Positions 1-50,842 of a stretch of 50,842 bases of DNA are shown here, one piece after another (within the stretch, counting starts at the first letter, position 1; every line of letters starts with the position of its first letter). Made by a program: the position numbers and the translations under genes. The stretch is from contig PLOG01000188.1 of assembly GCA_003142935.1 (NCBI GenBank), forward strand, positions 15,263 to 66,104, written 5' to 3'. The notes under the pieces are model-generated. The model ran no database searches, was not told the origin of the DNA, and saw only the letters and a list, made by a program, of their open reading frames with translations. The stretch comes from Acidobacteriaceae bacterium. Lineage in GTDB: Bacteria; Acidobacteriota; Terriglobia; Terriglobales; Acidobacteriaceae.

Positions 1-111
1 ATCCGCTCCACCACCCAGCTAACCTCCGGCGACCAGCTCACCACCCGCCTCGCCGACGGCTCCTTCCTGAGCCGCGTAGAATCCACCACCCCTCAAAAAA
101 CCCAAAAGTAA
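1..111 (+). CDS. xseA: Exodeoxyribonuclease VII large subunit, 3' end only
   Basis: Only the last 36 codons are in the window; the frame is open from base 1 to a TAA at 109-111. The fragment contains GDQLTTRLADGSFLSRV, which resembles the conserved C-terminal tail of XseA (a 'G..v.tRLaDG...S.V' pattern). XseA is the catalytic subunit of exonuclease VII, which degrades single-stranded DNA in the cytoplasm together with the small subunit XseB. The call rests on this short motif alone; the catalytic domain lies upstream of the window. Confidence 0.6.
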   Translation: MRSTTQLTSGDQLTTRLADGSFLSRVESTTPQKTQK

Positions 112-269
112 ACTTTGGAACAACACCCGCTAACTTGCTAACTCGCTATCCCCGCGCCAGCGGGGGCCAACTCGCCGCACTTGTTCCCAAACGCCGCCCT
201 TTTCGACAACTGCGTTATCCTTTCCACAGCGACTCTTTTCCACGCTCCACCAATCCAAGAATTGAGACC

Positions 270-1655
270 ATGACCAAGACCCGCACACTCTTCGGCACCG
301 ACGGCATTCGCGCCATCGCCGGCCAGTCCCCTCTCGACCCCACCACCATCTTCTCCGTCGGCCTCGCCCTCGCCCACTCGCTCAGTAAAGTCGACGGCCA
401 CCCCAAAGTCCTCCTCGGCCGCGACACCCGCGAGTCCAGCCCCTGGATCGCCGCCACCCTAGCCGCCGGCCTCCTCCAGGCAGGCGCAAAGGTTGAATCC
501 GCCGGCGTCCTCCCCACCCCCGCCGTCGCTTTCCTCGCCCGCAAGCACGGCTTCCATGCCGGCGTCGTCATCTCCGCCTCCCACAATCCCTGGCAAGACA
601 ACGGCATCAAGCTCTTCGGCGCTGACGGTTTTAAGCTCCCCGACGCCCTCGAGCTCGCCATGGAGCACGAGATCCTTCTCCACGCCTCCCAAATCGACGC
701 TCCCGATCCCGCCAACCTGCCTTCCGTCGAAGACAACCCTTCCTATCGATCCGACTACATCCAGTTCCTCATCGACTCCGTCCCCGGCCTCTCCCTCGCG
801 GGCCTCAAAATCGTCGCCGACTGCGCCAACGGAGCCTCCGCCGCCGTCGCCCCCGAGCTCTTCCACCGCCTCAACGGAGCCAGCAGCGTCACCCTCCTCA
901 ACATCGCCCCAGACGGCCGCAACATCAACTTGAACTGCGGCGCTCTCCATCCCGCCTATGTCGCGAAAGAAGTCCAATCCCGCGGCGCCCAACTCGGCCT
1001 GACCTTCGACGGCGACGCCGACCGCTGCATGTTATCCGGCGCAGATTCGAACGTCATCGACGGCGACGCCATCCTCCTCATCGCCGCCCGCGACCTCAAA
1101 GCCCGCGGCCTGCTCACTGAAAACCTGGTCGTAGCCACCATCATGTCCAACATGGGCCTTGAGGCCGCTCTCAAGCGCTCCGGCATCCGCATGTTCCGCG
1201 CCCCCGTCGGCGACCGCTACGTCCTCGAAGAAATGCTCAAGCAGAACTCCGCCCTCGGCGGCGAGCAATCCGGTCACATCCTCCTGCCTCATCTCGCCAC
1301 CACCGGCGACGGCCTCCTCACCGCCCTCGTCGTCCTCGACCTCATCGCCCGCACCGGCAAATCCATTGAAGAGTTGACCGCCGACCTCAAGGTCTTCCCC
1401 CAGGTCATCGTCAACGTAAAAGTTCGAAAAAAGCGTCCACTAGACACCATCCCCGCCGTTGTAAGCGCCATCCAGGCCGCGGAAGCAGAACTCAAGGACT
1501 CCGGCCGCGTAGTCATCCGCTACAGCGGCACCGAAGCCTTAGCAAGAGTCATGATCGAAGCCGAAAGCGAGCCACTCATGCGCCACCACGCCGAAGCCAT
1601 CGCCGCCGCTATCCGCCTGGAACTAGGCGTATCGCAAGCAAAAGCTAGGAGCTAG
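270..1655 (+). CDS. glmM: Phosphoglucosamine mutase GlmM
   Basis: Interconverts glucosamine-6-phosphate and glucosamine-1-phosphate, the step leading to UDP-GlcNAc for peptidoglycan and lipopolysaccharide. The 461-residue length fits the family (about 445-460). The N-terminus MTKTRTLFGTDGIR is typical. The phosphoserine loop SASHNP places the catalytic serine at residue 104, the metal loop is DGDADR, and the sugar-binding GGEQSGH and phosphate-binding RYSGTEA motifs follow in order. The frame stays open upstream to 135, but the ATG at 270 matches the family start. The stop TAG at 1653-1655 lies inside a GCTAGRA heptamer array, so the last residues (KARS) are written by repeat DNA. Third positions are very C-rich until the last ~70 codons, where CTA and TTA codons appear. 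Confidence 0.97.
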   Translation: MTKTRTLFGTDGIRAIAGQSPLDPTTIFSVGLALAHSLSKVDGHPKVLLGRDTRESSPWIAATLAAGLLQAGAKVESAGVLPTPAVAFLARKHGFHAGVVISASHNPWQDNGIKLFGADGFKLPDALELAMEHEILLHASQIDAPDPANLPSVEDNPSYRSDYIQFLIDSVPGLSLAGLKIVADCANGASAAVAPELFHRLNGASSVTLLNIAPDGRNINLNCGALHPAYVAKEVQSRGAQLGLTFDGDADRCMLSGADSNVIDGDAILLIAARDLKARGLLTENLVVATIMSNMGLEAALKRSGIRMFRAPVGDRYVLEEMLKQNSALGGEQSGHILLPHLATTGDGLLTALVVLDLIARTGKSIEELTADLKVFPQVIVNVKVRKKRPLDTIPAVVSAIQAAEAELKDSGRVVIRYSGTEALARVMIEAESEPLMRHHAEAIAAAIRLELGVSQAKARS

Positions 1656-1678
1656 AAGCTAGGAGCTAGAAGCTTGTA
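1644..1678 (+). repeat. GCTAGRA heptamer tandem array
   Basis: Five adjoining 7-mers are visible: GCTAGGA, GCTAGAA, GCTAGGA, GCTAGAA and GCTTGTA. The first two contain the glmM stop codon (1653-1655), and the last runs into the TACCAT box just before the next gene. A shorter relative (GCTGAAA GCTGAGA GCTGTCC) sits at 16274-16294. The unit length matches the TTCCCTG-type arrays elsewhere in the window. Confidence 0.8.
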
Positions 1679-1688
1679 CCATAACCCC

Positions 1689-2393
1689 ATGCCCGCCTTC
1701 CCTCCCGGCCAAACCCTCCTCATCGACGCCGACGACACCCTCTGGGAAAACAACATCTACTTCGAGCGCGCCATCGCCTCCTTCATCAGCTATCTCAATC
1801 ACCACGAATACTCCCCCGCCGAAGTCCGCCAGACCCTCAACGCCGTCGAGCGCGAAACCATCCTCACCCACGGCTACGGCCTCACCAGCTTCACCCGCTC
1901 CCTCGTCTCCTGTTTCGAGCGCCTCAGTCCCGCCCCCGTCACCGAAGAAATGCGCAACCGCATCCGCGCCTTTGCCTCCTCCATCGCCGAGCAGGAAATA
2001 GAGCTCCTCCCCAGCGTCGCCGAAACCCTCTCAGACCTCTCCTCCCGCCACCGACTGATCCTCATGACCAAGGGCAACCGCGCCGAGCAAGCCGACAAGC
2101 TAGCCCGCTCCGGGCTCTCCGAGCTCTTCTCTTCGGTCGAGATAGTCGCAGAAAAGGATCCCCCCACCTACCACCAGGTCATCGCACGCCACGAGCTCGC
2201 GCCCCACACTAGTTGGATGATCGGCAACAGCCCCAAAAGCGACATCAACCCCGCCCTTGCCGCCGGTCTCCACGCCGTCTTCCTCTTCCACAAAGACACC
2301 TGGATCCTCGAGCACGCCACCGTCGACCCCGCTCCCCCGGGCCAGCACCTCATCGAGCTCGACTCCTTCGCCAAGCTCTCCACCATCTTCTGA
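1689..2393 (+). CDS. HAD-superfamily hydrolase
   Basis: A 234-residue haloacid dehalogenase-type phosphatase, probably cytoplasmic. Motif I is LIDADDTLW near residue 11-19 (nucleophile Asp, acid/base Asp two residues later). Motif II is the Thr in LMTKGN, motif III a Lys in AEKDPPTY, and motif IV the acidic IGNSPKSD loop. The helical insert between motifs I and II is a C1-type cap. Size and motifs resemble YjjG/pyrophosphatase-like members, but the substrate cannot be read from sequence. The ATG at 1689 is preferred to the in-frame TTG at 1674. There is no Shine-Dalgarno sequence; TACCAT at 1677-1682 ends 6 nt before the ATG, suggesting a leaderless start. Confidence 0.85.
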   Translation: MPAFPPGQTLLIDADDTLWENNIYFERAIASFISYLNHHEYSPAEVRQTLNAVERETILTHGYGLTSFTRSLVSCFERLSPAPVTEEMRNRIRAFASSIAEQEIELLPSVAETLSDLSSRHRLILMTKGNRAEQADKLARSGLSELFSSVEIVAEKDPPTYHQVIARHELAPHTSWMIGNSPKSDINPALAAGLHAVFLFHKDTWILEHATVDPAPPGQHLIELDSFAKLSTIF

Positions 2394-2534
2394 ATTCCGG
2401 GCAATTCTCTGATTCCCGTCTTGACGACCACCCCACCCGCCGCTATCATCGGCTAACTCTTTTTTGCTTTTTCACCTCATTCAAACTCTGCTGGTCGCAC
2501 CCGGACTTACCTCAGTTCTCAAAGGAGTTTTACG

Positions 2535-3629
2535 ATGCCAACTCCCCGAGTCTTCGCTTGCCTGGGACTGCTTGCCCTCTCCACTCTCCTGCAGTCGCAA
2601 ACACCGCCTACCGCCTACACCATCAAGCAAGCCCCCGCCGCTCCTGGCAGCAGCGCCATGACCATCTATCGAAACGGCGCAAAGGCCGTCATCGAGTACG
2701 ACCACACTGCCACGCAAGACGGCACTCCAGCCAGCCGCACCATCAGCCTCTACGACCTCAATGCAGGCACTTCTTACTCTTGGGACCCGGCAGCCTCGCC
2801 CATTGCATGCAGCGTTGGCACTTTCTCCGGAGACTGGGGCGATCCCTATGCCATGACGGCCCAGCTTTCAGACGGCATCGCCAAAGGAGACCTGAAGCCC
2901 TCTGGCACTGAGACCCTCCACGGAATCCCCACCAAGGTCTATGCGGGCACCCTTCAGGGGACCAGCATCAAGGCCTGGCTCGATGAGAAAGACAGCCTCG
3001 TCCTTCGCGCAGCGATTGCACCCCCCGGCGCCGCCATGCAGACTCTGGTCGACATCGTCAGCGTCTCCCTCGCCCCGCCTCCTGCAACACTCTTCGCTCT
3101 GCCCCCAACCTGCGCCGGCGTTCATCCGCCGCCCACCGCCGCCGAACTCATCGCCGCCGAAACCGGCGATAACGCCGACAACTTCGTCAACGCCATGTAT
3201 GGCCCCGGCTCAAAAAACTCCTGCTCCATCGTGCTCCGCGTGGTTAACGCCAAAACTATGGCCCCCATCAATCGCAAGTGGCAGGCCGCCATCGACACCA
3301 CCTACAACCAGGACAGCCCCACCCCTCCGCATTATGAATTTGGCTCAGGCACCGATGGCACTTCGACATTTGCCGGAGCAGGCCTGCACGAGATCACCAG
3401 CCAGATCCACAGCGACATCCTCCGCATCGACAATCCCCCCGCCTACTTCAACCTCAGCACAAACTTCATTCAACCGGGCCGCGGCGCCGGCATAGGCCTC
3501 ATCTACCGCCAGTGTTTCGCACCCACCACTATGCTCTACTTCGTGCTAAAGGATCCCAACGACCCCGGCGCAGGCGGCGACTTTCTCTACGCCAAATCCG
3601 GCAAGTACTCAACCGTCCCCACGCGCTGA
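2535..3629 (+). CDS. Secreted protein of unknown function
   Basis: I do not recognise a characterised family. The 364-residue product begins with a plausible Sec signal peptide (MPTPRVFACLGLLALSTLLQSQ, cleaved after about residue 20-22), so it is probably exported. The mature part is rich in Thr, Pro, Ala and Gly, with a few Cys residues (IACSVG, PPTCAGV, KNSCSIV, YRQCFAP) that could form disulfides. No catalytic motif or transmembrane helix is seen. A strong Shine-Dalgarno AAAGGAG stands 7-8 nt before the ATG, supporting this start. It stands alone between the HAD gene and ybiT. Confidence 0.75.
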   Translation: MPTPRVFACLGLLALSTLLQSQTPPTAYTIKQAPAAPGSSAMTIYRNGAKAVIEYDHTATQDGTPASRTISLYDLNAGTSYSWDPAASPIACSVGTFSGDWGDPYAMTAQLSDGIAKGDLKPSGTETLHGIPTKVYAGTLQGTSIKAWLDEKDSLVLRAAIAPPGAAMQTLVDIVSVSLAPPPATLFALPPTCAGVHPPPTAAELIAAETGDNADNFVNAMYGPGSKNSCSIVLRVVNAKTMAPINRKWQAAIDTTYNQDSPTPPHYEFGSGTDGTSTFAGAGLHEITSQIHSDILRIDNPPAYFNLSTNFIQPGRGAGIGLIYRQCFAPTTMLYFVLKDPNDPGAGGDFLYAKSGKYSTVPTR

Positions 3630-3740
3630 GGTCGCGCTCTTCAGTTCTCCGTCGGCGTCTTCTCCACCTGATCCGGCCGTTCCGCCGCGAGTGCCTGCCT
3701 GTGAGAAACTAGAAGAGCAGAAGTTCTCCGGGCGCATCTG

Positions 3741-3781
3741 GGTGCCCCAGGTCCCGCGTTTGGGACCTGGGAAATCAACCC
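3741..3781 (+). repeat. Intergenic hairpin repeat, copy 1 (GGTGCCCCAGGTC type)
   Basis: CCCAGGTCCC at 3746-3755 pairs with GGGACCTGGG at 3762-3771 across the 6-nt loop GCGTTT, giving a perfect 10-bp stem. It is preceded by GGGTGC. Related copies are at 30011-30041 and 42246-42271, with compensatory changes in the stem. It fills the 242-nt gap between the secreted hypothetical and ybiT and could act as a transcription stop, but no T-run follows. Confidence 0.75.
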
Positions 3782-3871
3782 GAGTGCCCCAATCTTGAAT
3801 CAACCCCAGCTTCATCCGGGCCGCGCCGGCGCCGATACCCCGCTGCGGCCCGCTCATAGGAATCAGCAATC

Positions 3872-5470
3872 ATGCTCAGTGTCAGCAATGTCTCCATGCG
3901 CTACGGCGCCAAGGTCCTCTTTGAAGATGTCAGCGTCAGTTTTGTCTCCGGCCGCCGCTACGGACTCACCGGTCCCAACGGCTCCGGCAAGTCCACCTTC
4001 ATGAAAGTCCTCACCGGCGAGCTCGACGCCCAGAAAGGCACCGTCGTCCGCCCCCGTAAGTTCGGCGTTCTTCGCCAGGACCAGTTCGCCTTCGACGCCT
4101 ATCGCGTCATCGACACCGTCATCATGGGCAACAAGCCTCTCTGGGCCGCCCTTGAAGAGCGCGACCGCATCTACGAGAAGCCCGAGCTCTCCGACGCCGA
4201 CGGTATGCGCTTAGGCGAGCTCGAAGGCGTCATCGGCGACGAAGACGGCTACACCGCCGAAGCCGACGCCGCTGTCCTGCTCGACGGCCTCGACATCCGC
4301 GAAGAAATCCACGACCGCAAAATGTCCGAGCTTCAGGGCGGCCAGAAAGTCCGTGTCCTGCTAGCCCAGGCCCTCTTCGGCAAGCCCGAGGCGCTGCTCC
4401 TCGACGAGCCCACCAACTACCTCGATCTCGAATCCATCCACTGGCTCCAGGACTTCCTCCAGAACTACAACGGCACCCTCATCTGCATCTCCCACGATCG
4501 TCACTTCCTCAACTCCGTCACCACCCACACCGCCGACATCGATTACGAAACTATCATCGTCTACACCGGCGGCTACGACGACATGGTGATGGCCAAAACC
4601 CAGATCCGCTCCACGCTCGAATCGCAAAATGCCCAGCGCGAAAAAAAGATCGCCCAGCTCAACGACTTCATCGCCCGCTTCGCCGCCGGAACCCGCTCCT
4701 CGCAAGTCACCAGCCGCCGCAAAGAGGTCGAGCGCCTCCAGACCAACGACCTCGCCCGCTCCAACATCGCCCGCCCCTACATCCGTTTTGACATGCTTCG
4801 CCCCAGCGGCAAGCACGTCCTGGAATTCAAGCACATCACAAAGTTGTACGGCGACTTGAAGGTCATCGACGGTTTCTCCGCCAACCTTATCCGCGGCGAA
4901 AAAATCTGTCTTATGGGCCGCAACGGCGCCGGCAAAACCACCCTCATCAAGAGCCTGCTCAATAACTACCCCGGCCTGGCCGACAAGGACTTCACCCTCG
5001 ACTCCGGCACCGTCTTCTGGGGCCACGAAGCCCAGATCGGCTACTTTCCCCAGGACGTAGGCGCAACCATCGAACACGGTCTAACCGTAGCCGAGTGGCT
5101 CCATCGCTGGAACCCCGCCGCCCACGTAGAAGATATCCGCGGCATCTTAGGTCAGATGTTATTCAGCGGCGAAGAAGGCGAAAAGCAAACCCGCGCCCTA
5201 AGTGGCGGCGAGCAAGCCCGCCTTGCATTTTGTAAGTTAATCCTGACTAAGCCCAACATCCTGATCTTCGACGAACCAACCAACCACTTAGACCTCGAAG
5301 CCATCAACGCCCTGAACATAGCCTTACAGCGCTACGAAGGCACAGTCCTGTTAGTCACCCACGACCACGACCTGATCGACGAAGTCGCCACCCGTCTATG
5401 GAACTTCAAAGAAGACGGCATAGAAGACTTCCAAGGCCCCTACGCCGAATGGAAAGGCAAACACAACTAA
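3872..5470 (+). CDS. ybiT: ABC-F ATPase, YbiT-like
   Basis: A 532-residue soluble tandem ABC protein without membrane segments, of the ABC-F group that acts on the ribosome. The first Walker A is GPNGSGKST near residue 37 and the second is GRNGAGKTT near residue 350. Both Walker B motifs read DEPTN (LLLDEPTNYLDLES and IFDEPTNHLDLEA), each followed by SHDRHF or THDHDL H-loops. The first half contains the YbiT-like stretch KFGVLRQDQFAFDAY and the inter-domain linker with basic coiled-coil residues. Length matches YbiT (about 530). In the last ~140 codons (after roughly 5050), TTA and CTA leucine codons become frequent, unlike the C-ending codons before. The exact ribosomal role of YbiT is not settled. 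Confidence 0.93.
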   Translation: MLSVSNVSMRYGAKVLFEDVSVSFVSGRRYGLTGPNGSGKSTFMKVLTGELDAQKGTVVRPRKFGVLRQDQFAFDAYRVIDTVIMGNKPLWAALEERDRIYEKPELSDADGMRLGELEGVIGDEDGYTAEADAAVLLDGLDIREEIHDRKMSELQGGQKVRVLLAQALFGKPEALLLDEPTNYLDLESIHWLQDFLQNYNGTLICISHDRHFLNSVTTHTADIDYETIIVYTGGYDDMVMAKTQIRSTLESQNAQREKKIAQLNDFIARFAAGTRSSQVTSRRKEVERLQTNDLARSNIARPYIRFDMLRPSGKHVLEFKHITKLYGDLKVIDGFSANLIRGEKICLMGRNGAGKTTLIKSLLNNYPGLADKDFTLDSGTVFWGHEAQIGYFPQDVGATIEHGLTVAEWLHRWNPAAHVEDIRGILGQMLFSGEEGEKQTRALSGGEQARLAFCKLILTKPNILIFDEPTNHLDLEAINALNIALQRYEGTVLLVTHDHDLIDEVATRLWNFKEDGIEDFQGPYAEWKGKHN

Positions 5471-5529
5471 CTTCGCGTAAGGTCAATCGCCGGGACCGGC
5501 TTCCCCCGAGGAAGAGCACATACCACTCA

Positions 5530-5808
5530 TCAAACCAACTCGATTGAAACCCTGCGGCCAACCATCGCCGCGGCCCGCTGCAAGCTCGAAAGCGTAATGT
5601 CGTTTTTCGGATCGAGCAGCCTGTCAACCTGGGTGCGGCTGGTCTTCAGCAACATAGCCATCTTGTTCTTTGATATCTTTTGCTTCTTCATGGCCTCGGC
5701 GAGCTGCCACGCGACAACCTCCTTGATCGCCTGAGCCTGCACTTCCTCAAATATCCCTTCTTCTTTGAGAAAATCGTCAATGCTCGATCCCAAATGCTTC
5801 TTGCTCAT
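5530..5808 (-). CDS. HigA-like XRE-family antitoxin
   Basis: A 92-residue protein. A helix-turn-helix of the Cro/C1 type spans about residues 40-82, with KKQKISKNKMAMLLKTSRTQ as the recognition region followed by VDRLLDP and ITLSSLQRAAAMVGRRV. Such proteins neutralise a RelE/HigB-type toxin and repress their own operon. The gene is second in the pair; its ATG overlaps the toxin stop by 4 nt (ATGA), so the two are translationally coupled in the toxin-first order typical of higBA. The frame extends upstream to 6168 on the same strand, but that part is out of frame with the toxin and is not needed. Toxin neutralisation is inferred from context. Confidence 0.85.
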   Translation of the reverse strand: MSKKHLGSSIDDFLKEEGIFEEVQAQAIKEVVAWQLAEAMKKQKISKNKMAMLLKTSRTQVDRLLDPKNDITLSSLQRAAAMVGRRVSIELV

Positions 5809-6161
5809 CGCTCCAGCTCCCTCTGACGCCTGCGCGCCAAAACAAGATCGTCTTCCGGCGTGGTTCGGGTTTTCTTGATGAAACCATGCAGCGCTACCAG
5901 GTGTCCGCGATAAAGGCAGATCAGCACGCGTGCCGTCCGTTTGGTCGGCAGATCCGTGCGGATCTCCCAAAGCCCATTTCCTAACGGACGGCAAAGCGGC
6001 ATTCCAACCGGCCATCGCCACTGCGCCCGCAACAGATCTGAACCAATCGCATGTCTCTCGGCCTCCACCAGTCCCTGCAACCACTCCCTTACAGGCTCTG
6101 TTCCCGACTCCGGACGATAAAACATCAACGGAATCTTCTGCGCCTGCGAGCCTTCTGCCAT
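5805..6161 (-). CDS. HigB-like toxin, phage Gp49-like/RelE superfamily
   Basis: A 118-residue protein. The core PVREWLQGL, GLWEIRTD, RVLICLYRGHLVALHGFIKKT and the C-terminal RRRQREL helix are characteristic of phage-derived Gp49-like HigB toxins. In this family these are ribosome-dependent mRNA endonucleases. Basic residues in the C-terminal third (K, R, H) fit that role, although catalysis cannot be shown here. It is first in the operon and overlaps the downstream antitoxin by 4 nt. An AAGG Shine-Dalgarno sequence and a GTAC-AATA-GTAC inverted repeat lie just upstream, which suggests autoregulation by the antitoxin. It is intact, with no frameshift. Confidence 0.85.
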   Translation of the reverse strand: MAEGSQAQKIPLMFYRPESGTEPVREWLQGLVEAERHAIGSDLLRAQWRWPVGMPLCRPLGNGLWEIRTDLPTKRTARVLICLYRGHLVALHGFIKKTRTTPEDDLVLARRRQRELER

Positions 6162-6175
6162 CTTGCACCTTATTT

Positions 6176-6191
6176 AGTACAATAGTACCTT
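6176..6191 (-). promoter_or_regulatory. Candidate higBA promoter/operator
   Basis: Upstream of the toxin gene the sequence contains GTAC-AATA-GTAC flanked by A/T-rich bases, also readable as a direct TAGTAC repeat. In the gene direction TACTAT or TATTGT can serve as a -10 box. The position, 15-30 nt before the toxin ATG, fits an antitoxin-bound operator. No binding data; the assignment is by position and symmetry. Confidence 0.4.
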
Positions 6192-6262
6192 AAAATGTGC
6201 ACCTGCGCAACCAGCCTGGTTGTCGCGGCTCCAGATTCTCGGACCTGGGATTCGCAATCCCC

Positions 6263-6571
6263 TCAAGCCGCCGCTGCAACCTTCGCCGTCAACTCAATCC
6301 CCAAAGCCTTCATCACCGCCAGCGTAGTCTTCAGCGTAGGATTCCCCTTTTCACTAAACGACCGATACAGTTGCTCGCGCGAGAGCCCCGTTTGGCTCGC
6401 GATCTGCGCCATTCCCTTGGCGCGTGCCACCACGCCCAGCGCATGAGAAATGTACCCAGCATCGTTGGTCTGAAATGCCTCTGCCATGAAGATCGCAATT
6501 GCTTCGTCCGATCCCAGATCCTCGGCAGGATCGTAGTTCGTCAGCCTCTCAACCTTCGTTTTCTTCGCCAT
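6263..6571 (-). CDS. Addiction-module antidote protein, orphan HigA-type
   Basis: A 102-residue protein of the family described as addiction-module antidote or DNA-binding prophage protein. The N-terminus carries the strand-forming region LTNYDPAEDLGSDEAIAIF. A helix-turn-helix follows at about residues 45-95: ARAKGMAQIASQTGLSREQL, then YRSFSEKGNPTLKTTLAVMK. Partners of this family are usually small RelE/ParE-like toxins directly upstream, but the 160 nt upstream here hold no toxin frame, only a palindrome and short repeats. It lies about 100 nt upstream of the HigBA-like pair on the same strand. It could be a solitary regulator, or an antidote left after toxin loss. The start ATG is preceded by GGAGGGAAGAAG, a good ribosome-binding site. 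Confidence 0.85.
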   Translation of the reverse strand: MAKKTKVERLTNYDPAEDLGSDEAIAIFMAEAFQTNDAGYISHALGVVARAKGMAQIASQTGLSREQLYRSFSEKGNPTLKTTLAVMKALGIELTAKVAAAA

Positions 6572-6607
6572 CTTCTTCCCTCCATTCCGCAGCCAGACGA
6601 TAGGATC

Positions 6608-6623
6608 GTAGTTTATAAACTAC
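6608..6623. promoter_or_regulatory. 16-bp perfect palindrome upstream of the antidote gene
   Basis: GTAGTTTATAAACTAC is a perfect palindrome 37 nt upstream of the antidote start (6571). The wider ATCGTA...TACGAT symmetry extends it. It is the likely operator of the helix-turn-helix protein. The TTTATAAA core could also overlap a -10 element. Confidence 0.55.
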
Positions 6624-6733
6624 CAAATTACGATGCTCAGCGGAAGACCACGAACCTCAATCCAGAGATTCTTCCCTGTTCCCTGGCCCCCTGCCCCATC
6701 TGAGAGAATCCAATCAAGCACTTGGAGTAACGC

Positions 6734-8020
6734 TTGGCAAGAATCGGCGCATTCTGTTTCCCGGGAACCGGACACATCAACCCCATGACCGCTCTGGCGC
6801 GCCGTCTCCGGCAGCGCGGCCACTCCGTCGTCCTCTTCGGCATCGCCGACGTCGAAGCCCGCGTCAAAGCCGCCGGCATCGAGTTCTGTCTCATCGGCGA
6901 GAGCGACTTCCCGCTCGGAACGCTCGAAAAACTCGACCAACACCTCAGCCAGCTCACCGGCCTGCCCAGTTTCCGCTTCACGCTCGAGCGAATTCTCAAC
7001 ACCGCGCGCATGGTTCTGCGCGACGGCCCCGAAGCCGCTCGCCGCGCCAAGGTAGAAGCCTTCCTGATTGACGAAGCCGACTTTGGCGGCAACGTGGCCG
7101 ACTATCTTGGCCTGCCCAGGATTTCCATCGCCATCATTCCGCCCATGGTCTGGGACAACCGGATCCCACCCTATTTGTTCAACTGGCCCGCAGGCCAGGG
7201 ATTCCCAAGCCGCCTGCGCAATGAACTCGCCATGCGTTTTCTCGCGCGCGTGGCGTCGCCAATCCTCGCCTTAGTCAATCGGCACCGCGAGGCGTGGGGA
7301 CTGAAGCCGCATACCGAATGGGCTCAGGCGCTATCCCCACTGGCCCAGATCGCTCAGTTACCTGCCGCGCTTGAGTTTGACATTCCCATGCGCGATCGCC
7401 ATCCGCTCCTCCACTACACCGGCCCGTTCGTCGATCCCCAGCAGCGCCCAAAGATCGATTTCCCTTGGGACCGCCTGGATTACGGTAACGCCGGCCGCCC
7501 TCTGGTCTACGCCTCTCTCGGCACACTCCAAAACGGTTCTGAAGACATCTTCCGCATCATTGCCGCCGCCTGTGCCGATCTTCCCGTGCAACTCGTCATC
7601 TCGCTCGGCGCCGGCCTCGACCGCGAACGTCTCGGCGTCCTCAGCGGCGATCCCATCGTCGTCAAATACGCGCCCCAACTGGAACTCATCAAGCGGGCAT
7701 CCATCGTCATCACCCATGCCGGCATCAACACCGCGCTCGAGTCGCTCGCCGAAGGCGTTCCGCTGGTCTGCATCCCCATCGGCAACGACCAGCCCGGAGT
7801 CGCCGCCCGCGTCGCCGCCCGCGGAGCCGGCGTCGTCGTGCCCCGCCGCAAACTCAACACCAAGCGCCTGCGCACCGCCGTCCACGCCGTCTTTGAGGAT
7901 GATTCCTATCGCAGCGCCGCGCGCAAACTCCAGGCGTCCATCCAGCAAATCGATGGACTTGGGCTTGCCGCCGACATCGTCGAAGATGTCTTGAAGATAG
8001 GACCTGCCAATCGCAATTGA
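6734..8020 (+). CDS. GT1/MGT-family glycosyltransferase
   Basis: A 428-residue nucleotide-sugar glycosyltransferase of the UGT/MGT (GT-B fold) type, similar in layout to zeaxanthin glucosyltransferase CrtX. The N-terminal acceptor domain begins RIGAFCFPGTGHINPM, with the family's GH-x-NP motif; the His is the usual catalytic base. The C-terminal donor domain carries VYASLGTLQNG and the diagnostic HAGINTALESLAEGVPLV, followed by GNDQPG. The start is a TTG at 6734 with GGAG 6 nt upstream. No carotenoid or other pathway genes adjoin it, so the acceptor (carotenoid, lipid or macrolide-like compound) is unknown. No signal peptide is seen. Confidence 0.85.
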   Translation: MARIGAFCFPGTGHINPMTALARRLRQRGHSVVLFGIADVEARVKAAGIEFCLIGESDFPLGTLEKLDQHLSQLTGLPSFRFTLERILNTARMVLRDGPEAARRAKVEAFLIDEADFGGNVADYLGLPRISIAIIPPMVWDNRIPPYLFNWPAGQGFPSRLRNELAMRFLARVASPILALVNRHREAWGLKPHTEWAQALSPLAQIAQLPAALEFDIPMRDRHPLLHYTGPFVDPQQRPKIDFPWDRLDYGNAGRPLVYASLGTLQNGSEDIFRIIAAACADLPVQLVISLGAGLDRERLGVLSGDPIVVKYAPQLELIKRASIVITHAGINTALESLAEGVPLVCIPIGNDQPGVAARVAARGAGVVVPRRKLNTKRLRTAVHAVFEDDSYRSAARKLQASIQQIDGLGLAADIVEDVLKIGPANRN

Positions 8021-8589
8021 GCCCCAAATCGGCGTCGCAGACGATCAGGCAGCCGAAGGCATCCACGCGACGTTCGAAGTCGTGTTAACCCCCTAACCCC
8101 AAGGATCGACAATGCTGAAACTGTGCGATGTTCTGGTTTTGAAGCAACAAAACGCCCCCGAAGGATAACGTCTCTTCGGAGGCCTTGTATAAGAACAAGA
8201 TAAGAACGGGGACCAGTAGCCGACGCTGGAGGTCGGTAGCGCGCGGCTACTGGTGATCCCTGCTTAAACGAAGCTAGTAGCGGCTTCCCCTTTCCACTGC
8301 TGCCTCGTGTCGCCCGGCTCTAAGAAAGTTTTCTTGCTCACTCTCTGAACCATGTTGACAATCGAAGTGTCTCCCATGTCGGAGTGGGGGTCCGTGACGG
8401 CCGTCACACTAGGTTATTTTTTGGGGGCGCAACGCTTTTAACGCGAAAAAAACCTCTAATTTGCTCTTCCGCGACGGGCCAAAACTCCTCTAACCAATTG
8501 AATCCCGCATGCAGGAATTGCCCGATTGACAAAGCCTCCTTCTCGCTCCACAATCGGAGATTCAGTCCCTGCAAGACAAGGACCCTCCT
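8021..8589. other. 569-nt intergenic region before purC
   Basis: I see no convincing gene. It holds an 11-bp perfect inverted repeat (ACCAGTAGCCG at 8212-8222, CGGCTACTGGT at 8244-8254) enclosing 21 nt that can itself pair (ACGCT/AGCG). It also holds a 14-bp palindrome GTGACGGCCGTCAC (8394-8407) followed by a T-rich stretch, and the purC promoter at its end. A 69-codon frame at 8384-8593 has unconvincing composition and overlaps the promoter. The first hairpin might end the glycosyltransferase transcript or belong to a small RNA. Confidence 0.5.
8526..8554 (+). promoter_or_regulatory. Sigma-70-type promoter for purC operon
   Basis: A consensus -35 TTGACA (8526-8531), a 17-nt spacer and a -10 CACAAT (8549-8554, 4 of 6 matches) predict transcription start near 8561. 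This gives a leader of about 29 nt with AAGGA before the GTG start of purC at 8590. It probably drives purC and the genes behind it. Confidence 0.65.
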
Positions 8590-9501
8590 GTGACCGCACT
8601 GCTCACCACGAATCTTGGCGCAACACCCCTGCTTGGACGGGGTAAAGTGCGCGATCTCTATGCTATCGGCAACTCACTGCTACTGGTGGCCACGGATCGC
8701 ATTTCGGCATTCGACCATGTGCTCGGTACCGGCATTCCGGGCAAAGGAAAAATCCTTACGCAGATTTCGTTGTTCTGGTTTGAGCTGCTCAAGGATCTTG
8801 TGCCCAACCACCTGATCACCGCACAGGTAAGCGAGTTTCCCGAGGCGTTGCGGCCTTATGCCGATCAACTGGAAGGCCGCTCCATGCTGGTGAAACGCGC
8901 GAACATGTTCCCGGTGGAGTGCGTTGCCCGCGGCTACCTCGCCGGCTCGGGATGGAAGGAGTACAAGGCCGCTGGAACCATCTGCGGCATCGCTCTTCCC
9001 GGCGGCCTGCTCGAGGGCTCGCAGCTTTTGGACGGCTCGCAGCTTCCCGAGGCCGTGTTTACGCCCGCCACCAAGAGCCAGGACGGTGCTCACGATGAGA
9101 ATATTTCTTTTAGCCAGACCGAGTCTCTGCTGGGCAAAGCCGATGCCGCCGAGCTTCGCCGCCTGACGCTCGCGCTCTACCGCAAGGCGCACCAACATGC
9201 CGCTTCCCGCGGGCTCATTTTGGCCGACACAAAATTTGAGTTTGGAAGAACCGCGGAAGGCATTATTCTGGCAGACGAGGTATTGACGCCGGACTCCTCG
9301 CGTTTCTGGGAGGCCTCGGCATGGAAGCCGGGAGGCGCGCAACCTTCCTTCGACAAGCAATACGTTCGCGATTATCTTGAATCGATCCATTGGAACAAGC
9401 AGGCGCCCGCGCCGGGTCTGCCCGGCGAAGTGGTCGAGCGGACGCAGGGCAAATATCTTGAAGCCTTTCGCCGCTTGACGGGGCGGGAATTAAGTCTTTA
9501 G
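8590..9501 (+). CDS. purC: Phosphoribosylaminoimidazole-succinocarboxamide synthase
   Basis: SAICAR synthase joins CAIR and aspartate using ATP in de novo purine synthesis. At 303 residues it belongs to the longer class resembling yeast Ade1 rather than the ~237-residue E. coli form. Family motifs are clear: GRGKVRDLYAIG for nucleotide binding, TDRISAFD, VKRANMFPVECVARGYLAGS for substrate binding, then LILADTKFEFG and DEVLTPDSSRFW near the C-terminus. The start is GTG at 8590 with AAGGA upstream; the protein begins directly with the conserved region. It leads a run of same-strand genes (cvpA, Fis-type HTH, HAD, secretin) with short gaps. Confidence 0.97.
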   Translation: MTALLTTNLGATPLLGRGKVRDLYAIGNSLLLVATDRISAFDHVLGTGIPGKGKILTQISLFWFELLKDLVPNHLITAQVSEFPEALRPYADQLEGRSMLVKRANMFPVECVARGYLAGSGWKEYKAAGTICGIALPGGLLEGSQLLDGSQLPEAVFTPATKSQDGAHDENISFSQTESLLGKADAAELRRLTLALYRKAHQHAASRGLILADTKFEFGRTAEGIILADEVLTPDSSRFWEASAWKPGGAQPSFDKQYVRDYLESIHWNKQAPAPGLPGEVVERTQGKYLEAFRRLTGRELSL

Positions 9502-9520
9502 CAGAAAGCCGGAGTGCAAA

Positions 9521-10060
9521 ATGACCTGGGTCGATTGGGCCATAGTAATCGTGCTGGCAACATCGGTGATCGGGGGACTCACGCAGGGTCTCTTTCGCTC
9601 ACTATGCTCTCTGTGCGGCCTGTTCTTCGGCCTGGTAATCGCTGCCTGGAACTACGGGCGCGTCGCGGCCTTTCTGCGCCCGGCGATCAAGATCGATGCC
9701 ATTGCCGATGCTATCGGATTCCTGCTGATCGCGCTGCTGGTGATGGCGATTGCAAATATTGTTGGCGCCGCTTTTTCAAGAATGATTCATCGTATGGGAC
9801 TGGGCTGCCTCGACAGGCTTGCCGGGGGCGTCTTCGGATTTTTGCAGGGTGCGCTGCTGGTTACAATCTTCATTCTAGTGGTTGTGGCCTTCTTTCCAAA
9901 GGCGCAATGGCTCGCGGCTGGACGGCTGCCTAAATTGTTTTTCGGCGTCTGTCACCTGAGCGCGCGCGTGAGCCCCGAAGATTTATCCAACCGTGTGCGC
10001 GAAGGATTGCTTATGATGGAAGAACACGCGCCTGAATGGATGCACCCACCACCCAGCTAA
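9521..10060 (+). CDS. cvpA: CvpA-family inner-membrane protein
   Basis: A 179-residue protein with four hydrophobic segments at about residues 5-22, 28-44, 64-86 and 104-125, matching the CvpA fold. The opening MTWVDWAIVIVL and the GLTQGLFRS and GGVFGFLQGALLV stretches are typical. CvpA proteins are linked to colicin V production and envelope homeostasis in enterobacteria and often lie beside purine genes, as here, 19 nt after purC. The molecular function is unclear even in the family. GGAG precedes the ATG. The C-terminal part is cytoplasmic and rather divergent. Confidence 0.88.
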   Translation: MTWVDWAIVIVLATSVIGGLTQGLFRSLCSLCGLFFGLVIAAWNYGRVAAFLRPAIKIDAIADAIGFLLIALLVMAIANIVGAAFSRMIHRMGLGCLDRLAGGVFGFLQGALLVTIFILVVVAFFPKAQWLAAGRLPKLFFGVCHLSARVSPEDLSNRVREGLLMMEEHAPEWMHPPPS

Positions 10061-10105
10061 GTTTGATATAAACTATGGCGAGGCGTAAAAGATCAGATCC
10101 AGATA

Positions 10106-10414
10106 ATGAAGATTCAAGGGGCAGACGTGAGACGAGAACTGGACAGCCTGGTAACGCAAATGCACTCCACCGGCATTCCCTACGAGGAGGCCGTGCGCGA
10201 GTTTAAGAGACAGTATCTGCGCGAAGTGCTATTGAAGCACCGGGGCAACCAGTGCAAGGCCGCGGAAGAGCTTGGGATGCACCGCAATACGCTGAGCCGC
10301 GCCATGTCGGAGTTGGATCTGCAACTGGCAGAGGTGCGCACCGAGCTCAAGCGTCCGCCGCGCAGCGAACGTCCTGTATTCAGCGCCCTCCGCCAGGGAT
10401 ACCGCCAGGGATGA
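10106..10414 (+). CDS. Fis-type helix-turn-helix protein
   Basis: A 102-residue protein. Residues about 28-72 match the Fis/NtrC C-terminal DNA-binding helix-turn-helix: FKRQYLREVLLKHRGNQCKA, then AEELGMHRNTLSRAMSEL. There is no sigma-54 AAA+ domain or receiver, so this is a free-standing DNA-binding module, with an N-terminal helix that may dimerise it as in Fis. It lies 45 nt after cvpA and its TGA overlaps the ATG of the HAD gene (ATGA), so it is cotranscribed with a phosphatase and a secretin. Targets are unknown. Confidence 0.85.
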   Translation: MKIQGADVRRELDSLVTQMHSTGIPYEEAVREFKRQYLREVLLKHRGNQCKAAEELGMHRNTLSRAMSELDLQLAEVRTELKRPPRSERPVFSALRQGYRQG

Positions 10415-11199
10415 AGCTTGGGCCTGGGCCGACGGGCGCGCGTCAACCAAACATGCTGATAAACCAACAGAGCCCAGCGAGCCAGGAAGCGCGTGTCGCC
10501 ATCGAACCGGGTTTTTCCTGGGATGCGCAGCATGCGTATTTATTCGATATTGACGGCACGCTGCTGCGCAGCCGCGACCGTGTCCACTTCAACTCCTTCG
10601 CCTCCAGCGTGCAGCGCGTAACCGGGTTCGAGATCACGCTGGCGGGCATTCTTCTCCACGGCGCCACCGATACCGCCATTCTCCGCGAAGCCTGTCTGCA
10701 AGCCGGCATTCCCGCTGAAGTGATGGAGCAGCGCACCGAGGCCATCCTGGAAGCGATGCGCAATGCCGTTGCCGAACAGCGCTTTCGGTTGGACCTGGTC
10801 CGCATGCCCGGCGTCGAAAAGGTGTTGCATTACCTGGCCGGCAAGGGCGCGCTTCTGGGCGTGGCCACTGGCAACCTCGAAGCCATCGGCTGGATCAAGA
10901 TCGAGCAGGCCGGCCTCCGCGAGTGGTTCCGCTTTGGCGGATTCAGCGATCACTTCTCCATTCGCCCTGAGATTATTGGCCATGCCGCCAGAAAAGCGCG
11001 GGAGCTGGCCGGCAAGGAAGCCACTGTGTGCGTGGTTGGCGACACACCCCGCGACATCGAGGCGGCGCGGGCCAACTTCCTCCCCGTCATTGCCGTTGCC
11101 ACCGGCAAATACAGCTTCGACGAGTTGCAGAAGCTGCAGCCTGAGGCGTGCGCCTCCTCGCTGGCCGACCTGCTCGCGCTCACGCGGACGGCGTCGTGA
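10411..11199 (+). CDS. HAD phosphatase, phosphoglycolate phosphatase-like
   Basis: A haloacid dehalogenase phosphatase with motif I YLFDIDGTLLRSRD (nucleophile Asp, general acid two residues on), a C1 helical cap (GILLHGATDTAILREACLQA), motif II in GVATGNLEAIG, motif III Lys in the RPEIIGHAARKAREL area and motif IV VVGDTPRDIEAA. This resembles Gph/PGPase, but the substrate is unproven. I chose the ATG at 10411 because it overlaps the preceding stop (ATGA) and follows CCAGGG; it gives 262 residues. An ATG at 10453 (248 residues) is possible. The stop overlaps the secretin start by 1 nt. Confidence 0.85.
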   Translation: MKLGPGPTGARQPNMLINQQSPASQEARVAIEPGFSWDAQHAYLFDIDGTLLRSRDRVHFNSFASSVQRVTGFEITLAGILLHGATDTAILREACLQAGIPAEVMEQRTEAILEAMRNAVAEQRFRLDLVRMPGVEKVLHYLAGKGALLGVATGNLEAIGWIKIEQAGLREWFRFGGFSDHFSIRPEIIGHAARKARELAGKEATVCVVGDTPRDIEAARANFLPVIAVATGKYSFDELQKLQPEACASSLADLLALTRTAS

Positions 11200-13118
11200 T
11201 GCCACAAAACTCCAGCGCGCGGTCATGGGCGGGTCAGGCATGCGTATCGGCACTTCTCGCTTTCGCTCCAATCCTCTCGCAAGCTCAGGCCGCGCCCCAG
11301 AATCCGCCATCGCCCCAAGCGGCGGCCAGTCCAACCAAACAGCCGCGCGAAAGCGATCGGCGCCGCGCGGCCAAGCTCTATCTCGCCGCCGGCAAGCTCT
11401 TCATGGACGAACATTTTGAAGATGCGCTGCACGCGTATGAACAGGCCGCCAAGCTCGACCCCGAAAATGTAAATTTCCGCCTGGCAGCCGATGTTGCCCG
11501 CAGCCACGCCGTAACGGCGCTGATTCAATCGGCGGCCAAATCCCGCCTGCGCGGCGATCAGGCGGGCGCCCGCGACGCGCTGGCTCGCGCTCTCGAACTC
11601 GATCCCGGAAACGTCGAAGCCACGCAGCATCTCTACGAACTCGGCGACGAAGCCGCAAGCGGGCAGCCCACTTCGCTCTATGAGCACACGTCTACCACCG
11701 TCGGCGATGTGGTGCAGCTTGCGCCGCAAGCGGGATTGCACAGCTTCCACCTCCATGCCGGCGAGCGCCAGATCGTTCAGCAGGTTTTCAAGGCCTTCGG
11801 CATCGATGCCACAACCGACGACAGCATCGAATCCACGCAGGTCCGGTTCGACATCGACGACGCGAACTTCGACGGCACCGCGCGAGCCCTGGCCCTGGCC
11901 ACCAACAGCTTCTTCGTTCCGCTCGATGCTCACCACGTGCTGGCGGCGCGCGACACCAGGACCAACCGCCAGCAGTTCACGCGACTGGAGATGGAGACCG
12001 TCTATCTCTCCGGCATGAAACCCGAGGAGATGACCGAGGTGAGCAACCTGGCCAAGCAGGTCTTCGGATTTCAGCAAGCCCAACTGATGGCCTCAACCGG
12101 CACCATCACCATCCGCGCTCCGCGGGATACGATGGAAGCCTTCAACTCCACCCTCCGCGAGCTGATCGACGGCCACAGCCAGGTGCTGCTCGATGTGCGG
12201 CTGATTCAGATAGCGCACACCAGCGAACACAACACCGGCGTCACGCCGCCACAGACCTTTTCCGCGTTCAACGTCTATGCCGAGGAGCAATCCCTTCTCA
12301 ACACAAACCAGTCTCTTGTCCAGCAGATCGTCTCTTCGGGCCTCGCTGCTCCCGGCGACACGCTTGCAATTCTGGGCATTCTGCTTGCTTCCGGCCAGGT
12401 TTCCAGTTCCCTTTTCTCGAATGGGGTCGCTCTTTTTGGAGGCGGTCTCACTGCATCCGCGCTCTCTCCCGGCGGCGCCACGGCGAACTTCAACCTGAAC
12501 TCCTCCGACTCGCGCGAGCTCGACCAGATTCAGTTGCGGGTGGCCGACGGCGAACCCGGAACCCTGAAGGAAGGCGAGCGCTATCCAATCCAAACGTCCT
12601 CGTTCTCAAGTCTGTCAGCAAGCATTCCCAATATTCCGGGACTGACTGGGGCTGGAGCCTCCGGCAGCCTCTCGTCGCTGCTCTCATCGCTTCAGGGCGG
12701 AGTGCCCTCGGTTCCGCAGGTCGAATATCAGGACCTGGGCCTGACGCTGAAAGCGACCGCCAACGTGATGCGCGACAACGATGTTGCGCTCACCATCGAC
12801 ATGAAGATTACCGCGCTCGCGGGAACCTCCATTAACGGCAATCCGATCCTCGACAACCGCGCTTACTCCGGCGTGGTCACCATCAAGGAGGGCTCGGCAG
12901 TCGTGGTCGCCAGCGAACTGGACAAATCGGAAAGCCGCAACATCAGCGGAACCCCTGGCCTCAGCGAGATTCCCGGCCTCAACAACATCACCGATAAAGA
13001 TGTTCAGAAGAATTACGCCACTCTGCTGATCGTCATCACGCCGCATGTGATTCGCGGAACGCAGGCCAGCGGGCACACGCCGATGATGCGTGTAGAGCGG
13101 GGCACGGCGCCGCAATAG
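11199..13118 (+). CDS. TPR-containing secretin-family outer-membrane protein (GspD/PilQ-like)
   Basis: A 639-residue exported protein. Residues 10-30 form a signal peptide (ACVSALLAFAPILSQAQA). Residues ~50-150 contain tetratricopeptide-like repeats (AYEQAAKLDPENVNFRLAAD and ALARALELDPGNVEATQHLY). A secretin N-domain follows (RFDIDDANFDGTARALALAT and GTITIRAPRDTMEAFNSTLR). The C-terminal secretin barrel has LDVRLIQIAH, PQVEYQDLGLTLKATANVMR, ISGTPGLSEIPGL and YATLLIVITPHVI. Secretins form the outer-membrane channel of type II secretion or type IV pili. No GspE/PilB or inner-membrane partner lies in the window, so the machine is unknown. It is the last gene of the run starting at purC, joined TGATG to the HAD gene. 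The TPR-secretin arrangement seems common in acidobacteria from memory. Confidence 0.88.
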   Translation: MPQNSSARSWAGQACVSALLAFAPILSQAQAAPQNPPSPQAAASPTKQPRESDRRRAAKLYLAAGKLFMDEHFEDALHAYEQAAKLDPENVNFRLAADVARSHAVTALIQSAAKSRLRGDQAGARDALARALELDPGNVEATQHLYELGDEAASGQPTSLYEHTSTTVGDVVQLAPQAGLHSFHLHAGERQIVQQVFKAFGIDATTDDSIESTQVRFDIDDANFDGTARALALATNSFFVPLDAHHVLAARDTRTNRQQFTRLEMETVYLSGMKPEEMTEVSNLAKQVFGFQQAQLMASTGTITIRAPRDTMEAFNSTLRELIDGHSQVLLDVRLIQIAHTSEHNTGVTPPQTFSAFNVYAEEQSLLNTNQSLVQQIVSSGLAAPGDTLAILGILLASGQVSSSLFSNGVALFGGGLTASALSPGGATANFNLNSSDSRELDQIQLRVADGEPGTLKEGERYPIQTSSFSSLSASIPNIPGLTGAGASGSLSSLLSSLQGGVPSVPQVEYQDLGLTLKATANVMRDNDVALTIDMKITALAGTSINGNPILDNRAYSGVVTIKEGSAVVVASELDKSESRNISGTPGLSEIPGLNNITDKDVQKNYATLLIVITPHVIRGTQASGHTPMMRVERGTAPQ

Positions 13119-13154
13119 AGCGGCTTTTGAATCTGTTGGAAAAATCGAAGGCGG

Positions 13155-13400
13155 GCAGGGTTTTGAAAGGGCAAGACCGGGGTACCCGGGTACCGGGTGC
13201 CGGGGTGCCCCTTGGGCCGGGTCGGGTCGTCGTGCCGAAATTGTCCCGGAATCGACGTGGGCTCTATAGGCTGCGGAAAAACTCGATTTTGACACAAAAC
13301 CTCAAGGCTTTGTATCAGGGCACGACTTCAGTCGTGCCGCAAATGTCGCAAAATGAACCTGGGCTTTAGCCCCTGCAAAACTTCATTTCGCGCCAAAACA
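13155..13400. repeat. Two degenerate copies of a two-hairpin intergenic repeat
   Basis: Between convergent genes, 13230-13300 and 13331-13399 align as degenerate direct copies: both read GTCGTGCCG, then a variable stretch, GTGGGCT or CTGGGCTTTAGCCCC, a GCGGAAAAAC or TGCAAAAC segment, and end in CACAAAAC or CCAAAAC. The second copy forms hairpins GGCACGAC-TTCA-GTCGTGCC (13319-13338) and GGGC-TTTA-GCCC (13361-13372). The leading TTTTGAAAGGGCA at about 13160 also precedes the related copies at 45781-45890. Confidence 0.65.
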
Positions 13401-13529
13401 AAATTCTGGCCTTTTTCCGTAGCCTCTTTGGCCACCAAGGGAAAGCTTCCTGAGCTTCTTACCAACTTCGGAACAGTTTTTCAGCGATTGCCCAAGCATC
13501 GAGCGGCAAACCCATCCAAGCTCGTGCGA

Positions 13530-13565
13530 TCTCATCCTTGCGCCGAAAAAGACGCAAGGATGAGA
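13530..13565. terminator. Long hairpin between convergent genes, likely bidirectional stop
   Basis: TCTCATCCTTGCG (13530-13542) pairs perfectly with CGCAAGGATGAGA (13553-13565) over a 10-nt A-rich loop. It lies 17 nt from the 3' end of the DsbA-like gene on the minus strand and downstream of the secretin. No T-run is attached, so efficiency as an intrinsic terminator is uncertain. Confidence 0.55.
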
Positions 13566-13582
13566 CGCGATCTGCCGAAGAT

Positions 13583-14572
13583 CTACAGCGTTATGCCGTC
13601 CATTTTGGCCTGGTACTCAACGATCTTCTTTAAAATCTCGTACGGCACATTGGCGGGCACCGAGCGGCCGTTGATGACCACTATTGGAACCTGCTTAATG
13701 CCCAGGTCCACAGCCAGCTTCACCGTAGCATCCACGGATTCCTTGGTCGCCGGAGTTGCCGCGCAGGCTGCGACCTTCCCCGGATCCAGCCCGGCCTTGG
13801 TCACCGCACTATTTAAGGTCAGCGTCGCGCCGTCGGCAGTCGCCAGGCCATCCTGACCGTCAAACACCGCCGCTGCAAACTGGAAGAACGCGGTGCTCCC
13901 GCCCAGACTCGCCACGCACACGCCGTAGGACGCGGCCGTCACAGACTGCGGATGAATCGAGGCAATCGGATCGTTCTCAAAAACGATGCGGGCCTTGGGA
14001 AAATCCACCGCGAGCTTGTCCATGTTGGCCTGCGCCTCCTTGCAATGGGGGCATTGGAAATCGGCGAACTCAACCATCTCCAGGTCCTTGGACGCTGCTC
14101 CGCGATACGGACCGGCTGCCTGCTGCTGCAACTGTGCGCGAAAATCGGCAAACGGCTTCTCTCCAAACGCGACAATATCGTCCGCGGCAATGATGTGTTT
14201 GCCATCGGGAAGGGCAAAGAACTGGAGCACAGCGGGTTTCTCCTTGCCGGTCTTGTCGCCCACCAGAATGAGCACCTTGCTGATCCCTTCCACCGGCGTC
14301 TTGAGAATCGCCTGCACCTGCCAGATGCGGCTATCCTCGTAGCCCCAACTGGCCGTAAGGAAGGCATCGACGGTCTCCTTCGTTGGCGAGGAAGCGGTAA
14401 AGTTCTTGGGATCTGGCTTCGGAAATACGGGCGCAGCGGCAGGAGCCGGCGCTGCAAGAGTCGTCGCAGCCGGCGCGGCCGGAACCTGGGTCTGCGCGGA
14501 CGCCTGCATCAAAGGTAGGGACAATGCAACCAGCACAGCAGTGCCGGCAAAATGAATGGACGGACGAATCAA
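13583..14572 (-). CDS. DsbA-like thioredoxin-fold protein, exported
   Basis: A 329-residue protein with an N-terminal signal peptide (VLVALSLPLMQASAQ, cleaved near residue 27) and a low-complexity Ala/Pro linker to about residue 50. A thioredoxin fold follows, whose active site is the CPHC in FADFQCPHCKEA, near residue 178. CPHC is the classic DsbA motif for oxidising periplasmic thiols. The C-terminal IKQVPIVVINGRSVPANVP supplies the cis-Pro loop (QVP). A region of ~110 residues between linker and CPHC (KETVDAFLTASWGYED, QVQAILKTPVEGISKV) is an extra domain before the DsbA fold. The start is TTG with a strong AAGGAG upstream. A DsbD-like reductase gene is at 43.1-45.2 kb. Confidence 0.88.
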   Translation of the reverse strand: MIRPSIHFAGTAVLVALSLPLMQASAQTQVPAAPAATTLAAPAPAAAPVFPKPDPKNFTASSPTKETVDAFLTASWGYEDSRIWQVQAILKTPVEGISKVLILVGDKTGKEKPAVLQFFALPDGKHIIAADDIVAFGEKPFADFRAQLQQQAAGPYRGAASKDLEMVEFADFQCPHCKEAQANMDKLAVDFPKARIVFENDPIASIHPQSVTAASYGVCVASLGGSTAFFQFAAAVFDGQDGLATADGATLTLNSAVTKAGLDPGKVAACAATPATKESVDATVKLAVDLGIKQVPIVVINGRSVPANVPYEILKKIVEYQAKMDGITL

Positions 14573-14614
14573 GCTATTTCTCCTTATTTCGCGGAAATCT
14601 TCCTAGACACTAGC

Positions 14615-16258
14615 TTATACCTCGACTTTGACGGCGATGGGGAATCTGCGGCCCATACCAAAGGACTTGGGAGTCACTTTCAGCACCGGAGCGGCTTGCT
14701 GGCGCTTGTACTCGGATCGCTCCACCAGCCGCACCACCTGTTGGACGAGGGGCAATGGAAATCGGTTTGCTTCCGCAATGCGTTCGGGGGTTTCGTAGCG
14801 CTCCACGTAGGCCTCCAGAATCGGGTCCAGCACTTCGTAGGGGGGCAGCGAGTCGGTATCCTTCTGGTCCGGCCTCAGCTCCGCCGAGGGGGGCTTTTCC
14901 AGGATCGCCCCCGGAATCAGCTCGCGGTCGCGGTTCAGCCAATGGCAAACCGCATACACCCGCGTCTTCACCAGGTCGCCAATCACCGCCAGCGCGCCCA
15001 CCATATCCCCGTAGAGCGTGCAGTAGCCCACTGCCATCTCCGACTTGTTCCCCGTGGTCAGCACCAGCGCCGAAAACTTGTTCGAAAGCGCCATCAGCAG
15101 CGTCCCGCGAATGCGCGACTGGATGTTCTCCTCGGTCGTATCCACCTTCATGCCGGCAAACTGCGGTTCAAGCGCATGAGTAAACTCCCCGAACAGCCCA
15201 CTGATTCCGATCACCTCAAACCGGATGCCCAGGTTGGCTGCCAGCTTGCGGCTGTCGTCGATCGAACCCTGCGAGGAATACGGGCTGGGCATGCCCACGG
15301 CGATCACGTTTTCCGCGCCCAGGGCTTCCGTCGCTATACATGCGACCAGCGCCGAATCGATGCCCCCGCTCAGGCCAACCAGCGCCTTGCGGAAGCCGCA
15401 CTTGCGCACGTAATCGCGCGTTCCCAGCACCAGCGCGCCGTAGGCGGCCGCGGTATCGTCATCCTCCGGCGCCGGCATCACCGGCGCTGCAAATGGATCC
15501 AGCACAATCAAATCCTCTTCGAAGGAGGCGGCTTGCGCAATCAATTCTCCGCGCGCATTCAATGCCAGCGAGGAGCCGTCGAAGATAAGGCTGTCGTTGC
15601 CGCCCACCTGGTTCGACATCAGCACCGGCACGCCGTCGCGCCGCGCAATGGCCGCCAGCATCTCGCGCCGCATCGCGCGCTTGGAGTGCCAGAAGGGCGA
15701 CGAGGACAAATTGATATGCACGTCGGGATGCTGGCGCATCAGCTCTTCCATCGGATCTACCGTGTAGAGCCGGCTCGGCCAGAAGTTCTTGTCGTTCCAG
15801 GCATCCTCGCAGATGGTGATGGCCAGCCGCACGCCGTCCAACTCCACCACTTGCTGCGCCCGCGCCGGCGCAAAGTAGCGCTGCTCATCGAAGACATCGT
15901 AAAACGGCAGCAACCGCTTGTGCTGCTCCAGCAGTAGACGCCCCCCGTCCAGCAGCACAGCGGCGTTCACGGCTGGCTTGCCGCGGTCGCCGTCAGCCGC
16001 AAGCGCCACCCCCGCCAGCACCGCGGTCGATAACCCGCTTGTGGCAGCGGCCAGTTCATCCACAGCCGAGCGGCAGCGGGCAAGAAAGCTCGGTTTTTCA
16101 AGGAAGTCGGCGGGAGGGTAGCCGCAGATCGCCAGTTCTGAAAACACGGCAAGCCTGGCGCCCAAAGCAGCGGCGCGGCTGCTGGCAGTAACGATCTTGT
16201 CAAGATTTCCGGTAAAGTCTCCGACCGTCGGATCAATCTGGACCAGTGCAATCTTCAC
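14615..16258 (-). CDS. nadE: Glutamine-dependent NAD+ synthetase
   Basis: The final step of NAD synthesis: amidation of nicotinate adenine dinucleotide with glutamine and ATP. At 547 residues it has two domains. The nitrilase-type glutaminase (residues 1 to ~250) starts MKIALVQIDPTVGDFTGN and carries the catalytic Cys at about residue 150 in ITICEDAWND, with Glu (FSELAICGYPP) and Lys partners. The synthetase domain has the PP-loop SGGIDSALV at about residue 293 and TTGNKSEMAVGY. The start is GTG at 16258. TACACT ends 6 nt before it and no Shine-Dalgarno is seen, suggesting a leaderless transcript. nadK is at 30.1-31.0 kb. Confidence 0.96.
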   Translation of the reverse strand: MKIALVQIDPTVGDFTGNLDKIVTASSRAAALGARLAVFSELAICGYPPADFLEKPSFLARCRSAVDELAAATSGLSTAVLAGVALAADGDRGKPAVNAAVLLDGGRLLLEQHKRLLPFYDVFDEQRYFAPARAQQVVELDGVRLAITICEDAWNDKNFWPSRLYTVDPMEELMRQHPDVHINLSSSPFWHSKRAMRREMLAAIARRDGVPVLMSNQVGGNDSLIFDGSSLALNARGELIAQAASFEEDLIVLDPFAAPVMPAPEDDDTAAAYGALVLGTRDYVRKCGFRKALVGLSGGIDSALVACIATEALGAENVIAVGMPSPYSSQGSIDDSRKLAANLGIRFEVIGISGLFGEFTHALEPQFAGMKVDTTEENIQSRIRGTLLMALSNKFSALVLTTGNKSEMAVGYCTLYGDMVGALAVIGDLVKTRVYAVCHWLNRDRELIPGAILEKPPSAELRPDQKDTDSLPPYEVLDPILEAYVERYETPERIAEANRFPLPLVQQVVRLVERSEYKRQQAAPVLKVTPKSFGMGRRFPIAVKVEV

Positions 16259-16264
16259 ACTCTA

Positions 16265-16270
16265 AGTGTA
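16265..16270 (-). promoter_or_regulatory. -10 box TACACT of nadE, likely leaderless start
   Basis: On the minus strand TACACT ends 6 nt before the nadE GTG (16258). With a -10 box there, transcription would start at or next to the start codon. Similar boxes precede nadK, the rhodanese gene and others in this window. Confidence 0.45.
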
Positions 16271-16273
16271 AAG

Positions 16274-16294
16274 GCTGAAAGCTGAGAGCTGTCC
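16274..16294. repeat. Short GCTGARA heptamer array
   Basis: GCTGAAA, GCTGAGA and GCTGTCC are three adjoining 7-mers immediately beyond the stop of the sugar transferase gene (16296-16298). They relate to the GCTAGRA array at 1644-1678. Confidence 0.6.
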
Positions 16295-16295
16295 T

Positions 16296-17813
16296 CTACG
16301 ACCCGGTCCCGGCAAAGACCACGCCCACCGTGCGCGCAATAATCTTGAAATCCAGCCAGATGCTCCAGTTGTCGATGTAGGTCACATCCAACGAAACATA
16401 ACTGGCAAAGGACGGATCCTGGCGCCCTTGCACCTGCCACAGCCCGGTGATTCCCGGCATCACATCGAGCCGGCGCAGGTGGTTGAGCTTGTACTCTTTC
16501 ACCTCGCTGGCAATCGGCGGGCGCGGACCCACTATGCTCATCTCGCCTCTGAGCACATTAAAAAATTGCGGCAGCTCGTCAAACGAGTACTTGCGCAGAA
16601 AGCGGCCTAGCTTGGTGATGCGGGGATCGTTCGAAATCTTGAAGAGCACGCCGTCGCGTTCGTTCATGTGCATCACATCGGCGCGTCGCTCTTCCGCGTC
16701 CTCCACCATGGTGCGAAACTTGATGCAGTGAAATACGCGGCCCTTCTTGCCGATGCGCTCCGACTTGTAGAAAGCCGGTCCCGGCGAGTCCATCTTCACC
16801 GCAATCGCAATGATCAGCAGGATCGGCGCAAGAAAGATAAGAAAGAGAACAGAGAACAGCAGATCGAAAACGCGCTTGAACAGGAGCCCAAGCTCGGGAA
16901 CGTGACCGCAGTGCAGCGGGATGGTCGGAAACTGCCCGATGTACTCGATGGGGCTGTTCCAGGCCAGCCCGTTGTACATATCGGGAACGATGCGTAGATC
17001 TACGCCATGGATGCGGGCCTGTTCGAGTACATTCTGCACCAGTTCGCGTTCGCACGGCGAGGTGAAGAAAATCTCATCCACAAACAGCGAACGCGCATGC
17101 TGAAAAAGAGTCTCAAACGAACCGACCACCTCTCCGGATTCCGCCGTAAAGCGCGGCGTGGTTCCAGGAAAGTCAACGAATCCTTTGAATGTGTAACCCA
17201 GATGCCGAATACTCTCCAGGTGATGGCGCAGGGCGTGAGCCTCCGGCCCGGTGCCGACGATCAGCACGTTGCGCGTGCCCACGCCGCGATCGTAACGGTT
17301 ATAGAGAAAGAGGCGATACACCAGCCTGCGCAGGCCCAGGAAAACTGCTACCAGCCCCAGGGTAATCAACACAATGCTGCGCGGTATGTCTGCGGCATGA
17401 ACCACGTAAAGTGTGCCGGTAAGCAAGAGGCCGGAAGTGAAACATGCCTGCAGGCTCCGTCTCTGCTCGCCCAATACGCTGGTCAGCTTGGCAGGGACAT
17501 ATAAACTCAGCCGCTTGCTGGCGATGATCAGCGCCATCGTGAATCCGCAAAGCAGTGCCAGCAGAATCCACATCGAGCGGCCATGAACCAGCGTTCCCCG
17601 CCAGAAAGCCTCGATCTCTTCAACCGGCCCGGTGTGCAAATCGTACATTGTGGCAATGATCGCGGCCCCCAGGATGGAAACCACATCCAGAACCATCCAC
17701 AGCTTGACCGTCCCCCGCGTCCCGCGCGGAGTTTCTCCCGACAGGCTCCCCTCCCACTCATGGGAAGAAGCCATTGAAGCTGATAATCTCTGCCAGAACT
17801 CAGAAGTCGCCAT
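16296..17813 (-). CDS. Polyprenyl-phosphate hexose-1-phosphate transferase (exopolysaccharide initiation)
   Basis: A 505-residue membrane enzyme that starts a polysaccharide repeat unit by moving a sugar-1-phosphate onto undecaprenyl phosphate, of the WbaP/WcaJ type. Hydrophobic segments near residues 40-60, 80-100, 115-135 and 140-160 form the N-terminal bundle, followed by a nucleotide-binding-like middle domain (NVLIVGTGPEAHALRHHLES). A further transmembrane stretch (FDLLFSVLFLIFLAPILLII) precedes the catalytic domain KMDSPGPAFYKSERIGKKGR, CIKFRTMVEDAE, LRKYSFDELPQFFNVLRGEM and GPRPPI. The family signature is complete. No other exopolysaccharide genes adjoin it; the next gene upstream is an ABC ATPase 575 nt away. 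GAAGGA precedes the ATG. Confidence 0.93.
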   Translation of the reverse strand: MATSEFWQRLSASMASSHEWEGSLSGETPRGTRGTVKLWMVLDVVSILGAAIIATMYDLHTGPVEEIEAFWRGTLVHGRSMWILLALLCGFTMALIIASKRLSLYVPAKLTSVLGEQRRSLQACFTSGLLLTGTLYVVHAADIPRSIVLITLGLVAVFLGLRRLVYRLFLYNRYDRGVGTRNVLIVGTGPEAHALRHHLESIRHLGYTFKGFVDFPGTTPRFTAESGEVVGSFETLFQHARSLFVDEIFFTSPCERELVQNVLEQARIHGVDLRIVPDMYNGLAWNSPIEYIGQFPTIPLHCGHVPELGLLFKRVFDLLFSVLFLIFLAPILLIIAIAVKMDSPGPAFYKSERIGKKGRVFHCIKFRTMVEDAEERRADVMHMNERDGVLFKISNDPRITKLGRFLRKYSFDELPQFFNVLRGEMSIVGPRPPIASEVKEYKLNHLRRLDVMPGITGLWQVQGRQDPSFASYVSLDVTYIDNWSIWLDFKIIARTVGVVFAGTGS

Positions 17814-18388
17814 GTCCTTCTCGCTGACCTCAAATTCTACAAAAAATCATGGGATTGAACAGGGATCGACTCCCCGTGGAAGAAAAAAGAAAGACACTTT
17901 TGTTACGAGTTTGCTAAATTCTTGACGAGCGGGTGCACTCTTGAATTTGCTATGCCATTCCCGGCGCAGACTCTCCGGCAGAATGCCCGGAGCCCCAACG
18001 GCCTGAATCTTGCCAAGGCGCAATTCTTTCACTCCTGGTTAACTGTTCCTGGGCGTCAAAGTACTCCACGTACTCCACCCTGTTTACAGCCTACTCGGAT
18101 TGCATCGAACGCGAGCGGCGAATATGGGCCGCCTCTCCCATAAAAGCAGACAGAATTCCCGAATCACGAAACAAAACCAAAACGGAAATCAATGACAATA
18201 AAGCGATTCTAGCAAACTCGCTCGCCTTGATTTGCACAAACACGGTCCGGCTGTTCCCCGTTTCTTCGTCGTCCTTGCTTCGTCGCCTTTAACCGCGAAG
18301 AAAACCCCTACACCTTTAGCATCCCTCTGAGTACAAGAGAACCGCAAGGAAAATCGTCTACAACTTTGGTACTGGCGTGACTTACCTG
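17814..18388. other. 575-nt intergenic region
   Basis: No gene is supported. On the minus strand TAGAAT (17834-17839) can be the -10 box of the sugar transferase gene with a ~20-nt leader. A 9-nt tandem GTACTCCAC GTACTCCAC occurs at 18061-18078. I see no tRNA, long hairpin or conserved motif in the rest; open frames here are short and of atypical composition. Confidence 0.4.
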
Positions 18389-19276
18389 TCAAACCGAAGG
18401 AACCAGGTAGGAGTCGAGAGTCAGAAATCGTTTGATATTCGGATCGGGGGAGGCCATGAAGCCGCCCAGAGGCCCAAAATAGCTTGCCCGGCCCTGATCG
18501 AGGAACAGAACCGTGTCCGCAAGCCGCTCGGCAAAACGCATATCGTGCGTCACCACAATGCTGGTAAATCCAAGCTGCTTTTTGAGCCGCTGGATCAGGT
18601 TGCCGAGCCGCCGGGCAATAATCGGGTCAACCATCGTCGTGGGCTCGTCGTAAAGCACCACGTCCGGTTGCGCAGCCAGGGCCCGGGCGATGGCCACGGC
18701 ACGTTTGCGCCCCGTCGAAAGACTCGCCGGCAACGCATCCGCCACATCTTCCGCGCCCACCATGCCGATCAGGCGTTCCACAATTTGAACCACCTGGTCT
18801 TCGGCCAGCCCGCCTCGCTCGCGCAGCGCGAAAGCGACATTCTCGCGCACGCTCATCGAGTCGAACAAGGCGCCGTTTTGGAAGACCATGGTCACGCGCT
18901 TGCGGATCGCGTTCATTCCCTCTTCATCGAGACCGGAAATCTCCTGGCCCTCCACGTGAATTGACCCCGCATCCGGCTTGAGAAAGCCCATCAAAAGGCG
19001 CAAAGCCACTGATTTGCCCACGCCGCTGCGGCCTAGAATACAGAGCGTTTGACCTCGCCAAACCTGAAAGCTCAAGTCCTCCAGGACAGGCCGGCCGCTG
19101 AATGAGATGTTCACATGGCTGAACGAAATGATAGGCTCGCCCGCGGCTTCGACCAACTGTTCCACGCCATGGCCCGCGCCTTCCCCGTTCTCCTGGTCAT
19201 TCGCTCCCGCGTGCCCCCCGGAAAGAGCTTCAACAAGCGCCTCCGGCAACTCCGGATTGGATGAGGAATCGGTCAT
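18389..19276 (-). CDS. MlaF-like ABC transporter ATPase
   Basis: A 295-residue ABC ATPase resembling MlaF/Ttg2A, which energises phospholipid transport with an MlaE-type permease and MCE proteins. An acidic, poorly conserved ~50-residue N-terminal extension is followed by ISFSHVNISFSGRPVLEDLS, Walker A GRSGVGKS (near residue 82), Q-loop MVFQNGALFDSMSV, signature LSTGRKRAVAIARAL, Walker B VVLYDEPTTMVDP and H-loop VVTHDM. The signature reads LSTGR where most have LSGGQ or LSGGM; this also occurs in acidobacterial homologues, from memory. The permease and MCE genes are not adjacent, so partners must be encoded elsewhere. Substrate is inferred from family likeness only. Confidence 0.82.
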   Translation of the reverse strand: MTDSSSNPELPEALVEALSGGHAGANDQENGEGAGHGVEQLVEAAGEPIISFSHVNISFSGRPVLEDLSFQVWRGQTLCILGRSGVGKSVALRLLMGFLKPDAGSIHVEGQEISGLDEEGMNAIRKRVTMVFQNGALFDSMSVRENVAFALRERGGLAEDQVVQIVERLIGMVGAEDVADALPASLSTGRKRAVAIARALAAQPDVVLYDEPTTMVDPIIARRLGNLIQRLKKQLGFTSIVVTHDMRFAERLADTVLFLDQGRASYFGPLGGFMASPDPNIKRFLTLDSYLVPSV

Positions 19277-19291
19277 CTCGGTAAACCCAGC

Positions 19292-19957
19292 TTACGCGAT
19301 GAAGCCCGGAAAATGCTCCTCGGCCCGGCGTAGATCTTCAGCGGAGTTGATGTTTGAAAACCAGCTTGCCGCCGGCAACCCCTCCGGATGGGTAACCTGG
19401 CCGCCCTCGGCCAGCAACTCCGCTGAAACCACGTTCACCGTTTGTCCAAGGCCGTTGGCGGCAGCCTGAAAGGCAGAGAAGCACCCGCGCCGACCGGCTT
19501 CGAGCTCGGCTTCGAGACCCGGCAACACGGCCCTGTCCAGCACTGCCGGAAATGTCTGAACAAACCCCGCTACAGATGTCAGTGTTATCGCACAGCCGCT
19601 CATCCGTGCGTGTTTCAGCAGAAACCGAACCAGCGCCGCAGGCAGCAATGGCAGATCGACTGGCAGAAAGACTGCCCAGCGCGCCACGGTCGACGCCAAT
19701 GCCGGGCAGATGCCGCCCAAGGGCCCCAATCCCGGCCCGGCATCTTCAACCACCGGAGCATAGGCGCGGAGGTCCGCGCGGGAGCCGGCGATGGAGACAC
19801 TTAGCCCCGCACCCGTCAGGATTTTCAGCGCATGAACCACCAGCGGCCGCCCGCGAAACGCTAGCGTGGCCTTGTCCGCGCCCATCCGGCTCGAACGTCC
19901 CCCGGCCAGCACAAACCCCGCTGCGTCCGGCTCAGGCATCGGCCGGGACCCACACAT
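19292..19957 (-). CDS. mobA: Molybdenum cofactor guanylyltransferase-like protein
   Basis: A 221-residue nucleotidyltransferase. The N-terminal signature FVLAGGRSSRMGADKATL is the GTP-binding motif of MobA, which attaches GMP to molybdopterin to make the guanine dinucleotide cofactor. LPVDLPLLPAALVRF supplies the metal-binding Asp, and NINSAEDLRRAE is the usual C-terminal motif. The related MocA (cytidylyl) is less likely given the short N-terminus. The ATG at 19957 is used; an ATG at 19939 also fits and neither has a strong ribosome-binding site. It follows the M20 peptidase gene by 14 nt, so probably shares its mRNA. No other molybdopterin gene is nearby. Confidence 0.88.
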   Translation of the reverse strand: MCGSRPMPEPDAAGFVLAGGRSSRMGADKATLAFRGRPLVVHALKILTGAGLSVSIAGSRADLRAYAPVVEDAGPGLGPLGGICPALASTVARWAVFLPVDLPLLPAALVRFLLKHARMSGCAITLTSVAGFVQTFPAVLDRAVLPGLEAELEAGRRGCFSAFQAAANGLGQTVNVVSAELLAEGGQVTHPEGLPAASWFSNINSAEDLRRAEEHFPGFIA

Positions 19958-19971
19958 CGGCCCGTTCTGGC

Positions 19972-21342
19972 TCAGTCTGCCGCCTCCTCCAGAAAGCGGA
20001 TCAGCGATTCGATCCCCAACGAGAAGTTCTTAAGATGAAACTTCTCGTTCGGCGCATGCAGGTTGTCGTCGGGCAGGCCAAAACCCATCATCACGCTGGG
20101 CAGCCCCAGATGGCGGTCAAAGTCGCCCACAATGGGAATCGATCCGCCGGAACGGATAAACACCGTGTCCTTGCCCCACACCTCGTGCAGCGCCCGCGTT
20201 GCCGCCTGGATGTACCGGTTGTTCACCGGGATCAGGCACGGGTCGCCCGCATGAATCAGCCGCACTTCCACATCCACGCCGTCCGGCGCAATCTTTTCCA
20301 CGTAGCTCTTATAGAGAGCAAAGGCCTTGGCCGGCGTCATGCCCGGAACCAGCCGCATGGAAACCTTGGCCGTCGCCTTGGCCGGAATCACGGTCTTGGC
20401 CCCCGCGCCCGTAAAGCCTCCAGGAATCCCGTGCACATCCACCGTCGGCCGCGCCCAGGTCCGCTCCAGCACGCTGTAGCCCTTCTCGCCCACCAGTTGC
20501 TTCGAGCCCACTTCCTTGGTGCGGTATTCTTCCTCGTCGAAGGGCAGGCTCTTCCAGGCGGCAAGCTCTTCGGGGCTGGGCGGGATGATGTCGTCGTAGA
20601 AACCGGGGATGAGGATGTGCCCGTTTTCATCCTTCAGCTTGGCTAGAATCTGCGCTAGCGAAACGAAGGAGTTCGGCGCCGCGCCGCCATACATGCCCGA
20701 ATGCAGATCGCTGCGCGCGCTGCGCACTTCGAGCTCCGTGTAGATCATGCCCCGCAACCCGACGCACAAAGTCGGCAAGCCCGGCGCAAACAGCTCGGTG
20801 TCGGAAACCAGCGCGAAGTCAGCCTTCAGCTCCGGCGGCTTGGAGGCGACATATTTCGCAATGGCCTCGCCGCCCACTTCTTCTTCGCCCTCCAGCAGCA
20901 CGCGCACATTCAAGGGCAGCTTGCCGGTCGCAGCCAGCAACGACTCCAGCGCCTTGACCTGCGCCACCACCTGGCCCTTGTCGTCCACGGCCCCGCGGGC
21001 ATAGATATTGCCATCGCGCACCGTGGGTTCAAAGGGCGGCGAGAGCCACTCGTCCAGCGGATCGGGCGGCTGCACATCGTAGTGCCCATACACCAGCACG
21101 GTTGGCTTGCCCTCGGCATGAAGCCAGTCCGCATAGACCAGCGGGTTGCCCGGGTTCTCGATCAGCCGCACATTCTCCATGCCAATGCGTTTCAGTTCCG
21201 CCGCCAGCACCTCGGCGGCATGACGGCAATCGCCCTTGTTCTCGGGCAGTGTCGAAATCGACGGAATGCGCAGCAGCGCCTTCAACTCATCGAGAAAACG
21301 AGGATGGTTCTTTCGTGCAAATTCAACCGCGGGCGAAGACAT
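19972..21342 (-). CDS. M20-family dipeptidase (zinc metallopeptidase)
   Basis: A 456-residue di-zinc peptidase of the M20/CPG2-like family. Zinc and catalytic residues are in VYGHYDVQPPDPLDEW (His, Asp), GAVDDKGQV (bridging Asp), EGEEEVGGEA (catalytic and ligand Glu), ALVSDTELFAP and a C-terminal FGLPDDNLHAPNEKFHLKNF (ligand His). A dimerisation domain lies in the middle (PTVDVHGIPGGFTGAGAKTV). There is no signal peptide, so it is cytoplasmic, cleaving dipeptides or related amides. I start at the ATG at 21342, which has GGGAG 7 nt upstream; the frame runs open to 21408. Confidence 0.92.
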   Translation of the reverse strand: MSSPAVEFARKNHPRFLDELKALLRIPSISTLPENKGDCRHAAEVLAAELKRIGMENVRLIENPGNPLVYADWLHAEGKPTVLVYGHYDVQPPDPLDEWLSPPFEPTVRDGNIYARGAVDDKGQVVAQVKALESLLAATGKLPLNVRVLLEGEEEVGGEAIAKYVASKPPELKADFALVSDTELFAPGLPTLCVGLRGMIYTELEVRSARSDLHSGMYGGAAPNSFVSLAQILAKLKDENGHILIPGFYDDIIPPSPEELAAWKSLPFDEEEYRTKEVGSKQLVGEKGYSVLERTWARPTVDVHGIPGGFTGAGAKTVIPAKATAKVSMRLVPGMTPAKAFALYKSYVEKIAPDGVDVEVRLIHAGDPCLIPVNNRYIQAATRALHEVWGKDTVFIRSGGSIPIVGDFDRHLGLPSVMMGFGLPDDNLHAPNEKFHLKNFSLGIESLIRFLEEAAD

Positions 21343-21432
21343 AGGAAAGCTCCCTTCCAAATCGGACAGAAGAGAGTATAGACCGCGAAGGCGCCTCGCC
21401 GCTTGCATGGCAGCCGCTTCAATGCGCGACGG

Positions 21433-21756
21433 CTAGTACCGGCCCACTCCGGGATCGACCTCCGCCGACCAGGCGTCGATGCCGCCGCGCAACGACTGCG
21501 CCTGCTCGAAGCCCTGATTGCGCAGCCACACCGTGACATTCATCGACCGGATGCCGTGGTGACAGACCACCACCAGCCTATCCTCCGGATCCAGCTCCTG
21601 GTGAGCGCGCGCAGGCACTTCGCCCATGGGCATCTCCAGGCAGCCCTCGATGCGCGCCGTCGTTAGCTCCCAAGGCTCGCGCACGTCGATCAGTCGTGCA
21701 CCCTTTTCTTTTAGCAGCGCCGCCGCATCGGCCGCGGAAATCTCGTAGTCCAGCAT
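21433..21756 (-). CDS. Rhodanese-domain protein (GlpE-like)
   Basis: A 107-residue single-domain sulfurtransferase. LIDVREPWEL (residues 22-31) is the CH2A region, and the active-site loop is VVCHHGIRSMN with the catalytic Cys at residue 65. GFEQAQSLRGGIDAWSAEVD closes the fold. Length equals GlpE (108). It could move sulfane sulfur to cyanide, thioredoxin or a biosynthetic acceptor; the true acceptor is unknown. TAAACT (21763-21768) ends 6 nt before the ATG, with no Shine-Dalgarno sequence, suggesting a leaderless transcript. Confidence 0.9.
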   Translation of the reverse strand: MLDYEISAADAAALLKEKGARLIDVREPWELTTARIEGCLEMPMGEVPARAHQELDPEDRLVVVCHHGIRSMNVTVWLRNQGFEQAQSLRGGIDAWSAEVDPGVGRY

Positions 21757-21823
21757 GAATCCAGTTTAGAGCCTTCCTGCCAGCGCCGGCGGCGTCCCAG
21801 CCACCGGCGCGGGCATAGAAGGT

Positions 21824-24004
21824 CTATTTCGCCGCCGGCTCCAATCCGCGATCTTTCAACATCGGCCCAATACCCGGCTCCGCGCCCATCCACGCCGCAT
21901 ACGCCTTGGCCAGGTCTTCCGTGTTGCCGCGCGACAGAATCATCTGCCGGAAGCGATCGCCGTTGGCCCGCGTCAATCCGCCGTGATCTTCAAACCACTG
22001 GAACGCGTCGTCGTCCAGCATCTCGCACCACAGATAGGCGTAGTAGCCGGCCTGATAGCCGTTGCCCCAGATGTGCATGAAGTAGCTCGACCGGTAACGC
22101 GGCGGAACCGTGCTGAGAGCCAGGTGCGTTTTGCTCAGCGCGGCCGTTTCAAACGTGTCGGGATTCTCGATCGGCGCATCGGCTGGAAGCGTGTGCCACT
22201 GCATATCGAGCTCCGCCGCGGCCAGCAACTCCGTGAGCATGTATCCCTGGTTGAAGGTCTCCGCCTTCTTGATCTTCGCGGCCAGTTCCGCGGGCATGGG
22301 CGCGCCGGTCTTGTAGTGCTTGGCAAAATTGTTGAACACCGCCGGATAGCTGGCCCAATGCTCGTTGAACTGCGACGGAAACTCGACAAAATCGCGCGGC
22401 ACCGCGGTTCCGGAGAGGCTTGGATACGTGGTGTCGGCAAACATCCCATGCAAACCGTGGCCGAATTCGTGAAACATCGTAGTCACATCGGAGAAGCTGA
22501 GCAGCGCCGGCTCTCCGGCTACGGGCTTGGCGAAGTTGGCGACGTTGTAAACCACCGGCAGCGTGCCCAGCAGTTTTGACTGGCCAACAAAGACGTCCAT
22601 CCACGCTCCGCCGTTCTTGTTGTCGCGCTTGAAGTAGTCGCAGTACCACAGCGCCAGCGGCTTGCCATCCGCGTCGAACACCTCGTACACCTGCACATCG
22701 GGGTCGTAGACGGGAATGTCGGTGCGCTGCTTGAAGGTGATGCCGTAAAGCATTTGCGCCGCGTAGAACACGCCGTTGTGCAGCACGTTGTTCAGTTCGA
22801 AGTAGGGCTTGATCTCGGACTCGTCCAGATCGTATTTCGCTTTGCGCACCTGCTCGGAATAAAAGTCCCAGTCCCACGGTTCCAGCTTGAATCCGCCCTT
22901 CTGCGCGTCGATCAAAGCCTGGATGTCCTTGCCCTCGCCCTCAGCCTTGGCGGTTGAGGCCGGCACCAGTGCGTCCATGAATTTCAGCGCCGCCTCCGGT
23001 GTCTTGGCCATCTGGTCTGTCAGCCTCCAGGCCGCGTAATTCGGGAAGCCGAGCAGCTTGGCTTTCTGCGCGCGCAACTGTGCCAGGCGGGCAATGGTAG
23101 CCCGAGTATCGTTGTCGCCGCCACGCTCGGCCCGATCCCATGAAGTCTTGAAAATCGCTTGACGCGTATCGCGATTGGCAAGCGATTGCAGGTCCGGCTG
23201 CTGGGTCGTGTTCTGCATCGGCAACACGTAGCCCTCCACCTTGCGGCCCTTGGCCGCATCGGCAGCGGCGGCCACTTCCGCATCGGTCAATCCCGCCAGC
23301 GCGGACTTGTCTTTGCTCACAAAGGCAGCGTCCTTGGTAGCCGCCAGCAGCTTGGAGATGAACGCCGTGGTCAGATTCGCTTCTTCTTCATTTAGCTTCT
23401 TTAGCTGCGCCTTGTCGGCATCGGAGAGATTGGCGCCGGCCAGCACAAACTGCTGGTAGTCGTACTCCACCAGGCGCAGCGACTCGGCATCCAGATTCAG
23501 CGAGTGGCGCTTTTCGTAAATATCCGACACGCGCTTGAACAGCTTCGCGTTCAGGTAGATTCCATCCTGTAGCGCGGCCAGCTTCGGCGCCACTTCATCC
23601 TGAACCTTTTGCAGCACCGGGTTGATGTTCGCGGCGGTTACTCCGTTGAAGACGTCCATCACGCGAGTAGCCAGTTGCCCGCTCTTTTCCATGGCCACGA
23701 TGGTGTTCTCGAAGGTCGGCTCCGCGGGATTGTCGGCGATGACGCGAATCTCTTCGAGATTCTGCGCAATGCCTGCCTCGATCGCCGGCTGATAGTCGCT
23801 GTCCTTGATCTTGTCGAAGGGCGGCGCATGAAAGGGCAGCGTGCTTTCCGCATAGAAAGGATTGGACGGGCCAAAGGGCGCCTTCGCGGTTTGCGCGGCC
23901 TGCGCATTGCCCGCGCCCGGTGTCAGCGCAATCGCGCCTGCGGTAATCAAAGTGGAGATTTGCGACAAAAGAAACCTCGTCTTGTATTGGTCGATTCTAG
24001 TCAT
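21824..24004 (-). CDS. dcp: M3-family peptidyl-dipeptidase, exported
   Basis: A 726-residue zinc metallopeptidase of the Dcp/oligopeptidase A family. A signal peptide (QISTLITAGAIALTPGAGNAQA, then AQTAKAPFG) covers the first ~40 residues, indicating a periplasmic enzyme. The zinc motif HEFGHGLHG is at about residue 511, and VEFPSQFNEHWA supplies the third zinc ligand Glu in the helix that follows. The C-terminal helical domain (YFMHIWGNGYQAGYYAYLW, including the substrate-binding Tyr/His) is complete. The reading frame continues ~940 nt upstream antisense to the Uup-like gene; that part is a shadow. I use the ATG at 24004 (GGGAG 11 nt upstream); the ATG at 24025 is possible. Confidence 0.92.
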   Translation of the reverse strand: MTRIDQYKTRFLLSQISTLITAGAIALTPGAGNAQAAQTAKAPFGPSNPFYAESTLPFHAPPFDKIKDSDYQPAIEAGIAQNLEEIRVIADNPAEPTFENTIVAMEKSGQLATRVMDVFNGVTAANINPVLQKVQDEVAPKLAALQDGIYLNAKLFKRVSDIYEKRHSLNLDAESLRLVEYDYQQFVLAGANLSDADKAQLKKLNEEEANLTTAFISKLLAATKDAAFVSKDKSALAGLTDAEVAAAADAAKGRKVEGYVLPMQNTTQQPDLQSLANRDTRQAIFKTSWDRAERGGDNDTRATIARLAQLRAQKAKLLGFPNYAAWRLTDQMAKTPEAALKFMDALVPASTAKAEGEGKDIQALIDAQKGGFKLEPWDWDFYSEQVRKAKYDLDESEIKPYFELNNVLHNGVFYAAQMLYGITFKQRTDIPVYDPDVQVYEVFDADGKPLALWYCDYFKRDNKNGGAWMDVFVGQSKLLGTLPVVYNVANFAKPVAGEPALLSFSDVTTMFHEFGHGLHGMFADTTYPSLSGTAVPRDFVEFPSQFNEHWASYPAVFNNFAKHYKTGAPMPAELAAKIKKAETFNQGYMLTELLAAAELDMQWHTLPADAPIENPDTFETAALSKTHLALSTVPPRYRSSYFMHIWGNGYQAGYYAYLWCEMLDDDAFQWFEDHGGLTRANGDRFRQMILSRGNTEDLAKAYAAWMGAEPGIGPMLKDRGLEPAAK

Positions 24005-24151
24005 GATTGCGTAAACTCCCTGCATCCGCCGACCATTGTATTCCTGTGCGCAGCCTGAAGACTGTGCGTCAGACTGCCTCTGTGACTTGCCGCAATGGCT
24101 CCGGGATCGATTGATCCTCTCGCGACGGGCCGGCACAGTAGTCTTAAAGAG

Positions 24152-26041
24152 ATGCCCCCGATCCTCAACGCCCAGTCCGTAACCAAGCAATTCGGCGCCA
24201 CACCCCTGTTTCGCGACATTTCGCTCACCGTGGAAGACGGCGACCGCATCGGCCTCATCGGCCCCAACGGCGCAGGAAAGTCCACGCTGCTGGCTCTCTT
24301 GGCCGGACTGGTCGAGCCCGACTCCGGCGAACTCGCCGTCCGCAAGCGTGCCCGCGCCGCCTATGTACCGCAGGACTCGCGTTTTGCCGCCGGCCTCACC
24401 ATCCGCAATGTGCTCGAAAACGCCCTGACCTCTGCGCACGTGAATGAAGCCGAGCGCGAAGGCCGTCTGCGCGAGTTGGCCGGCCGCGCGGGCTTTGCCG
24501 ATCTCAACGCCCAGGCCGCTTCTCTCTCCGGCGGATGGCGCAAGCGGCTCGCCATCATTGAAGCCCTGGTCGGCGATCCCGACGTGATGCTCCTCGACGA
24601 GCCCACAAACCACCTCGACCTGGCAGGCATTGAATGGCTCGAAGAGCTGCTTGCCTCCTCCTCTTTCGCTGCCGTCACCGTGAGCCACGATCGCTACTTT
24701 CTGGAAAGCACATCGAGCCAGATCGTCGAGCTGAATCGCATCTTTGCCGACGGGCTCTTCCGCGTGAAGGGCACGTTCAGCCGCTTCCTCGAAGAGAAGC
24801 AGGCGTATCTCGAATCGCAAAGCCGCCAGCAGGAGAGCCTGCGCAATCGCGTGCGCACCGAGATCGAATGGCTGCGCCGCGGCCCCAAAGCCCGCACCAC
24901 AAAATCCAAGGCGCGCATCGACACCGCCAACGCCATGATCGGCCAACTGGCCGCGATGGACGCGCGCACCGTGGTCAACTCGGCCGGAATTGACTTTGAA
25001 GCCAGCATGCGCAAGACCAAGCGCCTGGTCGAATTCGACAACGTGGCCTGCGACGTCCCGGCTGGCGATGACGGTTCAACAGAAACTCGTCCAAAAAGTA
25101 AAAACAGCCCACGGTTGTTCACGGGTCTCAATTTCATTCTCACCGCCGGAATGAAAGTCGGCCTCGTCGGCCCCAACGGCAGCGGCAAAACCACGCTGCT
25201 GCGTCTGCTGCGCGGAGAACTCGAGCCCGCCGAAGGCTCCATCCGCCGCGCCGAAGCGCTGCGCCTGGTCTACTTCAGCCAGATGCGCGAGCTCGACGAA
25301 AACCTGACCCTCCGCCGCGCTCTCGCCCCTGAAGGCGACGGCCTCACCTACCAGGGCCGCACCGTTCACGTCGCCAGTTGGGCCGCGCGCTTTCTGTTCA
25401 CCAGCGAGCAGCTCAATCAGCCCGTCCGCAATCTCTCCGGCGGCGAGCGGGCGCGCGTCCTCATCGCCAAGTTGATGCTCGAGCCCGCCGACGTTCTCCT
25501 CCTCGACGAGCCCACCAACGACCTCGACATTCCCACGCTCGAAATCCTGGAAGAAAATCTCCTCGACTTTCCCGGCGCGCTGGTCCTGGTCACCCACGAC
25601 CGCTATCTGCTCAACCGCGTTGCCTCCACCGTGCTGGGCCTCGATGGCCGCGGCCACACCGGCCGCTTCGCCGACTTCGCGCAGTGGGAAGACTGGATCG
25701 CCCAGCAGGACGACGCCGAAGCAGACAAACCCAGCCGGCGTTCCGACGGCTCGAGCCCCGCGCAGCGCACAGCCGAAGCTTCGCCCGCAGCGAGCGCAAA
25801 AAAGAAACTCTCCTACCTCGAAGCCCGCGAGTTCGCTGCGATTGAAGAGCATGTTGAAGCCTCCGACCAGCGCCTCGCCGCCGCCCGCACCCGCGTCGAA
25901 GACCCCGCCATCGCCTCCGACGCCACCGCACTCCAAGAGGCGCTCGCCGAACTCGATGCCTCGCAAGACGAAAACGACACCCTCTACGCCCGCTGGGCCG
26001 AACTCACTGAAAAAACCGGCCATCCCACCCTGGGCGCATAG
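24152..26041 (+). CDS. uup: ABC-F ATPase, Uup-like
   Basis: A 629-residue soluble tandem ABC protein. Walker A motifs are GPNGAGKST (near residue 37) and GPNGSGKTT (near residue 345); signatures are SLSGGWRKRLA and NLSGGERARV; Walker B motifs are LLLDEPTNHLDL and LLDEPTNDLD, with SHDRYF and THDRYL H-loops. The C-terminal 60 residues form the helical Uup tail (LSYLEAREFAAIEEHVEASD). ABC-F proteins of this type act on ribosomes; Uup has been linked to DNA transposon excision and ribosome assembly in E. coli. It is divergent from dcp. The ATG follows TAGTCT (24139-24144) by 7 nt, with no clear Shine-Dalgarno sequence. Second ABC-F of the window. Confidence 0.92.
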   Translation: MPPILNAQSVTKQFGATPLFRDISLTVEDGDRIGLIGPNGAGKSTLLALLAGLVEPDSGELAVRKRARAAYVPQDSRFAAGLTIRNVLENALTSAHVNEAEREGRLRELAGRAGFADLNAQAASLSGGWRKRLAIIEALVGDPDVMLLDEPTNHLDLAGIEWLEELLASSSFAAVTVSHDRYFLESTSSQIVELNRIFADGLFRVKGTFSRFLEEKQAYLESQSRQQESLRNRVRTEIEWLRRGPKARTTKSKARIDTANAMIGQLAAMDARTVVNSAGIDFEASMRKTKRLVEFDNVACDVPAGDDGSTETRPKSKNSPRLFTGLNFILTAGMKVGLVGPNGSGKTTLLRLLRGELEPAEGSIRRAEALRLVYFSQMRELDENLTLRRALAPEGDGLTYQGRTVHVASWAARFLFTSEQLNQPVRNLSGGERARVLIAKLMLEPADVLLLDEPTNDLDIPTLEILEENLLDFPGALVLVTHDRYLLNRVASTVLGLDGRGHTGRFADFAQWEDWIAQQDDAEADKPSRRSDGSSPAQRTAEASPAASAKKKLSYLEAREFAAIEEHVEASDQRLAAARTRVEDPAIASDATALQEALAELDASQDENDTLYARWAELTEKTGHPTLGA

Positions 26042-26133
26042 CCCTGACCCGCGCAGGTGCATAGAATAGATAAGTCGGCACGTTCGCACTTCGACAAGCC
26101 GTCCCGTTGTTCGCGTAACTTGAAGAAAAGCCT

Positions 26134-27540
26134 ATGCACAACGCCGTAAAGGTCCTGATTGCCGAAGACGAGCCCAACGCACTGATGGGCCTGGCCGAGC
26201 TGATCTCCGGCTGGGGATACCGCACCGAGACCGCGCGCGACGGCCTTGAGGCTTGGGAAAAGGTTCAGGCCTGGGACCCGGCCATTGTAGTCACCGACCT
26301 CAAAATGCCCCGCCTCGACGGCATAGGCCTGCTCACCAAACTTGGCGAAGAGGGCGCCGGCCTCAGCTCCAACCTGGCCGTCATTGTCCTCACCGCCATG
26401 GGCTCCATTCAACTGGCCGTTGAAGCCATGAAGCTGGGTGCCTACGACTTTTTGCAAAAGCCGGTCGATGCCACGCGCCTGCGCACCATCCTGGCCAACG
26501 CAACGCGCCAGCGCGCAACGGAAATCGAGCTGGAAGTGGCTCGCCGCCGCCTGCGCGAGAGCGGTGTCCTCGGCACCATGGTTGGCAACTCAAAGGCCAT
26601 GCGCGAGATCTTCGGACTCATCGAGCAGATCGCGCCCTCCAACGTCCACGTGCTCATCACTGGCGAAAGCGGCACGGGCAAAGAGCTTGTGGCGCGCACC
26701 CTGCACGACCTGAGCCCTCGCAAGGCAAAGCCTTTTGTCGGCGTCAACTGCGCCGCTATTCCTGAAACCTTGATCGAGAGCGAGATCTTCGGCCACGAAA
26801 AAGGTGCATTCACCGGCGCGGCCGAACGGCGCGCCGGCTGCTTCGAACTGGCTGCCGGCGGTACTCTGCTCCTGGACGAAATCGGCGAGATGCCCTCCGG
26901 TACTCAGGCAAAATTGCTCCGCGTCCTCGAAGAACGGAAGCTCCGCCGCCTGGGCGCCCGCAACGAGCAGGATGTGGACGTAAGAGTGCTGGCCGCCACC
27001 AACCGCGACCCCAACACCGCGGTTGCCGAGGGCCACCTGCGCGCCGATCTCTTCTACCGCCTCAACGTCTTCAACATCCACATGCCGCCGCTCCGCGATC
27101 ACATGGAAGACCTGCCCGCCATGGCCGAAGCCATGCTCGGCCAGATGAATCAGAAACACAATCGCCGCGTCTCCGGCGTGGCCCCGTCCATGCTGGACCG
27201 CATGATGGCCTATAACTGGCCCGGCAACGCGCGCGAACTGCGCAACACCATTGAACGCGCGGTGATTCTCTGTCCCGACGGCGCGCCGCTCGATGTCGGT
27301 CACCTGCCTCCCGGCTTTGCCAAGCAGCAGCCGCAGACCTATCATGCCTTCGACGCCGGCATGGTTCCGGTACACGTGGGCACCACGGTGGATGAGGCCG
27401 AGCGCCTGCTGATTCTACGCACCCTCGAAGCCACCGGCCAAAACAAGACCCGCGCCGCTGAAATCCTGGGCGTCAGTCTCAAGACCCTGCACAACAAACT
27501 CAAAGAGTACAGCCGCACCCGCCAGGACACGGTTGCCTGA
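26134..27540 (+). CDS. Sigma-54-dependent response regulator (NtrC family)
   Basis: A 468-residue activator with three domains. The receiver (residues 1-125) has the phosphoacceptor Asp at position 55 in VVTDLKMPRLDG, the Thr switch in VLTAMGS and Lys in LQKPVDA. The AAA+ domain (~150-395) has Walker A GESGTGKE (residue 177), the sigma-54 contact loop GAFTGA (residue 224), Walker B LLLDEIGEM and the arginine region NWPGNARELRNTIERAVIL. The Fis-type helix-turn-helix is at the C-terminus (NKTRAAEILGVSLKTLHNKL). It should activate sigma-54 promoters when phosphorylated by the kinase encoded 3 nt downstream. Target genes are not evident here. Confidence 0.96.
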   Translation: MHNAVKVLIAEDEPNALMGLAELISGWGYRTETARDGLEAWEKVQAWDPAIVVTDLKMPRLDGIGLLTKLGEEGAGLSSNLAVIVLTAMGSIQLAVEAMKLGAYDFLQKPVDATRLRTILANATRQRATEIELEVARRRLRESGVLGTMVGNSKAMREIFGLIEQIAPSNVHVLITGESGTGKELVARTLHDLSPRKAKPFVGVNCAAIPETLIESEIFGHEKGAFTGAAERRAGCFELAAGGTLLLDEIGEMPSGTQAKLLRVLEERKLRRLGARNEQDVDVRVLAATNRDPNTAVAEGHLRADLFYRLNVFNIHMPPLRDHMEDLPAMAEAMLGQMNQKHNRRVSGVAPSMLDRMMAYNWPGNARELRNTIERAVILCPDGAPLDVGHLPPGFAKQQPQTYHAFDAGMVPVHVGTTVDEAERLLILRTLEATGQNKTRAAEILGVSLKTLHNKLKEYSRTRQDTVA

Positions 27541-27543
27541 GCC

Positions 27544-29445
27544 ATGCGCCTCAAGACCCAACTCGTTCTGGCCATCACGACGCTGGTGTTCATCATCGCA
27601 GCGGCCGTTTCGCTGGTCTATGCGAGCCAGTTGCTGCAGGCAGCCGTGCAGCAGTCTTACGACACCAATCACATGGTGGCCGAACAGATCCGGTTTGCCT
27701 TGCAAAATGCACTGGAAACCGGGCTCAGGGACCAAACCGTCAATCCCAACGACCCCGGCCAGTTGCGCGCCCTGATGACCGAGGCCGTGCGCGACAATGC
27801 CGAGTTGCAGGCCGTCGTCCAGTCAGTCAATCGCTACTCGCTCACCGTCTACGACATCAACATCGGCGACAGCCATTCCATCACCCTGCTCAGCACCAAT
27901 CCTGAAAACGAAGACAAGCCGCTGCCCGTCCGGCCCGACTACTCGCAGCTTCTCAATGCCACTTCCATTCAGTTGGTGCCCAAAGTCTTCGGCCCGCCCA
28001 TGGTCTATGACGTGGTGGCGCCTCTCAACAACAACGGCGCGCCCTTCGCCACCGTGCACGTGGGCGTGCGGACCACACTGCTGCTGGCCTTCTATGCGCC
28101 ATGGCGCAGCGAAGCGCTCACATTGATGGTGATTGCGCTCCTTGCGGCTTTGATTGCGGCTTTCCTGCTCAGCAACCTCGCCCTGCAGCCAATGGAAAGA
28201 ATCAGCCTCCAGCTTGACCGCTACGCCGCGGCCGGCGAAACGCCAAACCAACCGAAAGCCGCGCCCCGGCAGGATACGGCCGCCCAGGTTTCCACAAAGA
28301 TCGAGCGCATCGGCCAGCGCATGCGTAATGTGGAGGAGGTCTTCTCCGCGTTGACTGAAAATCTCGACCAGATTCTCGGCAACCTTCAGGATGGCATCCT
28401 GCTCTTCACCGGCGATGGGCGCGCCGTCCTCGTGTCTGAGGCGGCGCGGCGCTTCCTTGAAATTCCGCGCGAGAACATTCTCGGCCTTCACGCTCACGAT
28501 GTCTTCGATCCCTCCACAGCCCTGGGCCGCGTTCTCAGCGAAGCGTTCGATGCCGGCGCCACTCTCAACAAGGAGGAGATTCGTACTGAAACCGGACGCC
28601 GCATTCAAGCCTCGCTGGAGTTTATCCACGACGAAGACACCCAACAGGGCCTGGGCGCGCTGGTCGTGCTGCACGATCTGGAATCCGCTGAAGCCATCGA
28701 GTCCGAGCTTGAGCTCTCACGGCGCATGGCTGCCATCGGCAGACTCACCTCCGGCGTCGGCCACGAAGTCAAGAACCCCATTAACGCAATCGTCGTTCAC
28801 CTTGAGTTGCTCAAAACCAAGCTCGGCGACTCCAATGGCCCCGCGGCGCGGCACCTCAAGGTCATCGACACTGAGATACATCGCCTCGACCGTGTCGTCC
28901 AAATGCTTGTGGATTTCTCGCGCCCCGTCGAACTCGATCTCCGCGAACAGGACCTGCGCAAGGTCGTCGGCGACGTCCTCTCCCTGGCCACGGTGGAACT
29001 GTCTACCCGCAACGTCACGCTGATCAGCCACATGCCTTCCGTTCCTTTGGTGGCCAATGTTGATGCCGATCTGCTCAAACAGGCGGTCCTCAACGTGATT
29101 CTGAACGGCGCCCAGTCCATGCCCGATGGCGGCAAACTCGAAGTGATTCTGGAGGAAGATAGAAGAGCTGGAGTGCTCCGCATCTCCGATGAAGGCTCCG
29201 GCATTCCCGACGAAATTCGGGAGAAGATCTTCGACTTATACTTCACCACCAAAAGCGATGGCAGCGGCATTGGGCTGGCCATGACTTATCGCATTCTCCA
29301 GTTACACCACGGCAGCATCGAAGTACAATCGAAGACAGGCCGTGGCTCGGAGTTCCTCTTGCGAATTCCACTCACCTCCGCGGACTGGGGACGCCGGCAT
29401 CTTCAGCCAGCGAGTGCTGAAACCGAGAAGGGGTTTGCAGGATGA
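27544..29445 (+). CDS. Membrane sensor histidine kinase
   Basis: A 633-residue kinase. Hydrophobic segments at about 8-29 and 191-213 flank a ~160-residue periplasmic sensor domain with no ligand motif I recognise. A HAMP-like linker and PAS domain (~270-390) follow, with LDQILGNLQDGILLFTGDGR at its start. The phosphoacceptor His is residue 407 in GVGHEVKNPINA, then come HATPase motifs: NVILNGAQSMPDG (N box), ISDEGSGIPDEI (G1), FFTT-like LYFTTKSDGSGIGLA (F and G2). It starts 3 nt after the regulator gene and ends overlapping the lipoprotein gene. The signal sensed is unknown; the genes resemble ZraSR-type systems in layout only. Confidence 0.95.
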   Translation: MRLKTQLVLAITTLVFIIAAAVSLVYASQLLQAAVQQSYDTNHMVAEQIRFALQNALETGLRDQTVNPNDPGQLRALMTEAVRDNAELQAVVQSVNRYSLTVYDINIGDSHSITLLSTNPENEDKPLPVRPDYSQLLNATSIQLVPKVFGPPMVYDVVAPLNNNGAPFATVHVGVRTTLLLAFYAPWRSEALTLMVIALLAALIAAFLLSNLALQPMERISLQLDRYAAAGETPNQPKAAPRQDTAAQVSTKIERIGQRMRNVEEVFSALTENLDQILGNLQDGILLFTGDGRAVLVSEAARRFLEIPRENILGLHAHDVFDPSTALGRVLSEAFDAGATLNKEEIRTETGRRIQASLEFIHDEDTQQGLGALVVLHDLESAEAIESELELSRRMAAIGRLTSGVGHEVKNPINAIVVHLELLKTKLGDSNGPAARHLKVIDTEIHRLDRVVQMLVDFSRPVELDLREQDLRKVVGDVLSLATVELSTRNVTLISHMPSVPLVANVDADLLKQAVLNVILNGAQSMPDGGKLEVILEEDRRAGVLRISDEGSGIPDEIREKIFDLYFTTKSDGSGIGLAMTYRILQLHHGSIEVQSKTGRGSEFLLRIPLTSADWGRRHLQPASAETEKGFAG

Positions 29446-29975
29446 AGTTACCTGCCAGGATCGTCGCGTGGGTTCTGCCGTTGCTTCTTTCAGGATGTTT
29501 CCTGCAAAAAAAGCCCAAAACCCCTCCGCCTGCGCTTGCGCCCAAACTCGAAGACTCGACTGCGCCGCCGCCCACACAACTGCTTCCGCCCGCGGTCACC
29601 ATCCCCCCCGCGCCCACTGTCAACGCCACCAACCTGCCCGAGCAGACGCCGAACCCGCCGGTTAAGCACAGAAAGCCGCCGGCTTCCGACGCCGACGCCC
29701 AGCAAGCCGCCGCCGCCCCTGAAGTCAGTGCGATCGGCCAGCTCTCGTCCGGCGATCCCGCCGAACTTCGCCGCCAGACTCAGGGCTCCATCGCTGCCAC
29801 CGAGCGCGGCTTGAACGGAATCAACCGCAGACTGAACGACCAGGAGCAGAAGACCGCGGAACACATCCGCGAGTTCATCAAGCAGGCCAAAGCAGCTTTG
29901 GCCTCCGGCGACATAGACGGCGCCAGCACCCTGGCCGCCAAAGCCAAAGTCCTGCTCACCGAACTCCAGCCCTAA
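29442..29975 (+). CDS. Proline-rich lipoprotein of unknown function
   Basis: A 177-residue protein with a clear lipobox: LPLLLSGC, Cys at residue 19. The segment after it is unstructured, rich in Pro, Thr and Ala, from ~20 to 85. The C-terminal ~90 residues are predicted helical (EQKTAEHIREFIKQAKAALA and DIDGASTLAAKAKVLLTEL), possibly a coiled coil binding another envelope protein. Its ATG overlaps the kinase stop by 4 nt (ATGA), so it is very likely cotranslated with the two-component pair and may report to it. No known family is recognised. Confidence 0.8.
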   Translation: MKLPARIVAWVLPLLLSGCFLQKKPKTPPPALAPKLEDSTAPPPTQLLPPAVTIPPAPTVNATNLPEQTPNPPVKHRKPPASDADAQQAAAAPEVSAIGQLSSGDPAELRRQTQGSIAATERGLNGINRRLNDQEQKTAEHIREFIKQAKAALASGDIDGASTLAAKAKVLLTELQP

Positions 29976-30010
29976 CCAGGCGCGCCTGGCAACTCATCGC
30001 CATTAATCTT

Positions 30011-30041
30011 GGGTGCCCCAGGTCTCGTCATTGAGACCTGG
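30011..30041 (+). repeat. Intergenic hairpin repeat, copy 2
   Basis: GGGTGCCCCAGGTCTC (30011-30026), loop GTCATT, then GAGACCTGG (30033-30041). Relative to copy 1 the stem has TCTC/GAGA instead of TCCC/GGGA, a paired change that keeps the stem. It sits between two convergent genes together with a heptamer array. Confidence 0.75.
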
Positions 30042-30070
30042 AAGACCACACACCGCCTACGGGTTTTTTC

Positions 30071-30105
30071 TGATCCCTGTTCCCTGTTCCCTGATCCCTG
30101 TTCCC
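30071..30105. repeat. TGWTCCC heptamer array
   Basis: Five contiguous heptamers: TGATCCC, TGTTCCC, TGTTCCC, TGATCCC, TGTTCCC. The array ends 8 nt before the nadK stop codon (30113-30115, minus strand). The same unit recurs at 36054-36116, 38371-38412 and 43093-43134, with a two-unit relic at 6672-6685. Confidence 0.85.
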
Positions 30106-30112
30106 TGCTCTT

Positions 30113-30970
30113 CTACCGCTCTCCCCAGCTCAGCTTGCTGCGCAGCGCCTCAAAGAACCCGCCCTCGCTCAGCCGCACCAGTTTCACGGCGTAGCTGGAC
30201 TTGTGGCAGCGCAGCTCGTCGCCGCGCAGCAACTCCACAGCCTGCTGGCCGTCCACGGTCAGCAGCGCCAGGTCCGGAATCCCTTCCACTCTCACCGTGA
30301 GCCGCGCGTCGCCACGCACCACGATCGGCCGCAGCGTCAAAAGATGGGGGCAGATGGGCGTCACCACCATCGCATCCACATCCGGGGTCAGGATCGGGCC
30401 ATTGGCCGCCAGCGTGTAAGCGGTCGAGCCGGTAGGTGTGGACACAATCACGCCGTCGGCGCGAAAGCTGGCCACGCTCTTGCCATCCAGTTCCACGGCG
30501 AACTCGCCCATGCGCGCAATATCGCCCTTGGACACCACAATTTCGTTCAGCGCCTCGTAGCTCGAGCGCTGGGCGCCCCCGCGCCACAATTCAGCGTGCA
30601 GCATGGCCCGCTCGTCGAGATCGTGGCAGCCGGCGCACCAGCTCTCCAGCGTCGAATACAGGTCCGCCAGCCGAACCTCGGTGAGGAACCCAAGGTAGCC
30701 CAGGTTGACGCTCAAAATCGGCGTGTTTGTGGAAGCAAACACGCGCGCCGCGGCCAGCAGCGTCCCATCCCCGCCCAGAACGATCACCAGTTCCGGTTTC
30801 CAGGCCGGCATCTCGGCGCGATCTGCCGCCGGCGCAGCATCGGTATACGCGCCGCCCTCGCGGTCCAGCATTGGATCGAACCCATGCTGGCGCAGCCACG
30901 CGATCAAATCCGGCAGAAGCCGGCTGAGCTCGTCCTTATTCGGTTTCGAGACGATCGCGACGCGAACCAT
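30113..30970 (-). CDS. nadK: NAD kinase
   Basis: Phosphorylates NAD to NADP in the cytoplasm. At 285 residues it matches the family (about 290). The ATP/NAD-kinase motif GGDGTLLAAARVF begins near residue 73, followed by GYLGFLTEV, the second motif NEIVVSKGD and GVIVSTPTGSTAYTLAANGP. It starts at the ATG at 30970; the frame extends to 31129, but that part lacks family residues. TACACT (30978-30983) ends 7 nt before the ATG with no ribosome-binding site, a likely leaderless start. It lies 50 nt after tlyA. nadE is at 14.6-16.3 kb. Confidence 0.95.
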   Translation of the reverse strand: MVRVAIVSKPNKDELSRLLPDLIAWLRQHGFDPMLDREGGAYTDAAPAADRAEMPAWKPELVIVLGGDGTLLAAARVFASTNTPILSVNLGYLGFLTEVRLADLYSTLESWCAGCHDLDERAMLHAELWRGGAQRSSYEALNEIVVSKGDIARMGEFAVELDGKSVASFRADGVIVSTPTGSTAYTLAANGPILTPDVDAMVVTPICPHLLTLRPIVVRGDARLTVRVEGIPDLALLTVDGQQAVELLRGDELRCHKSSYAVKLVRLSEGGFFEALRSKLSWGER

Positions 30971-30977
30971 GGGGTCA

Positions 30978-30983
30978 AGTGTA
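30978..30983 (-). promoter_or_regulatory. -10 box TACACT of nadK, likely leaderless start
   Basis: On the minus strand TACACT ends 7 nt before the nadK ATG and no Shine-Dalgarno sequence follows. The same TACACT box precedes nadE. Confidence 0.45.
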
Positions 30984-31020
30984 ACGGATTCGGGCTTCGC
31001 GGCGGGATGCGGGACTGGAT

Positions 31021-31794
31021 TCAGGCTTTGCCGCACCGCGCATAGAGCAGAAATTCCTTGTTCCCCTCCGCTCCCGTGATCGGCGAGGGAATCGTCTCCA
31101 CCACTTCCCACCCCAGCAACCGCACGCACTCGGCGACCTTGTCGACCGCCAACTGGTGCGCCGCCGGATCGCGGACGATGCCTCCTTTGCCGACGTGCCC
31201 GCGCCCGGCTTCAAACTGCGGCTTTACCAGAACAACAGCTTCGGCAAGCGAGGACGCCGCCGCCAGCACCGGCCCCAGCAGCAGAGTCGCCGAGATAAAC
31301 GAAACATCCATCACCAGCAGCGTCAGTTCCGGACTTCCCTGGGCGGGAGTTCCTGCGGCGAGCGAACCGGGCTCAAGAAACCGTGCATTCGTCCGTTCCA
31401 TCAGCCGCACGCGCGCATCGTTGCGCAGCTTCATGGCGATCTGTCCAAAGCCGGTATCGACGGCCGTCACCCGTGCCGCGCCATGTTGCAGCAGGCAATC
31501 CGTAAAACCGCCGGTGGATGCGCCCACATCCAGGCAGGCCCTGCCTTCAACTGCAATCTGCCAGTGCTCCAGCGCCGCCGCCAGCTTGAGCCCGCCCCGG
31601 CTCACGTAGGGGGGATCGTCGCCCAGCAGCCGCACTGGCGCGTCCCCAGCCACTGTCGCGCCCGGCTTATCGATCTTCTGCTCGCTCACCAGCACCCGCC
31701 CGGCAAGGATGTAAGCCCGCGCCCGCTCGCGGCTGGGAGCCAGACCGCGCTCCACCAGCAGTAGATCCACGCGTGTTTTGGCTCCAGGGGTCAT
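31021..31794 (-). CDS. tlyA: TlyA-family rRNA 2'-O-methyltransferase
   Basis: A 257-residue protein with an N-terminal S4 RNA-binding domain (RVDLLLVERGLAPSRERARA through DKPG) and a C-terminal FtsJ-like methyltransferase (YVSRGGLKLAAALEHW, SAM motif CLDVGASTGGFTDCLL, MDVSFIS, VLVKPQFEAGR, GNKEFLLYA). Members methylate cytidine 2'-OH in 16S and 23S rRNA and affect capreomycin sensitivity; some are called hemolysin A. I start at the ATG at 31794 (AAGGAG 12 nt upstream); the frame is open to 31983 but not conserved. The neighbour nadK follows 50 nt downstream, an arrangement common in several phyla. Confidence 0.93.
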   Translation of the reverse strand: MTPGAKTRVDLLLVERGLAPSRERARAYILAGRVLVSEQKIDKPGATVAGDAPVRLLGDDPPYVSRGGLKLAAALEHWQIAVEGRACLDVGASTGGFTDCLLQHGAARVTAVDTGFGQIAMKLRNDARVRLMERTNARFLEPGSLAAGTPAQGSPELTLLVMDVSFISATLLLGPVLAAASSLAEAVVLVKPQFEAGRGHVGKGGIVRDPAAHQLAVDKVAECVRLLGWEVVETIPSPITGAEGNKEFLLYARCGKA

Positions 31795-31895
31795 GGTCGC
31801 CGCAAACTCCTTGCTTAAACCGGACAAAAGGCCATTCCCGCTGCCGGAAATGACCCTTTGGCTTTTTTTTGCGTTGCGGAATTTCCGGCTGCGCT

Positions 31896-33419
31896 CTACG
31901 GGATTGCCCGGCAGGCTTCTAACAGCGTCTGCGTGCCCGTAGGCGCGGGTGTCGGGTTGCCCGGCGTGGGCGGCAAATTGCAAGGCTGGCCATACCCGGG
32001 AGTCCGGCTGACCATGTTGCTGTTGCCGGCGGAACCATTCTGCGTACTCACGCGCACGTCCACCACGTTGCCCTCGGTAAGAATCGTAGTGTCCACCAGG
32101 TCGGTCAAAGTGGCGAGAATCGTGAGGTAAGGGCTGTCGGGCGAAGCGGCATAGACTTTGCCGTAAAGAGAGTTCTGCGTCGACACCACCGTCCGCGGAT
32201 GGCCGACCACCGTCAGCGTCTTTTCCACGCTATGGCTGGCCAGAACGGCGATCGTCACCGTCCCATCGCTCTGATTGGCGGTATACGCGCGGCTGCCATC
32301 GGCAAGAACGGTCACGCTGGCCGGATACTTGCCCACCGGAATTGTGTAGGTGGTTCCGAAGGTCGGGCCATCGTTGCCGTATTCGTCCAGGCCAACATCG
32401 ACGACGCTGATCGTTCCACCATCGTAATTGGCCACCACCAGTTGGCTCGTCGCCGAATTGTACTCGGCATAGACAGGTCCGGCGATTGTGCCCATACCGG
32501 TGGTTCCGTTGGGCGGCGTGATGCCTGTAGCCGTGACTGCGGCCGTAGAAAGCGGCAGAGTGGGATGGCACGTAACAGTCTGGCCGCTTTGATTCAGATA
32601 TGGTGTGCACTGGTCCAGGGTGTTGTTCTGAGCATTGATCACCGTAATCGTGTCGTCGCCCCGGTTCATCACAAACAGACGCCTTTGATCGGGACTTGCC
32701 ACGGCGAAGACGGGGCATTTGCCCAGTGCAATAGGCGTGTCGGCCGTCAAGGAGGAAAGTTCTATTGGGGTTGCCAGACCGGTTGGTTCGGCGGTCGGCG
32801 TCGTGTTGCACGTCACCCCGGTTGGGTCGATGAAGTTCTGGCTGATGACGTATTCGCGCTGTCCTGTAGAGTTGGGTGCTCCGGCGACAGTCACCGGCGT
32901 CGGAGCAACCGAAATGGCCTGCTTGAAATCCTGAGGAGACCCCTGGAACAAGTCGACAACGTTCCCATTGAGATCGGCTGCCCAGAGTCCCGCCGCCGGC
33001 CCCATCAGGTTGACGATATTCGCGGTGGAAGACAGCGTCGAGTAATGGATATCCTTGGCCTGCAGAGAGGTTGTAATTCCGAAGTTGGCCAGGGTGCCAT
33101 CGCTGTCTACTGTGTAACCGTTGTAGCCCCCTGAATCCATGACAAACGAACGCGGCCCGGGGCCGATCGGCACTATCGTCATGACCGTATCGCCGGAATA
33201 ATCGACGATGGTTAGAATGCCCGCGGAAGTGGGCGATGGCGACGAAACCACCACCGCGTAAGACGTAACCTGCGCGGCTGGACCACTGGGATTCACCGGC
33301 GTAACTACCGGCCGGTATGAGTTGCCGCAACCGGCAATTAGAGCCACAGCCACAAGGGCCGCGCCCGCCTGAACCAAACGCACGCGCGCCCGGCCTGAAT
33401 TCATGGGAAAAAGCCTCAT
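31896..33419 (-). CDS. Beta-propeller (YVTN-like) lipoprotein
   Basis: A 507-residue exported protein with lipobox AVALIAGCGNSY (Cys near residue 31). Internal repeats of about 45 residues contain the YVTN/YncE-like signatures RRLFVMNRGDDTITVINAQN, TSQLVVANYDGGTISVVDVG and GSRAYTANQSDGTVTIAVLA, which build a beta-propeller of roughly seven blades. Such proteins bind partners or surface components; no catalytic residues are seen. The C-terminus carries PTPGNPTPAPTGTQ, a flexible Pro/Thr tail. It lies ~100 nt upstream of tlyA on the same strand. AGGAAAG precedes the ATG and TACAAT at 33445-33450 (minus) is a candidate -10. An ATG at 33404 is also possible. Confidence 0.8.
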   Translation of the reverse strand: MRLFPMNSGRARVRLVQAGAALVAVALIAGCGNSYRPVVTPVNPSGPAAQVTSYAVVVSSPSPTSAGILTIVDYSGDTVMTIVPIGPGPRSFVMDSGGYNGYTVDSDGTLANFGITTSLQAKDIHYSTLSSTANIVNLMGPAAGLWAADLNGNVVDLFQGSPQDFKQAISVAPTPVTVAGAPNSTGQREYVISQNFIDPTGVTCNTTPTAEPTGLATPIELSSLTADTPIALGKCPVFAVASPDQRRLFVMNRGDDTITVINAQNNTLDQCTPYLNQSGQTVTCHPTLPLSTAAVTATGITPPNGTTGMGTIAGPVYAEYNSATSQLVVANYDGGTISVVDVGLDEYGNDGPTFGTTYTIPVGKYPASVTVLADGSRAYTANQSDGTVTIAVLASHSVEKTLTVVGHPRTVVSTQNSLYGKVYAASPDSPYLTILATLTDLVDTTILTEGNVVDVRVSTQNGSAGNSNMVSRTPGYGQPCNLPPTPGNPTPAPTGTQTLLEACRAIP

Positions 33420-33534
33420 TCAGATCTTTCCTGCTTACTTCGTGATTGTAAATCAGGGAGCCGGGACAACAGCATCCTCCACCTCCCTTGGACGCCACGC
33501 CAGCCGCACAAGTTAGCTCCCCTTTTGAAGGAAA

Positions 33535-33560
33535 GCCCCGGCTGTTTTTGCCGCGGGGCC
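33535..33560 (-). terminator. Putative terminator after the GH31 gene
   Basis: On the minus strand GCCCC-GC-GGC pairs with GCC-GGGGC across a short A-rich loop and is followed by TTTCCTT. This forms an 8-bp GC-rich hairpin with a 2-nt bulge, 15-40 nt past the GH31 stop. Confidence 0.45.
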
Positions 33561-33574
33561 TTCTCTTAGTCCAA

Positions 33575-35959
33575 TCAATGCGCGGAGACCTCCAGAATCT
33601 CGCTATCCGGCACGTTCCAGGCAGCCGCTCCCTCGTGGGTGAGCCGGTGTCCTGCTTCATCCCAATGCAGCCGGGTCACCGAGCCTGCTCCCTTCTCGTA
33701 GGCGTAGGTCCGGCCGTCGTCTGAAAACAACGTGAAGCTGGCGTCCGCTCCGGGATAGACGCGGATCTTCTCGATCGTCTGCGCCTGATGCGTACTCTCG
33801 ACCGGGCTGCCGAGCGGAACAATCGAACCGGCCCGCACGAACAGCGGGATCGTGTCGATCGGCGCAGGCACTGAGATGGTCTGCCCGCCCGGCACGCGCT
33901 CGGCTGTCCAGAAGTTGTACCAGTCGGCTCCGGCGGGAAGATAGACCGCGCGGCTGGTGGCTCCCTGCTCCGTTACCGGCGCCACCAGAAAGGCCGGCCC
34001 GAACATGTACTCGTCACCGATCTGGGCTACCTTCGGATCGTTGGGAAAATCCAGCGGCAAGGCGCGCATGATGGGCGCGCCCGTCTGCCAATTTCGGTAT
34101 CCGAGCGAATAGATGTACGGCATCAGCTCGTAGCGCAGGCGCAGGTACTTCTCCAGAATCGGCTCGGCCGCCCTGCCATACGACCAGACCTCATTCGCCG
34201 GCCGGCTGCCATGGGTGCGGAAGATGGGCAGGAACGTGGCGTACTGGAACCAGCGCGTGTAGAGCTCCGGGTAATCGTCGTAGCCGCCCACGGTGGCGCG
34301 CGCGTCTGAAGGGTCCAGCAGCGGCTTGTGCGCGGGGTGATGCACGGCTGGCAAATATTGCCACCCGCCCGTGTCGTTGGACCAGTACGGTATCCCCGAA
34401 GCGGTCACATCGAGGCCGGTGGGAATCTGCCTCCTGAGCGTGTCCCAGGTGGGATAGATGTCGGACGACCAGACGATGGTTCCGTTGCGCTGTATGCCAG
34501 TGTATGCGTCGCGGGAGAGGATCAGCGCTCGCCGGTCTGGATCGTCTCTGCGAAATCCGTCGTAGAGCGCGCCCGCGTGGAAGAGCGGGTAAACGTTGAA
34601 ATACTGCGTCCCCGGCCCGATGTGGAAGTAGGCTCCGTTGGGAGGCAGGTCGGGCTCGGTCTCGTCGGCCCACAGCGAGTCAAAGCCTTTGCTCAGAATA
34701 TTGTCGTGGATCGTCTTCCAATACCACCGGGCCGCATCGGGATTGGTGGTGTCGATGTCGGAACCGGCGCGGTCGTAGGGCAGCCCATCGGTCGGCGTCC
34801 CATCCGCCAGATCGATAAACCATCCCTTTCTGCGCAGCTCGGCGTAGAAACTGACGTCCGGCACAAAGCGCGGCCACACGCTGATCATGGTTTCGAAGCC
34901 CATGTCGTGGAGCTGCTTATTCATCGCCGCCGGGTCGGGCCAGTACTTTGGGTCGAAATCCATCTGCCCCATCTTCGTGTAATAGAACCAGTCCACCACC
35001 AGCACATCGGCGGGCAAATGGCGATCGCGATACCCTTTTGCAACCGCAAGCAGCTCATCCTGGCTCGCGTAACGCTGTTTGCACTGAATGTAGCCGTAGG
35101 CGGCCTTGGGCAGCAGCGGCGCGGGGCCTGTCAGCAGACGGTAGCCCGCGTAGATCTCATCCGCCGTATTGCCGGCAATCACGAAGAACGAGACCCGGTT
35201 TCCTACCTCTGAACTCCAGCGCGTCTGTTCATTGAAACCCGGCTCGATGGTCGTCTTCGAGGGGTTGTCCCAAAGCAGTCCATAGCCCTTGTTTGTCACC
35301 AGGAAGGGCACGCAGAAGCTGGGGCCCGCCGTGGCCAGGTAATCGGCCCAGCAGCGCACCGCGTGGCCGCGATGATCGAGAAAGCCCTCCTGGTCCTGCC
35401 CCAGGCCGTAGTAGTGTTCGTCGTCCGGCGAAGCGAATGTCGCGCCGACCGTGAAGAACTCCGCATCGCCGGGACGCCGGTCTGCCGCAAGGCCGGCTGT
35501 GCCTTCCTTCTGGTTGGGCACGTCCTGCGACCAGCCAGTCAGTTCCAGCAGCTTCTTGCCGTCGGCGGTGCGGAATGTAATATGTGCCCCCGGCGTCGAC
35601 CCGTTGAAATACTTGCCGATGTCCACCTGCGTCTGCACCGGAGGCGTGGTGCTGGGTTGTGGCCGGTCCACGGTAACCACCATGCCTGCCGACTGGTAAG
35701 TGTCGGCCTTCTCATTCCTGCTCGCGCTCCAGCCCGATGCCGCGGGCGAAGCCGCAATTCCGTATCCCGGCGCCGCCTGCGCAGGCTCGCGCGTCAGGCT
35801 CAGCGTTACCCGTAGAATGTTCGGCGCATAAGGCTCAAGCACAATGGTCTGGCCCTGGCGATCGAGCTTAAGCCCCCGGCTGGCCTCCTGCGCCCGGCAA
35901 GAGGCAGTTGACAGAACAGCTCCAACAATCAAAGCAAGCGCAAATGAAGACTGACGCAT
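33575..35959 (-). CDS. GH31 glycoside hydrolase (alpha-glucosidase/xylosidase type), secreted
   Basis: A 794-residue enzyme. A signal peptide occupies the first ~22 residues (FALALIVGAVLSTASCRA), so it acts outside the cytoplasm. An N-terminal beta-sandwich precedes the (beta/alpha)8 barrel, which carries ADVLVVDWFYYTKMGQMDFD near residue 312 and the nucleophile Asp 432 in FDSLWADETEPD. The acid/base region includes SNDTGGWQYLPAVHHP. Beta-sheet C-terminal domains follow (AVYLPAGADWYNFWTAERVP). GH31 includes alpha-glucosidases, alpha-xylosidases and sulfoquinovosidases; the sequence seen does not pick one, although WADETEPD resembles xylosidase members. No transporter or other sugar gene is beside it. 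SD GAAGGGG precedes the ATG. Confidence 0.92.
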   Translation of the reverse strand: MRQSSFALALIVGAVLSTASCRAQEASRGLKLDRQGQTIVLEPYAPNILRVTLSLTREPAQAAPGYGIAASPAASGWSASRNEKADTYQSAGMVVTVDRPQPSTTPPVQTQVDIGKYFNGSTPGAHITFRTADGKKLLELTGWSQDVPNQKEGTAGLAADRRPGDAEFFTVGATFASPDDEHYYGLGQDQEGFLDHRGHAVRCWADYLATAGPSFCVPFLVTNKGYGLLWDNPSKTTIEPGFNEQTRWSSEVGNRVSFFVIAGNTADEIYAGYRLLTGPAPLLPKAAYGYIQCKQRYASQDELLAVAKGYRDRHLPADVLVVDWFYYTKMGQMDFDPKYWPDPAAMNKQLHDMGFETMISVWPRFVPDVSFYAELRRKGWFIDLADGTPTDGLPYDRAGSDIDTTNPDAARWYWKTIHDNILSKGFDSLWADETEPDLPPNGAYFHIGPGTQYFNVYPLFHAGALYDGFRRDDPDRRALILSRDAYTGIQRNGTIVWSSDIYPTWDTLRRQIPTGLDVTASGIPYWSNDTGGWQYLPAVHHPAHKPLLDPSDARATVGGYDDYPELYTRWFQYATFLPIFRTHGSRPANEVWSYGRAAEPILEKYLRLRYELMPYIYSLGYRNWQTGAPIMRALPLDFPNDPKVAQIGDEYMFGPAFLVAPVTEQGATSRAVYLPAGADWYNFWTAERVPGGQTISVPAPIDTIPLFVRAGSIVPLGSPVESTHQAQTIEKIRVYPGADASFTLFSDDGRTYAYEKGAGSVTRLHWDEAGHRLTHEGAAAWNVPDSEILEVSAH

Positions 35960-36053
35960 GGAGCACCCCTTCAGCAGCGCAAGACCATAAGCGAAGGCCG
36001 CTGCAGTCGAGTCTAACCCGATGCACCGAAGCTACTCCAATCTCAACAAAGTC

Positions 36054-36116
36054 CTCTCTGTTCCCTGTTCCCTGTTCCCTGTCCACTGTTCCCTGTGCAC
36101 TGTTCACTGTCCTCTG
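36054..36116. repeat. TTCCCTG heptamer array
   Basis: Nine heptamers: CTCTCTG, TTCCCTG three times, TCCACTG, TTCCCTG, TGCACTG, TTCACTG and TCCTCTG. This is the longest and most degenerate copy of the unit, lying between divergent genes and ending 4 nt before the TACGAT box of the DUF92 gene. Confidence 0.85.
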
Positions 36117-36130
36117 TTCTACGATGAGAC

Positions 36131-37021
36131 GTGGCTCAATCGAAGTTGGAATGGCAATCGAAGCTGATACTGCTGCTCGTGCTCCCCTTTGCGGGCGCCG
36201 ATCTGGTGCTGGAAATACACTGGTGGGCGCTACAGGCGACCCCGGTAGCCGTCTGGACCGTAGATCTGAGCGTTCTTCTGGGCCTGGTGACCTGGAAGCT
36301 GCATGCGGCTGCGCCGTGGGGAGCCTTCGCCGGCGCCGCCATCACCGCATGCCTCATGTTCTCCACCGTCACCTTTCCCTATCAGCCCTGGCACACGGCC
36401 CTGATGCCGGTGCTGGCGGTCGCGGTGTTGGCCTTTGTCTCCACCTTGCTGGGCCGGGCGAAAAAGGAGCGGCTCGGCACGGCGGAGAGCCGGCGCGGAC
36501 GATCCGCCTCCCAGGTGGCAGCCAACCTCGGCGTGGCAGCCATCGCATCCAGTGCAGTCGTGCAGTCCTGGTCCATCGACTCCCGTTGGTTCGCGCAAAC
36601 CACCCTCTCACCGGCGTTGCTCTTCGCCATGGCGCTGGCGGCGCTGGCTGAGGCCGCCGCGGACACGGCTTCATCGGAGGTTGGACAAGTCTTCGGCGGA
36701 CTCCCGCGCATGATTACCACCCTGCGCCAGGTGAAGCCGGGCAGGAACGGCGCAATCAGCCTGGCCGGCACGCTGGCCGGAGTGATTGCCGCGGGCCTTG
36801 TCGCCGCAGCCGGAACCCTGGCGCTCGGAGGCGGCCGCATCATGTTCGCCATCGGTTGCGCCGGCGGCATCTTCGGCCTGCTCTTCGACAGCTTGCTCGG
36901 AGCCACTCTCGAAGAACGCGGCTGGCTGAACAACGACGCGGTAAATTTTCTGTCGACGATAAGCGCAGCGGGGTTTGCAGTTGGCTTGCTCGTGCTTTTC
37001 CCTCGATTCTTGGGAGGGTGA
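36131..37021 (+). CDS. DUF92 integral membrane protein
   Basis: A 296-residue protein with seven or so hydrophobic helices (residues ~12-28, 40-62, 68-85, 95-112, 165-182, 210-235, 240-262 and a last at 275-293). ALAEAAADTASSEVGQVFGG and GTLAGVIAAGLVAAAGTLAL are the DUF92/TMEM19 signature; related plant VTE6 phosphorylates phytyl phosphate, and a prenyl-phosphate kinase role in bacteria is only inferred. The start is GTG at 36131; TACGAT ends 5 nt before it, so the transcript may be leaderless. The heptamer array lies directly upstream. Confidence 0.85.
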   Translation: MAQSKLEWQSKLILLLVLPFAGADLVLEIHWWALQATPVAVWTVDLSVLLGLVTWKLHAAAPWGAFAGAAITACLMFSTVTFPYQPWHTALMPVLAVAVLAFVSTLLGRAKKERLGTAESRRGRSASQVAANLGVAAIASSAVVQSWSIDSRWFAQTTLSPALLFAMALAALAEAAADTASSEVGQVFGGLPRMITTLRQVKPGRNGAISLAGTLAGVIAAGLVAAAGTLALGGGRIMFAIGCAGGIFGLLFDSLLGATLEERGWLNNDAVNFLSTISAAGFAVGLLVLFPRFLGG

Positions 37022-37082
37022 GTTGATGGCATCCAAACGAACCGTCAATGTGGGCTGCCGTTTTCGCGTCCTCGCTATAGAA

Positions 37083-37098
37083 TGAATACATGTATTCA
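37083..37098. promoter_or_regulatory. 16-bp palindromic operator of the RHH/RelE pair
   Basis: TGAATACATGTATTCA is a perfect palindrome that overlaps the -10 box TAGAAT (37078-37083) and lies 16 nt before the antitoxin ATG. A ribbon-helix-helix antitoxin binding here would block transcription of its own operon. Confidence 0.65.
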
Positions 37099-37113
37099 AG
37101 AGGAGCTTAACCC

Positions 37114-37341
37114 ATGCCAACCTCGATCAGGCTTTCGCCGGAACTCTCCAGCAGACTCGATCGCCTTGCCGCCAAGACCGCGCGGACTAAGGCCTTCTAC
37201 CTTCGCCAAATCATCGAGACCGGCCTCACCGAGATGGAAAACTATTACCTGGCTGCGGACACCCTCAAGCGGGTCCGCAAGGGACAGGAGAAGGTTCACT
37301 CCGCCGCCAGGGTAAGGAAAGACCTTGGCCTGGACGATTGA
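37114..37341 (+). CDS. Ribbon-helix-helix antitoxin (RelB-like)
   Basis: A 75-residue protein. The N-terminal PTSIRLSPELSSRLDRLAA is the beta-strand plus helix of a ribbon-helix-helix, with KAFYLRQIIETGL as the second helix. The C-terminal 30 residues (DTLKRVRKGQEKVHSAARVR) form the toxin-binding segment, rich in basic residues. It should dimerise on the palindrome just upstream and neutralise the RelE protein whose frame overlaps its end by 17 nt. GAGGAG stands before the ATG. Confidence 0.88.
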   Translation: MPTSIRLSPELSSRLDRLAAKTARTKAFYLRQIIETGLTEMENYYLAADTLKRVRKGQEKVHSAARVRKDLGLDD

Positions 37342-37591
37342 GTACGCCGAAACCGCAATCAAGCAGCTTCGCAAACTCGACAAGCCTGTAGCGCTCCGTA
37401 TTGTCGATTTTATGGACGAACGGATCGCTGTGAGCAACGATCCGCGCGGACTGGGCAAGGCTTTGACCGGGCCGCTGGGCGATCTCTGGTGCTACCGCGT
37501 GGGCGATTACAGGATTCTTTGCGATATTCAGGATGGGACGTTGGTTGTCCTGGTTTTGCAAATCGGAAATCGGCGCGAAGTGTATCGGTGA
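37325..37591 (+). CDS. RelE/ParE-superfamily toxin
   Basis: An 88-residue toxin. The RelE fold is visible as WTIEYAETAIKQLRKLDKPV, IVDFMDERIAVSNDPRGLGK, GDLWCYRVGDYRILCDIQDG and VLVLQIGNRREVY. RelE-type toxins cleave mRNA in the ribosome; the RVGDYRI motif and the terminal RREVYR match typical members, although which residues act as acid/base cannot be proved here. The start is TTG at 37325, overlapping the antitoxin by 17 nt. Cotranslation with the antitoxin is likely. Confidence 0.9.
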   Translation: MAWTIEYAETAIKQLRKLDKPVALRIVDFMDERIAVSNDPRGLGKALTGPLGDLWCYRVGDYRILCDIQDGTLVVLVLQIGNRREVYR

Positions 37592-37648
37592 CGTGCAACC
37601 CCTCACCGAAGCAGAACGGCTAACGCCGCAAACTCCGCTCATCGGCCC

Positions 37649-38269
37649 TCAGTGCAGATGCATCCTCCAAGCCGTGTAGCTCAGCATCTCGTGGGCAATA
37701 CGCTCAAGCTCGGCTGACCCGCCCTCGATGGGAACCACTGGCCGCGGCGACGTCAGCACGTCGAGACCTTCGGCGGCGCAGATGGCGTGAATCCTGAACA
37801 GATGAGTCCCGTCGCTGACGATCACCAGCCGGCGCAGCCCGTTGGCGCGGGCGATCACCGCAATGCGGCTCGCCGATTCGCTGGTGCTGCGGCTTTCGGT
37901 CTCGGCAATGATGTCCTGCTCGGAAACGCCCATGCCCTCCAGGTACTGGCGCCCCACGGCGCCCTCGTTGTACTGGTCGCCGCCGTTTCCTCCCAGGGTA
38001 ATGATCAGCGGAGCGATGCCGCGACGATAAAGACTGAGTGCATGGTTGAGCCTGGCGCGATACACAGGCGAAGGGCGTCCATCGTACTCCGCCGCGCCAA
38101 ACACGGCGATCGCGTCCGACGGCGCAGCCTGGTCCTGGTTGGCGTAAGCCTCAATCTGCGCGTAGACCCAGCGGCACCAGCCGGCCGTGCCCGCAAGCAG
38201 GGCCAGCAACAACAAGAGCACCACTCGAAGTGCGAGATTCCGGCGATTTGGCTTGGCTCTCTGCCCCAT
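37649..38269 (-). CDS. YdcF-like DUF218 protein
   Basis: A 206-residue protein with one N-terminal membrane anchor (LALRVVLLLLLALLAGTAGW) and a soluble DUF218 domain (AIAVFGAAEYDG, LIITLGGNGGDQYNEG, AETESRSTSESASRI, VIVSDGTHLFRIHAI). YdcF is an E. coli S-adenosylmethionine-binding Rossmann-like protein; SanA-type members affect envelope permeability. The precise role is unknown. The ATG at 38269 is used in place of a TTG at 38308, because the intervening residues do not look conserved. It lies between the RelE pair and tsaC. Confidence 0.85.
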   Translation of the reverse strand: MGQRAKPNRRNLALRVVLLLLLALLAGTAGWCRWVYAQIEAYANQDQAAPSDAIAVFGAAEYDGRPSPVYRARLNHALSLYRRGIAPLIITLGGNGGDQYNEGAVGRQYLEGMGVSEQDIIAETESRSTSESASRIAVIARANGLRRLVIVSDGTHLFRIHAICAAEGLDVLTSPRPVVPIEGGSAELERIAHEMLSYTAWRMHLH

Positions 38270-38370
38270 CCGAATCTTCCGCCTTAGGGATCTGGAAACG
38301 GGCGTCAATATTCAGTTCCCCGGCCTTCCATCATCCCCTTGCAAATAATCTAAGGTCCCGTCACTAATCT

Positions 38371-38419
38371 CTGATCCCTGACCCCTGACCCCTGATCCCT
38401 GACCCCTGACCTCTAACTA
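38371..38419. repeat. CTGAYCC heptamer array at the tsaC 3' end
   Basis: CTGATCC, CTGACCC, CTGACCC, CTGATCC, CTGACCC, CTGACCT and CTAACTA are contiguous 7-mers. The last holds the tsaC stop codon (TAG on the minus strand, 38417-38419). The unit is a phase-shifted variant of TGATCCC. Confidence 0.8.
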
Positions 38420-39061
38420 CCGCTGCAACACCATCACGATTTCATGCGTAGGAATGGCGCCCTCGCGCAGAATCTCCCACCGCCCCGGCCCCAGCGACAG
38501 ATCGACGATGGTTGTCGGCAGCGCGCGGCCGGTAGGCCCTCCGTCGATGATCAGCGGAATGCGCTCGCCGATCTGGTCGCGGACCGCCGCAGCGTGCGTG
38601 CACTCCTGCGCCCCCTGCAGATTTGCCGAAGTAGCCGTAATCGGCAGCCCAAACCGCTCCACAACCGCGCGGGGAATCGCCGCATCCGGCACCCGCAGCG
38701 CCACGTTGCCCGTGTTGGCTGTCGAGCGCAAAGGCAGCTTGGTTCCGGCGCGCACAATAATTGTCAACGGCCCCGGCCAGAAGCGATCCGCCAGCTTATC
38801 CAGTTGCGGATCGGTGTCGCGCGCCAGTTCGTAAGCCATTGACAGGCTGGAGATCAGCAGCGAGAGCGGCTTGTGCTTTTGGCGCGTCTTGATTCTGTAG
38901 ATCTGCTCCACGGCGTGCAGGTTCACCGGGTCCACAGCCAGACCGTAGAACGTGTCGGTCGGCATCGCAACTACATCGCCCTTGCGGAGACAGGAGACGA
39001 TGTACTCAATCCTGTCAGGTTGGGGTTCGTCGGGATGGACGCGCAAAATTTCCGCGGACAA
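38417..39061 (-). CDS. tsaC: Threonylcarbamoyl-AMP synthase (Sua5/YrdC family)
   Basis: Makes threonylcarbamoyl-AMP for the t6A modification at tRNA position 37. The 214-residue protein has a single YrdC domain: GDVVAMPTDTFYGLAVDP (residues 29-46) and KTRQKHKPLSLLI for nucleotide binding, FWPGPLTIIVRAG, GNVALRVPDAAIPRA and PITATSANLQGA. It lacks the extra Sua5 C-terminal domain. The start is TTG at 39061. The weak upstream AGG leaves the ribosome-binding site unclear. Confidence 0.95.
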   Translation of the reverse strand: MSAEILRVHPDEPQPDRIEYIVSCLRKGDVVAMPTDTFYGLAVDPVNLHAVEQIYRIKTRQKHKPLSLLISSLSMAYELARDTDPQLDKLADRFWPGPLTIIVRAGTKLPLRSTANTGNVALRVPDAAIPRAVVERFGLPITATSANLQGAQECTHAAAVRDQIGERIPLIIDGGPTGRALPTTIVDLSLGPGRWEILREGAIPTHEIVMVLQR

Positions 39062-39210
39062 TCAAGCCTGCCTTGGTCCCTGAATTGGAGACGCTGTAAA
39101 CACGGAAACTATCACAGCACCAGCCGTGGTGCAAGTTAGCGCCAGCACGGCTCTCTCGCCCACCGGCAAAACGGCTTAGAATCGGCTCAGGACTGAATGG
39201 TTTCCGACCG

Positions 39211-40059
39211 ATGCCTGTTCGCATTGTACAGAGTAAACAGAATGCTCGCCTGAAAGAACTGCGCCGGGCGCTCGCCGCTCCCGGCCGCGGAGCTGGCAGC
39301 GAAGGCCGCGGCCTGGCCGGAATTGAAGGCCCGAACCTGATCGAGGAGGCTCTGCGCGCCCATCTGCGCGTCCCTTGCGTCTTTGCCGCCCAGGGCTTTG
39401 AACATCTGCTGGAGACTCTCCCCCTCCCCACCGATACCGAGGTTCTCCTCCTGCCCCGCGCCCTGCTCGACAGCGCCCTGGCCACTGAGTCTCCCCAGCC
39501 CGTTGCCGCCCTGGTCGAGCCCCCCGGTTGGACCTGGGCCCACCTGCTGGACCGTCCGGGACTAACCGCGCCGCTGCTCGTAGTGCTGGCCGCCCTCCAG
39601 GACCCCGGCAACCTCGGCGCCATCCTGCGCTCGGCCGAGGCCTTCGGCGCCGACGGCGTCCTCTGCTTGCCCGGAACCGTCAGTCCGTGGAATCCAAAAT
39701 CCGTCCGCGCCTCGGCCGGCAGTGTCTTCCGGCTGCCTTTGCTCGCCACCAGCGAGACGGAGCTGCTCTCCCATCTGCGCAAGGCCGGCGTCCGCCTCTG
39801 GACCACCACCACCCACCAAGCCCAGCCCGCCGACCTGGTCGACCTCGCTGGGCCAGTAGCGCTGCTGATCGGTAACGAGGGCAACGGCGTCCCTGGCAGC
39901 CTGGCCTCCAAGGCCGAAGGCGCGCTGACGATTCCCTGCCCCGGCCCGGTCGAGAGCCTCAACGCCGCCGTCGCCGCCAGCGTGTTGCTCTACGAAGCCT
40001 CGCGCCAGCGCGCAGCCCGTAGCGGCGGCCCGCAGCAGCATCTGGGAGGCCGGCGATGA
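39211..40059 (+). CDS. SpoU/TrmH-family RNA 2'-O-methyltransferase
   Basis: A 282-residue SPOUT methyltransferase. An N-terminal substrate-binding region (VRIVQSKQNARLKELRRAL) precedes the catalytic domain with the three SPOUT motifs: AALQDPGNLGAILRSAEAFG, ALLIGNEGNGVPG and LNAAVAASVLLYEASRQ. The trefoil-knot fold methylates ribose of rRNA or tRNA (RlmB/TrmH-like). Which nucleotide is modified cannot be told. Its TGA overlaps the rarA ATG by 4 nt. TAGAAT at 39177-39182 is a candidate -10 box. Confidence 0.9.
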   Translation: MPVRIVQSKQNARLKELRRALAAPGRGAGSEGRGLAGIEGPNLIEEALRAHLRVPCVFAAQGFEHLLETLPLPTDTEVLLLPRALLDSALATESPQPVAALVEPPGWTWAHLLDRPGLTAPLLVVLAALQDPGNLGAILRSAEAFGADGVLCLPGTVSPWNPKSVRASAGSVFRLPLLATSETELLSHLRKAGVRLWTTTTHQAQPADLVDLAGPVALLIGNEGNGVPGSLASKAEGALTIPCPGPVESLNAAVAASVLLYEASRQRAARSGGPQQHLGGRR

Positions 40060-41408
40060 GCCTCTTTGACGGCGAACCCGAAGGCCCCAAGGGAACGCTA
40101 CGCACCGCGCCCTTGGCCGAGCGCATGAGGCCCCGCACCCTGGAAGAGTTCAGCGGCCAGCAACACCTCGTCGGTCCCGGCAAGCCCCTGCGCGTGCAAA
40201 TCGAGCGCGACATGCTCGATGGATCGGGGGCCGGCTCCATGATCTTCTGGGGTCCGCCCGGCGTGGGCAAAACCACCCTGGCCAAAATCATCGCTGAAAC
40301 CACCAAAGCCAGCTTCATCGAGTTCTCCGCCGTCATGAGCGGCATCAAGGAGATCAAGCAGGTAATGGCCGCTGCCGCCCAGGCCTCCCAGATGCACTCC
40401 CGCACCATCCTTTTCGTCGATGAGATTCATCGCTTCAATAAGGCTCAGCAGGACGCCTTCCTGCCCTACGTCGAGCGCGGCGCCATTCGCCTCATCGGCG
40501 CCACCACCGAGAATCCCTCCTTCGAAATCATCTCCGCCTTGCTCTCCCGCTGCCGCGTCTACGTCCTCGAGCCGTTGACCGAGAACCAGATCGCCGCCCT
40601 GCTGCGCCGCGCGCTCGAAGACCGCGATCGCGGCCTCGGCGCGCTCGAGTTGACCGCCGACGACGATGCCCTGCAACTGATTGCCGGCTACTCCAGCGGC
40701 GACTGCCGCAGCGCCTACAACACTCTCGAAGTCGCCGCGCAACTGGCCCAGGCCGACGGCGTCAACAGGCCAATCGACCGCGCCCTTGCCTCTGAAGCTG
40801 TTCAACAGCGCGTGCTCATGTACGACAAATCAGGCGAAGAGCACTACAACCTGATCTCCGCCCTGCACAAGAGCGTCCGCAACAGCGATCCCGACGCCGC
40901 GCTCTACTGGCTGGCGCGCATGTTCGCCGCCGGCGAAGACCCGCTCTATCTCGCTCGCCGCGTGGTCCGCATGGCCGTAGAAGACATCGGCCTCGCCGCG
41001 CCTGAAGCCTTGAATCTCTGCCTCTCCGCAAAAGAAGCCATCGACTTTCTCGGTTCCCCCGAAGGCGATCTCGCGCTGGCTGAAGCCGTCGTCTATCTCT
41101 GTCTCGCCCCCAAGTCGAACTCCGTCTACACCGCCTACGGCGCAGTGCAAGCGGAGATCGAGAACACCCGCCAGGAACCCGTGCCGCTCCATCTCCGCAA
41201 CGCCCCCACCCGCCTGATGAAGGAGCTCGACTACGGCAAGGGCTACCGCTACGCCCACGACGAAGAAGGCAAAGTCGCCGACATGGATTGCCTCCCCGAC
41301 TCCCTAAAAGGCCGCAGCTACTACCATCCCACGCAAGAAGGCCGCGAAAAACTCCTCGCGGCTCGCATGGAAGAGATTCGCAAGATCAAAGGCGGCAAGC
41401 GCGGATAG
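40056..41408 (+). CDS. rarA: Replication-associated recombination protein A (RarA/MgsA)
   Basis: A 450-residue AAA+ ATPase that acts at stalled replication forks. PLAERMRPRTLEEFSGQQHL opens the family; Walker A is WGPPGVGKTTLAKI near residue 68, Walker B ILFVDEIHRFNK near residue 127, sensor 1 GATTENPSF, arginine finger LSRCRVYVL and sensor 2 GDCRSAYNTLE. A helical oligomerisation region follows (DPDAALYWLARMFAAGEDP). Expressed from the same mRNA as the methyltransferase ahead of it (ATGA overlap). Confidence 0.95.
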   Translation: MSLFDGEPEGPKGTLRTAPLAERMRPRTLEEFSGQQHLVGPGKPLRVQIERDMLDGSGAGSMIFWGPPGVGKTTLAKIIAETTKASFIEFSAVMSGIKEIKQVMAAAAQASQMHSRTILFVDEIHRFNKAQQDAFLPYVERGAIRLIGATTENPSFEIISALLSRCRVYVLEPLTENQIAALLRRALEDRDRGLGALELTADDDALQLIAGYSSGDCRSAYNTLEVAAQLAQADGVNRPIDRALASEAVQQRVLMYDKSGEEHYNLISALHKSVRNSDPDAALYWLARMFAAGEDPLYLARRVVRMAVEDIGLAAPEALNLCLSAKEAIDFLGSPEGDLALAEAVVYLCLAPKSNSVYTAYGAVQAEIENTRQEPVPLHLRNAPTRLMKELDYGKGYRYAHDEEGKVADMDCLPDSLKGRSYYHPTQEGREKLLAARMEEIRKIKGGKRG

Positions 41409-41499
41409 GCTCCGAAACGCAGACTAAAGAGTCAAAATGAAGTCACACGCAGTTCCACGAAAGCTCCTTGAACAGAAGGTCATTTGCATTTTCAATTCC

Positions 41500-41525
41500 A
41501 TAACCCAAAGGGCTTGGGTTATAAT
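41500..41525 (+). promoter_or_regulatory. Inverted repeat overlapping a TATAAT box before the DUF4160 gene
   Basis: ATAACCCAA-AGGGC-TTGGGTTAT (41500-41522) is a 9-bp stem. Its 3' arm merges with TATAAT (41520-41525), 8 nt before the ATG at 41534. No good -35 box is seen. A protein bound to the repeat would cover the promoter; the position also predicts a leaderless mRNA. Confidence 0.6.
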
Positions 41526-41533
41526 CCAATCAA

Positions 41534-41788
41534 ATGGGTTCGCTCCGTTTTGACGGCGTTCGATTTACGGCCTACACGATGGACCACGCGCCCAGGCACG
41601 TGCACGGTTTCTACGCCGGGATCGAGGTCATCGTCGATCTTCGCCGGGATGGGACGGTCGCGCTCGCTCGCCGGAGCGACGCTATAAGGCCAGGCAACGG
41701 AAGCAAGGCGGATGTGCGCCACGTGCTGACCCTGGCCGCAAGACATTTCGACAAATTGGTATCACTTTGGGAGAAGCATCATGGCTGA
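41534..41788 (+). CDS. DUF4160-family small protein (putative toxin-antitoxin partner)
   Basis: An 84-residue protein of DUF4160 type: FDGVRFTAYTMDHAPRHVHG, then FYAGIEVIVDLRRDGTV, and a helical end DVRHVLTLAARHFDKLVSLW. The HAPRHVH segment matches the H-x2-PH-x-H pattern that defines the family. The biochemical activity is not established. It overlaps the DUF2442 gene by 8 nt. No Shine-Dalgarno sequence is present before the ATG. Confidence 0.8.
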   Translation: MGSLRFDGVRFTAYTMDHAPRHVHGFYAGIEVIVDLRRDGTVALARRSDAIRPGNGSKADVRHVLTLAARHFDKLVSLWEKHHG

Positions 41789-42212
41789 GCATAAGGTCAT
41801 CACAACCGATGCCGAGATTGAAGCGGCGCTCAAAAGAGCGAAACTCCACGACAGCGAACCGCGCGCACTGACGGTCGAACACATCCCCAGCCTCAACCTG
41901 CTCATCGTAGGACTCAGCAACCAGCGCCGGCTGGTACTCCCAACCGAAGAAGTGCAAGGGCTGGGCCAGGCCACGCACGAGCAGATGCGGAATTACAAAT
42001 TGATTGGCAGCGGAACCGGCATCTGCTTCCCTGAGTTGGACGTTGACCTGTATGTTCCCGCCCTGATCGAAGGCGTCTACGGAAACCGGCGCTGGATGGC
42101 GCAGTTGGGCAAGAAGGGCGGCAGTGCAAAAACCGAGGCCAAACAAGTTGCCGCAAGAGCGAACGGCGCCAAGGGCGGAAGACCAGCGAGACTTGCCGCG
42201 GTGACCGTCTAA
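41781..42212 (+). CDS. DUF2442-family protein
   Basis: A 143-residue protein. Residues ~10-95 form the DUF2442 domain (LKRAKLHDSEPRALTVEHIP, LTEVQGLGQATHEQM-like region, CFPELDVDLYVPALIEGVYG). The tail is basic, ending MAQLGKKGGSAKTEAKQVAA and ARANGAKGGRPARL, an AT-hook-like GRP sequence suited to DNA or RNA contact. DUF2442 genes often follow a DUF4160 gene, and the pair is proposed to be toxin-antitoxin-like; this is from memory. Overlap with the upstream gene is 8 nt, so translation is coupled. Confidence 0.82.
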   Translation: MAEHKVITTDAEIEAALKRAKLHDSEPRALTVEHIPSLNLLIVGLSNQRRLVLPTEEVQGLGQATHEQMRNYKLIGSGTGICFPELDVDLYVPALIEGVYGNRRWMAQLGKKGGSAKTEAKQVAARANGAKGGRPARLAAVTV

Positions 42213-42245
42213 CCATGGATCACAATTCGCGGCGGCGCCGGTCGC

Positions 42246-42271
42246 CCTAGGTCCCGCCTTTGGGACCTGGG
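42246..42271 (+). repeat. Intergenic hairpin repeat, copy 3
   Basis: CCTAGGTCCC (42246-42255), loop GCCTTT, GGGACCTGGG (42262-42271). It differs from copy 1 by one stem T (a G-U-type wobble in RNA) and one loop base. It lies between the DUF2442 gene and vapC, which converge. Confidence 0.75.
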
Positions 42272-42314
42272 ATAGCATGGCCCTCAACCGACCGGCATTT
42301 CTGGTCCCCGTTCC

Positions 42315-42737
42315 CTAGCTCTTCTCCCACGGATTCACAACCGACGCCGCGATATCCTCGAAGTGCTTCACGTTGCGCGTGGCGAGAGTCGCGTGAGAAG
42401 CTAGCACGATTCCGGCGATCATCGTGTCACGAGCCTCGCGAGGCCATCCCTTTTTCTGCCCTTCCGCGTCCAAATCCGATGCGTTGTGCGCCGCTGCCAG
42501 GTCAAAGACGGCAATCCGTCCCTGAATCGTCTCATTCAGCAGATACTCAAACGCAAGTATGCGCGCTGTTCGGCGCTTTCCTGCTGGCATTGCAAGCAGG
42601 CCCGAGCGGATTTCGAATACGTTGATCGAGGACGTCCAAATCGACGGGCGCGGTTGGCGGTTCATCCAGAGCACTGCCGCGGGGTCAGGCACATCACGCA
42701 TGAATTCCGAAATCACGTTGGTATCAAGAATGATCAC
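42315..42737 (-). CDS. vapC: PIN-domain toxin (VapC/FitB-like)
   Basis: A 140-residue PIN ribonuclease. MIILDTNVISEFMR supplies the first Asp (residue 5), NVFEIRSGL the conserved Glu, REARDTMIAGI the third acidic residue and ATLATRNVKHF the last. Such toxins cut tRNA or rRNA. FitB is the closest remembered relative, given its partner. The start is GTG at 42737, 2 nt past the antitoxin stop. The frame remains open far upstream to 43076, but only on shadow sequence. The stop lies close to a short TCCC-type repeat. Confidence 0.88.
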   Translation of the reverse strand: MIILDTNVISEFMRDVPDPAAVLWMNRQPRPSIWTSSINVFEIRSGLLAMPAGKRRTARILAFEYLLNETIQGRIAVFDLAAAHNASDLDAEGQKKGWPREARDTMIAGIVLASHATLATRNVKHFEDIAASVVNPWEKS

Positions 42738-42739
42738 GG

Positions 42740-42994
42740 CTAAAACTTCGGTATCCGCATGCGCATGCCGCGAATCTCGGGAATCTCTTCCCCTTCCTTG
42801 AGGCCGATGCCATGTCCGCTGAAGAGCGCCACAATCTCCGACCCTAATCCGCGCTTCGGAGTTTCTTCCTCCCGCAGCGCGTTGCGCAGAATCTCGCGAA
42901 CTTCCTCTTCCATGCTTCGGCCATGCCGCTTTGCGCGATGCTGTAGTCGGCCCTTGACCTGGTCCTCCAGGTTGCGAACTAATATCTGCGCCAT
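42740..42994 (-). CDS. vapB: FitA-like ribbon-helix-helix antitoxin
   Basis: An 84-residue antitoxin. MAQILVRNLEDQVKGRLQHR begins a ribbon-helix-helix; RHGRSMEEEVREILRNALRE is the long second helix, as in FitA-like proteins. The C-terminus (GSEIVALFSGHGIGL) wraps the toxin. I use the ATG at 42994 with GGAGG nearby, although the frame starts at 43051. It is first in the operon and a 16-bp palindrome lies 12 nt upstream. Confidence 0.88.
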   Translation of the reverse strand: MAQILVRNLEDQVKGRLQHRAKRHGRSMEEEVREILRNALREEETPKRGLGSEIVALFSGHGIGLKEGEEIPEIRGMRMRIPKF

Positions 42995-43006
42995 CTTCGC
43001 CTCCGT

Positions 43007-43022
43007 TGCTATCATGATAGCA
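43007..43022. promoter_or_regulatory. Palindromic operator with FitA-like half-sites
   Basis: TGCTATCA followed directly by TGATAGCA is a 16-bp perfect palindrome. From memory, the gonococcal FitAB operator contains exactly these half-sites, separated by about 12 bp. Here they abut. The element lies 12 nt upstream of the vapB ATG. Confidence 0.65.
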
Positions 43023-43092
43023 TGGCTCCGAAATTGGGTGCCACATTTCAAGCCCTTCAGATCTGGAACAGCACAAACTTGCCCAGGCAGCT

Positions 43093-43134
43093 CTTTCTGT
43101 TCCCTGTTCCCTGTTCCCTATTCCCTGTTCCCTG
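43093..43134. repeat. TTCCCTG heptamer array inside the dsbD 3' end
   Basis: CTTTCTG, TTCCCTG, TTCCCTG, TTCCCTA, TTCCCTG and TTCCCTG are contiguous. The dsbD stop (TAG on the minus strand, 43118-43120) comes from the TTCCCTA unit and the preceding residues GNRE are also repeat-encoded. Confidence 0.85.
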
Positions 43135-45217
43135 CCTTCGGCAGCTTCGCTACCTCATCCATCACAATCCCCGGCGTCAGCACCTCAGGCAACATCACCG
43201 GTTCGCTCTGCCCCGGCGTGTAGAGCGCATACGCTGGAACCCCGCTACGGTCGAGAGCGGTGAGCGCCTGCGTGATGGCTTCGTCGTGCCGAGTCCAGTC
43301 GGCTTTCATCAGGACGACATTCCTCGCCTGAAACGCCTGAATCACCTCCGGCCGGCTGAGAGCGACGCGTTCGTTAACCTGGCAGCTCAGGCACCAGCTT
43401 GCGGTAAAGTCCACAAAAACCGGCTGCCCCGACCCAAGCGAACGGATGACTGCCTCCTGCGACCACGGCTGCCACAGCCCTTGAACCTCCGGCCCGCCTG
43501 AAGTCTCCGGCGCAGCCGCCAGCCTTCCCGGCGCGAACACGCTCACCGCAACCGCGACCAGCAAAATCGCCCCCGCGACGATACCCGCCCAGCGCTTGGC
43601 CGGCCAGCGCCCCAGAAACCACCCCGCAATCGCCAGCAGCAAAAAACTCGAAAGCAGCGACACCAGCAACCCAGCCCCGTAGGCTCCAGCCAGAACCCAC
43701 GCCAGCCAGATCACCGTAACAAAAATCGGCACGGAGATGGCCTGCCGCAGCACTTCCATCCACGCGCCGGGCCGTGGCAGCACCCGCGTCCACGCCGGCT
43801 GCAGGGTCAGCGCCACATAAGGCGCCGCCAACCCCAGCGCCAGCGCCGTGAACACCGCGAAGGTAACCGCGGCCGGCTGAGCCAGCGCGTACCCGATCGC
43901 CGCTCCCATAAACGGCGCGGTGCAGGGCGTGGCCACCACCACCGCCAACACCCCGGTGAAGAAACTCCCCGTGTATCCCCGCTTCGACGCCAATGAACCG
44001 CCGGCACTGGTGAGCGTCAGGCCAATCTCAAACTGCCCCGCCAGCGACAGCCCCATGAAAAACAGCAGCCCCGCCATCAGCGCCAGGAAAACCGGCGACT
44101 GGAACTGGAATCCCCAACCCAGCGTCGCGCCCGCTGCGCGCAGCCCCAGCAGCACCCCCACCAGCACCCAAAATGAAACCAGAATCCCAGCCGCGTAGAC
44201 GAATCCATGCGCTCGCAGCGTATGCCGCTCTTCGCTGCCCGAATTCACCAGCGCCAGCCCTTTCAAAAACAGCACCGGAAACACGCACGGCATCAGGTTC
44301 AACAGCAGCCCGCCAAGAAACGCCAGCGCCGTAGTCCTCGCCAGCAGCGCCCACGCGAGCGAAGGCGCAGGCGTGGTCACCGTTCCCGGCAGCGCCGCCA
44401 GTTCATACGCCCGTCCCCCAGACAGTTCGAGCACACCATTCAACTGCGCGGGATTGGCAACCAGGCTCGGGTCCTTCTGTAGGTCGAGAACGAAGCCCTT
44501 CTTCGCCGGCGTCACCTTCTGCGGGGCGGGATTCGAGAGAATGTCCTGATCGGCGGGAAAGAAAGCAGCCATCGTTTCCCGGTGGCCCGTCTCAACGCCC
44601 AGCCGGAACCCCTCCTGCGTAGGCTGGAAAACCGCCTTCACGCCGGCAGGCAGCGGCGTGGGCAGAGTGCTTGCGAGACGCTTCACGAGCCCCGCATCTT
44701 CGCCGGAACCCGAGACGACCGCGGGCTGTCCCGAGACCAGTTGCAAGGTTGCCGAGAGTTCGGCTTTGCCCGGCATGCAGACTTCGCGGCAGACCAGCCA
44801 GTCGACTTTGGCGTCGAGAGCTACCTTGCCGTCTTTCACAGTTGGCGCCACCTCGAGCTTCATCGGAAACAGGACTTCGTTCTCATAGCCGAAGTCCATC
44901 AGCGGCCCAAGCGGCAGCCGCTGCGGCGCGGGGAATTGCATTGGCCCCGCCGTCACTCCCGCAGGCAGCGTCCATTGAATGTGCGGCGGTCCCCCGGCGT
45001 CTCCGGCATTTTTCCAATACACGTGCCAGCCGGGCTCAAGCTTGAAATAGAGGCCGACCACGTTGTTTCCCGCGGGATAGAGCTGGTCTTGCGGGACTAC
45101 AAGTTGAACGTGGAGGTGCGGCACGTCGGCGGCGCCAGTTGCAGCCAACGCAGGGAACGCGGCGGCCAGCAGAGCGGCAACGAAAATGAGACGGGAAAGG
45201 CGCATGGCGGGAAACAT
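43118..45217 (-). CDS. dsbD: DsbD/ScsB-like thiol:disulfide interchange protein
   Basis: A 699-residue membrane protein that moves electrons from cytoplasmic thioredoxin to the periplasm. A signal peptide (LIFVAALLAAAFPALAA) leads into an N-terminal DsbD-alpha-like domain with the redox pair in VCREVCMPGK. Eight or so transmembrane segments follow (~290-560), with the paired membrane cysteines in LNLMPCVFPVLF and VATPCTAPFMGA. The C-terminal thioredoxin domain has the active site WCLSC near residue 617 (DFTASWCLSCQVNE). The layout is closer to ScsB than to E. coli DsbD. Start at 45217 with CAGGAG just upstream. A DsbA-like gene is at 13.6 kb. C-terminal residues come from a heptamer array. 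Confidence 0.92.
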   Translation of the reverse strand: MFPAMRLSRLIFVAALLAAAFPALAATGAADVPHLHVQLVVPQDQLYPAGNNVVGLYFKLEPGWHVYWKNAGDAGGPPHIQWTLPAGVTAGPMQFPAPQRLPLGPLMDFGYENEVLFPMKLEVAPTVKDGKVALDAKVDWLVCREVCMPGKAELSATLQLVSGQPAVVSGSGEDAGLVKRLASTLPTPLPAGVKAVFQPTQEGFRLGVETGHRETMAAFFPADQDILSNPAPQKVTPAKKGFVLDLQKDPSLVANPAQLNGVLELSGGRAYELAALPGTVTTPAPSLAWALLARTTALAFLGGLLLNLMPCVFPVLFLKGLALVNSGSEERHTLRAHGFVYAAGILVSFWVLVGVLLGLRAAGATLGWGFQFQSPVFLALMAGLLFFMGLSLAGQFEIGLTLTSAGGSLASKRGYTGSFFTGVLAVVVATPCTAPFMGAAIGYALAQPAAVTFAVFTALALGLAAPYVALTLQPAWTRVLPRPGAWMEVLRQAISVPIFVTVIWLAWVLAGAYGAGLLVSLLSSFLLLAIAGWFLGRWPAKRWAGIVAGAILLVAVAVSVFAPGRLAAAPETSGGPEVQGLWQPWSQEAVIRSLGSGQPVFVDFTASWCLSCQVNERVALSRPEVIQAFQARNVVLMKADWTRHDEAITQALTALDRSGVPAYALYTPGQSEPVMLPEVLTPGIVMDEVAKLPKAGNRE

Positions 45218-45296
45218 AAACTCCTGACTCTTGGACTCAGTGTATCGGACGCTGCTTGCGGAAAAGGACGGAGAAGAGCCGTAGTGAGTCCGCTAT

Positions 45297-45740
45297 CTAT
45301 TGTCTGAGATGCAGCTCCGGCCGTGCCGCGTGCTCCCTATAAATACAATCGTTCTGCACGCATTTCACGCCAGCGGCTCGCGCGCGGGCGATGGCGTCGT
45401 CGTGGATCACCTCGTCCTGTAGCCACAGATATGGAATGCCGAGCCGAATCACGTCGTCGACGATCGGCGGCACATTCTCTGAGGCGCGAAAGACATCCAC
45501 CAGGTCGATGCCAGCGCCGCTGAGTTCGTGTGCCGCGGCCTGCGCCGCATCGAGATCGGCGTAGCAAGGCGCCCCAAGGATTTCCTTGAGCGCGGGATTG
45601 ACAGGAAGCACTCGATAGCCATTCGCGGCCAGGTAGCGGCCAATGTTGTGGCTGGCGCGCCAGCTCTTGTCGCTCATGCCGACAACGGCGATGGTCTTCG
45701 CCGTGCGCAGCATCTCGTCAATGATTTCAGGATCGTTCAT
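45297..45740 (-). CDS. CoA-binding Rossmann-fold protein (YccU-like)
   Basis: A 147-residue protein of the CoA_binding_2 family. AKTIAVVGMSDKSWRASHNI is the nucleotide-binding loop, GYRVLPVNPALKEILG, LVDVFRASENVPPIVDDVI and LWLQDEVIHDDAIARA follow, and the Cys near VKCVQNDCIYREHA is conserved. It is probably regulated by or sensing CoA; the function is otherwise unknown. The ATG at 45740 is preferred (GAGGGAAG upstream); the frame runs through repeat DNA to 45809. Confidence 0.9.
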   Translation of the reverse strand: MNDPEIIDEMLRTAKTIAVVGMSDKSWRASHNIGRYLAANGYRVLPVNPALKEILGAPCYADLDAAQAAAHELSGAGIDLVDVFRASENVPPIVDDVIRLGIPYLWLQDEVIHDDAIARARAAGVKCVQNDCIYREHAARPELHLRQ

Positions 45741-45780
45741 TCGCTTCCCTCTCTGTTCAGGAGTCTGGACCTGACCTTTT

Positions 45781-45890
45781 GCTTTGAAAGGGCACGGCCT
45801 TAGACGCATCGGGCAAGCGTGCTTTGAAAGGGCACGGCTTTAGCCGTGCCGCAGAATCGCCCAAATAGGAGCGGGCTTTAGCCCCCGAGG
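45781..45890. repeat. Two-hairpin repeat with duplicated head
   Basis: GCTTTGAAAGGGCACGGC recurs at 45781 and 45821, a 40-nt spacing. The second copy continues as hairpin GGCACGGC-TTTA-GCCGTGCC (45831-45850) and then GGGC-TTTA-GCCC (45873-45884). The pattern matches the copies at 13155-13400, including the TTTA/TTCA loops. The first copy is cut short after CGGCCTTAG. Confidence 0.7.
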
Positions 45891-45914
45891 GAATGCCGAT
45901 GCATGCATTCGAAC

Positions 45915-47055
45915 TTAATCGGAGACATCCAGATCGTCTGCTTCGCCGTCCGTCGCGGTGCCACGGCGCTTGGCCAGCAAGTATCCACGCAAAAACGGCT
46001 CGAGATACCCATCGAGCACCTTGTCCACGTCACCCACTTCGACCTTGGTGCGGTGGTCTTTGGCAATGCGGTAGGGCTGCAGCACATAAGAGCGGATCTG
46101 CGAGCCGAAATTGATTTCGAGCTTCGAGTCTTCGAGCTTCTTGCTGACGGCGCGCTTCTTTTCGAGCTCGTATTCATAGAGCCGCGAGCGCAGCATCTTC
46201 ATGGCCTTGTCGCGGTTCTTGTGCTGCGAGCGCTCGTTCTGGCATTGCACCACGATGCCCGTGGGCAGATGCGTCATGCGCACCGCGGAGTCGGTCGTGT
46301 TCACGTGCTGGCCGCCCTTGCCGCCGGATCGATACGTGTCGATGCGTAGGTCTTCGAGTTTCAAATCCACATGGATCGACTCGTCGATTTCCGGCGAAAC
46401 ATAGACCGACGCGAACGACGTGTGGCGGCGCTTGGCTTGGTCGAAGGGCGAAATGCGCACCAGGCGATGAACGCCGCTCTCGCCGGCAAGCTGGCCGAAA
46501 GCGTACTCGCCCATAATCGTGAACGTGGCGGACTTGATGCCGGCCTCTTCGCCGTCCTGGTAGTCGTTCATCTCGGTTTTGAAGCCTTGCTGCTCGGCCC
46601 AGCGCAGATACATGCGCATCAGCATCTCGGCCCAGTCCTGGCTCTCGGTGCCGCCCGCGCCAGGGTGAACGGTCACGATGGCGTTCAGCGGATCTGCTTC
46701 GCCAGAGAGCATGGTGCGCGCTTCGAGCTCTTCATTGAACGTGACGAGAGCCTTGATGTCGCGCTCGAGATCGGCGAGCACATCTTCGCCTTCGCGGGCC
46801 AGCTCGAAGTAGGCTTCAATATCGCCGGAACGGCGGACCAGTTCCTCATCGTCGGCAACCAGGTTTTCCAGGCGCTTGCGGTCGCGCATCAAGGGCTTGG
46901 ACGCGGCGGGATCGTTCCAGAGGGCTGGATCGGCAAGCTTCTTTTCTATGTCGGCGAGTTCCCTGCGGATGCGGGCAGGGTCAAAGATACTCCCGCAGGT
47001 CGCGAACCTGGTCGCGGACGGGAGCGTAAGCGAATTCGAGATCGTTTAACGACAT
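45915..47055 (-). CDS. prfB: Peptide chain release factor 2, programmed +1 frameshift
   Basis: Recognises UAA and UGA stop codons and triggers peptide release. The gene needs a frameshift: frame one starts at the ATG at 47055, reads 24 codons to CTT (46984-46986) and meets TGA at 46981-46983; shifting +1 reads GAC and the frame continues to 45915, giving 379 residues. The second frame contains HPGAGGTESQDWAEML, the SPF recognition tripeptide in RISPFDQAKRRHTS, and the catalytic GGQ in GGKGGQHVNTTDS. A CGGGAG Shine-Dalgarno-like sequence stands just before the slip. It lies 9 nt behind lnt and is cotranscribed. A plain gene caller would start it late (near 46892) and lose the frameshift. Confidence 0.95.
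46980..46992 (-). promoter_or_regulatory. prfB: RF2 autoregulatory frameshift site
   Basis: Minus strand: GAG TAT CTT TGA C. CTT TGA C equals the E. coli slip site, and GGGAG a few bases upstream stands in for its AGGGGG stimulator. When RF2 is scarce, the ribosome stalls at UGA and slips +1, completing RF2. Confidence 0.93.
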
Positions 47056-47064
47056 GCTTTGCTC

Positions 47065-48774
47065 TTATGACCTGACTTTGATTTGGACTTTCGCTGCGAA
47101 GACGGCCTGGCCAAGAAGTTTTCTTGCTGCCCAGGCAACAATCCCCAATCCAAGTATGGCACAAAGCCAAGCAAACACGTCGCCGTGCGCGGTGTAGTAG
47201 GTAATGTCGTCGCGGAAACCGTACTCGGCGGGAAGTGCATCCATCGCGTGGCGGGGAATGCTCTGGCGGACGCGGCCATAGGGATCGATGGCGGCAGTGA
47301 CTCCGTTGTTGGTGTCGCGCAAAATCCAGCGGCGATTTTCGATGGCCCGCATCCGCGCCATGTTCAAGTGCTGCCATGGAGCGCTGGTGTCGCCGTACCA
47401 TCCATCGTCGCTGATGTTGACCAGCACCTCGGCGCCCAGGCGCGCGAACTGCCGTACCTCGTCGGCGAAGACAGCTTCGTAGCAGATGAAAACGCCATAG
47501 CGATGCCCCCCGCCTTTCTGACTGCCGAGGCGGAAGACCTTGCGCTGGTCGCCGCGATCGAACCTGGAAACCTTGCCGGTCAGCTTGCGGGCGAAGAACA
47601 GGAAACGGCTGAAGGGCACGTACTCGCCGAAAGGCACGAGATGAATCTTGTCGTAGCGGCCGATGGGCGCGCCGTCCGCACTCACCACCAGGGCGGAGTT
47701 GTATTCTCGCCATCCGCCTGAATCCGGGGATATATCCATGCCGATAGTGCCCACCACAAGCGGTGCGTCGCTTGCGCGAGCGATCTCCGCCACAGCCTTT
47801 TGAAAGCGGGCATCGTCCTGAAAGAATGGCGCGGGCGACTCGGGCCATGCGATCAGATCGGGATGCGTGGGATACGGCGGGCAAACGATTTCGCCGGATG
47901 GAGCGCCGGTCTGGGGAATGCCGGCGATGTAAGTCTTGCACTGCTCGGCGGCCAGCTTGGAAAAGCCGGCGATATGGCGATCCCATTCACCGGGGCCCAT
48001 CCATAAGCCAGAGCCGGCGACGTCGAGATTGGGCTGAATCAGCACGGCGGTGGCTGTGGGTGCAGGCCTTGGCGGCTTTAGAAAGATGCTTGCCGTGCCT
48101 GCCAGAGCCAGCAGCACGCCGGCTACGCCCCAAATGCGTTTGTGTGCGCGCCGGTCGAGGAGGATACCTCCCGCAATCAGCGCATTCACGGCGGCCAGCA
48201 CAAAGCTGATGCCATAGACGCCGGTCCACGGAGCCAGTTGATTCACCAGCCCGTTGTCGACCTGCGAATAGCCAAGCTGATCCCAGGGCACACTGGTAAT
48301 CCGCGCCGCTGCCAACTCCAGCCCGGCCCAAAAGATGGGCGCAGCGGCCAGCGCCAGGCGTGTGTTGCCGCTGGCCTTCTGCACCAGCGCGACGGCCACG
48401 CCGAAGAGTCCAAAGTAGAGCCCCAGCACCAGGCTGTAGCCCACCAGCAACAGCGTTGGCGCCAGTGGAGGCATGTCGCCGTATTGGAGCATCACGTCGC
48501 GAACCCAGTAGCAGTTGCCGGCGTACCACAACACGCCGCAGAGATAGGCAAGCAGAAAGGCGCGGCGCAGCGGGCGGGGCCGGCCGCCCTGCGCAGCCGA
48601 AATGATTGCCCACAGCAGCGGCACCAATCCGAACCACGCGAAGACCGATCGCCAGGGTGGCAATGGGCCGGCCAGCGGAAACGGCAACTCGAGCAAGCCA
48701 GCGGATAGGCCCGCCGCGGCCCACAATTTCCAGGAGCCTCGCGGGAATGCGGGCTGAGCGCTTTCTGGTTGCAT
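47065..48774 (-). CDS. lnt: Apolipoprotein N-acyltransferase
   Basis: Adds the third acyl chain to lipoproteins in the inner membrane. The 569-residue protein has 6-7 N-terminal transmembrane segments (up to ~residue 235) and a nitrilase-like domain with the catalytic triad: Glu ~312 in AWPESPAPFF, Lys ~375 in GRYDKIHLVPFGEYVPF, Cys ~429 in GVFICYEAVFADEV. A final helix lies near residues 535-555. The stop precedes the prfB ATG by 9 nt. TAAACT (48784-48789) ends 9 nt before the ATG. Two lipoproteins of this window (29.4 and 31.9 kb) would be substrates. Confidence 0.95.
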   Translation of the reverse strand: MQPESAQPAFPRGSWKLWAAAGLSAGLLELPFPLAGPLPPWRSVFAWFGLVPLLWAIISAAQGGRPRPLRRAFLLAYLCGVLWYAGNCYWVRDVMLQYGDMPPLAPTLLLVGYSLVLGLYFGLFGVAVALVQKASGNTRLALAAAPIFWAGLELAAARITSVPWDQLGYSQVDNGLVNQLAPWTGVYGISFVLAAVNALIAGGILLDRRAHKRIWGVAGVLLALAGTASIFLKPPRPAPTATAVLIQPNLDVAGSGLWMGPGEWDRHIAGFSKLAAEQCKTYIAGIPQTGAPSGEIVCPPYPTHPDLIAWPESPAPFFQDDARFQKAVAEIARASDAPLVVGTIGMDISPDSGGWREYNSALVVSADGAPIGRYDKIHLVPFGEYVPFSRFLFFARKLTGKVSRFDRGDQRKVFRLGSQKGGGHRYGVFICYEAVFADEVRQFARLGAEVLVNISDDGWYGDTSAPWQHLNMARMRAIENRRWILRDTNNGVTAAIDPYGRVRQSIPRHAMDALPAEYGFRDDITYYTAHGDVFAWLCAILGLGIVAWAARKLLGQAVFAAKVQIKVRS

Positions 48775-48941
48775 ACAGGGGCGAGTTTATCGCATCGGGC
48801 GCAGGGAGCGCCGGAGAGACACAGTCTAAGGCCTATCGAATCAAAGTTCCCGATAGAAGCCTAAGCCAGCGCGCGCCCCGCATTGAATTCCGCTGCGGAG
48901 ACCGAGCCCAAATGCTCGTCCATAGCGGACCAAAAGCACGT

Positions 48942-48947
48942 TACAAT
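48942..48947 (+). promoter_or_regulatory. -10 box TACAAT of the 41-residue gene
   Basis: TACAAT ends 6 nt before the ATG, the same spacing as at nadE and the rhodanese gene. The -35 region (TCCATA at 48919-48924) is poor. Confidence 0.45.
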
Positions 48948-48953
48948 CTGAGT

Positions 48954-49079
48954 ATGGTCGTGGCGATTTTTTTAATGCGCGTTCTCGAAGTGATGTTCTT
49001 CGTCGGTCTCGTAGGATCGGCCGTGGTCGTGCTCATCAGCTTTGTTGAAGACGGCAAAGAGCTGTTCGGAAAGGACTAA
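48954..49079 (+). CDS. 41-residue single-pass membrane protein
   Basis: The ATG at 48954 opens a 41-residue frame ending in TAA. Residues ~3-32 are strongly hydrophobic (EVMFFVGLVGSAVVVLISFV), and the C-terminus FVEDGKELFGKD is acidic and soluble. TACAAT (48942-48947) ends 6 nt before the ATG; no Shine-Dalgarno sequence is present, so the start appears leaderless. It is divergent from lnt. The function is unknown; similar small proteins seem familiar from acidobacteria, from memory. Confidence 0.65.
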   Translation: MVVAIFLMRVLEVMFFVGLVGSAVVVLISFVEDGKELFGKD

Positions 49080-49122
49080 CGCAGGCAGCGTCCAGGCCGT
49101 GACCAAACCCTGTCCAATTTGA

Positions 49123-49151
49123 TTGACACTGCTTTAATTCGGACTTAAACT
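49123..49151 (+). promoter_or_regulatory. Strong sigma-70-type promoter for the APC permease
   Basis: TTGACA (49123-49128), a spacer of 17 nt and TAAACT (49146-49151). Transcription should start near 49158, leaving a leader of ~63 nt before the ATG at 49221. Confidence 0.7.
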
Positions 49152-49220
49152 CAGCGCAGGGCGGGCGGACGATAGCCCTCTCGATTCCAGCACACCGCTT
49201 CCGGTGACGACACCCTCACG

Positions 49221-50842
49221 ATGGCATCTACACGAACGACCGTAGCTCCTCCGTCCAACCGCGTCCGACTGATCGTGGCATCCTCGGTGATGCTCACGTT
49301 CATCTCCTTCTGGCGCGCGGCCGCCATCGTTCTCTGCGATCTGGGATCTTCGGCCTTTTATGCCGGCGGCATCGCCGAGCAGGCAGTGGGCGCGGCCGCC
49401 CCCTGGTTCATTCTCGGCATCATGCTCTTCAGCTTCGCGGTCCGCGCGGTCTACGTCGAGAGCTGTTCGATGTTTACCCGCGGCGGCGTCTACCGCGTCG
49501 TGAAAGAGGCTCTGGGAGGCACTTTTGCCAAGCTGAGCGTGTCCGCGCTGATGTTCGATTACATCCTCACGGGCCCCATCTCCGGCGTCTCTGCCGGGCA
49601 ATATATTACCGGCTTGATGAACGAACTGCTGACGGTCGCGGCCAGCAGCAACTGGCTGCCCCCTGCCTTGATGGACGCTCACCACAACCCCGCGTTCCTG
49701 TTCAACATGAACTACACCTCGGCTGCTTTTGCGGCCGCGGTCACCATCTACTACTGGTGGGAGAATGTCAAGGGTATCGAGGAGTCCAGCGGCAAGGCTC
49801 TGCAGGTCATGGAAATCACCACCGTCATGGTGATCGTTCTGTTGATATGGGGTGTTTTCTCCGTCATGGTGCGGGGCGTTCACCTGCCCCCGCCGCCCAC
49901 CGTGGCCAACCTCAAATTCAGCACCGACGCACTGGGCTTTCTGAAAGGCACGCGCCTGGTTCCGGTTCTGGGCTTGTTTGGAATTCTCATGGCATTCGGC
50001 CACTCCGTGCTCGCCATGAGCGGCGAGGAGAGCCTGGCGCAGGTCAATCGCGAGATCGAGCATCCCAAGCTCAAGAATCTGAAGCGCGCCGCGATTGTCA
50101 TCGCCATCTACAGCCTCATCTTCACCGGCGGCGCCACCTTGCTGGCCTCCATGCTGATTCCAATCGGGCCGCGCACCCATATCTACCAGGACAACCTCAT
50201 CGCCGGACTGGCCATGTACATGGTCGGGCCCCTGTTCTGGCGCATCGCCTTCCGCATCTTTGTAGTGCTGGTGGGCTTCCTGATCCTGTCCGGAGCCATC
50301 AACACCTCGATGATCGGCTCGACCGGCGTGCTGATGCGCGTGGCCGAAGACGGCGTGCTGACCGACTGGTTCCGCAAGCCGCATAACAGGTTCGGCACCA
50401 GTTATCGCATCATCAACATGGTTTTCATTCTCCAGATGACTACCATCGTTGCCTCCAGGGGCAACGTGATCATCCTGGGCGAGGCTTATGCCTTTGGCGT
50501 TATCTGGTCATTCACGTTCAACAGTCTGGCCATGCTGGTGCTGCGCTGGAAGTACCACGGCGAGCGCGGCTGGAAGGTTCCTCCCAACATTCGCATCGGC
50601 AACACAGAGGTTCCGATCGGTCTGCTGTCTGTCTTCATGGTGCTGCTGTCGACGGCTCTCGTCAATTTGTTCACCAAGTCGATTGCCACCGTGAGCGGCA
50701 TTGTTTTCGCCGCCGCCTTCTTCATCATCTTCAGCGTCTCCGAGCGCATCAACCTGCGCCGTCATGCGTTGACCGCACGGCAGATGAAGGACCACTTCCA
50801 GCTCGAGCACCAGGACACTGTAAGCCGCGAGTCGGCGCAAAT
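49221..50842 (+). CDS. APC-superfamily amino-acid permease, 5' part
   Basis: Open from the ATG at 49221 to the window edge (540 codons, no stop reached). About a dozen hydrophobic helices appear, among them VRLIVASSVMLTFISFWRAA and WFILGIMLFSFAVRAVYV at the start, FDYILTGPISGVSAGQY, MVIVLLIWGVFSVMV and FRIFVVLVGFLILSGAIN. GHSVLAMSGEESLAQV carries the AMSGEE segment typical of APC permeases. After the helices a cytoplasmic tail begins (ERINLRRHALTARQMKDHF), so the protein exceeds 540 residues. The substrate is unknown. It lacks a normal glycine-rich helix 1 start. The promoter at 49123-49151 is strong. Confidence 0.85.
   Translation, partial: MASTRTTVAPPSNRVRLIVASSVMLTFISFWRAAAIVLCDLGSSAFYAGGIAEQAVGAAAPWFILGIMLFSFAVRAVYVESCSMFTRGGVYRVVKEALGGTFAKLSVSALMFDYILTGPISGVSAGQYITGLMNELLTVAASSNWLPPALMDAHHNPAFLFNMNYTSAAFAAAVTIYYWWENVKGIEESSGKALQVMEITTVMVIVLLIWGVFSVMVRGVHLPPPPTVANLKFSTDALGFLKGTRLVPVLGLFGILMAFGHSVLAMSGEESLAQVNREIEHPKLKNLKRAAIVIAIYSLIFTGGATLLASMLIPIGPRTHIYQDNLIAGLAMYMVGPLFWRIAFRIFVVLVGFLILSGAINTSMIGSTGVLMRVAEDGVLTDWFRKPHNRFGTSYRIINMVFILQMTTIVASRGNVIILGEAYAFGVIWSFTFNSLAMLVLRWKYHGERGWKVPPNIRIGNTEVPIGLLSVFMVLLSTALVNLFTKSIATVSGIVFAAAFFIIFSVSERINLRRHALTARQMKDHFQLEHQDTVSRESAQ

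Follow-up and report, generated by a model that had tools for sequence, protein, structure and literature searches.

The FitAB system of Neisseria gonorrhoeae, which is the member of the FitA-like family that has been solved on DNA (PDB entries 2H1O and 2BSQ), was reportedly described by Mattison in 2006, and in it a tetramer of heterodimers is said to bridge two boxes. For the MetJ repressor, a tandemly repeated 8-bp palindrome is said to have been described by Davidson and Saint Girons in 1989, and both the 8-bp pitch and the structure on met boxes are known. According to excerpts of the published accounts, FitB tethers the FitA dimers to the operator in the FitAB structure (PMC3920265), each half of the FitAB repeat comprises eight positions of which six are contacted (PMC6118392), and the distance of approximately 60 angstrom between two RHH motifs of VapBC11 has been termed comparable to that of FitAB on DNA (PMC6265470).

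The window, i.e. the whole stretch of 50,842 nucleotides that was analysed, contains an antitoxin-toxin gene pair related to fitA and fitB (Table 1). The antitoxin, P0001, matched PF22513 with an E value of 2e-18 (66.5 bits, curated cut-off 27) and the toxin matched PF01850 with 37.4 bits. The toxin gene starts with GTG at 42737, 2 nt past the antitoxin stop. By sequence, the closest solved relative of P0001 is FitA (E 3.7e-5) and that of the PIN toxin is FitB (E 2.9e-12); in the alignment with FitB three of the acidic residues that matter in PIN toxins match, and the fourth position is N here and D in FitB. A DUF4160 and DUF2442 gene pair (41534-42212, plus strand) faces the toxin gene. On the other side, a 7-bp tandem repeat of CTGTTCC (5.4 copies, 43097-43134) is found between the palindrome described below and a DsbD-like gene (43118-45217, minus strand), the 3' end of which it overlaps.

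Table 1 Features of the antitoxin locus, in window coordinates
Feature	Position	Strand	Basis
16-bp palindrome, proposed autoregulatory operator	43007..43022	.	Scan, and adjacent-box sites in 18 of 80 genus genomes
Promoter-proximal box TGCTATCA on coding strand	43015..43022	-	Read from sequence
Gene-proximal box TGATAGCA on coding strand	43007..43014	-	Read from sequence
GGAGG, Shine-Dalgarno-like	43000..43004	-	Read from sequence
FitA-like RHH antitoxin P0001, 84 aa	42740..42994, stop included	-	PF22513 match
FitB/VapC-like PIN toxin	42315..42737	-	PF01850 match; best solved relative FitB

Upstream of the antitoxin gene, two abutting 8-bp boxes form the palindrome TGCTATCATGATAGCA, which was the single match in the window even when three mismatches were permitted (0.06 expected). 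An exact search of the 5.2 Mb genome with the pattern TGCTATCAN{0,30}TGATAGCA also returned this site as the only match. The 12 nt that separate the palindrome from the antitoxin ATG (42995-43006) include the GGAGG, and the original prediction of a palindrome at this distance before a FitA-like antitoxin gene was confirmed, the antitoxin belonging to PF22513.

The original prediction had also stated that the gonococcal operator has the same half-sites, approximately 12 bp apart. The DNA upstream of N. gonorrhoeae fitA (locus L052, retrieved with the FitA antitoxin sequence as query) reads TGCTATCA-TTTTTTTATTT-TGATAGCA. The stated half-sites are right, since both boxes are present there and are identical to those in the window, but the spacer is 11 bp, placing the boxes 19 bp apart from centre to centre (hereafter the pitch). 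This pitch fits approximately two helical turns between FitA dimers. Boxes at a pitch of 19 bp also precede the gene of the FitA-like antitoxin in Dyella flagellata (L105). The two systems thus share an RHH antitoxin, a PIN toxin and identical 8-bp boxes and differ in geometry, as the FitAB spacing of approximately 19-20 bp is replaced in the window by boxes that abut, at a pitch of 8 bp. They differ also in residues 3, 5 and 7, which face the DNA in RHH structures and are S-V-R in FitA and Q-L-R in P0001.

The adjacent boxes are conserved together with the antitoxin. The pattern TGCTATCAN{0,30}TGATAGCA matched at 20 sites in 19 of 298 related genomes, and the reversed control matched at none. 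The spacer was 0 in 15 of these sites, 1 in three, 3 in one and 13 in one, and judging from translations and positions a FitA-like gene adjoins all of them except the spacer-13 site. That site (L035, 641-669) lies between an excisionase-like and a CopG/DUF1778-like ORF, the families being named by eye. The same pattern gave seven sites in 249 genomes from the phylum of a Dyella genome (spacers 2, 5, 9, 12, 15, 25 and 25, none of 0; one control match), and six sites in 30 genomes behind loci of FitA relatives (30 of 80 such loci were chosen), with a spacer of 11 in N. gonorrhoeae, N. sicca and N. iguanae and of 3, 12 and 25 in the others.

A profile built from 15 P0001-type antitoxins was run against 80 genomes of the window's genus and yielded 20 strong hits, each with an E value no higher than 1e-30. 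This genus is acidobacterial, as a 100-base stretch in each of the loci L403, L411 and L415, taken from its genomes, is identical to DNA in the named Acidobacteria records L124, L127 and L122, respectively. The pattern TGMTAKCATGMTAKCA occurred at 18 sites in the same genomes, each just upstream of a P0001-type gene when coordinates were compared by eye. The palindrome is therefore kept in homologous acidobacterial loci, in that 18 of the 20 strong homologues have a perfect adjacent-box site; of the other two, one has a single mismatch (L270) and one is N-masked (L269). Two weaker hits in the genus were L272, with TGCGATCATGATAGCA, and L273, which is a member of a pitch-9 clade. Outside the genus, but within the clade of antitoxins having boxes at a pitch of 8 bp, the palindrome precedes two genes (L034, L036), TGATATCATGATATCG precedes six (L014, L327, L329, L333, L335, L336), and near variants or degenerate sites are found at L328, L330, L331 and L334. 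No adjacent pair within two mismatches was found in seven of 36 P0001-like proteins picked by sequence pattern, three of them inside the pitch-8 clade (L328 and L334, degenerate; L279, none) and four outside. The viral contigs scanned contained no P0001 relative.

These counts bear on whether the site arose by chance or through the recent spread of a single locus. Every pitch-8 carrier found is a related antitoxin in a genome of the window's phylum, as recent spread would produce, but over 30 clade members the 30-bp flank is only 28 % identical, compared with 68 % for the first 40 residues and 89 % for the 16-bp site, the last figure being affected by the selection of these members for a site with two mismatches or fewer. 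The reversed control found nothing in the 298 genomes, and that of the looser pattern TGMTAKCATGMTAKCA matched in 2 of the 80 genus genomes, compared with 18. Chance was rejected on the expectation in the window, the search in the Dyella phylum and the control windows. The 18 genus sites, the flank comparison and the control windows weigh heavily against chance or recent spread, to which we give practically no credence.

The original prediction had read the fused half-sites as the target of one dimer instead of two. A single antitoxin dimer could in principle read the 13 of the 18 genus sites that are perfect 16-bp palindromes. The remaining five, however, are direct repeats (TGCTATCATGCTATCA), and in 8 of 30 clade members the site is a tandem pair of TGATATC-type boxes. 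By parsimony, palindrome and direct repeat interchange five times on the clade tree, in which 3 of 27 branches are well supported. In addition, lone 8-mers are the unit at other pitches. The single-dimer reading was rejected on the direct repeats; the window site is probably not a one-dimer site, and replacement of the two FitAB dimers by one is unlikely. The 8-mers are themselves palindromic or nearly so (TGMTAKCA), and the direct repeats make the 8-bp box the unit, with the site consisting of two abutting boxes; most simply, the box is also what selection would act on. Since the box is palindromic by itself, occurs as direct repeats and recurs at pitches of 9, 11, 19 and 20 bp, binding by two dimers would be the simpler arrangement.

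The direct repeats also weigh against a further reading, that of a 5' hairpin formed by the palindrome in the mRNA to control antitoxin translation. If transcribed, the perfect dyad could pair as a 6-bp stem closed by a CATG loop, as read from the sequence, but the dyad is missing from the direct-repeat sites of the clade, for which reason the hairpin was rejected, and FitA relatives carry the same boxes 19-20 bp apart. We regard it as very improbable. Two dimers on two boxes remain the preferred arrangement.

To place these boxes within the family, antitoxin genes were located in 333 bacterial loci with an HMM made from FitA relatives and A1. The 312 hits (278 distinct) were reduced to 238 genes by leaving out 40 with an E value of 1e-6 or worse. 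Loci fetched by protein search or by position account for 235 of these genes; the other three (L282, L037, L033) came from loci fetched by DNA pattern only. Two strong hits, L269, with its masked upstream region, and L332, with an in-frame stop, are outside all gene counts, and the sample is uneven, leaning to Acidobacteriota and close FitA relatives. An exact copy of the looser box TGNWWNCA was found within 80 bp upstream of 202 of the 235 FitA-like genes, whereas 4.1 % of 2350 control windows drawn at random from these loci contain one, and in all 238 genes the box was found in 205, compared with 31 after dinucleotide shuffling. The half-boxes are mostly TGAT, TGCT or TGCA.

Box pairs with at most one mismatch per pair were strongly enriched at certain pitches among the 235 genes: 8 bp in 32 genes (0.2 expected), 9 bp in 100 (0.2), 11 bp in 20 (0.1), 19 bp in 31 (0.1) and 20 bp in 57 (0.2), with 10 bp in 6 (0.3). 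The spacer survey upstream of FitA homologues thus gave preferred pitches of 8, 9, 11 and 19-20 bp for the same box, and the idea in the original prediction of a conserved recognition box with a changed geometry held, although not that of one dimer. The commonest pitch in the sampled genes is 9 bp, so close packing is not unique to pitch 8. When the proteins were grouped into 63 clusters at 70 % identity, the majority pitch was 9 in 18 clusters, 19-20 in 10, 11 in 9, 8 in 7, another pitch in 6 and none in 13.

Several further patterns were observed in this sample. In a second FitA-like clade (MATITIRNLDEKVKR..., MPTITIRNLDETVKR...), represented by L002 (contig C55 of the same genome as the window), L274 and L275, the genes are preceded by two or three exact TGCTAGCA boxes, and box-like 8-mers between them extend these by eye to rows of three or four at a 9-bp pitch. 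Operators of L127, L058, L071 and other FitA relatives mix box distances of 19-20 and 9 bp, which is probably what a peak at a pitch of 29 bp reflects. Several pitch-11 genes (e.g. L022, L433, L303) precede a PIN-like type (VVDASVA...) different from the FitB type. Over the 235 genes, with relatedness ignored, half-box choice seems to track the residues at positions -4 and -2 from the conserved Arg. With T,T at these positions 84 % of 58 half-boxes are TGCT, and with S,V 92 % of 26 are TGAT, a hint of a code for base recognition.

The pitch follows the antitoxin tree. When each gene was assigned its best-scoring pair, 29 of the 238 had pitch 8, all of them encoding Q3 together with a hydrophobic residue 5, and pitch 8 was absent from the 199 genes that lack this combination. 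Of the 39 genes with it, ten had another pitch or none, and four of these (L279, L328, L334, L336) lie inside the pitch-8 clade, L336 having a pitch-8 pair that was outscored by another pair. That Q3 and L5 alone set the pitch is not supported, as Q3 with a hydrophobic residue 5 is found outside the clade also at pitches 9, 11 and 12. In a FastTree tree of the 235 proteins, to which each protein contributed no more than 75 residues, pitch 8 versus the rest required one change, located in the window's clade, which has 33 members and a printed support of 100 after re-rooting. Four pitch classes required 20 changes over 183 labelled genes (52 of the 235 carry no label of 8, 9, 11, 19 or 20), compared with 79-95 in 50 shuffles; shuffled labels ignore relatedness, so the result indicates joint inheritance of pitch and protein rather than control of the pitch by the protein. 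Within the pitch-8 clade Q3 is present in 100 % and R23 in 90 % of members, and basic residues are common at 19 and 22 (H19 in P0001). These residues are candidate determinants of the pitch, and shared descent would explain their distribution equally well.

In the reading that we consider probable, the palindrome is an autoregulatory operator of the FitAB type. The beta-ribbon of one antitoxin dimer would read each TGMTAKCA box, so that a dimer takes up a pair of half-boxes (TGCT or TGAT), and two dimers would be neighbours at a distance of 8 bp, in the manner of MetJ on met boxes. At this pitch the dimers would be approximately 27 angstrom apart (8 x 3.4), so they must pack side by side. Once bound, they would block RNA polymerase at a promoter, the -10 of which would overlap the first box. 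The sequences show the site, its conservation, its tie to this clade of antitoxins and the rules of box and pitch in the sampled genes; binding, the presence of two dimers, repression and the promoter overlap are all inferred.

The promoter-proximal box with the following T reads TGCTATCAT, which we infer to resemble an extended -10 element. The first box with its next base is TGNTATCAT in 26 of the 29 pitch-8 sites and begins with TGATAGCA in none, suggesting that the first box doubles as a -10; a scan of the locus with the sigma-70 consensus found no promoter pair. GGAG, GAGG or AGGA stands at the Shine-Dalgarno place in 26 of the 29 sites, and a PIN-like ORF, called by motif, is next in 27. 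The same TGNTATCAT counts could be taken to mean that the site is mainly a promoter element (an extended -10, TGnTATCAT), with incidental repetition and repression exerted elsewhere. The second box is, however, present in 29 of 29 pitch-8 sites, and box pairs at preferred pitches, some of them 20 bp apart, precede most of the 235 genes, making a mere promoter element a poor candidate.

More tentatively, FitA-like antitoxins may share a small set of half-boxes (TGAT, TGCT, TGCA) and evolve mainly by changing the pitch, with the pitch-8 toxin not bridging dimers and so loosening repression. If this is true, the pitch (8, 9, 11 or 19-20 bp) would be set by the surface between dimers, and because neighbouring dimers would touch at pitch 8, the toxin could not bridge them as FitB does. 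The toxin would in that case relax repression instead of strengthening it, a feedback logic other than that of FitAB. The family offers a series found in nature, with a nearly constant DNA box and a spacing of the bound dimers that would vary by clade, making it testable how toxin-antitoxin feedback evolves between toxin bridging and direct antitoxin contact. It also provides an easy guide to locating and interpreting the operators of a widespread family.

Among the matches listed, the literature on the octamers did not describe these boxes as operators of antitoxin genes, and the listed matches and excerpts from open-access PMC described no 8- or 9-bp or clade-specific pitch for FitA-like antitoxins. 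In the available parts of the respective papers, the VapB15 site of Synechocystis has a sequence different from the TGMTAKCA boxes, and no such box is given for PsA-PsT or VapBC47. MetJ is a corepressor-dependent, toxin-free metabolic repressor, with boxes of a sequence other than TGMTAKCA. The window site shares with it the tandem 8-bp palindromic boxes, found here at an 8-bp pitch in palindromic, direct and TGATATC versions; the title by Davidson and Saint Girons, in the reference list of PMC3274233, likewise names a tandemly repeated 8-bp palindrome for MetJ, an RHH protein. CopG and ParD2 are similar in that, as excerpted, chains of several RHH dimers lie side by side on the operator (PMC8251345), but they belong to RHH families other than the FitA-like one, and the likeness is one of chaining. 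RelB on relO, also from an excerpt, has RHH antitoxin dimers bound to a pair of adjoining half-sites between which no extra spacing is tolerated, but the half-sites are 12 bp with hexad repeats and the toxin is RelE (PMC2812701). Judged by its genes and upstream DNA, the locus is a FitAB-type operon, with an operator that has the family's box in another geometry.
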